Below the pieces are notes generated by a model. The model was not told where the DNA came from, ran no database searches, and saw only the letters and a program-made list of their open reading frames with translations. A stretch of 64,000 nt of DNA from Tetrahymena elliotti 4EA. Lineage: Eukaryota; Ciliophora; Oligohymenophorea; Hymenostomatida; Tetrahymenidae. Within the stretch, counting starts at the first letter, position 1. Each line of letters opens with the position of its first letter. A program made the position numbers and the translations under genes. The stretch covers positions 238,189-302,188 of the forward strand of contig JH720364.1 of NCBI GenBank assembly GCA_000231825.2, in the 5' to 3' direction. Below, one piece after another: positions 1 through 64,000 of this stretch.

Positions 1-3000
1 TGATAACAGTTGTCAAACTTGTTCTGGTCCAACAAATAAATAATGTTTAAGCTGCCCAGCTAATAATTATTTATTTCCTGATAATTCTTGTAATATATGC
101 AATACTTCAAATAAGTATTTTATAGATTCAAATTAAATTTGCTAAAAGTGCGATAATTCATGCCTTACTTGTAATGGATTACTCAAAACCAATTGCCTTT
201 CATGTTAAGATGGTTTTTATTTAGATGCAAATAAAAGATGCCAGGCTTGTGATTCGACATGTTTAACTTGCAGTGGCTCAGGTAAAAATCAATGTTTAAC
301 ATGTCCGAGTGGGTAAAATATTTTTTATGATAAATCTTGTAATATTTGTGATACAAGCAAAAAATATTTTATTGATAGTCAAAATATTTGTTAGTAATGC
401 CATTCTTCATGCTTAACTTGTAATGGTTAGCTTTAAAATAATTGCTTATCTTGCTAAAATGGATTTTACTTGGATTCTCTGAACCAATGTAAACCATGTG
501 ATTCTTCTTGCTCAACATGTAATGGTCCAAACCCATAATAATGCTTAACTTGCAAACAAGGATTTAATTTTTATCCAGATTAATTATGTAAGTATTGTGA
601 TCAAACAAATAAATTTTACTTAGATAGCTAAAATATATGCTAATAATGCTCAACTAATTGCCAAACTTGCAAAGGACCTTAAGCTACTGATTGTATAAAT
701 TGTATAGCTGGAATGACAAAATTTTTAGATTAAACATGTAATATCTGCAATGTAAGTAATGGATAGTTCATAGACACAAATAAAATATGTTAGAATTGTG
801 ACACTTCTTGTGTAACTTGTAAAGGCTTAACATCTACCAGTTGTAATTCTTGTATATAAGGGCTAAGCCTATATCCTAATAACTCATGCTAAGTATGTGA
901 TCTAAATAATCAGTAATTTTTAGATAGTTCTAATATTTGTAGATAATGTGATCAAACTTGCAAAAAGTGCACTGGTTCTTAAAAAAATTAATGTATCTCT
1001 TGCATTTAAGGATTAACAATGTATCCTGACAATTCTTGCTAAATTTGTGATGAGAATAATAAAAAATTCATAGACACAAATAACATTTGCTAGCAATGCC
1101 ATAATTCCTGCTAAAAATGTAGTGGACCTTCAAATAAAAATTGTACTCAATGTGCTTAGGGTTTGAGCTTCTTCAATGATAAAACTTGTCAAGTTTGTTA
1201 AATTTAAAATGGATTCTATGTTGATAAAGATAATAATTGTAAAAACTGTGATTAAAATTGTTCTATTTGCACGTCAACTTAATAATGTAAGAAGTGCGAA
1301 CCTAATTTCACTTTGGTCAATGGTATGTGTTTTAATTGCAAACCAGGGACTTATGTTGGTAATTATTTAAAATTTTTTATTTAACCCCAGCTTAACATTT
1401 TTCAATTAAATATTTATAGATCCAGTCACTATGAGTTGTTAAAATTGCAGTCAAAAATGTAAAACATGCTTTGGAGGACAAGAAACTTAGTGTACTTAAT
1501 GTGCTAATCTAAATTAATTTTTTGATCAAAATAATTATTGTGTTGATGCTTGTCAAATAGGTTATATTAGAAATTCAGCAACAAATAAATGTTAGAAATG
1601 CTATTACTACATAAATAACCAATAAAAATCTATTTGTGTTGTTGAATGTCCTGATTAATATTATGCTGATTCAAATTATATTTGTTAGAGATGTGGAAAT
1701 AACTGCAAACATTGTATAAACTCAGAGATATGTACTGAATGCAATCAAAACTATAGCTTTATGAGCGAAACTTAAAAGAAATGTACAATTTGTTCATCAG
1801 ATGAGTATAAAGATGAAAACAATGTTTGTTAAAAATGTAAAATAACAAATTGTCAAACATGCTTAAGTAAGAGTATTTGCTAAACTTGTGCAATAGGATA
1901 TTTCAACAAATAAACTTATTGTGAATACGATAAGAGATATGATGACTATACTTGCTCCTATTAAACTAAAGAATAGTGTGATAAAGAATTAGAATTAATT
2001 ACAAAAGCTGATACTAGCATGCAATCAATCCAGGTAGCATCATTTAGTGTTTAAATAACAAATACTATTTTATTTGCATAGGGAAGTTAATTTGCTTATT
2101 CACTTTAAATTCAGTAAATGATAGGAAATACTAAATTTTCTGAGTAGCTTAAGACACTAAGCATAAGTAAAACGTTTATAGATATAAACTACTAAATGAA
2201 TATTCTTAGCATTATTCCTAATCCTTTTACAAGCTAAAACTCACAAAATTAGAGTAAATCTTAAAACTTATTATAGAGTTAGAGGATCTTAGAACAAAAT
2301 GCTTCTTCTAGTGATTTTAGAGATATTTAATCTATTGATCCAAGTAGCATATTTTTAAATGATATATAAATTTATCTTATAATAACTGGTATTGCAATAA
2401 TCATTTTAGCTATTATTAGTATGCTCAGTAAAAAGTATACTTGGTTTAGCCAAATTGAAGAGAAAAAATATTCATATATAATAAAGTTACAACTTTTATT
2501 CTCGAATTACATTTTAATTTCAATTTTTAAAGCTTTTAAGACATAAGACTTTTCTACAACTATTCAATTAGTAAGCTTTGCTGTTTAAATATTATATTTG
2601 ATATGTTATGGCATATTTTTGCTATTTTTCTATTTCAAAATAAAAAAATTTAATAGAAAATCTAATGTGAATGAAATAGTTAAATACTATGTTTTAATAG
2701 ACAATATTGATATTGATATACCTTATGGAAAATACTTTTGGTTTTTTTTTGAAATAAGAAAAGTAATAAATGTAATATTGATTTTTACAATACCTTCTAT
2801 TATTATCTCAATGATGTTAGCAATGTCTTTAAATTTGATATTTTTCATTTATATGCTTTGGAAAAAACCAATTATTTCTGCCAGTGAATAGAGATATTAT
2901 TGTGTATTAGAATTCTTGTAATTAGCAATTTATTTGAATATTATTCTTTTAAGTAGATTTAATCATGTTGTTATTGCATGGTCTGCAGTAATTTGTATGG

Positions 3001-3392
3001 GATTATTAACTTCTGTTATCTTTTTATATGCGATCTATGTCTTATATAATTTATTGAAGATTAAGTTCTGCAAAAAAAGATTTATAGTATCAAAATGCCA
3101 CTATTATGAAGAAGACATCAGATAAAAAAGAATGTAGTCAATAATTGATAAAAGTTAATTGAGAATTTAAGTAAGATAAGGAATTTTTAATAATGCTGAA
3201 AACCAATTAAATTACACCATAAGCTCAGAGTAAAAATTTAATTAAGATTAAAATACTTATTATTTTTTTTAAATAATTAGGAATGGTTCAAGGATAGAGT
3301 ATAGGGATAATATTCATGAACTTTCTATTAAATGGAATAAAAATCCAATATATACAAGAAATATTGCACTGAGTTCTTATAAAAATTAGTGA
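1..3392 (+). CDS. Giant cysteine-rich (furin-like repeat) multi-pass membrane protein, 5' end missing
   Basis: The gene is already open at the window edge (frame from base 2) and ends at TGA 3390-3392, giving 1092 residues of the C-terminal part. Exons are 2-1358, 1420-3229 and 3281-3392. About the first 450 residues are tandem units of roughly 50 residues built on C-x2-C pairs with motifs such as CxTCNG, NxCLSC and DNSC-x2-C, typical of furin/growth-factor-receptor cysteine-rich repeats. More irregular Cys motifs follow, then a linker, then about six hydrophobic segments (from about base 2365 to 3060) and a basic tail ending with a WNKNP motif. The last intron (51 nt, frame-preserving and TGA-free) could be retained; I removed it because the next gene has a 55-nt intron at the same place that must be removed. 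The likely role is a cell-surface receptor or adhesion-type protein; the exact function is unknown. It is the tandem paralogue of the gene at 6249-13397. Confidence 0.85.
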
Positions 3393-6248
3393 TTAAATTG
3401 TATTATTTGTTATTTAATAAAAATAATTTTTTTTTAGACAAAAGTAGTCAGTCAAATTAAAAATTTTAAAATATCAGATTCTCATTTAAAAATATTTCGG
3501 GTGGTATACCACTTTTTGGAAATAAACATTCTAGTAAAGAATTAACAAAAATATTCTTTAAAATTTAGGCAATATTAAAGTTTCATTTTTAAAATTTATG
3601 AAATTATCTAACTATAAAAATTCTTCATTAATAATAAAAATCCAATTTAAAATAGAATTAAATATTTTAATTTAAATTAAAAATATAAAAGTATTTCTAC
3701 AAAATTTTATAAAAAAAATCTTAAGTTTGCTAATTAATATTATTTAAATAAGGACACTCAAAAAGATCTAGTTACTTTTCTTATGATAACTTAACCGTTC
3801 ATAAGAATATTAGATTTAAGTTGTATTATCCTATGATATCTTTCTTTGTATGGTCTTTATTTATACCAAATATTTATACATTATCAAATAATTTAAAAAA
3901 ATGAGTAACCAGTAGAAAAAATGTGATTTATTTTAACTTTAACTTCAGAATCAAAGTTTAGCATTAATGCATTTAGCTTCTTCATTTTATGGATGAAATT
4001 ATAATAAAAACATAATTAAACTAGACCCTCATTTTTTTAGAAATAAAATTTAAATAAAATGGAATTTATTTAAATAAGTACCTCTTATTTTTCAATTCTC
4101 ATTATTAGAAATTTTATGCCTTCTTAATAATTATTATGTAAATATAGTCTTAAATTTTAAGTATATTCTATTATTCTAATTTATCTTCATCATTAAATTT
4201 TTTAGAAAACTTAAGATTGTATAAATCCATTTATCTTTCTAATTAATACATAGATTAATTCTACAAAACTCATATCTATCTATATCATGTTAAATATTTC
4301 TTAAAATGATTTCCTTTGTGTTTTTAGATTAGTTTAAAAGTAATTGTTTGATCTTATTTTATGGATAGAGGAAAAAAATGATTTGGTAAAAATAATATAA
4401 ATAGATCCAATAAAGATAAGAGTGTGGTAAACACTTTATTTATAAATTCTTTAATTCTTTGAATAATTTGTATTTGTAAATTAATTTGATGACTCATCCT
4501 TTCTGCGTCATTTTATTTTAAAGTAAGTAAATGCAACCAGATTTAAATAAAACATTTCTTAAAAATTAACAATCTTTATCAGTTATTTGTGAGTAAGAGA
4601 AGCATCTATTTAAAATATTTATTGTAAAATGAAATTTTTATTTATTCAGGAATAAAAAAATTTTTATTTAAATGTTGGAAATAGAAAATAAATTTTTTAA
4701 TGCGTAATCAAAATATTGATAGATTATTATTTTTAATTGAATTTACATTTTTTACATATAAAATTATAAATGATTTGTAATTGTTAATAATTATTAATGT
4801 TCCTGAATTTTTCTCTAGAAATGTATTATTGTATTTTACATTTTAAATTTTCTTTATTGTAAACTTAATAATCACTATTTTTATTTTTACAGTCACCTAA
4901 ATTTAAAATTTATTATTTATTTAGTTAATATATATTTTGGTTGATCAATATTTTATAAATTAGCATGAATGAAATTTAACATTTGTGATTAAAAAAATGA
5001 CTTTTTTTAAAGATAAATCAATCATTTTACGAATATGATTCTTTTGATAAACTTAAAATAACTAAAAAGAAGTTTGCAAATATTATAAAACACATATTTA
5101 AATTAGTACCTAAAATATAATCTTGGTGTTCTATTTTTGTTGAAAATAAAAAATAATGTAAATATAAAATCTAAATATTCATAAAGATCAACTTTTCTTT
5201 ATCTATAAAAGTTTTTTTTTTTTTTGATCTATCACCTTATTTTAGAAATCACCTTAATTAAATCACATCACCTTAACTTAGAGTTTAGACGGTAGATGTT
5301 TTAGTTTGGAAATTGCAAATATTAAATATTATAAATCATTAAAAAATAAATACTATTTGAAATTAGATTTTGTAAAAAATTTATGAAAAGGTTTTTGGAG
5401 AGCTAATTAACATCTTAAAATTTTGTTTACAAATCCACTTTAAAAAATACATTTTTTTAAGATAAAATATTATTTTTAATAGTTTAACTCTTAGTTCGAT
5501 TTAAATTAGTGAACAGCTTGAAGTTTTATTTTATTTCAGCAGAAAGTGAGTGTAGTTTATATGCTTGATTTATTGGGATTATCAATCATATATTTTTCCC
5601 TCAAATTTGAAATCGAGAAACTGCCTTTTATTATTGTGAAAGATTACACTAAAAAGGATAATGAATAATTTAGTTGATTATTTTTTCTATTTGAATATAT
5701 GCTTGATATCACTAGGATTTTATCGTATTTAAAAAATGCCATAAATTAACAATATAATTTCTAAAAACAAATAATTGATTAAATCCACTTAAAAATAAAA
5801 AAAGATTCCCCTGATACCACACAAAATAAATAGGTTACAATCAATTTATAATTAGAAAAATAGATTGTTTGCTATTTATTCTTCATTATTAAATGCTTAA
5901 TTATTATTCACAAGAAACTTGGAAATAATTTTCTAAATGATTTTTATTTAAAATTAAAAGATAGAGCAGTTATTATTGAATATATTTAAAATACTATTTT
6001 TTTAGATAAGAAATTAGTTGTAAGTTTGTACTTTGTAGCATTTTTATATTTTTAATGAATATTTAAAAATTGTTATTATGTGGTCATGTATTCTTTGAAA
6101 TGAAATTTTTATTGATAATTATTGAGCAAATTCTAAAGGTTTAAACATTAAACTATTCTTTGATCTTCATAAAACTAATAATCATTTTCCACATAAATAA
6201 ATTAACTATTGTTATTGTGAAATGAAATCTAGATAACCAATATATTTG
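3393..6248. other. AT-rich spacer between the two cysteine-rich paralogues
   Basis: About 2.9 kb with no reading frame that looks like protein even when TAA and TAG are read as glutamine. It holds poly-A/T tracts and three copies of a 9-mer (ATCACCTTA at 5231, 5248 and 5267). The right end should contain the promoter of the next gene, but no recognisable element was seen. Confidence 0.6.
5231..5275. repeat. Three short direct repeats of ATCACCTTA
   Basis: The 9-mer occurs at 5231, 5248 and 5267, i.e. at spacings of 17 and 19 bases, in spacer DNA about 1 kb upstream of the large cysteine-rich gene. It stands out because it contains C residues in nearly pure A/T sequence. It may be chance or a protein-binding cluster. 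Confidence 0.4.
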
Positions 6249-9200
6249 ATGATAAGTATATTTTTTTTAAATATCCATTTATTTTTATTTCTTTTTTTAA
6301 ACAAATAGTATTTTATTATCTTTTGAACTACTTTAAATGCTCTTCTATTAGAAGCGTCCATAACGAAGTTGATGTAGAAAGGTAAATTTTTTATACAAGC
6401 TTATTAATATATTAACAGAAAGATAAATGATTGTTATTAACACTTATTAAATTTTTAAAAATATAAAAGAATGAATATTTTTTCTAAAATTTTAAATTAT
6501 TTTACAAATATTTATTCCCTTTTAAAAAATAATAATTTTAGCTCAAATTAAAAATTAAAGAGATCTCTTTAATCATGTGGAAAATGGTGTAAATGTTAAG
6601 GTGTTAAGGTTTCTATCTGCTCTTCTTGTTCTTATCCATCAACTGATATATATTTTCCTGATAAAAAATAATGTGATTATGCTACTAACTGTAAACAACC
6701 AGAATACACAAGAAATGGGGATGTATGCTGTCCTAATTATTGTAAGTCTTGTGCTAGGAGTTAAGACACTTATATCTGTAATGAATGCTAGGATGGTTAT
6801 TTTTTAACTCCTCCAAATACATGTACTAAATGTGATTCCAACTGTAAATCATGTTCTGGATCTTCTAAAAACTGTACTGTATGCCCTACAAATTAATATC
6901 TTTATCCAGACAATACTTGTGGGATCTGTGATATAAATTAAAAATAGTATATAGATTCATCTTAGGTTTGTTAATAATGCCACTCTTCTTGTTAAAAATG
7001 TAATGGTAAATCCAGTTAATAATGTCTATCTTGTCCTTCAGGAACTAACTTATACCCAGATAATTCTTGTAAAATTTGTGATATAAGTAATGGTTAATTT
7101 TTAGATAGTAAACAAATTTGTTAAGATTGCGATAAATCTTGTAAAACTTGTAATGGAATCTCATATGACAAATGCTTAACATGCCCTTCAGGAACCAACT
7201 TATATCCTAATAATAGCTGTTAGATATGTGATATAAAAAATAAATAATTTTTAGATACAAATAATATTTGTTAGTAATGCCATCTTACATGCTAAACATG
7301 TTTCGGAACTCAAATAACATCTTGTTCAACATGCCCTCCGAATGCAAATCTTTTTCCAGATAAATCTTGTAAATTTTGTGATACTAATAATAAAAAATTT
7401 TTAGATTCAAGCTAAATGTGCTAGGACTGTAATTCATCCTGTTAAACTTGTAAAGGACCTTTATTTATTGACTGTTTAACTTGCCCTTTAGGAACAAATC
7501 TCTATCCAGATGGTTCATGTAATGCCTGTTTAACATAAAATAAGTAATATTTAGATGGTTAATAAATTTGCAGAGATTGCAATTCTACGTGTTAAACATG
7601 TAATGGATCATCTTCTAATTAATGTATCACTTGTCCTAGTGGCTCTTATCTTTATCCAGATAATTCTTGTAGAAAGACATGTGATATAAATAATTAAATG
7701 TTTTTAGATTCTTAAAATGTGTGTTAAGAATGTGATAAAACATGTTAAACCTGCACTGATAAAACAAAAAATTCTTGTAAGACTTGCCCTAATGGAGCTA
7801 ATTTATTTCCTGATAACTCTTGTTAATTTTGTGATATCAGTAATAAAAAATATTTAGAAATTGATAAGGTTTGTAGGGATTGCCATTCTTCTTGTTAAAC
7901 TTGCTCTGGTCCAAAAATAACAGAATGCAAAACTTGTCCTTCAAACACTAATCTTTATCCAGATAACACATGTTAAAAATGTGATTTGTAAAATTAGCAG
8001 TACTTAGATAGTACTTCAGTTTGTTAAAATTGTGATAAATCTTGTAAAACTTGTAATGGACCAAAAGAATTTAATTGTTTGACTTGTCCAGATGGGACTA
8101 ATTTGTATCCAGATAATACTTGTAAATAATGCAATGTTTATGATAAGTAGTATTTGGATTCCTCATCAATTTGTTAAAATTGCCATAGCACTTGCTAGAC
8201 TTGTAATGGATCAACTTAAAATTCATGTTTAACTTGTATTTCTGACTTAAGCATTTATCCTGATGGCTCATGTAAAAAATGTGATATAGCGAATAAATAG
8301 TATTTAGATGAAAATTAAGTATGTAGGTAATGTAGCTAGTCTTGTTTAACTTGCAGTGGCAGTTTAGATACTTAGTGTTTATCATGTGTACCTGGTACAA
8401 ATATCTATCCAGATAAATCTTGTAAAAAATGTGATATTTTGAATAAACAATTTCTGGATTAGAATTCTATTTGCTAAAACTGTGACTAATCTTGTTAAAC
8501 TTGTGATGGAACAAAAAGTAACTAATGCTTAACTTGTCCAATTGCCAAAAACTTGTACCCTAATAAATCTTGTAATACTTGTAACATTAATAATAAATAG
8601 TTTATAGATGCCTCATAAATTTGTTAATCTTGTGATGATTCTTGTTTAACCTGTAATGGATAAACTAAATATGATTGCTAAATTTGTGATACAGACAAAT
8701 ATTTTTATCCTGATCGTTCTTGTTAGTTTTGTGATCTATTAAACAAATAATATTTAGATACCTTTATGGTTTGCTAATCTTGTCATTCTTCTTGCTAAAC
8801 ATGTGATGGTTCATCTAATAAATCTTGTTTAAGTTGCCCAAATGGTTTTTATATTTATCCTGACAAAACTTGTTAAATTTGTGATACTAAAAATAAAAAA
8901 TTTATTGATAATAATTTTGTATGCTAATCTTGTCATTCAAGTTGTTAAACATGTAATGATTTTTCTTAAAATTCATGTCTAAGTTGCCCTTAAGGAAAAT
9001 ATTTATTTCCAGATAATTCTTGTAATGATTGCAATATTTAAAATTAGTTTTTTATTGACAAATCATAAATTTGCTAAAAATGTGATACCTCATGCCTTAC
9101 CTGCAATGGGAATCTAAGCATAAATTGTACCTCTTGTTAAAATGGATTTTTCTTAGATTAAAAAAAGTCTTGTTAACCTTGCCACTCTAGCTGTAGTACT

Positions 9201-12200
9201 TGTAATGGCTAAACAGAATTTGATTGTTTGAGCTGCGATATAGGAAAAAATATTTTCCCAAACCATTCATGTAGTTTTTGCAAAATAGACAACAAATTTT
9301 ATATTGATGAAAATTTAATTTGTTAAGAATGTCATTCTTCTTGCTTAACATGCAGTGGAAATTTAGAAACAAACTGTTTAAGTTGCTCAGATGGTTTCTA
9401 TTTAGATAGCTAAAAAAGGTGCTAGCCCTGCCATTCATCATGCAGTACGTGCAATGGTCCATTAAAAATAAATTGCAAATAATGCAGAACAGGTTTTATA
9501 TTTTATTCAGATCGTAGCTGTGATTTTTGTGACACTTTAAATAAATATTTTATAGATGAAAAAAATATTTGTTAGAAATGCCATGAAAATTGTTAAACTT
9601 GCTAAGGATCTTCAAATACTCAATGCATCAAATGCTTGAGTGGCATGAATTTTTTTCTTGATAATAGTTGTAATATCTGCGATACAATTAATGGATACTA
9701 CATAGATAAAAATTAAATTTGTTAAAAATGCCATTATTCTTGTAAAACTTGCAGTGGATCTTTGAACACAGACTGCTTAGTGTGCAAATAAGGTTTTTCA
9801 GTTTAACCAGATAAAACTTGTTAAGGTTGTGATATAGATAATAAGCATTATATTGATTCTTAAAACCTTTGTAAAAAATGTGATGATAGTTGTCAAACAT
9901 GTAGTGGTCCATCTCCTTAATAGTGCTTATCTTGCTCATAAGGATTATCTTTATATCCAAATAATTCATGTAAAATTTGTGATTTAAATGATCAATAATA
10001 TGTAGATTCTAACAATTTATGCCAAAGTTGCCACAGTTCTTGTAAAAAATGTCTTGGACCACTTACTACCTAATGTACTTAATGTAATTTAGGTTTAAGT
10101 TTTCAAATAGATAACACTTGCTAATCATGCTCTATTTTTAATGGTTTATTTGTAGATCCTAATAATTATTGTTTAAATTGTAGCTCTAAATGCTAATAAT
10201 GCTCAGGCCCAGATAAAAATTAGTGTATTAGTTGTAAGTCAGGATACTCTCTTTTTCCAGATCAATCATATGATGTTTGTAACATCCAAAATGGCTACTT
10301 TATAGATAACAAAAATAACTGTGTAAAATGTCATGATTCTTGTAATAAGTGCACTTCAGAAATGGAAAATAACTGCACAGAGTGTAAATAAGGTTTAAGT
10401 TTTCACTCAGATAACACTTGCAAGGTGTGTGATGTAAAAAACAGGAAATATATAGATTCAAAAAACATATGCTAGCTTTGTCATTCTACTTGTTAAACAT
10501 GCAGTGACTCTTCATTTAATTCATGCTTTAGCTGTTAGGAGCCTAGATAATTATTTAGTAATTTTTACATTTACAATTGATTGAATAAAATATATTTTTT
10601 TTTATTTAACTTTTCCCAAAAAAATAAAAACCCTTCACAATTTAATTTTTGAGTCCTTAGTTTTAATTAAAAATTTTCCATAAATTTAAAATCAAATATT
10701 TCTTTAAATAAATTAACAGATGGAGTTTGTAATAAATGTCATTCTTCTTGCTCATTATGTAAAGGAGAAACAGATTAAGATTGTTCAAAATGTTAACCAG
10801 GGCTTTTCTTTTTACCTAATGGGAAATGTGGGTCATGCCCAGATGTTGGATTTTATAAATTTGAAGATTAATGTATTTAATGTGATTCTTCTTGTTCTAC
10901 TTGCACTGGATCAACAAAATATGATTGCATAAGCTGTTTATATCCTTATTCTTACTTTGATTCTAGTCATTAATGCTAAAAATGTCATATTGATTGTGAA
11001 TCATGTTCTGGTAGTGAAAAAAATTAATGTTTAAAATGTTTAAACAAAAATTTTTTTATTTCTCTTTCAAATTAAAATTGTGAGAAATGCTAAGAAAATG
11101 AATTCAATGATGGAATTAAATGTATTAAATGCCAAGATAACTGTTAAAAGTGTTCTTCTATTGATACTTGTGATAAATGTATAAATGGGTATTTCTACAA
11201 AAATAATACATGCAATTAGTGCGATCAAAACTGTTTAGCATGTTCTGATCATCTAAAATGTGATACATGTCTCTAAAACTACACTTTTTATGATGGAATT
11301 TGCTTCAAATGCTAAGAAAATTAATATTTTGGTAATTTTGAGTTTTTAATTTTCTTTGAGATAATTTAAATAGCACTTCAATTTATAAAATATTAACTTT
11401 AATCTTTTGAAAATTAGATAAGTAAAATAAATCATGTGAAATGTGTCATTCTAAATGTAAGTCATGCATTGATTAATCAGAAACAAATTGTATTGAATGT
11501 GCAAATCCAAAAGAATTTTTTGATCAGGATAACTATTGTGTAGATAAATGCAAGGAAGGATATATTAAAAATCCAAAAATCAATAAATGCCAGAAATGTA
11601 TTTAATTTAAAAAGGATAAAAATAATCTTGAATGCATTTTAGAATGTCCTTCACACTATTTTGTTAATAAATCTAATATTTGTTAATATTGTGGACCTAA
11701 CTGCTTAAAATGCTAGGATCAAGATAGTTGTTTGCAATGTGACAAAGGATTCAGCTTTTAAAGTACTTCTTAAAAAGTTTGCACTAAATGTAAAGTTAAT
11801 GAATATATAGATGAAAACAACACTTGTCAAAAATGTTTAATATAAAATTGTGAAGTTTGCTAAAGCAAAGATATTTGTTTGACTTGTTCTAAGACATATA
11901 AAAATAAATCATATTTTTGTGAATATGATAAAAGGTATGAAAATTATTCTTGTCTTCATGATAATGTTGAAGAATGTGAAAAAGAACTTAAATTAATAAC
12001 TAAAGTAGATATCACTACATAGTCAATTTAAATTTCTTCTGTGGCTTTATCATCGGTAAGTGTTTTGCTATTATAATCAAGTGGATCGTATCTATATTCA
12101 TTATAAACTTAATAATTAATTGGAAATATGAAGTTAATAAATGATTTTAAGGTTATTAGCTTAGGTTTTACATTCCTTGAACAATCTTACTAGATGAATT

Positions 12201-13397
12201 TTATAAACTTAATTCCAAGTCCCTTAAATTTAGAGAGTGACAGCAGCTCTTAACCTAAAAATCAGTAAGTTTTGAAAAGAAATTTAGGTGAAACGGATGT
12301 TTCATCTATAAATATAAGATAAATAAGATCATAAAATCCGAGCAAAATATTCTTGAATAATATAATTATTTATTTAATGATTATTGCTATATTAGTAGCT
12401 ATATTATCTATTTGTAGATTACTTAAAACTAGGTGGTAAATATGTGAATAAATTGATAGCAAAAACACATCATATATTATAAGAATGTAGCTTTTGTTTT
12501 CAAATTTCATACTTATTTCTGCCTTTAACTCTTTGAAAAGTGCTTAGTTTAGTACAAAAGTAGAACTTTTAAGTGTTGTCTTTTCAATAGTCTATTTATT
12601 ATGCTACATTTTATTCTTAATATTCTTTTTCTTGAAAGTAAATACCTTTAAGAAGCTCTCTGATATGAATTAGATCAATCAATATTACGTCTTGGTAGAG
12701 AATCTAAATTTTGATAATAGATTTTAGAAATATTTTTGGTTATTTTTTGAATTAAAAAAAATATTGAATCTTATTTTCATTTGTTTTATAAGCTCTCCTG
12801 GTTTATCATTATCTTTAGTACTTCTGTTGAATATCTTGTTTTTATCTTATATGGTCAAATATAAGCCAGTTTTAGTTTTGCATGAATAAAGATACTATTA
12901 CATCTTGGAAATATTACAAATATTAATTAATCTTTTTGTACTCTTGACTGCTATCTTTAATAGAGAATAACTTGCTTGGGGAGTAGTGGCTTTAATTGGA
13001 ATAAATTTTATAATAAATTTATTCTATGCTATTTATTAAATCTATAAGTATGTAAGAATTAAATGGTTCAAAGAGAGATTTATAGTTTCTAAAACTACTT
13101 TTTATGAAGAAGAACTAAGAAGAAGCAATTTTGATAGTTTTTCTGCTAGTAGTAGGAAGATGAGAATAAAAGTTTTAAAAGCATAAAAGACAAACAGACA
13201 AGAAGAAATGGCAAAAAGTTCTACTTTAAAAGAGTAACTAAACATTTTTAAAAATATTTTTTTTAAAATATTTAATTTTATAAAATAGTTCAAGGAGAAT
13301 TGAATATATGGATAACATACATTAAATCTCAATTAAATGGAATAAAAATCCATTTTATACAAGACAAACACTTCTAAATAGTGGTTTTATTAAATGA
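6249..13397 (+). CDS. Giant cysteine-rich repeat membrane protein, full length (~2213 aa)
   Basis: Model with six exons: 6249-6307, 6352-6381, 6542-10557, 10720-11331, 11418-13233 and 13289-13397 (2214 codons including TGA). The first exon encodes a start Met and a hydrophobic run that fits a signal peptide; the two tiny 5' exons are the least certain part. Residues from about 145 to 1320 form some 24 tandem units of about 50 residues (150 nt), each with YPDxSC-x2-C, QYLD, CQxCHSSCQTC and CLTCP-like motifs. Irregular Cys repeats follow, then about six transmembrane segments and a basic cytoplasmic tail ending in the same WNKNP motif as its upstream paralogue. Introns at 10558-10719, 11332-11417 and 13234-13288 interrupt the ORF; the second and third fall at the same places as introns in the paralogue. 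A surface receptor or adhesion protein is the likely class; no specific ligand or role can be read from sequence. Confidence 0.87.
6890..10500 (+). repeat. Coding array of ~24 cysteine-rich repeats, ~150 bp each
   Basis: Within the giant gene the DxSC motif recurs about every 147-153 bases from 6910 to about 10430. Units differ by scattered substitutions, and a variant unit with GFxLD-x3-KSCQPC or KRCQPC appears near 9150 and 9400. The array is in frame throughout, so copy-number changes would alter ectodomain length without breaking the protein. Confidence 0.85.
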
Positions 13398-14051
13398 TAA
13401 TATGATGTAAAATTATAAAAATTAAAAAAAAACTTTACCATACTTAAAAATAAAATAGTTAATATATAAATATATTTTTTTATTGTAAGAAATATTAGTT
13501 ATTTTTTTCAAATTATAATAAAAAATTTTTTTAAATTTATTTATTTTTTATTTATTTTACAAAAAAATGTTAAAAATTAATTTTTAATGGACTAAAGCAA
13601 ATTAAAATTATTATTTTTTATACAATTTAGCTTTGATAATTTTGATAGTTTTTAAAAGAACAAGTTTTGAACTGAAAAAATTGATGTAAATTTGCAAAAA
13701 AGATTTTACATTCAATAATTAAAAAATTTAATTTATTAAAGTTTCTCTAAATTTTAAATTTATAAATTCATTAAATCCTATTTTCATTACAAAATAATAT
13801 ACATATTTTAACAATAGAATTGTTTGCTTAAATATTAATTAATTCAAAACATATAAAAATATTTTTTTTTAGGATTTTAACAATAAATAATTCAAGCTCT
13901 AATCATCAAAACAACTCTTCAGGCTTCCTGAAAAAATTTGGAAAATTTTGAAATCATCTTTCTGTTCGATGAACTATAATTAATTGAACAATATATAAAT
14001 GGTGGTTTATGAATTAGCAAATACTTTAGAATTAATGAATTAATATTAAAA
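13398..14051. other. Spacer between convergent genes
   Basis: About 650 bases of very AT-rich DNA between the 3' ends of the cysteine-rich gene and the kinesin-2 gene. It must hold both 3' UTRs. No coding potential or structured element was recognised. Confidence 0.6.
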
Positions 14052-16495
14052 TCATTTTTTGGTTTTTAATCCTTTTTCTTTAGGATAATTATCTGAGTCA
14101 GCAGTGACTGAAGAACTATTATGAGAACTTTTTACCCCACTTTATGGTCTTTTAGAAGTAGCTGATTATCCTGGTTTAGAACTGGGGCGCTTTTTAGCAC
14201 TTTATTTTCTTGCTTAGGCAGCTGCTTTCTTTTTTCTTTGTTCAGGATCTATTTCATCTTCACGAATAGGTCCTTCTTCAGTGTAAACAAAGAATACATT
14301 GGGATGACCTTCCTCTTCTAATTTAAGAATTTCTTCAACATCTTCTTAAAACCTCATCTCTTATTCTTATGCTTTTCTTTCTTCTGAATTTCTAATTAAA
14401 TTACCAGCTAAGTGTAAGTAAGGATACATCCATTCATCTAACTCCTCATTATAAACTGCTCTTAACTGTTTTTAATTAATATGAAATTTAATTTTTAAAA
14501 ATAAAACTCAATTCAAATTTACTTATAATCTCTCTAACTCTTTTTCAGGAATGAAGTATTCAAGTATCAAATTCTTTAATTTGAGTTCTTTCTACAAGTC
14601 TCTGCGTCTTTCTTAAAGTTATTCTATTTCAGAACCATAGAAATCATCAAGTTCTCTGTTTTCTCCTTCTATTTATTTAAGCCTTCCAACCAATGCTTTA
14701 ATTCTTTTTGTTTTATCTTAGGCTTCTTCAGCTTAACTTCTATATTTTTAGTTGATTTCTAAAGCAAGATCTTCATTTTTTTTAATTTATTCGGCAATTT
14801 AACGGTCTCTGTCTTTTCTTTGTTATAATTCTTACTATGCTTTATTCAATTCTCTTTCTTTTTCAAGTGCTTTTTACATAATTTCATCTCCTTGTATAAC
14901 TTTCTCTTACATTTTTTATAATTTTTTGAGCAATTTTTCTTACTGTTCTCTCTACTTCTACTCTCTTTCTTCTTTATCCATGAGTTATTGTAAAAGTAAT
15001 TGTTTTTCCTTTTCTTGAAGCTTCTTATCTTCCTCAATTTTCTTAACTTCACTTTGATATTTCTTTTCAACTTCACTCTTTTCTTATTCTAATTTTTGCT
15101 AAAGCAATTTAACTTTTTCATCATCATTAACAGTGATTACTTTTTCAACCTTATTTTTAAAATGAATATAAATATTTCTTTCAAATAAAACTATTAAATA
15201 AATACTTGAATGACTTCAGCTTCCATAACCATGTTTCCATCTTTATCAACTGAACTAGCTAATTATTATTTCAACTTAGCAATTTCTTCTTGGAACTATC
15301 TAATCATAGCATCTTTAGGATCTTCATTAATTTTAGCATGATTTTGAATTGATTTAGCTCTATGAGCATATCTTAATGTTGAAATAGTTTCATCGTAGTT
15401 AAAATCAGCAGGACCTTTATTGTTTTAAAATATATTTTTAATCAAATTTTTGTAGAATTAATATTTATTAATCATGGAGAACAATTTCTTTAATCATGAA
15501 AAAAATTTAATTGAATTTATTGTTAATTAAGAATAATTACCAACGTTAGCAACCATAACAGTTTTAGTGTTACCACCAAGTGAATCCTAAAGAAGTCTTG
15601 TTAATTTTGAATCTCTATAAGGAACGTGTGTAGCTTTAGGATCAATAAGAGAAGAAATGACATTACCTAAAGTAGTTAAACTCTAGTTAATGTTAATAGC
15701 TTCTTTTAAACGAGAACCAGTTGCTTAAGTTTTACTTTAACGTTCAGAACCAGCAAGATCGACAAGATTTAACTTACCAACTCTAATGTGGCTTTCACCA
15801 TCAACAATATCACATCTTTCAATAGTAATTGAGAAAATAGAGTGAGAACGAGAGGAATCTTAGTTCATTTAAGTAGCTCCTACAGCACGATTTTCACGAC
15901 CATGCAATAACTTTTCTCTCAATTCTTCCTAATCTTAAATCATAAAAGTAGACAAATCTTTTACATAAACACCGCTGCCTGGTTTTTCTCTCAATTCCAA
16001 TTTCTTGATATTCTTCTAAAGTAAATCTCTAATTTCTTCATTATACAATTCAAGAAAACTAACTCTAACTAAAAACTGCACATTAGGAGTACCCTTAATT
16101 GAACGGAAAATATGATCAAATGTTCTTGGAATGATACCTCTTAAATGTTTAGGTTCATCTTTACCCTCCATAGTATGAGTTTTACCAGTACCAGTTTAAC
16201 CATATGCAAAAATAGTTCCATTATAACCTTCAAGAACACTTTCGACAATAGGATATGCAGTATTTTTGTAAACAGTTTCTTATTCAACTTCGGGTTCAAA
16301 TGTAGAATCAAAAGTAAATACTTTAGGAGGTTCACCTGTGTCTCCCTTAGGATTAGTAACAGAAATTTCACCTCTTGAAGAATTTACAAAAACAACTTAA
16401 GTTCTTCCATCTTCTTTTTCCTTAGAATTTAAAGGTCTGCATCTTACAACAACCTTAACACACTCTTCATTTTTATTCTTTTCTTATTTACTCAT
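14052..16495 (-). CDS. Kinesin-2 family heavy chain (KIN1/KIN2-like, intraflagellar transport motor)
   Basis: Start ATG is at 16495-16493 and TGA at 14054-14052; introns at 15415-15540, 15150-15205 and 14466-14522 leave 734 codons. The N-terminal motor domain is intact: P-loop [10 protein letters not shown] near residues 97-106, switch I NQDSSRSH, switch II DLAGSE, and an [13 protein letters not shown] segment restored exactly by splicing the first intron. The neck, with the [18 protein letters not shown] pattern, is characteristic of kinesin-2. A long Glu/Lys/Gln-rich coiled coil follows, then a basic Ser/Pro/Lys-rich tail. Family knowledge: kinesin-2 heterodimers carry IFT trains to the ciliary tip and are needed for cilium assembly. 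It is divergently paired with a degenerate kinesin at 17883. Which of the ciliate kinesin-2 paralogues this is cannot be settled by eye. Confidence 0.93.
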
Positions 16496-17882
16496 TTAAC
16501 TTAAAAAATATGCTCTTTATATGTGAATCTATTATAATTTCTAAGGCTATTCCCTATTTGTTTTTCTGATTAGACAACTTAAAGATTGTTGCTCTTTTAA
16601 TAGTTTTTATATTTGTTAATTGATTTATAAATATATTGTTTTTATCAAATTAATTTGAAATTTAAGATTTTAATTTAATAACTTAATATTTTTTCTTCAA
16701 AAATGAATGATAAACCAAACAAGTAATAAGTGACCCATGCTATTCATAGAAATATAAAACAAAAACTACTTATAAAGTAAAACTCATTTCAATTAAATTG
16801 AAAATAACTACTTTTATTTTCCTATTTAATTTTGAAATTATGTAAAAATTGATTTTTCTATATAAATTTCTAATAAAACTAAAGCGGCTTAGATTTTAAA
16901 ATAATTTAATCTAAAATATTGGATGAATAAAAAATTAAAATTTTATTCTACTTACTCTACTTAACGAGAGAGAGCTAGTTAGTTTATTTTAAAATGTTTA
17001 AAATTTTTTAATTTAAGATAAAAATGACAATAAATATCAATTAATTTTAACATTATTTAAATATTTTATTAAGTTAAATAATTTACAAAAAAATGATTAT
17101 ATTGAATAATTTTTTTACTTTTTTAAAATTTAATTAATTTCTTTTAATTCTTTAATAAATTAAAAACATTTTTTTTAAAAAAATTAATGAATTATTTAAG
17201 AAAATTATTTATTGTTTCTTGATAAAATTGATGTTTATTCTTTTTATTATTTTTTCAGCAATTAAAATAAATTTTTAAAAAGAAAAAGGTGAAACATTTA
17301 CTCTCGTTATCTCAAATTTAATTATTTTTTTACATTTATGTTAGATAATTTTAACAGATTTACAAATTGTCATTTTAAAGTAAAAGACCTTTCTTTAAGA
17401 TTAAGAAAAATAAGCAATTTAATAAATAAATCTATTATGTTATCGAACATATTTGATATTCAGTTTGATATATTGAGCAATAAAATTACAAAGATTTTAA
17501 TACGTTAATAAATTTCATCCAATAATTTAAAGAGTACTGAAAATTATTTTAAGTTTAAAAATTTAAATACTTTTCTCTTTTAATTTATGAGTGAGAAAAG
17601 CTACTTTATTTATCATGCGTGCTTTATTCAAAATACATACTATTAATCTTATAAATTGTAATCAAACAATATATAATATAGAAAATTAAATTCTTCTGAT
17701 GGGGGGGGGTATTTGATTGGGTTTGTAAATTTTTAATCAGATATTATTAGTTACTTTTAATTTTCTTTTTTTAAGGCTTTAACAGAAACTTTTTCTTCTT
17801 TTTGTGAATCGCATTCTGCGTTGAAAAAATATAATTAAATGAATAAAAAAAACAAATTAATTACAAAAAAACAACAATAAAA
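16496..17882. other. Divergent intergenic region between two kinesin-type genes
   Basis: About 1.4 kb, AT-rich, separating the 5' ends of the kinesin-2 gene (minus) and the kinesin-like gene (plus), so it should contain both promoters. It includes a run of nine G residues at 17701-17709. No protein-like frame was seen. Confidence 0.6.
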
Positions 17883-19083
17883 ATGCAATCTAATCCACAG
17901 ATAATTCATGATAACTCATTCTAAGTTGTAGTGAGATATTTACCTTTGCAATAAAATGATATAAATTTACCAGAAATACTAGAGATTGATTAGTAAAATA
18001 AAAAAATAACACTGATTGACCCAGATTAGCCTTTAGAAAAACAGAAAAAAATATTTAGTTTTGATAGAATTTATGGTTTATAGGAAACCTAATAGACAAT
18101 TTATGGAGAAAATGTTGAGCCTTTAGTACAGAGTGTACTATAAGGTTTCAATGGTACTCTTCTTGTTTATTGTGAATATTAAAGAACAAAAGACTATACT
18201 GTCCTAGGTGACTAGAGCAATGAAGAATAAATTGGAATCATCCCAAGAATTTGCTAACAGATTTTTTAACATGTTCAATCTCATTAACAAGTCGAATTTA
18301 TCATCAAGCTTTCTTCTTGTGAAATTTTAAATGAAAATATTTGTGATTTACTTCAAACAAAAAATAAAAATTTAAATTTAAGGGAAAACAAAAACTAATA
18401 AATATTTGTTGAAAACCTTTCTAGTGTAGTTGTTTCAACCGAAGAAGAGATTATAAAATAAATTTAATAAGCTAGATTTAACTCTTGTATCAGCTCAACA
18501 ACAATGAATAGCTCTTATGTAAAAGGTCACACAATTCATTAAATAAAGATTTAATAATATGATCAAACTGATCCAGAGAATTGTTTAAATGAAAGTATTT
18601 TAAATATTGTAATATTGGCTGGCGCAGAAAGAATAAAATATTATGGATGTACTGGAAAAAACTTAGCTGAAGTTATCTTAACTAACAAAAGTTTGCTAAC
18701 ATTAGAAAAAGTAACCACTGCTCTTTCTAAACCTCATACAAAACACATTCCATATAGAGAATCTTAACTTACTAGAATTCTATAAAATTCTTTAGGGGGA
18801 AACTGTAAAACGGTATTGCTAACAGTCATATGTAAATTTATACTATTTTATTAATTTATCTACTTTTATTAGTAATTTAATTAATTTAAAAGCTAAAGAG
18901 AGATACGATATTTCATTACAAGCTTTAAATTTTGCAAAAAGGGCAAAAAAAATCAACAATAAACCAAACTTAAATAAAATTAAAGATAAATCTGCTATTT
19001 AGTCATTTAGAGAAGAATACCAATCTATTACCTCAAGCAGAAGATCTTCAGTCTCTAATCTTTCAAATATTTAAGATCGGTGA
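17883..19083 (+). CDS. Kinesin-like head-only protein with degenerate nucleotide-binding motifs (pseudokinesin)
   Basis: Exons 17883-18831 and 18893-19083 (intron 18832-18892) encode 379 residues ending at TGA 19081. It aligns along the whole kinesin motor fold: VVVRYLPL at the start (normally VxVRxRPL), FSFDRIY, GFNGTLLVY, GIIPRI, LREN, HIPYRESQLTRILQNSLGG and ALNFAKRAKKI at the end. The three catalytic motifs are destroyed: the P-loop region near residue 96 reads CEYQRTKDYT instead of [10 protein letters not shown], switch I reads MNSSYVKGH instead of NxxSSRSH, and switch II reads ILAGAE instead of DLAGSE. There is no coiled coil or tail; the protein stops after a short Ser/Arg-rich end. 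The frame is clean, so it is a selected pseudoenzyme rather than a pseudogene. It may bind microtubules or a kinesin partner without ATPase activity (inference). Confidence 0.85.
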
Positions 19084-20027
19084 TAAGAAAGTAATTAATT
19101 AACTCTAATCTAATAATCAAATACTATTTATCCTTTCTTTATGTTATGTTTATTATTGAAGTTAATCATTATTTTGTAAAATAAAAGTAAATTTATTATT
19201 TTTTCTTTTGTTTATGAAAAAAATTGAAATAATAATACTACATCTTTCAGTAATGATATATAAATATCAAGAAAAAATAAATAATCATTCTATCAAAATT
19301 TTTTTTCAATTCTGTGTTTTAACTTAATTTATAACTATGATCTCCTCCTTTAAAGATAAGATATCAAAGAAAAATCTAAATAATTTATTTTAATAAAAAA
19401 TAATTAAAAATTCAAGTTGCAAATTTTTATTATAATTTTTGATAACTATTTCTTACAAACTAATTTTTTTATAATGTAGTAATTAAAAAAATTTTTGAAT
19501 TTAGCTTGGTTAAGAAGTTTTTATTTGAATTTAAATATATTTCAGTTTTAAACTTAAATGATTCTTTCAAAAAAAATTATCGTTTGTGAAAATTAATTTA
19601 AGACAAATAAATTATCTAAAATTAGAAAAATATTTTTTTCATCAATGAAAATATTGCTATTTTTAAAGCAAAATACCATAAATTAATTGTGATATTTTTT
19701 TAATTATGCAATTTATAAATTATTTCAGAATATAAAATACTAATAATTTAAAATTCTTCTATTATTATTGCTATTTTTTGGTAGAAAGATAGAAATTAGA
19801 AGGAGGTTTGCTAATTTAGTGCCTTTTATTAGTTATTATCGGAAAAAATTTGAGTTATTTTAATTTCTTTTTTAATTGTTCTAACTATTTCTAAATTACA
19901 AAAAATTAATTTACTATTTTAGAATTACTAATCTTGTTTTACTTATTATGCATAAATAATTAATTTATTTGTAAGAAAGTAGAAGTTTTTTATTATTATA
20001 AGAAAATAAATAATTAAATAAAATAAT
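19084..20027. other. AT-rich spacer
   Basis: About 940 bases between the kinesin-like gene and the K+ channel gene, both on the plus strand. Nothing beyond A/T-rich sequence was recognised. Confidence 0.6.
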
Positions 20028-23000
20028 ATGATAAACTAAATCAATTAGTTTTAGCAATTCTAAATCATGTAAGAAAATATCTAGCAGCAATAAAATAATG
20101 AATAAACTGATACTGCCAATTTACCTAATGATATAAAAAGTGGTGGTGATTTAATGTAAGGATTTAAGCAAGATCATTTTTCAAGTGTTAATAGATTAGT
20201 CAAAGATAAAGAAAAAATGAGTAAATATATTTAAAAATATACTTAAATCTACAAAATTAAAATAATATTTTATTAAATTTAGAGGCACTAGTAAATAAAC
20301 AAGACCAAAATTTGCCTAGTATTTATGAAAAAAATATATTTTCACCTTTTTTACGAGCATGTAAATTCATAAAAAGAATTCCTTTTTTATTTATACAAAA
20401 AATGTTTAAAAATCAAAAGGTGAAGAAGAGAACTTAAATACTGAATTTTAATTTAAAAAACTTGATCAACAAAAAGGTAAGTTTTTGTAAATATAACTAA
20501 AGCTATAATAAATTATGAATATTAAAGAAGAAGGAAGTGAAAAAGATTAAAGATAATTAGAAACTCTAGGTGCTTAAGAAGATGAATAGATGTTGCGAAA
20601 AAATACTTTTTCAGAAAACTAAATTAGTAAAAAAATACAATACTAAAAGACTTAAACCCTACAGTCATAAGAGGATTAGGATAGTTTTGGGTTATCTTAG
20701 TAGAATTAGCTTGAAAATTAGGGATAAAAAAATGTTTAAGACTCAAAGATAATAGATATTAGCAACTAAAATTAGTAGAAGTAGTCATATGCTTCTTATA
20801 ATATTAGTTAATTGACTGATAAAATAAAGAATTCAATTATCAAAAATAGAAAAATATTGTAAGTATCTCCAAATTTTTAGTAAGAAAGCAAAAGTAAAAG
20901 AAATACAATGTTTAATTGGCCTTTGTTAGATCTAAAATAGTAGAAAATAAACCAAAAATTTAAAAAATGGAATGTTGCAGTAAATTTATCAACAATTTTA
21001 AATGTTAAGCAGAAATTGAAAAGTTTTATTTCTTAAAAATTTTCAAAAGTGAGCTAGTATGAGCTCAATTTAATAGGAGATGCTTCTTATATCACAGAAA
21101 GAAAAAACTAATTAGATATAGACAATAATTTTAAGTTTTTGATTGATTTAATTTCTTTTAAGTTTCATCCAGAATCTATTACTTTGATTGTTTCGAAGTT
21201 AATAACACTTATTGTAACAACTATGAATATAATATTAATCCCTATGTTCATCTCTTTCAGATTCTCTTTTAACTAGATTTTTAAACTCTTATATGTATTG
21301 TCTTTGATAGTGTTTTTCACTAGGATGCTAATAAGGTTTAGAACAGCAATTTATGATAAAGGAGAAATTATTTATTCTACCAAATTTATTGCAAAAAAGT
21401 AAGAAATATTAAAATTTTATAATTAAATTTAATTATTGTGTATGAAAAATTAATTAGATATATCAAAGATGCATTTATTTTGGATGTTATTAGCTTGACA
21501 GGTTACTTACTAGGGATTTATTTTAATTATTTTTTCCTTTTTGCTCTGCTTAGAATAACTAATATAAAAAGATTAATAGATGATATCAATAATCGTTTTT
21601 ACCTTACAGAAAAGTATTACAAGTTTTGGGTTTTAACAAAATTATTTGCCATGATAATATTAATGAATCATTTTTTTGCCTGCTTCTTTCATTATATTGG
21701 TAATACTTTTGAAAAAGATCCTATTGATACTTGGATCAAATCCTAAGGCTTAGAAGATAGTGATTGGGTTTAAAGATATACTAATGCACTTTATTTTTCT
21801 TTTATAACTTGCATAACTATAGGATATGGAGATATTTCACCTAAAAATGATTATGAAAGATTTAGTGTGATAATATTTAGCTGTCTTTCAACAGTTTGCT
21901 TTTCCTATTCTGTAAATACTATAGGAAGTATCCTTCAAGATTATCAAAATAAATATTAAAAATACATGTAAAGTCATTCTATTTCATTTTTAAGATTATT
22001 AAAATAATTTTATTTTACAAACATTGTTAAAGATAAATGAGATACAATGCAATAAAATTCATGAGTAATAGGAAAATCAATAAAGAATTATAAATGAGAG
22101 CTTTGAAATATATTGAATACATTTAAACAATAGAAGAAGATAGTCCAGAAAATGGTCTTTCTGTTGTTAATTAGATGTCTAATCAGCTTAAATTTGATAT
22201 TTTTTCTGATTTTTATGGTAAAATACTCTCTTCTCACAAATACTTTGCATTAAATTACAGCAAAGATACTATTAATAAGTTATCTTCTAGAGTACAAGAA
22301 AAGCTTTTTGTACCTGGTGAAGTAATTTTTGAGTAAGGAGAGCAGGATATGAGACTATTTTATCTTATTAAAGGCGAGTGCGAGTATTATTTATAAAATA
22401 AAGGAGGAAGTAAGCACTCGTCAATTTAATCTATTGCTTTCAAAAATGTAACACATTTAATTTTTTATAAGTTCATTAGTGATTTTATTCAAAAAAATAT
22501 GTTCCTATTAAGCCACAATCCTCTCCTTGCCCCCATGAATTTAATTACTTTTTAAACTTTTTTAAAAAATTGGAAAAATATGATAAAAGATATTTAAATT
22601 CAAAATATTTAAAAATTAAAGTAAATTATCAAAAATTATTTTTAAGTCCTATGAAAATTATTTGAACAAAGTGGAAATATTTTGAGTTGGAAAAATTTTT
22701 GTTTATTTTTAATGAAATGCGTTTTATCAATTTATTGAAATAAAAATAATTTATATTAGCAACAAGACTTTTTTGGATATAAAGGATTTATTTCAGGTAT
22801 ACCAAGAGAAATGAGCTGTAGATCAACTAATATATCTCATGTATTTTTTATTTCTAGAGATGATTTAATTAGCGTTTTAAAAGAAGATCCTTTAGATTAT
22901 GTATTATTTAATCTTTTTTAACTATTTTTTTCTAAAATATTTTTAAATATTTACAGGAATAGTTTTGTAAAGTTAGAGACCAATACTAGTTTTATTCTAG

Positions 23001-24788
23001 TTCTTTAGGAGAATAATGTTTTACTTGTAAAAGTTATAAACATACTATGATGCAATGTCCTAAAATTCATTTTAGTAAAAATAGGCAGCTACTAGTTCAT
23101 AAATATAACTACAGTATAGATTAAAAAAGATAATTTTAAAAACGAAAATATTAAAAATATGCAACAGTATTAAATATGGATTTAATTTCTTTTTGTGCTA
23201 AAAAAATGAGAAAAAATATTACAAGTTTATTATAAAAATAAAAAAATGATGCAATGTTAACTAAGGTTAATGTAAACTATTAAGAATGTCTCTTACCAGA
23301 TAAATTATATTCAAAATAATATCCATATGTAAATAGCATTAAAAAAATGTATCTAAATTACTTTTATTTAAATAGATAAAATTTGAAGGTTAAGGCTTTA
23401 AGGAAGTTAAATTATATAATAATTCAGATTAGGATAGTGACTCAGTTTATAGTTATTCAGATGACAGCAGTGATAGTTAATCATAGTAGCCAAGTTAGTA
23501 AGCTATAAACGAAGACTAATTAAATGAAGATTTAGAAGATGATAGAAACTCAGATGATTTTAATCTTTACAACTAAAATTAGCTTTATTTACAAAATTCG
23601 AAAAAAAGCAGCTATGATTAAGATTCCAAGTAAGAATTGACAAATAATAAAGAAAAATTTTAATAAGTAAAAATTAGAAAAATTAATAATCTAATAGAGG
23701 ATAAAAAATCAAAATATTCTCCAACAAATATAAAATCTCAAAGTCCAGATCGTAAAAAAGGTGGATTGAAAAATTCATAAGAGAAATAAAAAGAAGTTTA
23801 GAATAGCTAAAAAAAAATATTATTTACTAATTTGGGAGAAATAGAAGGATAAGAATTTTAGATAAAATAAATAGATTCATAATATAATATCAATTCTTTA
23901 CAAGATTTAGAGAAATAATAAAATAGTAATTCAAAACAAATTACTTTTTCTGATCCTAATTCTTTAGTATGCCTCTCTAAAAAGTCATCAAATAAGACAC
24001 CATTAAATGAAAAAATTAAAAAGAAAAAATCTCTGTAGAGACATCGCACTGAGTTCAATATAGATATTTAGACTATTTAAGATTTGGCTTTTTCTTAGAG
24101 CAAGAAATAACTCAAATAAAAAGTTATTGATGGATATAATAGAAGTGATTATTCAGGTAATACTTCTTTACTTACTTCAAAAAAATTACTCAGTTAAACT
24201 TCTAGCCAGAAGATTTAAGAGAAATTTGGTTAAATGCCAAATTTTAGAAAATTCAAAACAGCTAAGTCTATGAATGTATTGTTCAAATAAAATACAAATA
24301 AAGACATACCAAAAAACAGTGATGATTTCAATGAATAGCATTATTATTTTAGCCATAAAAGAGTTTATAATATTATTGAGAAACAAAATTAATTAATGCA
24401 TTCTATGTTTTAAGCTGTTCGATAAATTTAAGAAAGTAACAAAAATGCCCCATAAATAGAAAATATGTTTAATAGTCAAAAAGAAGGATAGCAAATATAA
24501 ATGCAAATAGATTCTAAGAATCCAAAGCAAATTGAATCTGATTTATATTATTTTGATTTCGACAACATGAAAGAATTCAAAAAGTACTTCCCTTATAACA
24601 ATGCTTCTTATGTCTGCCAAATTCTTAAATAAAAATAAAATTAATAATAATAATAATAATAAAATTCTAATCAAAAGATTGGCCTATTAAGGAAAAAATC
24701 TATGAAGGTTTTTTAAGCATAGACTTCTCTCTAGCTAAAATTTAAATCAGAGTTTTTCAAAACTCAAAAGTAGCCAGATTTAGAATGA
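20028..24788 (+). CDS. Cyclic-nucleotide-regulated (CNG/HCN/EAG-type) K+ channel subunit
   Basis: Eight exons with introns 20221-20282, 20487-20527, 21399-21457, 21968-22041, 22448-22759, 22901-22956 and 23329-23375 give 1369 residues. After a Gln-rich N-terminus come transmembrane segments S1-S6 (from about base 21170 to 21950). The pore has the selectivity filter TIGYGD near residues 543-548, so it is K+ selective by family rule. The S4 region is poor in positive charges. A C-linker follows (KFMSNRKINKELQMR pattern), then a cyclic-nucleotide-binding domain with PGEVIFEQGE and a core GFISGIPRE segment. Directly after it is a C-x2-C-x4-H-x4-C element that resembles a zinc knuckle. The last 450 residues are Ser/Lys/Gln-rich, without domains, and contain a run of glutamines near 24643. 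Ciliates use large families of such channels to control membrane potential and ciliary beating; the ligand (cAMP or cGMP) is not evident. Start and first two introns are moderately certain. Confidence 0.9.
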
Positions 24789-25502
24789 GTATAAAGGATA
24801 TAAAAAATTAATTATCTTGTTCGAAAATACATTTATTCTTTTTTTATTATTCAAGATTCAAAGCTGACAGATCAGAGCATTTAACTAAATCATTTTTTTC
24901 AAAAGAAATTGTTGAAAATATAATAAAAAAAATGAATCTGAATAGAGGCATTATTGTTTTTTTGTTAATAAAAATTAGAATTTAAATTTCTAATATGAGG
25001 AGGAAAAAAGATCAAATAACAAATAAATTAAATATTATCGGATTATATTAGTTTTTTAGTTATTTAAGATTTTGTAATTAAATCTGTCTATTTTCAATAA
25101 TATTGTTGTAATTACTAATTTAATAAAGTGTTTAGTTTTTTTTGAAAGAATTAATTGAATTTTAACATGCATTTTGGTTACTATTGTATGTTTTAATTTA
25201 TTGGATTTAAACAGATAATAAATAAAAGAGCAAAAAAATGTAAGTGACAAAAGAATTATTACTTTAATGTTGCAGATTGTTTGTTTGATTAATTAGTTGT
25301 TTTGAATTATTTTAACAAATTCTTTCAAATTTAAAGCGTCTAATAAAATACTAATATATTTATTCTTTTAGATGATTATTATTAAATCTTTTTACATTCT
25401 TTCCATACACTTTAAAAGTATCTATCAGTTTTTCATTTTTAAATAAAGAAATAAAATAACAAAAAAAATCAAGACACCCAGACATATAAAAATCGCGTTT
25501 AG
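24789..25502. other. AT-rich spacer and 5' flank of the first alpha-kinase gene
   Basis: About 700 bases without coding potential. It contains a 15-mer at 25331-25345 that recurs at almost the same distance upstream of the second alpha-kinase gene. Confidence 0.6.
25331..25345 (+). promoter_or_regulatory. 15-mer shared by the 5' flanks of both alpha-kinase genes (copy 1)
   Basis: TTAAAGCGTCTAATA lies 172 bases before the start codon of the first alpha-kinase gene. The identical word is at 29224-29238, 169 bases before the second gene. It is either leftover homology from the duplication or a retained promoter/UTR element. Confidence 0.4.
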
Positions 25503-28232
25503 ATGAGTGGAGTAAAAATTTAAAAACATTTACCTTGCCATGATTATCATATGGGTTATTGCTCATTGAGTAAAGCTTAATGTCCTTATAGCCATTAAGG
25601 GAGTTCATGGGGAATTTGCCCTAACAAAATCCACTGTCCTACTCCTCATAAGTTTGTTGATTGCCCTCTTTTTCTTAAAAATTGCTGTCCTAAAGGTGAT
25701 GATTGCTCATATAGGCATAAAGCAAAAGAAGAGAAAAATAAAAGCCAATGTTAGCAAGAAATAGAAAATAATGAAGAAAAGAAAGATGAAATAATCAAAT
25801 AAAATTGTGATCAAGCTTTGTAGAAATATAATCCCTTTGTCAAGGGGTTAACAATGGAGGATTTTAAATCATCTTTAGTAGAGCTAAGCTAAGACTTGAG
25901 AATTTTAAAGCCATTAATTTAAAAGGAAAGGGAATAAGCTAAAAAACAATATTCTTCATGCTCATTAGATTTATGCTTTGTAGTTGATATTAGTGGATCT
26001 ATGACTACTTGGAAGAGCAGAGTTGTATTATATGTAGGAAACACATTGAAATAAATTTATGAACAATTTCCAGCTATAGATTTAAGAATAGGTTTTTCTG
26101 GATATAGAGATATTTTTGATACCAATCAATATGTCACATTCGATTTTACAAGAAATATTGAAGATTTCTAGATGAAATTGAATAGTGTTTCATGTGGGGG
26201 TGGAGGAGGAGATTTGACGTAATTTAATTATTAATTTGATTATATTTTGTTTTAAAGCTATATTCAAAATCTCAAATAAGAATTTATATCAGATTTAATA
26301 AGCAGATTTTTTATGAGAATTTTTAATTTTTTTGTCATAAAATTTAGAGAAGATGTAACTGGTGGCTTAAATAATGCTTTATAATTAGATTGGTGTTCAG
26401 CTGCCAAATAATTGGTGTTTATTGCAGATTATCCATGCCATGGCTCTAAGTATCATAATAAAGTTGCAGATAATTATCCTAATGGATGTCCTAACGGTTT
26501 AAAATTAGAAGATCTAATGACCTAATTTAATTATAAAAGTATTCAATTTACAGTAGTAGAGATAAGTCCTCACACATAAATAATGTTCTAAATTATGAAA
26601 TAATACTATGGACCCAGTTTAGTTGTCAAAAGTTTGATAGAAAAAAATGCAGTAGGAGGAGATAACGCTTCATTTTAGAATATGGTTCATGAATCTGTTA
26701 AGTCTACAGTCACTGCTTCATTATCAAAAAGTGGTTTAAATAATGGTAACTTAATATAACCATAAGGCTAATTCAGCCAGGCAATCAGTGCAATTTTATA
26801 GAATAAAAGATTTAAGAAAGGCTCATCTTGGAGCTTTTCAAAGGACCAATCTTCAAAACTTCCACAAACTTTGGCTGAATTGTAAACAGAATAAGAAGAA
26901 TAAGTATTAGAAGAGGATGAATATGATTCAGATGATAGTGAATATGAAACTAAATTAGAGTAAACTGCATAAAAATGGGTACCATATGCTGTTAAATATA
27001 AATAGTCTAGAATTGAAAGACAAAGAGAGTAAAACTTAGAGAAGCTAAAGAAATCATTTCCTTCTCATTACTTTGATACTGTAGAATAGAACGAGGAAAG
27101 AAATAAGAAAAAAATAAAAGAAAAGACAATTAAAATACTTTACCACAAAGGAATTTTTAATTGGGACAGATTTGAAAATTCTAATGATTATTAAGCAGTT
27201 TGTTATTCTTTTGAATTAGTCAAAAATTATAAAGAAAATCAAGAAATTAATTGGAAAAATCTTGAAATTAAGACTTACTATCTGGGAACTAAAGTCAGAA
27301 TAAGTAATTTAGTTTTTTCAGAAGGTGCTATGAGATACGCTTATCATGCAAAAGATTTATATCTCAATCAAAGAATGGTGGCCAAGCAATACAAAAAACC
27401 TGAGAAATAAACAAAAATAACTGTTGAAGAAATGAAGAGAGATATTATATCTTAAATTGTTTGCAAGTACATTGTTAAAGAATTCAACAGTAAACTTCTC
27501 GAAATAGAAAAAAGTGAAGCACTTATTTTACAGTTTATTGAATGCTACATTTATGAAACTACTTATCCTTACAATACTAATTCCCGCTACTATTTTGAAA
27601 AATTCATTGATGGTACCTATGAAAAATTTAATAATAATGCTGGTTATGTTTCTTAAACCGATAATCCTTACAGTCCCTTAGCTTAAGCACTTTCTCATTT
27701 TTCTTGGTAAATTAGTAGAGGCTACCTTGCAATAGTAGATTTGTAAGGTAATAATGAAGGTATATTAACTGATCCCTAAGTTCATTGTTTAGACTAAGAA
27801 AAATTTGGTGATGGAAATTTGGGTTATGAAGGTATCTTGAGATTCTTTTCAACCCATGAATGTAATGACTACTGTAGAAAGTTATAATTGATCCATCCTT
27901 TTGAATAGAGCTAAATACCATTGAATAATTCTTTCTTCTTAGATTACAAAAATTCTGATTCAAAAAATTTAACTGAGGATGCAGAATCTATGATGAGATA
28001 AATGTGTGATATTTGCTAAATAGCAACCTCTTTTAGTATAAAAGATATTGTTCAGTCTAAAATAAATAATAAAAGATTAGTCTGCAAACATTGCTTGGAA
28101 TAAATAAAACAGACAACATTACAAAAAAAATGTGTCCAATGCACAGGATAAGTAATATTTAGCTCTTATGAATGTATATAATTAAGAAGAGATGCTCCTG
28201 CCCTATGCTAAAAATGTCAATAAAATTAATGA
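25503..28232 (+). CDS. CCCH zinc finger / vWA / alpha-kinase protein, copy 1
   Basis: Two exons, 25503-26218 and 26348-28232, encode 866 residues. The first 85 residues carry Cys/His clusters of CCCH type (CPYSH, CPTPHK, and a C-C-C-H finger ending CSYRH). A von Willebrand factor A domain follows with the metal-binding MIDAS motif DISGSM near residue 163. Acidic Gln/Glu-rich sequence leads to an alpha-kinase (MHCK/EF2K-type) domain from about 545, with TDPQVHCLDQ, the loop GDGNLGYEG near 728 and the structural Zn-binding THECNDYC. The last 75 residues form a C-x2-C-rich domain (MCDIC, CKHCLE, KKCVQC, LCQKC). vWA plus alpha-kinase is the VwkA-type architecture known in Dictyostelium, where it acts in vacuole and myosin regulation; a protein Ser/Thr kinase role is expected here. 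The CCCH domain is an unusual addition. The start is fixed by alignment with copy 2. Confidence 0.92.
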
Positions 28233-28536
28233 TAGTTTTAACATATCAAGAAAATAAATTTCACAATTAATTCTAATAAAAATAAAATTAAAAATTCTTT
28301 AAATAAAAATAATTTAAATATCTAGTTTATAATAAAATACTTTATAATTTATAAATATATTTTCTTTTTTCATCTATATTTTCAATTTCATTTTTCTTTA
28401 AATTACATTCAAGCTCTTATACTTGAAAGTGTTTAAAAAAATTTTAATGATTAACATAATTATTCTTCAAAAACATCAAAATAAATATCTTGTCAAATAT
28501 TTAATTTTTTAGAAATTGATTTTAAATAAAAGTTTC

Positions 28537-28876
28537 ATCAAAATTCTTTTAAATTTACAAAATAATTTTTACTTTTTTGATGTATTACATGATTGATTAA
28601 ACTATATAAAACTTAATGATTTACTTACCTAGTAATATCTGTTAAACTGATTTGATAGTATTTATACTGAAATCTATTAAGGTGTCATTTAGCAAATAGA
28701 TCTAAAATATAGGTTATATCAAAATTCTTTTGGTGTTAGGTATTATCTATTACATGATTTATTAAACTATAAAACTTAATTATCTACTTGTTATGGACCT
28801 AATAATAACTGTTTAATTTATCCATATGGATAATATTTCTACTGAACCTATCTATTCAGGTGTCATTTAGCTTATT
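28537..28876 (+). repeat. Diverged tandem duplication, ~180-bp unit
   Basis: Unit 1 (from 28537) and unit 2 (from 28718) share in order ATCAAAATTCTTTT, ATTACATGATT-ATTAAACTAT, AAAACTTAAT, a CTACTTG/TTACTTA block, TATTT-TACTGAA and a closing GGTGTCATTTAGC (28681 and 28859). Spacing is 178-181 bases. The unit is non-coding and seems tied to the duplication of the kinase genes. Confidence 0.6.
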
Positions 28877-28884
28877 ATTTTATT

Positions 28885-28932
28885 TCTTATGAATATTTAC
28901 AATTAAGAAGAGATATTCCATATTTATGCAGG
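28885..28932 (+). pseudogene. Relic of the alpha-kinase gene 3' end
   Basis: Read in frame, this stretch gives SYEYLQLRRDIPYLC, matching the last Cys-rich segment of the flanking genes (SYECIQLRRDAPALC in copy 1, TYECIQLRRDAPPLC in copy 2). No upstream kinase sequence is attached, so it is the remnant of a third, deleted copy or of an unequal exchange. Confidence 0.65.
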
Positions 28933-29223
28933 ATTTAAATTTATGATTTCATATAGAAACAAACATAATTAAAAATTTATTTTGTAAGAAAATATTTCAA
29001 AAATGTTAATAAAAATTATTTTTAATAATTAATTCAGACAAATATGGAAATAATTAACTAAATTTTTAAATTGTAAAATAATTTAACTAGTTTCATCTAA
29101 AATATCTTCTATTATATTTATCTTTAATTTATTAAAGTTAACTTTCTGTAAAGTGTCTATTGGCTAGAATAAATTATTGACAAAAATAGACTTATGAGAG
29201 TTTCAGCATCTCCATCTTTGGAA

Positions 29224-29238
29224 TTAAAGCGTCTAATA
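29224..29238 (+). promoter_or_regulatory. 15-mer shared by the 5' flanks of both alpha-kinase genes (copy 2)
   Basis: Identical to the word at 25331-25345 and placed 169 bases before the start codon of the second alpha-kinase gene. The surrounding flank is otherwise much diverged. Confidence 0.4.
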
Positions 29239-29392
29239 ATTACTTATATTAAAATTCTTTCACTTTTAACAACACATATTCTAAAATATTATAAATTCTT
29301 TTGGCAGATTAATAATCAAATCCATTGTTAATAAAAAAAAGATAAAAAATAAATAACTTAAACAAAATTTAAATTAATTAGAATTAATTTTA

Positions 29393-32125
29393 ATGAGTAG
29401 TTTAAATATACAAAAACATTTACCATGTCATGATTATCACATGGACAAATGTCCTTTACCAAAGTCTAAATGCCCCTATAGTCATAATGGGTAGTCTTGG
29501 GGAATATGTCCTAACAAAAATTATTGCCCCACTCCTCATAAGTTTGTAGATTGTCCTCTTTACTTGAAAAATTAATGTCCTAAAAAAGATGATGAATGTT
29601 CTTTTAGACATAAGAAAGAAGGAGAAAATGAATAAGAAATATAAGATAAAGTTAAGCAAGTTAATTAGGATAGAGCTTCTTCAGATTAAATTCAATTAGA
29701 ATAAGGTCATAATGAAGTTTCTACTCATAAGAAGCCTATAATAAAAGGGATGACATTAGAAGATTTTAAATCTTCTTTAGTAGAATTAAATCAAGATTTA
29801 AAAATAATTATGCCAATTATTTAATCAGAGAAAGATTAATCCAAGAGATTTAACACCTCTTGTTCATTAGATTTATGTTTTATTGTTGATATAACTGGGT
29901 CTATGAGTCCATGGATGAATTAAGTTGTTCAATATGTAGGAAATACTTTAAATACAATCTATGAAGATTTTCCTGCTATTAATGTCCGAGTCTCCTTTTC
30001 AGGTTATAGAGATCATTGCGATCATATAAAATATGTTACTTATAATTTTACTAGGAATGTTAACTAATTCAAGGAATAAATTGCTTGCGTAAAATGCCTT
30101 GGTGGTGGTGATACTCCGTAATAAATATTTTTTTATTTTTTTATCAATTTCTTCTGAATATATTATACTCATCTTATTGATTAGCTAGCAATTGTATGGC
30201 TTTGTTTTATTTTAATAAAGTATTTATCGTTTTTTTATTATAAAAGAGAAGATGTGACTGGTGGTTTATTTAATGCTTTAAGTTTTGATTGGGGCTCTTC
30301 AGCTTAGCAAGTAGTTTTTATTGCAGACAGTCCTGCTCATGGTGTTAAGTATCATGATAATTTAGGAGATGATTATCCTAACGGTTGTCCTAATGGAAGA
30401 AAAATAGAAGATCTTATGTTTTAGTTTAGTCAAAGAAGGATAGATTTTACTGTAGTAGAGATTAGCAGCACTACAAGAAAAATGTTTAATATTATGTCTT
30501 AATCTTATGGATAAGGATTAGTTATTAAGAATTTACAATCAGGAACTGCAATTTAAGGAACAAAATCTTCCTTTTCAGAAGTTATGCATGAATAAATTAA
30601 ATCTACAGTAACTGCTTCTTTGTCAAAGAGTGGAATAGGCACTGGTCCTGCAGTTTAAGTCTCAGGTAAATCTGGAAAAGCTTTTAAAGCAATTATGGAA
30701 AGCAAAAAATTCAAAAAAAATTTCTCTTGGAGTAAGTCTAAGGAAAAATCTTCTAAAATGGGATAAACTATAATGCAGGAATAAATAGAATAATAATAGG
30801 TATTAGAAGAAGAAGAATATGATTCTGACGATAGTGATTATGATACTAAGTTAGAATAAACAGCTTAGAAGTAGAGAAAGTAGGCTATTTAAGAAAAATC
30901 TATTCGTATTCAAAAAGAAAGAGAAGAATAATTAGAAAAATTAAAATAAAGTTTCCCTTCTCATTATTTTGAAACAGTGGAAGAATACTAATAAAGAAAT
31001 AAAAAAAAATAAAAAGAAAAAATTCAGAAGGTGCTTTATATGACTGGAGATATTAACTGGAATAATTTTGAAAATTCTAATGATTATTAAGCAGTTTGCT
31101 ATTCTTTTGAATTAGTTAAAAATTACAAGGGAAATCAAGAAATCAATTGGAAGAATCTTGAAATTAAGACATACTATTTAGGAACTAAAGTCAGAATAAG
31201 CAATTTAGTATTTTCTGAAGGTGCTATGAGATATGCTTATCACGCAAAAGATTTATATCTCAATCAAAGAATGGTTGCCAAGCAATACAAAAAACCTGAA
31301 AAGAAAAATAAAATATCTATTGAAGAAATGAAGAGAGATATTATTTCTTAAATTGTTTGCAAGTATATTGTCAAAGAATTCAACAGTAAACTTGTTGAAA
31401 TTGAAAAAAGTGAAGCTCTTATCTTATAGTTTATTGATTGTTATATTTATGAAACATCATATCCATTCAATGCAAGTCCTCGTTATTATTTTGAAAAGTT
31501 TATTGATGGTACATATGAAAAATTTAATAATAATGCTGGTTATGTTTCTTAAACCGATAATATTTATAGTCCTTTAGCCTAAGCACTTTCTCATTTTTCT
31601 TGGTAAATTAGTAAAGGTTATCTTGCAATAGTAGATTTGCAAGGTAATAGTGAAGGTATTTTAACTGATCCTTAAGTACATTGTTTAGACTAAGAAAAGT
31701 TTGGTGATGGAAATTTAGGTTATGAAGGTATCTTGAGATTCTTTTCAACTCATGAATGTAATGACTACTGTAGGAAGTTATAATTGATCCATCCTTTTGA
31801 ATAGAGTCAAATCCCAGTTAATAATTCTTTCTTCTTAGATAGAGGATCAGATTAGAAAAATACAGAAGAAGAATCCCAAGCTTTGATGAGCCAATTATGT
31901 GATATCTGCTAAAGTGCTAGCTCTTTTAGTATAAAATAAATTTTAGAAGCCAAAAAGAATAATACAAGATTAATCTGCTCTAGCTGTGTTGAATAAATAA
32001 AAAAGACTACATTCGAAAAAAAATGTGTTCGTTGCCCAGAATTATTGTAGTTTAGCACATATGAATGCATACAATTAAGAAGAGATGCTCCTCCTTTATG
32101 TAATTCTTGCTAAACCAAGCAATGA
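29393..32125 (+). CDS. CCCH zinc finger / vWA / alpha-kinase protein, copy 2
   Basis: Exons 29393-30117 and 30247-32125 encode 867 residues collinear with copy 1. The CCCH region (KCPYSH, CPTPHK, C-C-C-H ending CSFRH) is at residues 8-85. The vWA MIDAS reads DITGSM near 165, with Thr in place of the first Ser. The alpha-kinase domain has TDPQVHCLDQ, GDGNLGYEG near 728 and THECNDYC. The C-terminal Cys-rich domain (LCDIC, CSSCVE, KKCVRC, LCNSC) is complete. The intron lies at the same codon phase as in copy 1 and is the same length (129 nt), though its sequence is unrelated by eye. Conservation is highest in the kinase domain, lower in the acidic linker, as expected for two active paralogues. 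Same proposed role as copy 1: a Ser/Thr protein kinase of the MHCK/VwkA class. Confidence 0.92.
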
Positions 32126-32618
32126 ATTAATTTCCTAAAAAAAAAAATTTTAATTTATTCCAAAAATATATTAAACCTTTAAAAATAAATTTGTAATTTA
32201 AAATTCCTAAATCTTAAATATAAAAATGTTTGCGTAAATTATTATTTCTAATAAATTTATAATCTATCTCTACAATTGTATCTTTATTTTAATGATACAT
32301 TTGTATAATATTTTATTTAAAAATATAAACCAACTATACCCCAGTGAAAAAAATCTAAAATGAAAAAAATAAATCAAAAGACCAAGTTTTTGTTTGCTTC
32401 TGTTGGGGTGACTTAAAAATTCGAGTTTGTATTGTTCTCTCTATTGTAGTAAGGATGAAGCAGAAAAAAATTTATAATAAATAATATTAAAGAATAAATA
32501 ATAAGGAAAAGAAAAGGAAAGAAGAGAGAAAGAGTTTGACTTGTTAGAAAGTTGATTAGAAAGCAAAAGTATTTAAAAGTAAATAGAACTTAAATAAATT
32601 AGAGTTTTTACATAAAAG
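32126..32618. other. Spacer upstream of the AMMECR1 gene
   Basis: About 490 bases. Nucleotides 32330-32460 are less AT-rich than usual and may be 5' UTR. No gene was recognised. Confidence 0.5.
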
Positions 32619-33206
32619 ATGGATCAACAGAATAACTAAATTTAAGCCACAAAGGAGCATTGCAGGTATTGCTTCGATGTTTTAAAAGCTGCTCTAACCA
32701 ATTAGCCTATTCCTCCATTTCCATCTCATTTAGCTAAGTATAAGTGCCCCCTTTTTGTTACATGGCATATTGATGGTGATGATTTGAGAGGATGCATAGG
32801 TACATTTTAGCATGAAAATATTGAAAAGATACTCCCTTAATATGCTATGATTAGTGCTTTTAAAGACTCTAGATTCAGCCCAATTACTTTAAGTGAATTA
32901 CCTCGTTTGAATGTTTCTGTGAGCCTTTTAGTTAATTTTTAGGAAAACAAGAAATCTTTTGATTGGGTTATCGGTAAACATGGTATTATAATTGATTTTT
33001 AGCACAACGGACATACAGGAAATGCAACCTTTTTACCTGAAGTAGCATCCGATCAAACATGGGATTAGCGCACAACATTAGAACACCTTATTAAAAAAGC
33101 AGGATATAGAGGAAAAGATCTTGATATAGTTATACATAAAATCAAATTGACTACTTATGAATCTTCAAAATCTAGTTTAGATTACTCTGAATATATCAAT
33201 ATGTGA
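32619..33206 (+). CDS. AMMECR1 domain protein
   Basis: Single exon of 195 residues ending at TGA 33204. Family hallmarks are in order: PLFVTWH, the near-invariant LRGCIGTF near residues 49-56, [44 protein letters not shown], the AGYRGK segment and a Tyr-rich C-terminal SEYI. The length equals that of a lone AMMECR1 domain. AMMECR1 is conserved from archaea to humans (mutated in a human X-linked syndrome), and its molecular activity is not firmly known. A short Gln-rich leader precedes the domain. The start is the only ATG before the domain. Confidence 0.95.
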
Positions 33207-35395
33207 AAGTAAAAAAATCAAAAACAAAAAATCAAATAATACAGTATTATATATATATTTTTTAACTTTTTTTTAAAAACAAATCTAATAATATCAACTA
33301 AAAAACTCAAAAAACAAGCTAGTTATCAAATGTGGTAAAATTTATGAATTTAAAACAAGCAACCATACTATTCAAACTAAATTTTCTAATTAATAGTAGT
33401 ATATAATAATTAACATGTTAGATTGATAAACAAGTAGAATTTATAATTTAGCAAAGCTAGGATATAAAACTTTTAAATAAAACTATAAGTTATAAGAGTG
33501 CCAAAAAGCACATTTAAACATGTTTATAAATATATCAGTTTAAAGGATCTTGCAAAGGCAAATTTAGTTAATATGAAAATTGCAAAAAAAGTTAAATAAT
33601 ATTTAATGCATAAAAAATTTTAACCACATATATACAGGTATGAATTTCTGTTATATCTATTATAGTTAGACAAATTATAAATTACTTTTTGTATCCATAC
33701 ATTTAAATTTTTATTAATTTCAATTAAAATCAAATTAATATTTTCTTTCTAGATTTGATAAGTAAATTAAAATAGAAGAAGAATATTCATTTTTAGAAAT
33801 ATATAATTTATTTTTCTCATTTTCTTTTTCATTAAGTTTAATAAGAGATTGATACAAAACTGAATAAAATGAAAATTAACATATTAGTCATTGTAAATTT
33901 GTACATTAACTTATTAAGTTAAGCATAGCACTAAATTTTCTTCTTCATAATAAAATTTTAAGCTTATTTGTGAATTTAAAGAACTTAAAAAAGTAAAGCT
34001 GCATAATAATCAATTATTAACTAATTCAATTAAATTTTTAATTGGTTACCTAAATTAATTAGATTACTTTGTATGGATGGATGGAGGATATTATAATAAA
34101 TTTTGTGTCTTTGAGCTTCTAAATCAAATGGGTGGCAGATATAAAAACAATTAATAAATAAATAATTAAAAAATAATAATTCGATTTCGCTTTTGTCGAA
34201 GTATTTCAATTTTAACAAAATTAAAAATATTATTTTTAAGTTGATTTATTAATTTCAATTCAATTTAAATTATTCAATTTTTTGTAGATAAACTCATACC
34301 AATATTAAATAATTTCAAAGACACAAAAAGGATTAATTTTTCAGTTATTTTAAATACTTATTTAAAAGTAAACTGATTATAATTTATTATTCCTCTAACT
34401 CACTCTACTCATTTTAAGACTTCTTTAATTCAATCCTCAAATTTGTTCATTTTTAAATCTATTTATGAAATAAATTGCCATTTATATAAATATCAAATCA
34501 TTTGTAACTTAACTTAACTACATAAAACAGCTTCAACCAAATTAAAGAATCCTGAAAACATATTTTTTTAAAAAAAATGTCTAAGTTTTTAAAAATGTCA
34601 AGGAAAATAATAATCAAATATTAAGAGAAAAAAAATTAGCAGAAAAATATTTCAAAGCTATCATTTGCTTCTCTTGATATATTATAAATGCTTTACATTT
34701 TCAAGTATAGACTATTAGAATCTGAAAAATTTTTCTATTGTAATATAAAAATTATTAAGATTTATGTGAAGCAGTAATAGATTGATCAGCAAAATCATTT
34801 GGCAAAGAATAAAAATTATTTTGTTTTTAAGATTAATGAATTTTAAGTTCGCTGTATTTAAATAAAGGTTCATTAAATAGATTTATCTTGTTAGACTTTG
34901 GTAATAATGAAAATAAAAGTAAGTTATTTCAATGTTTTGCATTTGATGGATTCATATTTGATTAACTAAAAATTACAAGCATGAAAAGTAAAATTAATTA
35001 GTATTTTTCATTCAAAAAATAAAAATGAAATCTAGAAATCCCAATCAATTTAAATAAATAAGTAAGAAAAGACTATGAAAACGAATATGTAAAATTTTTT
35101 AATTTGTTTTATTATAAATGAACTCTAATAATTCTTAGCTTGAAAGCCAATGAATGAGTCTACTACTGATTAATTAATTTGAAAAAAGACTTTATAATTT
35201 AAAAAAAGAAATAATAATATTTAAAAAAATACATTTGCTAGTTGATTGATTTCAATTTAATCAAAAACAAAGCAAAATTTTACAGTCTAATAATTCTATT
35301 GCTAAATAAGTAATTGTAGTTCACCCAAACCTTTATAAAGGAAGCACAAAAACAAGCTATTTCAAAAAAATTATAAAGAAAATCCTCTTTAATAA
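33207..35395. other. Long AT-rich spacer
   Basis: About 2.2 kb. A slightly GC-richer patch at 34070-34220 can be read on the minus strand as a short TGA-free frame, but composition looks non-coding and no domain is visible. Otherwise only A/T tracts. Confidence 0.5.
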
Positions 35396-35755
35396 ATGTC
35401 TACTATTTCCTTCTAAATCCTGGTTCAATTTACTACAAACTCTTAAGAAATTCTGCAACTTTTACTAGGACTTTACTTAGTTCTAACTAATCTTGCTTGC
35501 TTTATTTTCTTAGGCTTAGATAAAGTCTACTCAATGAAAAATAAAAGAAGAATATAGGAAAAAACTCTCTTGGCTTTCATTAAATATGGTGGATACTGTG
35601 GTGGTTATATTGCTATGAATTTATTCAACCACAAAAAAAACAAAAAAACCTTTTAATATCATGCTACTAGCTTAAAAAGTTTATTCTCAAATATAACATT
35701 AATTATCCTTTACTACATCTCAATTAATTTCTCAAAGTTGGAAGCTATTTTCTGA
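35396..35755 (+). CDS. DUF1294 small membrane protein
   Basis: Single exon, 119 residues. A hydrophobic first helix (LLLGLYLVLTNLACFIFLG) is followed by the DUF1294 signature: GLDK, then RRIQEKTLL, then YGGYCGGYIAMNLF and the closing HKKNKKTFQ motif (family consensus HKTxKxxF). A second hydrophobic segment ends the protein. DUF1294 proteins are common small inner-membrane proteins of bacteria; they are rare in eukaryotes in my recollection, and function is unknown. The Gln codons are TAA/TAG, so the gene is fully adapted to the ciliate code. Confidence 0.88.
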
Positions 35756-36977
35756 GCTGCTGGCGGAATGATTGAAATAAATATTAAATAAACTTAATGC
35801 AAATGAATTACTATTTACTTACTTATTTATTCACTTACTGAATTTACTACTACTACTCAATTTGTAATTTACTTCATATTTACTAAATACTTTGAATTAA
35901 TTTAAGTGTTTTGTGTAATAACAAACACTCCAAAGTAGAAATAATGTAAATAATATGTATGCCCTATCCTATATATAAAAAAACAGTACTTTAAACTTTT
36001 TAACTGAATTCTTAGATTTTTAAACAAAACACTCTATTTCTTCTAAAAATTTTTTTTTTTCAATTTTCAATTCTAAATATTTAAATATTTCAATTAATTA
36101 TTTTTCTAAAACAGTTATTTCTAAAATTGATAATACAAACGAATTTTAAAGTTAGTCCTACCAACTTCTAGTAATTTACTATTTAAGAGAGTATAAAAAT
36201 TTTTCTACCTATAAAATATAACTCAATAGCCTTTTAATCAAATCACGGTCTGGTTGACTGAATTACTAGTTAACTAATCTAAATTCTATTATTACTATAT
36301 CAAAGATTTAAATTTTATTAATTAAAAACAAATTAATTTCTAATAGATATTATAAATCACAAATTTTAAATCCATTTATCAATATTGATAAACAAATTAT
36401 TTTTTGCGTTTTCAATTTATTTGCTTTTTGAATTTTAAAAAGGAATAATTATCTTCATTCTTTCGTTTTTAATATTGTTTGATTTCATCAATATTTAATT
36501 TTTTATAAACCAAATGAGACAGGTATTCTGTAGTAAGGCTGAGCAAAACAAAAAAAATATATAGTAAATTATAAATAACTAGCATTAAATAATAACAGTT
36601 AAAGTAAATAACTAATAAATGAAAAATATAATTTTTAAAAAAAATAGTACTTTTAATTGACAAGAAAAAATAATTTTTTTTTTTAGGATTTGAAATAATT
36701 TGATTAAAATTAATTTATTTTGTAAAAAAAGTAAAATTTATTAGTGAAATAAGATTTAAAATTAATCAAATAAACTGTAAATTAATAAAGTTAAAATAAC
36801 CTATTCCAATCATAAACATTCAAGTAACAAACATTCTTCAACATTAGTTCTATTAAAATTTTATTTTTAGTTATTAGATTAACTTATTAACTAACTAATT
36901 AATTATTAATTAATTGACTGATTATTTAAGCTTCTTGATCATTCAGACAGTCAGTTATTTGTCAAGTTGATCAAGTA
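35756..36977. other. Spacer between convergent genes
   Basis: About 1.2 kb between the DUF1294 gene and the 3' end of the large E2-E1 gene. Near 36900-36975 there are overlapping copies of TGACTG/CAGTCA and TGATCA words that could fold into small hairpins in the 3' UTR. No gene was recognised. Confidence 0.5.
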
Positions 36978-39900
36978 TCAAAAGAATAATCTTATTGATG
37001 GAACTCCTTTTAGTTAGCTAGTATATTCAGTTGTTTGGGTAAATGTTACATTAATATCCACAAATGTATCTTCAATTGACTTTATTTAATAAAAAAATAA
37101 ATAAATTTCACATGATTAAAAATTAATTTACTTTAAGCTCTAAAATTTTATTCAATTTTTTAGAGAGCAAATCACTTCTTTCTTGTTCACGGTTAGGAAG
37201 CAACATGAGTTATTCAATGTAAATAGGTTTATTTCCTTAGAAAACATCATGAGGATAAATCTTATAGGTCTTTAATAAATATTAGAATAACTTTTCTAAG
37301 GTATCATTTTCCTTGGTTACTTTAATTTCCCACCTGTCCCATACTGAGGTGCTTAAAATTTAGGTGAGTTTAAATTATTCAGCCTTTTGAGGTTCAGGCT
37401 ATACAAATAATGGGAGACTTAAATTCAAAAATGCGTTTTTGTAAAAATCGCTTTTAACTTCCTTCATAATTTTAATTGTTTCTATTATTTAAAGACCAGC
37501 TACTATTGAAGTTGTAGTAACTAAAGCAGGTATGATTTTTCCTGCTTTAAGTTTGACATCAATCCAGTCCATAGGTTCAAGAGTGTAATTGATTGCACGA
37601 CAATTAGCCATTGAGTGTAATAAATCTACATGATAGTTATCATCAACGTCTTTTTCAAATTCTTAGGGATTGATTTGAATTTTATTGATATTAAATTTAG
37701 AGCATGTTGTCTTAATTTCACTAATGAGTTGCTAAGGTGTTAGGTTATTTTAAGGTTATTCTATTTGCATTTCTTCTTTATTTTCTTATTTATTTTTTTC
37801 TTTATCTACATCTTGTTTCATTGATTTCAATTTATTTTCATCAATCTTGAATGAAGGGATCTTCTTTTTTAATATTAACTAAGCTAACTTAGCACGAGTG
37901 TTTGCATCCTTTAAATTTTAATCTATTTTTATTCCAAAGACTGTAGCTTATAAAGCAGCACATGATAATATGAAATTCAAATGATGATCATTTGAAGGAT
38001 TAAACTATTATGCATTAGGAGGACGTTTAGGAAGAGTCCAGAAGAAAGAACCATCTTTATTTTTATGATCGTGTGGATAAATATGTAAAAGAGAAAGTAT
38101 ATTATGGTTATAAAGCTTATAGAACTTATTTAATCCATATTACAAACAATCATCAAAATTTTTAGGATATTTTTTTAACATCTTTAATCCTTCACTCAAA
38201 GTTTTCTCTTCTAAAGTATTTAATTGGTTATTTTTAAATGCTTCTACAACCCTTTGTAAACTCTAAGGCTTTTATTGATACATTCTACCAAATTTGTCTC
38301 TGGCCCATTCCACACAATGAAGTGTTTACTCAGGGAACATCTTTAGTGTACAATGAGGAATATCGCCTTCTTCTTAGGGATCTTGTTGGCTTCCATAAGT
38401 TTCAGTTAAATGAGGAATAATAACCTAAAAATTTTATATTATCAATTATTTTAATAAAAAACATCCAAGAAAGTTAAAAAATTATTAAATAATTAAATAA
38501 ATTTAATATTAAGTTACTTGAACATGGCCTTTTGGTCCTAATGTACCTGAGTCTATTAATGCTCTTCTATTTTAAATACATCTTATGTCCATATATTTAC
38601 GTGCCTAGACATTATCAAGTGCATTTAAGATGATATTTTGTTTTTAGAAAAATGAATCATTGAATATATGTTCAGTTTATTCATAAACCTTGTCTAGTCT
38701 TGCAGTTATACTATTTTTTAAGTCTTTGTTCATGAAAATAGCTGCAGCTGCTGCCACACTTTATTTATAAATAAAATTTATTAAGTTATTCTTAGTTATA
38801 AAGAAGTGATTTACCTAGATTTTGGTTGACGAATATGCTTTTCTCTAAAGAGAAACTGTCTATTAAGATTGGAGTTTTCAATGATATCTGGATCTGTCAG
38901 AGTAATAGAGCCTTGTTTACCAAATCCAATCATAGAAAGATTTTTAATTAGTTCACATCCTATTGCACCAGCTCCTACAATGAATGTATTTGCTTAACTA
39001 ATTTTATCTAGAACTTCATCTCCCAAAATAACTCTCAAACCATCATATTTGTCATTCTTACTGTAAAGACCAAATTTACTAGCAATGCTTTGCAAATAGG
39101 AATCAATTTATATAGATTTTTAATCAAATTTTTAGATGTACTCAGTTATATTTACATCAGCAATCAACTCTTCACAGCTATAAATAAACAATTAATTTAT
39201 TGGTACCCATTTTTTAGTAATGCTTTTTACAATTTCTTATGCAATTATACCACCAACAATAGCACCTTATGAAGGAATGTAGCCTTAGCATGTAAATGCA
39301 AATTTAAGAATAGAATTTTAAACTGCCAATATTGCTTTTTCTTATTTGCTTTAAAGGATATCTTATAAACTTTATGAGCTTTAAATAGCCAATTAATAAA
39401 AGTTGGAAGCATCTTCTATATTCCAAGGAGCTGGAAGTCTATTATAAGTAGATATAAATTAATCTAAAATATTGAAACAAACATTCAAAGAATTTCTGCA
39501 AGCTGTTTCTTCCTCTGTAAAAATAGGAAGCATATTTTCTTCAAACAAAGGATTGATTAAATTCTCTTCAAGAGACTTAAATTTCAAAATCTATTGTTAT
39601 TTGATATGCTTAGCAATACCATTTCTATTATATGTTCCAAACTATTGAGTATCTCCAATATAAAATGAGTTCTTATATTTAAATTATTTTTATTCATATT
39701 TTTTTAATATTAAATCAAAATTTACATTATCATTAATTTTAACTTTGAATTGTTGTAAATTAAAGCTCTTTCCGTCATTTTAACTGATGACTTCTTTAAG
39801 TTCAATAACATCTCCATCTTATAATGAATGTTTAGTACCAGTCTAAAGTGTAACTAAACCTTTATTATCTTTTGAAATATTCTTTATCAAATATTCAGAT

Positions 39901-42900
39901 GCTTATTCACTATTTTTATTTTATTTAACAAATTATTATATTCCCAAAAAAGTTAGTTTTGTAATTTTTTGAAATTCTTTATTAATCATTTACACTGATA
40001 AATTAAAAAATAAGCTAAATTTAATTAAAATATTTTTCATTTTACTAACATTCTTTAAGCAATTTAAAAAAATTTTAATTTTATCATGCATTTTTTTTGT
40101 TTTCTGGAAAATAAATGGAAAAAAAGAATTGTTAAATAAAAAACTACCCATCTTTATCAATAACGGTGAATGATGAACCAAAATCACAAAATATTCTTGA
40201 ATAAACTGAGTAGTTTTGAGTAAAAATAAAACCAATATTTTTTCCTCTGCAGATGTTGTTGAGTTTAGTAGCTATTTTTAAATCTGAATTGCAGACAATT
40301 ACAACACTATAGTTTTAAATGAAAAACGGTGTTTGATTTTATATGTCATTATAATTTATTGAATAATCACAAGAAACATATTCATTTAGAGCTTATATTT
40401 TTTTAATTGAAACTTCTGCACGACTTTTACCAATATCTTCTTCACCCAAGAAGAATTAGCCTATTATATTTTGTAAAGTAACCTTTTCTTGATCAACAAT
40501 GCTGAATCTTTTTACGCCACTTAAAACAATATTTTTAGCAATTTCAACACCAACATGATTTAAGCCTACCAAGAGCACACTAGCATTAGCTTGCTTTTTG
40601 ACAGCATCTATTCCCAATGCTCCAATATAACGAGACCATCTATTAGTAACTTCTGAATCCTCAACATTGATTTCTTTGTTTTGAGTTTTTTTAACCTAAA
40701 TTTTAAAATACTACAATAAACAAAATTTAATTATTTAAAATATTTACATCATCATATGAAATATTCACATTGTTTACATCAACAACTTTTCCTTCATCAA
40801 GAATTTTATCTTAATTTTATACTTTAGGTTTAAATGATTCTTATGATTCAAATAAAATAGAGGGTTTTTCATGATAGATTTCAACAATCTTCTTCTTCTT
40901 TTAGCTGAACTTAATATTATGAGAAACACTTAACTTTAGTTTCTCAAAGCATTTATTTAAATTTTGAATTTCTTTTAACAAAACCTTTTTATAATTAGCT
41001 CCACTCAACTCAGAGCAAAAAGTGCTGTTATGAGAATTAACTAATCCTGTATAATCAGCTGGTAAATCAGCTTAACTAACCCACTTTTCACACTCCTTCA
41101 ATATCATATCTTTTTTCAAGAAGAAGCTCATCATAATGACTTCTTAAAATTCTGGAAGAGGATTGTTAATTTACTCAATCATTGCATATCTGATGTTACC
41201 TATCTTAACTATATTTTAATACCCTCTATTCAATTTCTCTCCTTCAGGTGTACCTGCCTATCCCTCATAACCGGGCTCATTAAAATAAACATATTCACTC
41301 ATAACTATTGCCTAGATAGATACTAATAGCTGCAATATTCTATATAATATTTTAATTTGTATGTTAATATAAATTAAAGATTATCATAGTTTTATTTTTT
41401 ATTTTTTAATTCAATTGAAAAATATTCAAAATATGAAGCAGGAGGAGGGGTTAGCTAACAAACTAGTGAGTTATTTTTTATGGCCAAAACAAACTTTTTA
41501 AAATGATGTCAAATTAACTTCATTTTATATTAAGTTATCAATGAGATTATATGATAAAATTGTTTGGATGCCATTTGATAAAAATTTAACTTTCAAATAA
41601 ATGTTGATGAAACAAACCCATTGAAATATAAATAATCATCATTATCATTTATTTTGTTGAGATATGTTTGTATGAAAATATTTTACTGATGATTAATCAA
41701 TAAATAAAGAAAAGTTTACGTTGAGATATTTGGATTCCAATTTTCATTTGAAGAGCCTCTCCATGTTCCTAACAAACTGAGACAAACTTTACCACAATGA
41801 TATAAATTAGGGTTGAACCTAATTTTTGCTGAGCCTGTATTTTTGAACAAAATCGTAAAAAAGATGATTTTAAAATTTAAATTACTTACCTGTTGTGGCT
41901 AGGTTAACTTTTGGAGAGTTTTGAGGGTATGAGTCATCAAAGAACATATCAAAGACAAACGCTCCATGCGCGTATGGAGTATCTTCTGCACCAAATATAA
42001 GACTTTTCATAACATCCATTCTTGAGGCATCATATCTAACAAATATAGAGCTTTAAGGAATCATTGGAAGTGAATGGGCCAAATCTGCTATTTCTTTGAT
42101 AAGTCTTTACATTTTTAGAGGAGAAGGATTACCTGATTAGAAGTAATTAGAATAGTGATGTTTTAAAATGACTCCAACAGAAGAGCTCACACATAAAGGT
42201 TTTAAAAGAACATTAAAGAATTATTCAGTATGCATCTAGCCAACTTCAATTTAATTCATAGCTTATTAATTTGAGTTATCTTCAACTTCCTTTATAGAAA
42301 GGTATTCGTTATCTTTTAAAGCTTTTTCCATGATTTCAAATGTCTTTAAATACAATTAGATCATCTATTTTTATTCTTCCACTTCCTTTCTTTTAGCCTC
42401 TTTTTAAGTTGGAGTTAACTTTAAGGCATCTAACAGTTATTCATTTTATTCTGTATTCAAAATATTTTTTTCATAAAAGTCTGCTTGATCTCTTAAAGAA
42501 GAGAGAAGGGAGTACAAACATTTTTAGTTCATAATTTCTTCTGCTTTGATTTTTTTATCTTTCTCATAATCTCCCTAGAGTTTTGCTAAATGATCTTCTG
42601 TCCATACAAAGAAATCCAAAAGTTCCTCTGTCTTAGCAATGTTTTGTAGCAAATTTAAAATTGGTTTAAAGAAAGAAGCACGCTTAGTTGATTCTAGTAA
42701 ACTGTTTGTGTCAAAAATGTTAATTAGAATAGGATTTAGTGTAGATAATTTAATTTTATTATAGATATCGGTATTTATTTAAAAGCTGAAATCAAATTCA
42801 AAGAAATGCTGAACGCATGCTGATAACTATTTTAGAATTTTTGAAACAAATTCAGACCCAACATAATTTTTAATTGTAGAAGTATCATTATATATCAAAT

Positions 42901-45900
42901 TATCTTATTTTTATTACAAACCTAACACAGAACTGCTAAATCCTTATTTTTGTTGTTTTGCAACATAAGAATCATTATGATTATAAGCGCTTTAGTTTTT
43001 AAGAGCATCCTCAGAAACAGCAGTGCTATATCCGCTGGAATAGTTTTTCATCCAAGAAGTATCTGAACTGCCATGACCATATCCTACACCTTTTTTAGAA
43101 AGGTTTGCACTTCCTCCGCTTCCATAATTAAGAGAACCGCTTTAATTATTCTAACTTGATGAGTCTTTTGGTTCTTCAGCTGCTTTAGATGTTTTGGTTT
43201 TTCTTTTATTTGGTAAATTTCCATTATAAATTTCAAATTTAGAAAGTATGTCTTGCAAAATGTTTTTTCTGAAGCATAAAAGTCTCAAATCAGTGCTCTA
43301 ATTTAAAAGGAAAAATATTTTTAAATGTAATTGAAATGAAATTTGAATTTACTTTATCATATTTAAAGATTCTTCTTAATGATTTGAAAAGCATATAAAC
43401 AGCTTGATGGAAATTAACTATACCCACTTTGTTATTTGAGAATTATTGAGTAAATAAAAGCTACAGGATAATTTTAAAGAAATCTTTTTAGATGATCAAA
43501 TGATTAGCAAATTATGGAAGTGTTAAGAATTTTTAAGCTTCAAAGAAGAAGATCATTAAGTTTTAAGAGTATTGCTTTTGTGCTTCTCTGTCCATTATTT
43601 GAAATATTTTTGTTATTCCTTGGCATTAATTCTAAAAGATTTCAATAATTTAATTCTTTCCGAGTTTATTAATTTCATAGAGCTTGCTGGATTCTTCTTC
43701 AAAAGGAAGTTTTAACAAGTTAGCTTACTATTTAATAATATTTCTTTAATTTATTTTAAATTGAAAATTAAATTAATACAGAGTATGGGACTATCAAATC
43801 TAATATTTTATTGCTACTGCTGTTGTCGTAAATATATTCTAATTATTTTATTGTTGATGAAAGTTACAATTCCTCATCGAGTTTACTACCTATTTTCTTT
43901 ACTACTTTCTATTTTTAAAAAAAATAAAAATATAAAAAAATGTTTATCAAGAGAAATAAAATTTTACTTTATTGTTTTAGTCTTGATGAATGAAATTATT
44001 AATAAAGCTCTGGATAGTTATGTAGTTAGGCACAATAGATATTTTCTCCAAACGGAAATATTTTAAATATTGAATATATATAGACTAAAGGTCTTCTTTT
44101 TAAGAGAACATTTGTAAGTAAGAATCTATCTTAGCATTTGCATTTTCTTGTTCTAAATGCCAGACTTCTGCACTTTCAAGGAAGATTTCTTCTGGATTAA
44201 GCTTAGAACTAGCAATAAATGCATCTTCTAATGTAACTTCTGAGAAAGGAAGATCAAATTTGCTCAAATCAATGTTACCAAAGTTGATGTAAATTGCAAT
44301 ATCTTCATCGAAAATAAAACTAATACCTGAATATTCTATTCTAATTAAATCCTTCATGTTTGGTGCAAAGGGTTCTTAATTGGATGTAATCCATTTTATT
44401 CCATTTTAAACTTTTTATTTTTTTCTTTCATTTGATTTCAAATGAAACATCCTAGTATCATCCATATAAAAGAAAAAGCTTTCTGAATTTGAAGTTGCTC
44501 TCAAATTTTTATTTGATTTATCAAACACGCTTGTCTACTGTAACTAATTTTAATCAATAAAATAATTGAATTTTTAAATAAAATTTTTTTGTTTGAAATA
44601 CATTTTTGAAACTCTCAATTTTGTTTTTAACATAAACACCAAACTTGATGGTGGCTCCTTGATAAGAGCAATTAAAGATGAATAAAGTCTGAGGTTCATT
44701 TTCGAGAAGAGGGAGGGTCTTTTCTATGCTAATTGTGGGATTATCTTTGTCTATTTGCATAATTTTACGCCACACTCCTTTTATGTCTTAATTCTATCCT
44801 GTTTTAATAAAAGAATTGTAGAAGTACTCTCTCTATCTTTCATCAAGTAAATCTGAAGGAACCCTGCAATCAGTTAGAATTTAATTAGCATTGGCACCTT
44901 TTTTAGAGATTTCTTTCAAGTATTTATTAAAGTCAACCACTGAGTTGATATCCCATGTTTTGTGTAAACAAAATGGTACATATTGAGTGTCATTTGTTGT
45001 CAAAATTGGAACAATAATTGAATAAATAAAACTAAATTTATTCTAATTTATCAAGAAAAGAAAATCATCAAGCAAATTCTAAACAAATCTTGGATCTATT
45101 TTCTTTTTTCCTGATATAATAATCTTGATCAAAATAACAATGCTTTATATTAATCTTGCATCATCTGACCACTGTTTCTTACCATCGCCAATAAAAGAAA
45201 CATCAGAAAATTTGACGGTGTCATACAATCTTTTATCTAAATCTTCATTGATGAGAATTTGAAGTATTTTAGCATCACTCTAACTTGCAAAAATAAGAAG
45301 CTAAATCATTTTCAAAACAAGCAATTGTTCATTTAACAAAAGAGCTTTATCTGCCGACTACAAGTAACTTTCTAATTATGAAGTGATTTACATAATATTC
45401 TAAGCTAGAACTATACTCATTCTTATTGGGTTTGAGAAATAAGTTAATATAAGAGTATCAAAAACTAAGTGTGTTGGTTCCATTCCCATGATATCAATTA
45501 ATTAAGTAGATATGGTATTCAAAATACCATCATCTTAGTTTATGTATGGCTCATGAGGATTCAAACAAAACCCAAATAACTTTTTCACATTATCAGTAAA
45601 TGTGAATGAAATATTTTCTGCATAGTCATCTATTTTCAACAATAAATTGAGAATAGATTTGGTAAATTGCTTGTCAAAATCTAACTTAAGTTAAACTGTT
45701 TTATCAACAAATTAATCTAAAGAGCTGTACTGATAAATATACAAGAATCTGAAAGTGAATTCAAAAAGCTCATTTAAATTATTAAGATTGGTTTTCTCAA
45801 ATACCCATTATCCACTAACACATAGGCTTTGTAACCTCTTCTTTATTTCATTTAAAAGTTTTCCTATCCTTAAAAATATCTGTTATATTTCATCTTTGTT

Positions 45901-46308
45901 CAAGAGCATTGGCTCAATCTATTGTAATAAAGCTCCAATAGGACCTTTGTGATCAGAAATCAAAAAATCTATTATATCCTCCTATTCTCTCACAATTATT
46001 TTGCTTTTTGTAATAGTTTTAGTCTACTGTTCTGAATACCCTATTGATATATTATAAAATTTAAAGTTAGAAACATCTTCTGGTTGCTCTTTAATTTTTT
46101 GTGATTAATCATGACTAAAAATAAGAATTAACAAAATTAACTTTCTTCTACCTTAAATAGTTGGTTTCTCTTCTTCCATCTAGTGATTATAATCCTCTTC
46201 ATTATTTTATGGTTCTGCTTCATATTCATAATCGTCTATGCCTTCATCATAGCCATAGCCATCATAATTATCCATGTCTTCGTTATAATCGTAATCACCT
46301 TCGGACAT
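36978..46308 (-). CDS. BIRC6/BRUCE-type ubiquitin-conjugating E2 fused to a ubiquitin-activating E1
   Basis: One open model from ATG 46308 to TGA 36978. Introns, all GT..AG: 44544-44601, 43728-43967, 43298-43352, 41835-41889, 41340-41719, 40711-40747 (or 40696-40747), 40015-40147, 38759-38814, 38425-38517 and 37080-37131. The result is 2723 (or 2718) residues with no TGA. Residues 1-40 are Asp/Glu/Tyr-rich; about 1250 residues of helical, unassigned sequence follow. A UBC domain spans about 1300-1480: [32 protein letters not shown] with catalytic Cys near 1373, then YFNEPGYEG, as in BIRC6. After a linker of about 120 residues comes a full E1: inactive adenylation half ([25 protein letters not shown]), active half ([48 protein letters not shown]), catalytic Cys near 2284 in PHCTLKMFP and a C-terminal ubiquitin-fold region. 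Both enzymes look catalytically intact. Confidence 0.88.
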
Positions 46309-47198
46309 TTTTTATTGTACTATTTTTCAAATGTATAATGTTAATAATGATAAACTTAGTTAATTATTTTAAGTGAATAATGTGAGACTCTTGCTGACTT
46401 TAAATAAACAAGAGGCCTCTTAAAACTAAAAATTTTTCCATTACAATTTGAAATTGCTTGACTATCTATCTATTACTAATACTTATCTATATTCCTTTAG
46501 TTTTTATTTATTATTTTAATACAAAAATCTTTCTTTATTTGTTTATTAAATAGACTCTTTTATAAAGAATTATTTATATTTCCCTTCTTATCTTATCACT
46601 TGTTTCCTTTTCTGATAATGATTCTTGATATATTTTGTTGGAATTCTAAAAAGGTTTATGTTTATCAATATCAGATCATAAAGAAATTTTCTATAACTAC
46701 TTCATAAAGCCAATCAAAAAGATATTCTTCAGTCATTCATCACTAAACTTTCTTATTAATTACGATTATATCTGTCTCAAACAATTTCAAAACCGGTAAA
46801 TAAAAAAAATATTATCTCAAAAAAAAATTCTTTTTAAATAAAAAACTATTTTTTTTATCTTAGAATCAAATTAATTTTTTTAATAATTAATTGGTTTTAC
46901 TTGTTTGAATCAAATCAAAGGAATTTATATTTTAAAATCAAATAAATACTTTTTTTAGGTTTTTGATAAATGTTATTTTTTAGATTGAAATATGAAATGA
47001 AAGATGAAATAAATAGTAATTTTATATGTAGAAGAAGTGGTGATGAAAATATAAAAATCAATATACATTACAAAACTTAATATTTTCTCAAATAAATTGT
47101 TTTTCTTTAATACAATTAAATGACTTCTATTATATAAGGAGAGAATTATCATTTTTATTATATTTTGGTTTATTTTGTTTGCTCATTCATTTATTTTT
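46309..47198. other. AT-rich spacer upstream of the E2-E1 gene
   Basis: About 890 bases, expected to hold the promoter of the E2-E1 gene and the 3' UTR of the first alveolin gene. No element was recognised. Confidence 0.55.
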
Positions 47199-48050
47199 TC
47201 AGTCGTCTTTCTTTTAGGTCTTCTTAAGGGCTTCTTCAACAACAGAGTAGGGAACAGGTCCTAAGGTTCTGACTCCAGAGTGGGTCAAACCAGTACGGGT
47301 GATGGGGACGCCTAAAGTTTAAGTAGTAATACCGGTGGGAACAGATTGAACGTATTAAGTAGCTCCTTAAACAACAGTGGTAGCTCCTTGGACAACTTAA
47401 GTAGCAGGAACGTATTATTATTGAACAACAGGGACACTGACTTGAGAAGATTAGAGGTAAGTAGTAGCAGGTTAGACAACAGTTTGAATAACTTATTATT
47501 GTTATTAAACAACGGGTTGATGAACGATTTGCTTTTGAACTGCTTGATATTCAACTCTTTCTTGAACTCTTTCTTAGGGAATGTATTCAATATATCTGTC
47601 TTAGTAGACTTGAGGAATATATTCAGTTTAGTATTCAACAGCGTAATAGTCGGTGATCTTCTTTTCCTTGGGGACGTATTCGACTCTTTGAACGGCTTCA
47701 TATTCGATGACAGATTTTTCGTAAGGAATATATTCAATTCTTGATTCACCCTTGACAACTTCTCTTTAGATTTAAGTAGAAACAAGACCTTAAGCAAAGG
47801 CTTGGGATTGAGAAAGGGCAGCTTATTAGACACCTTGAGTGACTTAAACAGATTAGAGAGGTTATTAGACGTATTAGATAGGTTATTAAACATATTAAAC
47901 AGGTTGAGTAACTAATTAAGATTAGATCAAAGGCTATTATTGGACATATGATCCAGTATAAGCAGGGTATTAATAGATTTAGTTGTAAGTCTTGGTACCT
48001 TATAAGACTTGAGCTTTATCTTATTCGTTTTGGTTTTCAGCTGAGGACAT
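47199..48050 (-). CDS. Alveolin (cortical membrane-skeleton protein), copy 1
   Basis: Intronless, 283 residues, ATG 48050 to TGA 47199. The centre (about residues 95-165) has the alveolin repeat pattern of short charged strands with EYIP, EYEAVQR, VEYVPKEKK, DYYAVEYQTEYIPQ and ERVQERVEYQ. The flanks are rich in Gln, Val and Pro (YVQQP, VVQ), low-complexity as in other alveolins. Alveolins line the alveolar sacs under the plasma membrane in ciliates, dinoflagellates and apicomplexans (where they are IMC proteins). The gene uses GTC, AAG and GAA codons more than its neighbours, which fits high expression. It has a tandem paralogue at 50003-50875. Long TGA-free frames on the opposite strand are shadows. 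Confidence 0.9.
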
Positions 48051-50002
48051 TTCGATATTTTTTTAGAAAATAAAAGAAGAAAAATTTTTTGATTACGTTT
48101 TGTTTTTTTATAAATTTTATTATAAAAAGTTTTGGCGATATTAGCTTTTAATCTTTAGTTTTCAAGCAATCAAGCAATGTTTTTGGATATTTAATTAAAT
48201 AAGAATAAAACTCAGTCTTGTTTGCTTATAAGATCGAAAAGATATTCATTCCAATTTTATTAATATTAAATGAATTTTTGAACGAAATCCTCATGTATTT
48301 GATTGATGTATTTGTGTTAATAAACAAAGATCTAGCAAAATTTAGTTTGCAACTTTTCTAAATAACAAATTATTTATTTTTATTTGATTCTTGACCAATC
48401 TTTAAGTTTTTGTAATTTTGTTCATTGGAATTTGAATGGACTTTAAGAGATTACAAATTTTATTTTTTGTGAAATCAGGATAAATAAATTTTATTTAGAG
48501 CTGATTCACCTTTCGTTTAAAAGATCTTTCTTTCTTTTTTTCTTTATTAATTTATTTTTCCAAAGTAATTAGTAATACTTTTCAGTATTTTCGTAATGAA
48601 AAAGCAATAAGGATTTACTTTATTTTCTATTCTTGTTTAAGAGTTTGGTTAACTTTAATATGAAAAACAAATAATGTACTTTATCAATAATAGTTATATT
48701 AAAGTATTTCAAGACATTTTTATTTTAGTATTCTTCTTATATATTATAGAAAAATACTACAAAGATAACTCAGGTTATTGAATAAAAAGAAGTGGAAAGT
48801 TACTAGCTCACTATTATTTTGAGATTAAGTCAAAATATTAATCAAAAAAACAGAAAAATAGCAATTTAATTTTGAAAGAAATTTGATAGGCTAGATGTGT
48901 GAGGGACTTAGGTTTTATTGTGTCTTAAAGTATTTATAAAATTTAAAAAAGAAAGAAATAAATAATTTTTATTTTAAATAAAAAAATTTGTAATGTAAAC
49001 TTTTTAAATTTTAATTTTTTACTGAATTTTTAATTCTTAGCTGAATTTTCTTAATTCAAAACATCAATTTTGTTATTAGCTTTTTTGAGAGTGGAATCTT
49101 TTTAATCTTAGTACCTCACAATTAAAAATAATTATATTCAGGATTGTGCATATTTGCGTTCCTGCTTTAATGATAAATTTAACAAATTCAAATCAAATTA
49201 TTTTTTATTTAAAATAAACATTTTTAGATGCCATTTAAAATTTATTAATCCTCATTTTTTACTTAAATTTTATTTAAATAAGTGTTATATTAAAGAAAAA
49301 TAGAGTGGCTACTTGCAAAAAAAATAGGTATTGATTGAAATATTTTATATATTTGAATTCAAACACCCAATCGAAGTATTTATAACTTGAAAAAAAAGAA
49401 TGGTCCTTTATTTTGATTTTGAAAAGTAGTAGAAAATACATATTAAGGTTTGATATAGCTAATCTTTTTATGACAATATTTCTTAGGAAATGGTTGGCTG
49501 ATATTTAGTAAATAGGTTATCTTCTTTAAATTGATGCATTGAATAAATACATCATTTCTTTTGAACATTTCAACCTAAATATCAAAATTGATTTAGATAG
49601 ATTATATTATTCTTTAGAATTTGTTTATGTATTACTAATCAATTTTCTTTTTTATAATTGAATTTGTAGGTAGCTTATTTAAAGTTATTGTCCAGCTTCT
49701 TCTCTAAGAATAGATAAGAAAATCAGAACCATTTAATATAGCAGATAAACAAATAAAAATATAGTCGATAAATTAAAGATTATTTTTTAAAAAGTTGAAT
49801 GAAGAAATTTTAGATTGTTTGCTAAATTACACGAATTCCAATTACTAGAAGTTATGTATTTTCTATATTTATTGATATATAAATTATGAATGCATGCATG
49901 CTGAATATTTATTCGAAAAATGAAACCAAAAAACCTTCAAAAATGTAGATATAATAATAAAGATAAAAATTTAAGACTTATATTTATTGGGTAAAAAATT
50001 TT
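48051..50002. other. AT-rich spacer between the alveolin genes
   Basis: About 1.95 kb upstream of alveolin copy 1 and downstream of copy 2. No protein-like frame or repeat was recognised. Confidence 0.55.
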
Positions 50003-50875
50003 TCATTCGAAGATTCTTTCGAGGAAAGTCTTTTCTTCCTTCTTGGCATTCTATTAAGCAACAGGCTTTTAGGCAACAACGCTGTTGGAGAGAACAGTGG
50101 TGGGACCTCTGTAAACACTTTAACTGAATTGAGCAGGGGTTGTGTAAACGACGCTTTGTTAGACAGGAGCATAAGCAAAAGATTAGTTTTGATAAGCAAC
50201 TTATTGACCACCAGTAACGATAGTTTGGGTAGGAGGAAGAACTTGAACTTGAGAGGAGGTCAATTGTTGAGCAACAGGGACTTAAGAAACCTAGCCGACG
50301 GGGACTTAAGAAACGTAGACTTGTGATACTTCTTAAGCAGGTTAGTGGACAACTTGCTTTTCAATAGCTTAATATTCAACTCTTTCTTGAACTCTTTCGG
50401 TGGGAACGTATTCAATATATCTGTCTTAGTAGACTTGAGGAATGTATTCAGTTTAGTATTCAACAGCGTAGTAATCGGTGACCTTCTTTTCCTTGGGGAC
50501 ATATTCAATTCTTTGGACAGCTTCGTATTCAATGATGGTTTTTTCATATGGGATATATTCAATTCTAGAATCACCCTTAACGATTTCTCTTTAGATAGTA
50601 GTTTAGACGGGAACACCAGAGACTTAGACACCAGATTAGTGGAGGACAGCACCAGTGGAGACTTATTAGGTGGCACCCTAAATCAAAGTAGATCCTAAGA
50701 ATTAGGTAGTAGGAATTTGACCATTGGTGTAGATAGGTTGAGCAACAACTTAAGATTATACCAAAGGTTATTGGACATATTAGTAAGGATATTGCAAAAC
50801 TTAAGTCTAAATGGGGGATTGTTATTGTTGTTATAAGTTAGCTTGTTGGGGGGTTTGTTCAGTTTGGTCAGACAT
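50003..50875 (-). CDS. Alveolin (cortical membrane-skeleton protein), copy 2
   Basis: Intronless, 290 residues, ATG 50875 to TGA 50003. The alveolin core (about residues 105-175) is nearly the same as in copy 1: IEYIPYEK, IIEYEAVQR, EYVPKEKK, DYYAVEYQTEYIPQ, ERVQERVEYQ. The N-terminal third is Gln-rich, and the C-terminal third has repeated SQVPV words before a charged end (KKEEKTFLERIFE). The two proteins differ mainly in these flanks. As with copy 1, the predicted place is the epiplasm/alveolar membrane skeleton, and the codon bias suggests strong expression. Confidence 0.9.
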
Positions 50876-53147
50876 CTTTTTTATTTGCTAAAAGTTAGAG
50901 ATTAATTTTATTGTTTGTTTCTTCTTTGAAGTTTTCTTTTTCTTTACGAAAGATTTTTTTATTTATTTATTAATTTATTATAAAACACTTAGATATCTCT
51001 TCCTTTTTGAAACCTTTGAAATTGCATGAATAAATAAATTTTATTTTCTTCAACCAATCCATAATTATCCATGAATTCTATAAATTTTATTCATTATTAA
51101 AATGACCAATAAGCACTGAAACGTTTTCATTTTATTTATTTCTTTTCAAGCATCTTACCTCTTACAACCTTTTTTTTATCTAAAACTCATTCTCTCCCTT
51201 TGTAATTATTCATTTTCGCTATTTCTTTTTCTTTTATTTCAAGCTTTTTAAAGTTTTTGATCTTTATCCTAAGTCTCAAAATTTATTTATGTGTATGAAT
51301 GTATGTATGCTTCTTTTGCTTCTTGATAAATAAATAGGTTGATGATATTTTCTATGCTCTACATATGAATTTCTTTTAATCTAAATAAAGATTTTTGTTT
51401 TTCTTTTTTACTTCTACACAAACAAAAAAGGACCAGTTCTCTTTAATTTAAAGTATTTTCCCCCAAATCTATCTATCTATTTAGTCTATTTGGGCTTATC
51501 AAATTTATTCTATGATCGACTTTGATTATTTTTTATTTTTGCTTGTTTATGCAACTAACAAACTGGTATCCACAAAAATAATTTATTAAATAATAGAAGA
51601 GCGCAATTATTATAGAACAGTCTCTGTAATACATACTATTTAATTAATCAAAATTAAGTCATACTCAGTTATTTCTCTGTTTAAATCTAATCTTAATCAT
51701 ATTGTTAGTTCTTACAGACATTATAAATAAAGCTATTATTGCTTTAGACTAACTTATCATCAAAAAATATTCTTTAAGTATATAGAAGCCAACACAATTT
51801 AACAAGAAATCTTCTTTCTTAAATTATATTTTGAAAAAATAAAGAACAGCATATTTTTTACACTATTTTGTGTGAAATTTCTATTGAGAAGACAAAATAA
51901 ATTTTATATTCCAAGTAGAAGAAGACAAAACATATCAAACAAATTTAAAAAACACAAAAATGCTTCAAAATTATCTTTGTTTACAAAAAAAGCCATCTTT
52001 TAAAAAATACCAAGCATACCTTATGTAATTTTATCATTTTTTTCCTAGTAATTTATAATTATTTACCTATCCTTTCTAAAAATAAATCATATTCATTGTT
52101 TGATAGATAGATTTTGTAAAAAAAACAATAAATTGTTCACTAATTCTATGAAAAATCAATCATTTGGCTATCGATTAAAAATGCTAAATATTATTCCATT
52201 TTTATTGTCAAATACTTTTTCTTTTTCACTTTACTTATTTTATAAAAATAAAAAAATACATCTCAAAATTAATACATAATTTTTATTTTTTAGGCTCAAA
52301 CCTTGAGCTCGAACACTTGAAATTAAAAAATCTTACTAAAGATTTTTTAATTTTTGATAAGTAAAAATGCTTGAATTGATTTGTGTAATTAAGCTAATTA
52401 CTTTATCAATAAGTTAACTCAAATCATAATTCAAAATTCATAAAAAGTAAAAAAATTTAAATTGCTCAAATACTCTTTGAAAAATGAATTTAAAAAATAA
52501 AAAGTTACTTTTGCTTAAATGTTTTAAATCAAATAATATGAATATCTTTTTATTTAATAGAATTTCATATTTATATTAGATTATTTTTGATCCACAAAAT
52601 TAAGAAGGTGAAATTATCTTCAAAAACTAAATAAAATAAATATTAAACAGAAAATTCTATATTGAGGATTTCAAAAAACTTCATTTATTAATATTAAAAA
52701 AAGATTAAAAAAATAATATTCTGCAATTAAAGAAAAAGCGAGTTAAAATGGAAATTAAAAGTTTACTATAATCTATTATCATAAATTTAAATTAAAAAAA
52801 GGCCCCTCCACAAAATTTCATTTTTAGGTGTGAAATCTAAGTACAAATTTTAAAGTTATTTAGGAAATATAAATTAGGATTTATACACCACCATTTTTTT
52901 TTTCAATTAGATATTAAAATTAAAAGGAAAACTTTTGTTAAAATTGCATTTTTAAAATCTCGAATTATCAAAGATTTAAGTATTCCTGATATTTTAGTGT
53001 TATTGTGTGACTAAACCTACTTTTTTACTAGTTTGGTTGTGTTTGTTACATATTTTGGTTTGGTTTAGTTGTAAAAAACTATTTATTTTAATTTGTGAAT
53101 GACAATTAAGAATTATTTAAAACAAAAAACTAAAAATATTTTTGATA
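50876..53147. other. Long AT-rich spacer
   Basis: About 2.3 kb upstream of alveolin copy 2 and downstream of the secreted cysteine-rich gene. A short C-rich word (GGCCCCTCC) near 52801 stands out in A/T sequence. No gene was recognised. Confidence 0.5.
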
Positions 53148-54510
53148 TCAAAACAATGAATAAATAATTATAAATGTTACTAATTAAAATTTTATGTATT
53201 GAGAAAAATCCCATTACCAAAAAGCCCAGGTAAAGGCTTTTTAGATACAGAAATCATTGTAAGTGACTTAGGGAGCCATTTAGAATAACTTAAGAGCCTT
53301 GTTATATGCTATATACTCATCATCATATATGTATTTACAAGGGCCATACCTTAAACTTGTATGGCAATGAAAATTTGTATTCAGTACAAATAAGAAAGCT
53401 TGTAAAAAGTTCTTATACTCTTAATCACCTTCACTTAATTTGCAATATGAAAAACTTCCTGGATTATAGCCACATTAACATTGTGTATTTCCAGCTTTAT
53501 TACCTTTTGAATCAACTAACACACAATCTGCATCACTTGAACAGGGAAGAGGTCTGCTTGAACTTTAAGAAGATAATCCCTATTAACAATTTCCTTTATT
53601 GACATAACCAGATGCACATGCTCCTAAAGTGACATAAATAATAATTAAATTAAAAAAATTAATTAATTAATCAATTTAAATCATTTACTGAAGTTGTCTG
53701 CAGGAATACCATTATCAAGAGAGTAATAATAAGTACAACTTCCTTTACTACAAACACAGTTATTTTAACAATCATAATCAGATAAACAGGTCTTATTTAA
53801 TAAAAATTTATTATATAATTTCATTTAAAGAAACCATTTTCTATTTTGATGTAGACTTTTGGTTTTTGTATTATAGATTTGTAAGTAATTATTTTAAAAT
53901 TGACGCTTAAAAATCAACCTAAAAAACTTCTTTCTTTGTAGATATAAAAACTGTATAAAAAATATCTAACTCATTTTTATATTTGAGTGTATATTATCTC
54001 TTCATATCAAATAAAGATTATATTTTCATATTTATTAAAATGAATATTTACTCCTCCAAAAGCAATTTATTATTTGCATGCTCCTGTTGTAGCTCCTGAT
54101 GTGGAAATTAAACAGTAATTTCCTACATCACAATCACTATGTTTAGCACATGCTTCACCAACAGAACTACCAACACAGATTCCATTTTAACATTTTTTAG
54201 ATAAGCAGTCTGTATTTTATGAGCAACTCTCTCCAGGTAGAGTTTTTGCTGGATCAGCATCTTTTGTGCAATAAGCAAATTTATTTACAAATTAAGACAA
54301 GTTACAGCTATAACCATTTGGGCAAGGCCATAATTCAATAGATTTATTTTTATCATCAATAATCTAAGCACATAAGGTAGACTCTATATTGATAACTTGG
54401 GAGCATATATACCTCTTTCCTAGACAAATAGGATTAGTTTAGCCTATAACAAGCTTTATTATAAAAACGCAGTAAAATAAAGACAATTTTATTGAATTTA
54501 GATTATTCAT
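53148..54510 (-). CDS. Secreted or surface-anchored cysteine-rich (Dickkopf-like) protein
   Basis: Three exons (54510-54052, 53791-53689, 53623-53148) encode 345 residues. Residues 1-29 form a signal peptide with core LFYCVFIIKLVIG, cleaved before QTNPIC. The rest has many paired cysteines; a central region with GESCSQNTDCLSKKCQNG, EACAKHSDC and CLSDYDCQNNC follows the C-x5-C-x3-C-x4-C style of Dickkopf-like extracellular modules. The C-terminus ends in a hydrophobic stretch (LVTFIIIYSLF), which could be a GPI-attachment signal or membrane anchor. Proteins of this general kind are numerous in ciliates and are usually surface or secreted; no specific function can be given. The two introns (260 and 65 nt) are needed to keep the frame. 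Confidence 0.8.
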
Positions 54511-55362
54511 TTTTGATGATTTAATAATATTAATAATAAGAATAACTAACTAAAAATTAATGATTATTTTGCTATTATTAACATTAAATTTTCATAAACA
54601 GATATATGGTGCTGTACTCTCAATCAACAAAAAACTGACAAACTCAATAATAATATTTAGAATAAATCTACTCTATTTTTTATAATATGCTGTCTTTTCA
54701 AAATATTTATTCAGTATTAATTTTTTATTGATTTTTATTTTTTAAATTCTATCAAATGTTTTTCAAAAAATATTTTATTTTAAAGTAAACTTTGGTTGAA
54801 TTTTCAATTGATTTTGAGTTTGAGGATAATATTTTAAATAATATTTATTTTACAGTTATTATAGCTTGTATTCTTATTTATTTGTATATCATTCATAAAA
54901 TTAAAGAGAAATAAAGCAAAAATATTCAAAGAAGATAGATAGTTATTTTTTGATAAAACAATTTTCATTTAATTTTAAGAATAATTATTAAAATAATATT
55001 TATTTTACAGATATTATTGTTTTTATGCTTATTTTTTTAAATATCTTTCATAAAAATCAAAAAGAAACATGTCAAAAATATTATATGAAGATAGATAGTT
55101 ATTTAGTAAACACTATGGAATTAATGGGTCATGCCTGTCTTCTATCATCATGGAATACATTAAAGCAGTAAGAACTCATTAGTTTTGATACCTTGTAAAA
55201 ATGAATGAAAAAATAAATTAGTAAATAGTTGCTTCATTGTATTTAGAAACTAAATCAAATATACAAGGAAAAAGGAAGAAAAAAAATATAAGAAATAAAA
55301 TAAGAATAAATAAATAGAAATCTTATTCAATTATCTATCTATCTTAGCAATTTTAATAAGGA
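54511..55362. other. Divergent promoter region with an internal duplication
   Basis: About 850 bases between the 5' ends of the cysteine-rich gene (minus) and the mitochondrial-type gene (plus). It contains two diverged copies of a roughly 110-bp block (54838-54950 and 54992-55104) and a GC-richer patch at 55110-55190. Confidence 0.55.
54838..55104 (+). repeat. Diverged tandem duplication, ~154-bp period
   Basis: Both copies start with AATAATATTTATTTTACAG, continue with a TTATTTTTT/TATTTATTTG block, CTTTCATAAA/CATTCATAAA and AAAAATATT, and close with GAAGATAGATAGTTATTT. The copies start at 54838 and 54992. The unit appears non-coding. Confidence 0.6.
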
Positions 55363-56632
55363 ATGGCTTTAAGAAGAGTATTAAAGAATCAATTCAATTT
55401 AATTCATTAAGGATAAGCTCAAGCTGTCAGAGGTGGACATGGTTGGGATAGACCTGATGTTCCCCTTAGCTTCAACCCTCTTTATGTGCATAAGCGTGAA
55501 GTATGTTTATTTATTAATCATAAGAATTAGATTAGAAAAAGCCATCAGTTTGATTCAATTTATGAATTGAAAAATATTAAAATTATGAGGAATTAAAGAT
55601 TTTAAAATAGAATTAAAAATAAGCAATATGATTTAAAATAATCAAATTTTAGTGAAAGATATATTGCTTTAAACCTTGATAAATAAAAATACTTTTAAAT
55701 TAATTTTAAAATATTTCATATGCATAAAATATTTATTGATTTTTAACTAAAATTAAGATTTCTATCTTCGATACTAATATGTGGATGTACGATTAAGTCT
55801 ACCCTGAATACGTTATTTCCTATAATGAAATTCATTTAAAAGATTAATGGTAGGGTCTCAAGGAATCTCTTTCTTAATCTGCCTACTGGTGGGCTATTAT
55901 GGCTATGGTTTTTGGATTTTACTTCATTAACTCTTCTCCCAGAGTAATACATTCATTCAAATATTAAATTCACAATAATTATTTAAAAAATGATAAAAAC
56001 AAACAAAAAAGCATAGGTTTTTTATAGTTAAAATAGTATAAAAGCATAATAAAAATTGACAATTAAATAGATATCTTAATAAAATGTTAACTGAATTATA
56101 TTAAACTTATTTAAATGAAAAAGCTGTCTGCAAAATGAAAATAAAGCTAATAATTTTATTGAAATTAATAAATACAAATCATAATATTCAATTTAAGTTG
56201 ATTGTTAAAATATCTTTCAATATATAATTGAACTAAAAAATATTTTTTTAATGTTTATAGTAACTTGGTATTGATACTAATGATCTTAAGGGTTTCCTTG
56301 GAGAATACTACAATTAATACAAGAAGAGAAGTGGTATTAGACCCAACTTCATCGGTTTAGGTAAGCAAAATACTATTTATATTTGTTGTATTAATATACC
56401 AATCATTTATTTGCATAAAATAATAAAAAAAGATGTTACTGGTGAAAATGCCATCATCCACGCTAACTATGATAAGAAGGATGGTATCAGAGACGTTATT
56501 GATGGTCTCAATGCTGATGCTGGAAAAAGAAAGCTCATCAACTTAGAAGCTAAGAGCTTCATTGAAAGAGTTGAAAAGGATTGCGAATAACGTATCCTTA
56601 AGAAGACTGGTGCTCATGTTCCTAAGCATTGA
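55363..56632 (+). CDS. Probable mitochondrial inner-membrane protein, ciliate-specific
   Basis: Four exons (55363-55500, 55758-55943, 56261-56360, 56433-56632) encode 207 residues. The basic, hydroxyl/Gln-rich N-terminus (MALRRVLKNQFNLIHQGQ) looks like a mitochondrial presequence. One transmembrane helix (AYWWAIMAMVFGFYFI, about residues 90-105) is followed by a soluble charged domain. The size, single helix and presequence resemble accessory subunits of respiratory complexes or ATP synthase, many of which are lineage-specific in ciliates; that assignment is inference and I do not recognise the family. Codon use (GTC, CTC, AAG, ATC) is that of a highly expressed gene. Three introns (257, 317 and 72 nt) are long relative to the exons. 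Confidence 0.75.
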
Positions 56633-58047
56633 TTAAAAAATAAACAAAAATACTACTTTTTTAAATAAGGAAATTATAACTATTAAGTTTGTATTCATAC
56701 TTTATAAAAAGTATAGATCTTAATCTTTTTAGCTTAATATACAAAATCTCAAATATGTTTCATCTCGATCAAATTAAATATTATTTAATGAAGTATTAAA
56801 ATTAAAAATCTTTGATTTTTTATGTTTTTTTTATAAAATATTTTTTAGATTTTAATGTGGAGTAAATTAGTAAATAATAATTTGAGTAAATCTTTTCATT
56901 TCAAGAAGTCTTTTTAAAGAAATTGTTTTGATATTTACTCAAAATTTTTTATTTTTCATCGATTTAAATAACCAATAGAATTCATTGAATTAAAATCCTA
57001 GAATGAGTAAAGATAAAAGAAAAAATTAAATAGGAAAAATTATTTCCTTATAAAGGACTTTTATAATTTTTTACTTCCATTATGAATAAAAATGACTTTG
57101 AAATTGTTTATTTTTATTAAAAAAATAATGGTAACTTAAATCTAATTCTTTTTAGATAAAATAATTGTGAAAAAAGTGCTTGCTGCAGATGTTGTAAAGT
57201 TTCTAGTTTTATGATCTCACGGATTTTTTCAATTTGTAATTCACTAATGATATTTGTTAATCTGATTTTAATTTTTTTAAAAATAAATACAAAGTAAAAA
57301 TAGCTTTTTCAACAAAAATTTTTATTTTTAATTTTTGAAATTCTTTCAAGTTTTTTGGATTTTTAATTTTATTAATTCATTTAAACAATCTTGCTTTTAA
57401 CTTATTTTTAATTGAATAAAATTTTAATCATTTTTTGTATTAAATCAATACAATAATAAAACTCTTAACTTTAGTTCATAATTCTTTATATTGAATCAAA
57501 AAATTTTTCTTAAAACTAGCCTAAATTAAATGGGTACCTCATTTAAAAGTTTATTTTATCAATAAGCATTTTGAAAATTTAGATTAAAACTCTTTTGAAT
57601 TTTAAATTATTTTACTAACATTATTAAATCACCTATACTTTTCTATTTTCTAGAATCTACTAAATCTTGAGAATATTTTTTTTTGAGCATGTATGTTTAT
57701 TGTAAAAGATATTTTACTCTAAATTCAAATCTATTAAGTAGATCAACTTTTATTAAGTAGTTTTTAGTTATTAAAAGGTCAATCAGAAAATTAATTAGAC
57801 AAGTAAACAATCTAAAATTACTTATTGATTGATTGCGTCAGAAATATTATTATGAATTAATTTTTGATGATTTTGTTTAGTAAATAATAATTGAAAATTA
57901 GGATTCAGAAATCAATATTACGGGATTTATTAGATTGAAAATATTATAGAAGACAAACAAAGATAATGATTTTATAAGCTTAGGACTTGCTCCAAGGATT
58001 AGATAAATATTAATCAAAAAGAAAAATCAATAAAGCAGAAAATTAAG
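56633..58047. other. AT-rich spacer
   Basis: About 1.4 kb. The frame of the next gene is open from an upstream TGA near 57965 but has no ATG before 58048, so nothing here is added to that gene. No other element was recognised. Confidence 0.55.
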
Positions 58048-59151
58048 ATGTCAACAAAAGAATTTCACTTTAGCTATTAGTACCTCGACGGAAAATGGTA
58101 ACAAATTTCTGAGTAAATCTGCTTATCTGAAGAAATTTCAAACTAGAATTTGAGAATAGGAGCTTTTAATGTTTTGTGGGGGAACTCTAATAAGTTTATC
58201 AATATGTTTAACAGAAATGAAAAGAGATTTAACTATATACTAAATAAACTTATACCTTAGACTAATCCTGATATTCTTTCTCTTTGTGAAGTGTCCGACT
58301 AATTTATGCAAATGCTAACTTCAAATTAGTACATTAGAAATAACTACTACTTGAGTCACATTCAAAGAAAAAGAAAGGACTACGTTCATGAAGTAGTTAT
58401 GATATCTAAACTTCCTTTTTCTACTATATTTATGAATGATGATGATTATGGAAGATGCCTCTACAGTGTTTTTGCTGATGAAAAATCTTAGAATAGTTTT
58501 ATGATTTTAACAAGTCATTTTTGGGCTTACGAAAAAGATTTTTAAAGTAGAAGTTAACAGATGGAACTTATAGACTTGTCTCTCTAAACTAAAAATTTTG
58601 TGTAAAATATTAATGTACCTGCTAAAGTAAAGAAGTTTGCTTTGGAGGCATCAAGAAAAAACAATATCATCCTCTAAGGTGATTTGAATCTCCACTTGAA
58701 GTTTGAGGATTCACTCATATATAAATTTGGGTTTTTAGATGTTTGGAGAGAAGTTCATCCAAATGATGATGGCTATACATGGGATTCCTAGAAGAATAAA
58801 TTTATTAAAAGCATATACATATTAGACAATAGAAGAATGAGATTAGACAGAATTTTGCTAAGACAAAACAGTAATCTTTTTAAAATTAACAATATTGAAA
58901 TAAAAGCACAAGAGCATATAGGATATAATCTATGCTGTAGCGACCATTATATGTTAATATCTGAAATGCAAATTAACTAAAAGCCCACAGACTATATCCA
59001 AAAATATGATATCTCTAATATCGTTATGGAAAAAAATACAGGCTTTAGATCCTTTCCAACTATTGTTAAATTGAGGATTTTCTACTTAGCTTTGATATTT
59101 TTAGGTTTAGTAATTACACCTTTTGGCTTTTATCTATTAAAGAAAAAATGA
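58048..59151 (+). CDS. TDP2-like endonuclease/exonuclease/phosphatase-fold protein with C-terminal membrane anchor
   Basis: Single exon, 367 residues. The EEP fold motifs appear in order: RIGAFNVLWGN near 42-52, the metal-binding Glu in LSLCEVSD near 92, SHFWAYE (catalytic His region), QGDLNLH near 210, RMRLDRIL near 272 and CCSDHYML near 297. These are the Mg2+-dependent phosphoesterase residues of the DNase I / TDP2 / Ccr4 superfamily; resemblance to TDP2-type (5'-tyrosyl-DNA phosphodiesterase) is the best guess, but substrate cannot be told. Near residues 340-362 is a transmembrane segment (FYLALIFLGLVITPFGFYLL) followed by KKK, so it is a tail-anchored protein with the catalytic domain in the cytosol. 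This anchor is not usual for TDP2. The start is the first ATG after an in-frame TGA. Confidence 0.85.
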
Positions 59152-59477
59152 ATATTTTATAAAGTCAAAAAATATATTTTTTAAAGTATATCTCATTTAT
59201 TTTTTGTTATTTTTGAATGAAATCTTTATCTTTTATGGCTTCCTTTATAAAATTTTCACTAAGAGTGTGAGACAAATTTATTAATATTAGAACAAAACTT
59301 ATTAATATTTGCTAAATTATATAAATATTTATTTAGCTTTTTTAATCTTAATTCAATCATCATGTTTTTTGAAGCTATAATAAATTTTTTTATATTATAG
59401 AAAAATTATTATTTAAAATGATTTAGATATCCAAATTGAGATAATTTACTTATTTTTATATAAATTAAATATTTAGG

Positions 59478-59755
59478 ATGACCTTGAGTCTGGTGGTTTT
59501 AAAAGACATTTTGATAAACCTAATTTATTTCTGAAGAATTACTACATACAGGAATATATCATGATTGGAATATATTCATTTGTTTTACTACTTCCATCTC
59601 AAATGAAATTTGAAATCTCTAATGGATATATCTTCAATCATATTATATCTTGTAAAGTAAAGAGAGATCAGAGGTTAATGCTGGCATAAATAATTTTAAT
59701 AACCAAAGACATCTTTATATAAAAAATATTAAACGCCAGACTCAAGTGGTCATGG
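59478..59755. mobile_element. Foldback (MITE-like) element with imperfect terminal inverted repeats
   Basis: The left end (from 59478) reads ATGACC-TTGAGTCTGGTGG and the right end (to 59755), on the other strand, ATGACCACTTGAGTCTGGCG. Pairing continues inwards: CAGGAATATATCATGATTGG near 59549 against the reverse complement of a segment at 59624-59659. The whole element can thus fold into a long imperfect hairpin with a loop near 59600. No transposase is present. It could be a MITE remnant or a hairpin RNA source; no clear target-site duplication was seen. Confidence 0.55.
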
Positions 59756-59877
59756 TATAATTGTTACTATTTATACTTTTATGCCTAATTATTAATTATC
59801 AGCAACAAAAACATAATTTTCTATTGAATAAAATTATTTTTTCAAAATTACCATTTATAATTTTAATCAAATTAGGT

Positions 59878-59945
59878 AATGTTGGGCTCATTTCAGCACT
59901 CTGCTAGCAGTACTAATCAGGGGAATCAGGTATTTATTGTACACC
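59878..59945. other. GC-richer patch, possible unassigned RNA or element
   Basis: A stretch of mixed composition with the palindrome CTGCTAGCAG and GGGG/GGCTC words inside otherwise A/T DNA. I could not fold it into a tRNA or match a known snRNA from memory. Reported only as a compositional outlier. Confidence 0.3.
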
Positions 59946-60521
59946 CTAAAATATTCATTCAGACAAAAAAAATGTATGGGAGGTTCTACTTACTTTAGGT
60001 CAACCATATTTACTTCAGCTTTGAATAAAAAATCTTTTTGCTTTTTCAAAATATTTTGATCTTGTTTTAGTTTTATAATTATATTTTTTAGCTAGTCTTG
60101 TTTAATAACTAATTTATCTCATCCAGAAAAATAAAATTAATAACTTAAAGATAACATAAATGAAATTAAAATATTGGTTCGTTTAAATGAATATTTTATT
60201 TTTTTATTTAATGGGCTGATTATTCTATGTAAAGTTAAATTCATTAACATTACTGAGTTATCAAGAAAACAGTTTGTAAAATTAATTTAGATCTTATTTT
60301 GTTTATTTTTCAAGATTAATGGAATTATTTTCAAACAAAAAAAGACTGTTAATTGTAAAATATTAAATTCTTTGTTAAAATTAGAAATGATTAGTTTCTG
60401 ATTTTTCACAAAAACTAATTTAACATTAATATCAAAAGGAATATTGAAAAATAAAATAAAAATAGTAGATATTGAATAATTATTATAAATATTTACTACT
60501 TGAAATAAAGAAGAGACATAA

Positions 60522-63500
60522 ATGAATAAACTAACTTTATAGTTCTAATCTAAAGAGTTGGAAGATAAATATTCAAAATATGTAGAAAAAGTTTATATTC
60601 CTAAGCTCAACATTTTCTTAAATTATGCTTTGTTTGTTTTAGTTATACCTTGCGTCATTATGAATTTATTTCAAAGATAAAAAGCTGGAGCAATTTTATA
60701 TATTTTGGCAGGAATAACTATAGTAATTTATAAAATACTAATATAGAAATATAGACAATTTTTTAATATTTACCTACTCTTTATCGAAGTTGGTGCATAA
60801 TTACTTTAGGGATCCAGACTTTATGCAAATGGTCCTACTTTAAATACACAAGATGCTTATGTACTTTTCTTTTTTGGTGCCTCAATGATGTAGATTTAAT
60901 TTATTATGCATAACATATGTTAGACTTTATTACATCCAATACTCACTACTATTAGTCAGCTAATTATGTAAAAAAAATTGCATTTTAAATAATTTTTTTA
61001 CATATTTTTACTATTTAATTATCAAGTAGAACTATTTTTTTACTTATTTTTTTTTATATTAGATTCATAACACTTACTTGGGATTATTAGATGTATGACT
61101 ATAAATTCAGTTATATTTTATTCACATTATGTACAACCTACTTTTTACACCACAATTTAAAAGAAAAAAAAGAGATATTTATGTTTAAAGAGCAATAGAA
61201 ATAGTGGATTAAGATTTTAAAAAATGGAATATCACAAAAGATAATAACTATCTAATATAATTAAAAAGAAAATGAACTTAAATTAAATATAATTAACAAA
61301 AATGCATAACAAAAATTTAAAATTAGTAATGAATTAGATTTCAAAAACTTCTCTAGACGAGTTAATTTATTTAGAAATGAGGTTGACGCTTTTGAAGACT
61401 ATGATAAATTTCAAACAAAAGCAGACTCTAAAAATTAATAAATAAATTCTTTAAAAAATAGTTCTCTAGAAAGTATAATCATTTAGTTTATGAAATACAA
61501 TTTTAATAATAAAAATAGAAAAGATTCTATTAAACCAAACAAAAAATATGATACTGAATAAAAAAATAAAATTGAAAAATAATTTACTCACCTTAGTAAA
61601 AAGAGCATATAAAGCCCTTCCTAATAACCTAAATTAGATTTTTTAAAGTAAACTTAATATTTTGCTATAATCTAATCAGATTAAAACCAAGCAGAAATGT
61701 ATAAAATTAAAATGTCGTATTTCTTAAATGAAGGCTACCACTAATGCTATATTCTTTTTGATTAGAAATCAGACGAAGAAATTATCAAAAGTGTTATTGA
61801 TTCTAAAAAAAAACTAGAGTAAAGATTTATAAGCAATTGCTAACAACTAGGTATATTTAATTTTAATAATTATTTTAAATGTAATAATAAACACTACCAA
61901 AGGTTTAATCATCATATTTTATCTTTTATTTTTAAAAAAAATTTAATTATTCTTAAGTTCTCCCCAGACATTTAAAAATATTTAAATTATGCATTTTAGA
62001 TTTTATTCTACAAATATTTCTAATAAACTATTTCTCCTATTTCTTCTAACTTTTTCTCATTTATTAAATTTTGATAATTTAAAAATAATAGTGACTTTAT
62101 TTGCAAGATTTGAATTTTTTAAAGTTTAAAGAAATAATATTAAAATTATTTGATTTTAGTTTTATCAAATTATTATTATCAGAATTATTATACTGAAAAT
62201 CAGAAGATATTTTGTAAATTAAATATTTATTTTTTTACTGATAATTACTCAAAATTTTTTCCAACTTTCACTTTAATTTTTTTAATCTTACATTTCAATT
62301 ATTAAAGAATCATTTTTTTTCCTTTTTTAATAAATCTTCTCTTAACGTTAAAATATTTCGAATTACCTTAATAAAATAAAAAATGTTTAGGTAGAGAATT
62401 TGAATGCATTCAATAAATAAATATGACTAAACAATTTTAATTAAAATAATATTTATTTTAATTAATCAGTAAAATGACTGATTCCAAGAAATTGATATAA
62501 TAAATGAAATACTACTATTTAAATCACCTTACACAATTTATAAATGGAAATTTTATAATTTATTTCTACATTATTTATTAAAAAATATTTAGATTTTGTT
62601 CAGAAAAATATTGCAACATAAAAGTATAATATTCTTTTTTTTATACTAAATAGGTCTTTATAATTAGTTTATGTAGCAAAATATCTGCAATTAGAAATTT
62701 ACTAAATAGTATTTGCTTATTAGCCAGAACAAACTCAAAAATATTTGTGATTATTACTATTATGTCAGCAAAAGTTTTGATATTAGTATTAAAACGAAGA
62801 TGAACTAAGTTAAATAATTTAGTTTAGATTAGCTTAATAATATATTAAAAGATACATTTTGGTAATTTCAAGAAAGGTTTGAGTTCAAATATGTCAATTG
62901 TAAGAGCGAGAGCCTTGTTATGTCTAACCTGCAAAAATTGTTACAAATTTTAATAAACTTTATTTAAAATAGTTTCTATCAAGAAATTTTAGACACAAGT
63001 CTTTAGAAAAATAATTAAATCGATTTTTAAGAAGAAGATACTATTAAAAGTGATTAATTCTCTAAACAATTTGAGTTATTTTAAAGTTTAAATTAAATAG
63101 TAGAATAGAGCCATGAAAGATTTTTCAAATAAAACTAATGTAATCAAAATCTGTAAAATACAAGCTGCAGCCCATTAAAAGAGTAATAAAGCATATAGTT
63201 TTTTAAGAGCAATTCAAAAGTTAATAAGTTTACCACATTATTCTAAACTTAAGATACTTTATTTAAGCATCAAAAATCTCCTACTGTTAAAAAAAATAAA
63301 TAAAATACATAGAGACTAAAAATAAAATATAAAGTAATTTTAGGTTAAAATATTGAATCTAATGTACTTAAAATTTCAATCTCAGATAAAAGTGGAGGAA
63401 TAGATCTTGAAAATTTACTCTAAATTTTGAGAGAAATTTCTTGTTAAAAATACAAATATAATTTAGACTAACTTGTCTATTCTAATTTAGGATGGAAAAT

Positions 63501-63833
63501 AAACATGTTTAACATAGGGTAAATTGGACCCTATTCTAATTTTTTTATTTCTCCATAAACATTCGAAGTAACTATATTATTATTTCACTATAAGTTAACT
63601 ATATTTTTAATCTAAAGGGAATCAAGGTTTGTTTTTATATATTCAGTGATGTAAATATCGTTTTATAGCCTAATGATAAGATTGCTTTTACTAATCAAGA
63701 CTTTCTTGATGATCATAAACGCTTAATGGAAACATATTATCACAAAGACTCTATTTAGATAATAAAAAGCTCTACAATTAGCTTATAGGATTTAAACTAA
63801 TTTGAAGAAAATGTTAAAATATTTGTTAAATGA
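60522..63833 (+). CDS. Membrane histidine-kinase-like protein without phosphoacceptor His (pseudo-sensor kinase)
   Basis: Exons 60522-60967, 61063-61850, 62654-63567 and 63669-63833 give 770 residues. The N-terminal 210 residues contain about six hydrophobic segments. A long charged cytosolic part leads to a dimerisation/HisKA-like helix with KKLEQRFISN near residue 402, where sensor kinases normally continue SHELRTPLN; here splicing gives CQQLGLYNQF, so no His is present. The second helix matches the family (KLKNICDYYYYVSKSF). The HATPase region keeps an N-box-like LLQILINFIQNSF, but the G1 box reads SDKSGGID (usual DxGxGI) and the G2 region IGPYSNFFIS lacks its glycines. No receiver domain follows. 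Family knowledge: ciliates have many membrane hybrid histidine kinases. I infer a catalytically dead homologue. The 803-nt third intron is the weakest part of the model. Confidence 0.75.
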
Positions 63834-64000
63834 ATATATATTTCAATCTAATACATCTATCTAAATAATGAACTATTTACTTTGCACTTCAAAAATAAAA
63901 TTTAAGAAAATTATTTTGCCTCAAAATGAATTTTATAAAATAATGTGTTTTAAGTTTATTATGAAAGGAAATAAAATAAATTTTCCACAAACACTTTTGA
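63834..64000. other. Right window edge, spacer
   Basis: The 167 bases after the TGA contain only A/T-rich sequence; nothing was recognised. Confidence 0.5.

What the first reader, a model, noticed from the sequence alone, without database searches (positions are those of the whole stretch)
36978..46308. Single-polypeptide fusion of a BIRC6-type E2 and a complete E1
Seen in sequence: one continuous TGA-free spliced frame encodes a UBC domain with catalytic Cys and BIRC6 hallmarks ([24 protein letters not shown]) followed by a full E1 with both adenylation halves, the catalytic Cys motif and a C-terminal ubiquitin-fold region. The linker between them was checked base by base and is open. Known: BIRC6 is an E2/E3 hybrid that is charged specifically by the E1 enzyme UBA6, and bacterial Cap2-type proteins place an E2 N-terminal to an E1. 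Inference: this gene physically joins the two partners, a eukaryotic case of the same E2-E1 order, which could hand ubiquitin over in cis and act as a dedicated pathway. I know of no description of it.
Basis: partly seen in the sequence, partly recalled or inferred. Interest (0 to 1): 0.93.

Follow-up and report, generated by a model that had tools for sequence, protein, structure and literature searches.

The report
Ciliate ubiquitin E2-E1 fusion protein
A ciliate gene joins, in one protein, an enzyme that activates ubiquitin and an enzyme that passes ubiquitin on; the same join is found in several other ciliates, so ubiquitin may be handed over inside a single molecule.

Summary
On the minus strand, 46308..36978 encodes one table-6 protein of 2708 aa (13 exons, 12 GT-AG introns; the far N-terminus is uncertain). 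In order: scaffold, BIRC6-type UBC with its Cys (aa 1416), about 110 aa linker, complete E1 (two ThiF halves, SCCH, Cys 2269, UFD). It is 85.5% identical end to end to a Tetrahymena malaccensis protein. It is not a one-off: the genome has two more such genes, with no intron between UBC end and E1 (C4, C39), and 104 of 232 proteins listed in three searches have UBC then E1, linkers 79-115 aa, median 93. Hosts named in the listings are ciliates. UBC and a stretch of about 430 residues before it match BIRC6; no BIR domain was found. The E1 scores nearest UBA6, but trees do not settle its descent. Two EukProt entries show the reverse order. Ten full-text searches listed no paper seen to describe it; a 2011 Tetrahymena fusion survey's table lacks it. 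Handover in cis is inferred; one Paramecium paralogue has lost the UBC Cys.

The parts
36978..46308 (-). whole coding gene, 13 exons, 2708 aa (table 6), ATG 46308, TGA ending 36978
   Evidence: 85.5% identity end to end to T. malaccensis P0002
43638..46308 (-). N-terminal region aa 1-834 (acidic start; from aa 467 on a beta-rich part, then low-confidence helices in the orthologue's model); first ~100 aa uncertain
42293..43637 (-). aa 835-1264, armadillo-type region matching the C-terminal arm of BIRC6
41030..42127 (-). UBC domain aa 1320-1540, split by introns 41889-41835 and 41719-41340
41782..41784 (-). codon of the UBC catalytic cysteine (aa 1416, [11 protein letters not shown])
40642..41029 (-). 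linker aa 1541-1652 with its intron; in the relative P0003 its first part is predicted as a helical extension of UBC, then a disordered tether
40696..40747 (-). 52-bp intron inside the linker
   Evidence: GT-AG, GC 10%; same join in P0001 and P0002
36981..40641 (-). E1 aa 1653-2708 (IAD, FCCH, four-helix bundle, AAD, SCCH, UFD)
   Evidence: ThiF 2.4e-72, two stretches; SCCH 1.1e-63; E1_4HB, E1_FCCH over cut-off; E1_UFD 23.7 bits, just under its 25 (earlier model)
38350..38352 (-). codon of the E1 catalytic cysteine (aa 2269, PHCTLKMFP)
36981..37341 (-). UFD region aa 2606-2708, last strand in the final exon 37079-36978

Best explanation
One gene makes a self-supplying ubiquitin enzyme: a BIRC6-like scaffold plus E2, with a complete ubiquitin E1 fused behind the E2. 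Most likely steps: the E1 part adenylates ubiquitin and loads its own cysteine (domains and motif shown, activity inferred); the UBC, tied by a linker whose second part is predicted disordered, docks between UFD and SCCH of its own E1, or of a partner chain, and takes the ubiquitin onto Cys1416 (inferred from UBA6-BIRC6 structures); the armadillo-type scaffold brings substrates (inferred from BIRC6). Shown here: the fusion, its presence in several ciliates and the kept linker length. Inferred: catalysis, cis or intradimer transfer, ubiquitin as the modifier.
For: Proteins of two other Tetrahymena species agree at 10 of 11 junctions of my earlier model, and the eleventh (linker acceptor) was mended from them. 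Two paralogues without an intron between UBC end and E1: C4 exon 759701-758859 and C39 exon 296728-295181. 104 of 232 listed proteins in the same order, linker 79-115 aa, median 93 (many are nameless and some closely related). By string test, UBC Cys kept in 71 of 72 and E1 CTL[KR] in 69 of 72 fusions; the other three end early in E1. UBC nearest BIRC6, E1 nearest UBA6, a pair solved as a trapped UBA6-Ub-BIRC6 complex (PDB titles). UBA6 enriched with BIRC6 and UBC flexible in PMC10827748 (passages). In P0003's model linker residues 263-299 have pLDDT under 50. Reverse-order E1-UBC in P0071 and P0074.
Against: No biochemical or transcript data for this gene. Paramecium P0068 has lost the UBC Cys but keeps the E1 motif, so at least one paralogue cannot work in cis. 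The genome also has two UBA1-type genes that could charge the UBC. No model of the whole UBC-linker-E1 was made: no complete natural one is within the 1200-residue limit.
Confidence: 0.62

Rival explanations
1. The fusion is real, but the E1 part mainly serves other E2s, or the UBC is charged by UBA1; joining them gives equal amounts or shared location only.
For: P0068 keeps the E1 motif but lost the UBC Cys; two BIRC6-type UBC genes without E1 (C1:3651760-3650222, C6 from 816190) could be clients.
Against: Both cysteines kept in nearly all of 72 copies; linker length kept over 104 proteins; the partners are of the kinds that bind in animals (titles).
Confidence: 0.25
2. The E1 part activates a ubiquitin-like protein other than ubiquitin.
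For: UBA6 activates both ubiquitin and FAT10 (PMC9378703, passages); the fusion E1s are a clade of their own.
Against: Best PDB matches are the ubiquitin E1s UBA6 and UBA1, well above SUMO and NEDD8 E1 subunits.
Confidence: 0.1
3. Two neighbouring genes wrongly joined by splicing guess or assembly.
For: With no cost per gene the finder splits the locus, with a start at 41302; the 380-bp intron 41719-41340 is the longest of the gene.
Against: That split falls inside the UBC fold; C4 has UBC half, linker and E1 start in one exon; proteins of two other Tetrahymena species agree; fusions P0006, P0007, P0014 have transcriptome-style entry names. The 2011 survey's sign of a false fusion is an intron over 413 bp between the domains; here it is 52 bp.
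Confidence: 0.02

Closest known systems
BIRC6 (BRUCE, Apollon)
   Same: UBC type, and sequence and predicted fold of the armadillo region directly before the UBC
   Different: E1 fused at the C-terminus; no BIR domain found in the window protein, P0020 or P0005
UBA6
   Same: Complete canonical E1, best sequence match in PDB 609 bits against 536 for UBA1
   Different: Fused behind an E2; trees do not place it inside UBA6
UBA6-BIRC6 complex (PDB 9qgw, 9qim and others)
   Same: Same kinds of partner, some as a trapped ternary complex (titles only)
   Different: Separate chains there, one chain here
Cap2, the bacterial E1-E2 fusion of CBASS
   Different: ATG7-like E1 and phage defence; here a canonical two-ThiF E1 with SCCH and UFD
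Reverse-order E1-UBC proteins P0071 and P0074
   Same: E1 plus UBC in one chain; the UBC of P0071 is nearest BIRC6
   Different: E1 first, a long stretch between; E1s a separate clade

Membership tests
BIRC6 | BIRC6-type UBC | tested here: met
   236 bits to BIRC6 against 115 for UBE2O
BIRC6 | armadillo arm before the UBC | tested here: met
BIRC6 | BIR domain | tested here: not met
   no PF00653 in the window protein, P0020 or P0005, nor among the Pfam lists of the 72 fusions; so it is called BIRC6-like, not BIRC6
UBA6 | canonical single-chain ubiquitin E1 architecture | tested here: met
UBA6 | one clade with UBA6 apart from UBA1 | tested here: inconclusive
   unrooted: fusions a clade 100/100, UBA6 with UBA1 against fusions and reverse-order E1s 92/93; outgroup branches 4 to 4.9 long
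UBA6 | activation of ubiquitin and FAT10 | not testable with these tools
   needs enzyme assay
Cap2 (CBASS E1-E2) | noncanonical, ATG7-like E1 | tested here: not met
   two ThiF stretches, SCCH and UFD; nearest UBA6 and UBA1

The most novel reading that the evidence does not exclude
Ciliates carry a complete ubiquitin cascade in one chain: an E1 that charges its own E2, mounted on a BIRC6-like scaffold that selects substrates, up to about 6,400 aa in the C4 paralogue. The same two partners were fused a second time, in reverse order, in other eukaryotes. The UBA6-BIRC6 pairing would then be far older than animals.
Probability: 0.4. Interest if true: 0.93.

Novelty: new variant of a known kind. 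Interest (0 to 1): 0.8.

Why it matters
E1 to E2 transfer is normally between separate proteins, with E2s sharing the E1. A natural fusion kept across ciliates gives a ready system for asking whether transfer in cis sets specificity, and for dating the UBA6-BIRC6 link. One review finds UBA6 only in vertebrates and sea urchins (PMC6539292, passage); [quoted passage not shown] UBA6-named E1s are also listed for Balamuthia, the sponge Dysidea and molluscs.

Tried and rejected
Intron 46151-46115 near the start: breaks the frame, dropped. First acceptor of the linker intron (40711) and reading through 39725-39672: replaced after comparison with orthologues. Rooting the E1 tree with Tetrahymena UBA2 and UBA3, from which six fast or partner rows were left out: outgroup branches far too long and the root fell among the fusions; not used as evidence. 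Diagnostic residues UBA6 against UBA1: only 2 sites, too few. UBC tree: rows P0087, P0100, P0106 (animal BIRC6), P0103, P0072 and P0082 were lost by my motif cut, so it says nothing on them. Linker alignment used only the 54 sequences that fitted my pattern. In C39 the finder's intron 296807-296729 seems to drop about 10 residues of the UBC. A cis-docking model of UBC-linker-E1: no complete natural protein under 1200 residues. Row P0076, which I labelled UBA1 in the tree, fell with UBA6. Two early papers that I recalled as the likeliest earlier descriptions are not held, so mention there is not excluded. The 2011 survey's 28 rejected candidates are given by accession only; this gene may be among them. 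Structure search of the relative's UBC-linker-IAD model showed only E1 chains in its top 50, UBA6 and UBA1 mixed.

Full report
Observation. The window is A+T-rich DNA read with code 6. On the minus strand the gene 46308..36978 has 13 exons and 12 GT-AG introns and gives 2708 aa with no internal TGA. My first model (2731 aa) was corrected after alignment with the T. utriculariae and T. malaccensis proteins found: the linker intron is 40747-40696 (52 bp) and 39725-39672 is an intron too. The final protein is 85.5% identical over 2713 columns to the 2707-aa T. malaccensis protein. The N-terminal 100 residues differ between species and are unsure. Pfam and PDB searches and the first protein search used the 2731-aa model.

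One gene or two. A small gene finder whose coding model was trained on other genes (its background used introns already called here) gave one gene in 4 of 5 settings; with no cost per gene it cut the locus in three. The genome G000 (90 Mb, 134 contigs; not named) holds ThiF and UBC hits side by side, same strand, same order, at C4 and C39 as well as here. In C4 a single 843-bp exon holds the second half of UBC, the linker and the start of E1; in C39 a 1548-bp exon runs from the UBC's C-terminal part into E1. No splicing guess is needed at those joins. A 2011 survey of fused genes in T. thermophila took introns over 413 bp between the domains as the sign of a false join (PMC3143110, section 5 read whole); here it is 52 bp.

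How widespread. The first protein search gave 263 hits, 120 listed; by BLAST with my UBC and E1, 72 of the 120 are UBC then E1, 2 are E1 then UBC, 40 UBC only, 6 E1 only. Over all 232 proteins listed in three searches, 106 match UBC and the active adenylation half, and 104 of them have the E1's first half behind the UBC, with linkers of 79-115 aa, median 93. The lists are capped and some entries are close kin. Names given by the sources for fusions are Tetrahymena, Ichthyophthirius, Paramecium (four species), Pseudocohnilembus and an MMETSP entry cut to 'Platy', which I read as Platyophrya. That P0006, P0007 and P0014 come from transcripts is read from their entry names (MMETSP, TRINITY, GILK), which is partly recall. 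The hosts of P0063 (COSAG06), P0071 and P0074 are unknown to me. Many hits are nameless metagenome proteins.

E1 descent. In a careful tree of 37 rows the fusion E1s, COSAG06 included, form one clade (100/100); UBA6 and UBA1 fall together against fusions plus reverse-order E1s (92/93), unrooted. Rooting with UBA2 and UBA3 failed on long branches. For five E1s tried (four fusions, one reverse-order), identity to three UBA6s is 35-44% and to four UBA1-type E1s 29-40%; UBA6 is highest in each, by a hair for the reverse-order one (36.7 against 36.3). With P0014's E1 as query, the single E1s that bear an E1-type name in the list are called UBA6 or unspecific. So 'UBA6-like by similarity' stands; 'UBA6 by descent' is open.

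Mechanism. UBA6-BIRC6 and dUBA1-dBIRC6 complexes, some trapped with ubiquitin, are in the PDB (titles). In mouse BIRC6 the UBC is flexible and UBA6 is enriched with the complex (PMC10827748, passages); UFD and SCCH form a canyon that takes the E2 (PMC9378703, passages). In a model of a P0003 piece (mean pLDDT 83.4) the UBC goes on as helices to about residue 254, then 263-299 lie under pLDDT 50, then E1 from about 310. A tether of about 50 residues could let the UBC reach its own UFD-SCCH canyon; this is inference. By string test the UBC Cys is kept in 71 of 72 and the E1 motif in 69 of 72 fusions, three ending early in E1. The exception, P0068 of Paramecium, has lost the UBC Cys and speaks against an obligatory cis reaction in that copy.

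Reverse order. P0071 and P0074 (36% identical over 51% of P0071) have E1 first and UBC last. The UBC of P0071 is nearest BIRC6 in the PDB (139.8 bits, UBE2O 94; P0074 not tested). Only these two were found. Their E1s are apart from the fusion clade. Joining the same pair twice would speak for a real functional link.

Known or not. Ten full-text searches were answered (one of them, held no paper): no title or abstract start listed describes a eukaryotic E2-E1 fusion; I looked inside seven papers. The 2011 survey judges 52 genes likely fusions, and its table has none that joins ubiquitin E1 and E2. [quoted passage not shown] Papers outside the open library could not be read.

Noticed in passing
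G000 C41:351143-372116 (L034, L015, L035): A divergent E1 (about 359517-354335, minus) lies among three E2 paralogues on the same strand; two of them (362944-359972, 372116-368912) run into a USP-like piece (label from recall). A private E1/E2/deubiquitinase cluster?
   Followed up: partly
G000 C1:3651760-3650222 (L032): Single-exon 512-aa protein with a CBM20 starch-binding domain and a BIRC6-type UBC, no E1.
   Followed up: partly
P0071, P0074: Reverse-order E1-UBC proteins of unknown hosts with further domains (WWE in P0074).
   Followed up: partly
P0068 (Paramecium tetraurelia): Fusion paralogue whose UBC has lost its catalytic cysteine.
   Followed up: no
G000 C42:674124-668523 and P0081: UBA1-like E1 followed by further sequence; P0081 of T. 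malaccensis lists TPR domains.
   Followed up: no
window 25503-28232 and 29393-33206 (+): Two predicted genes alike at their N-termini; the first has an alpha-kinase domain and a weak VWA match, the second was not scanned.
   Followed up: partly
window 48050-47199 and 50875-50003 (-): Pair of paralogous alveolin-like repeat proteins (label from recall).
   Followed up: no
window 16495-14052 (-) and 17883-19083 (+): Kinesin-like gene and a shorter kinesin-like gene beside it (label from recall).
   Followed up: no
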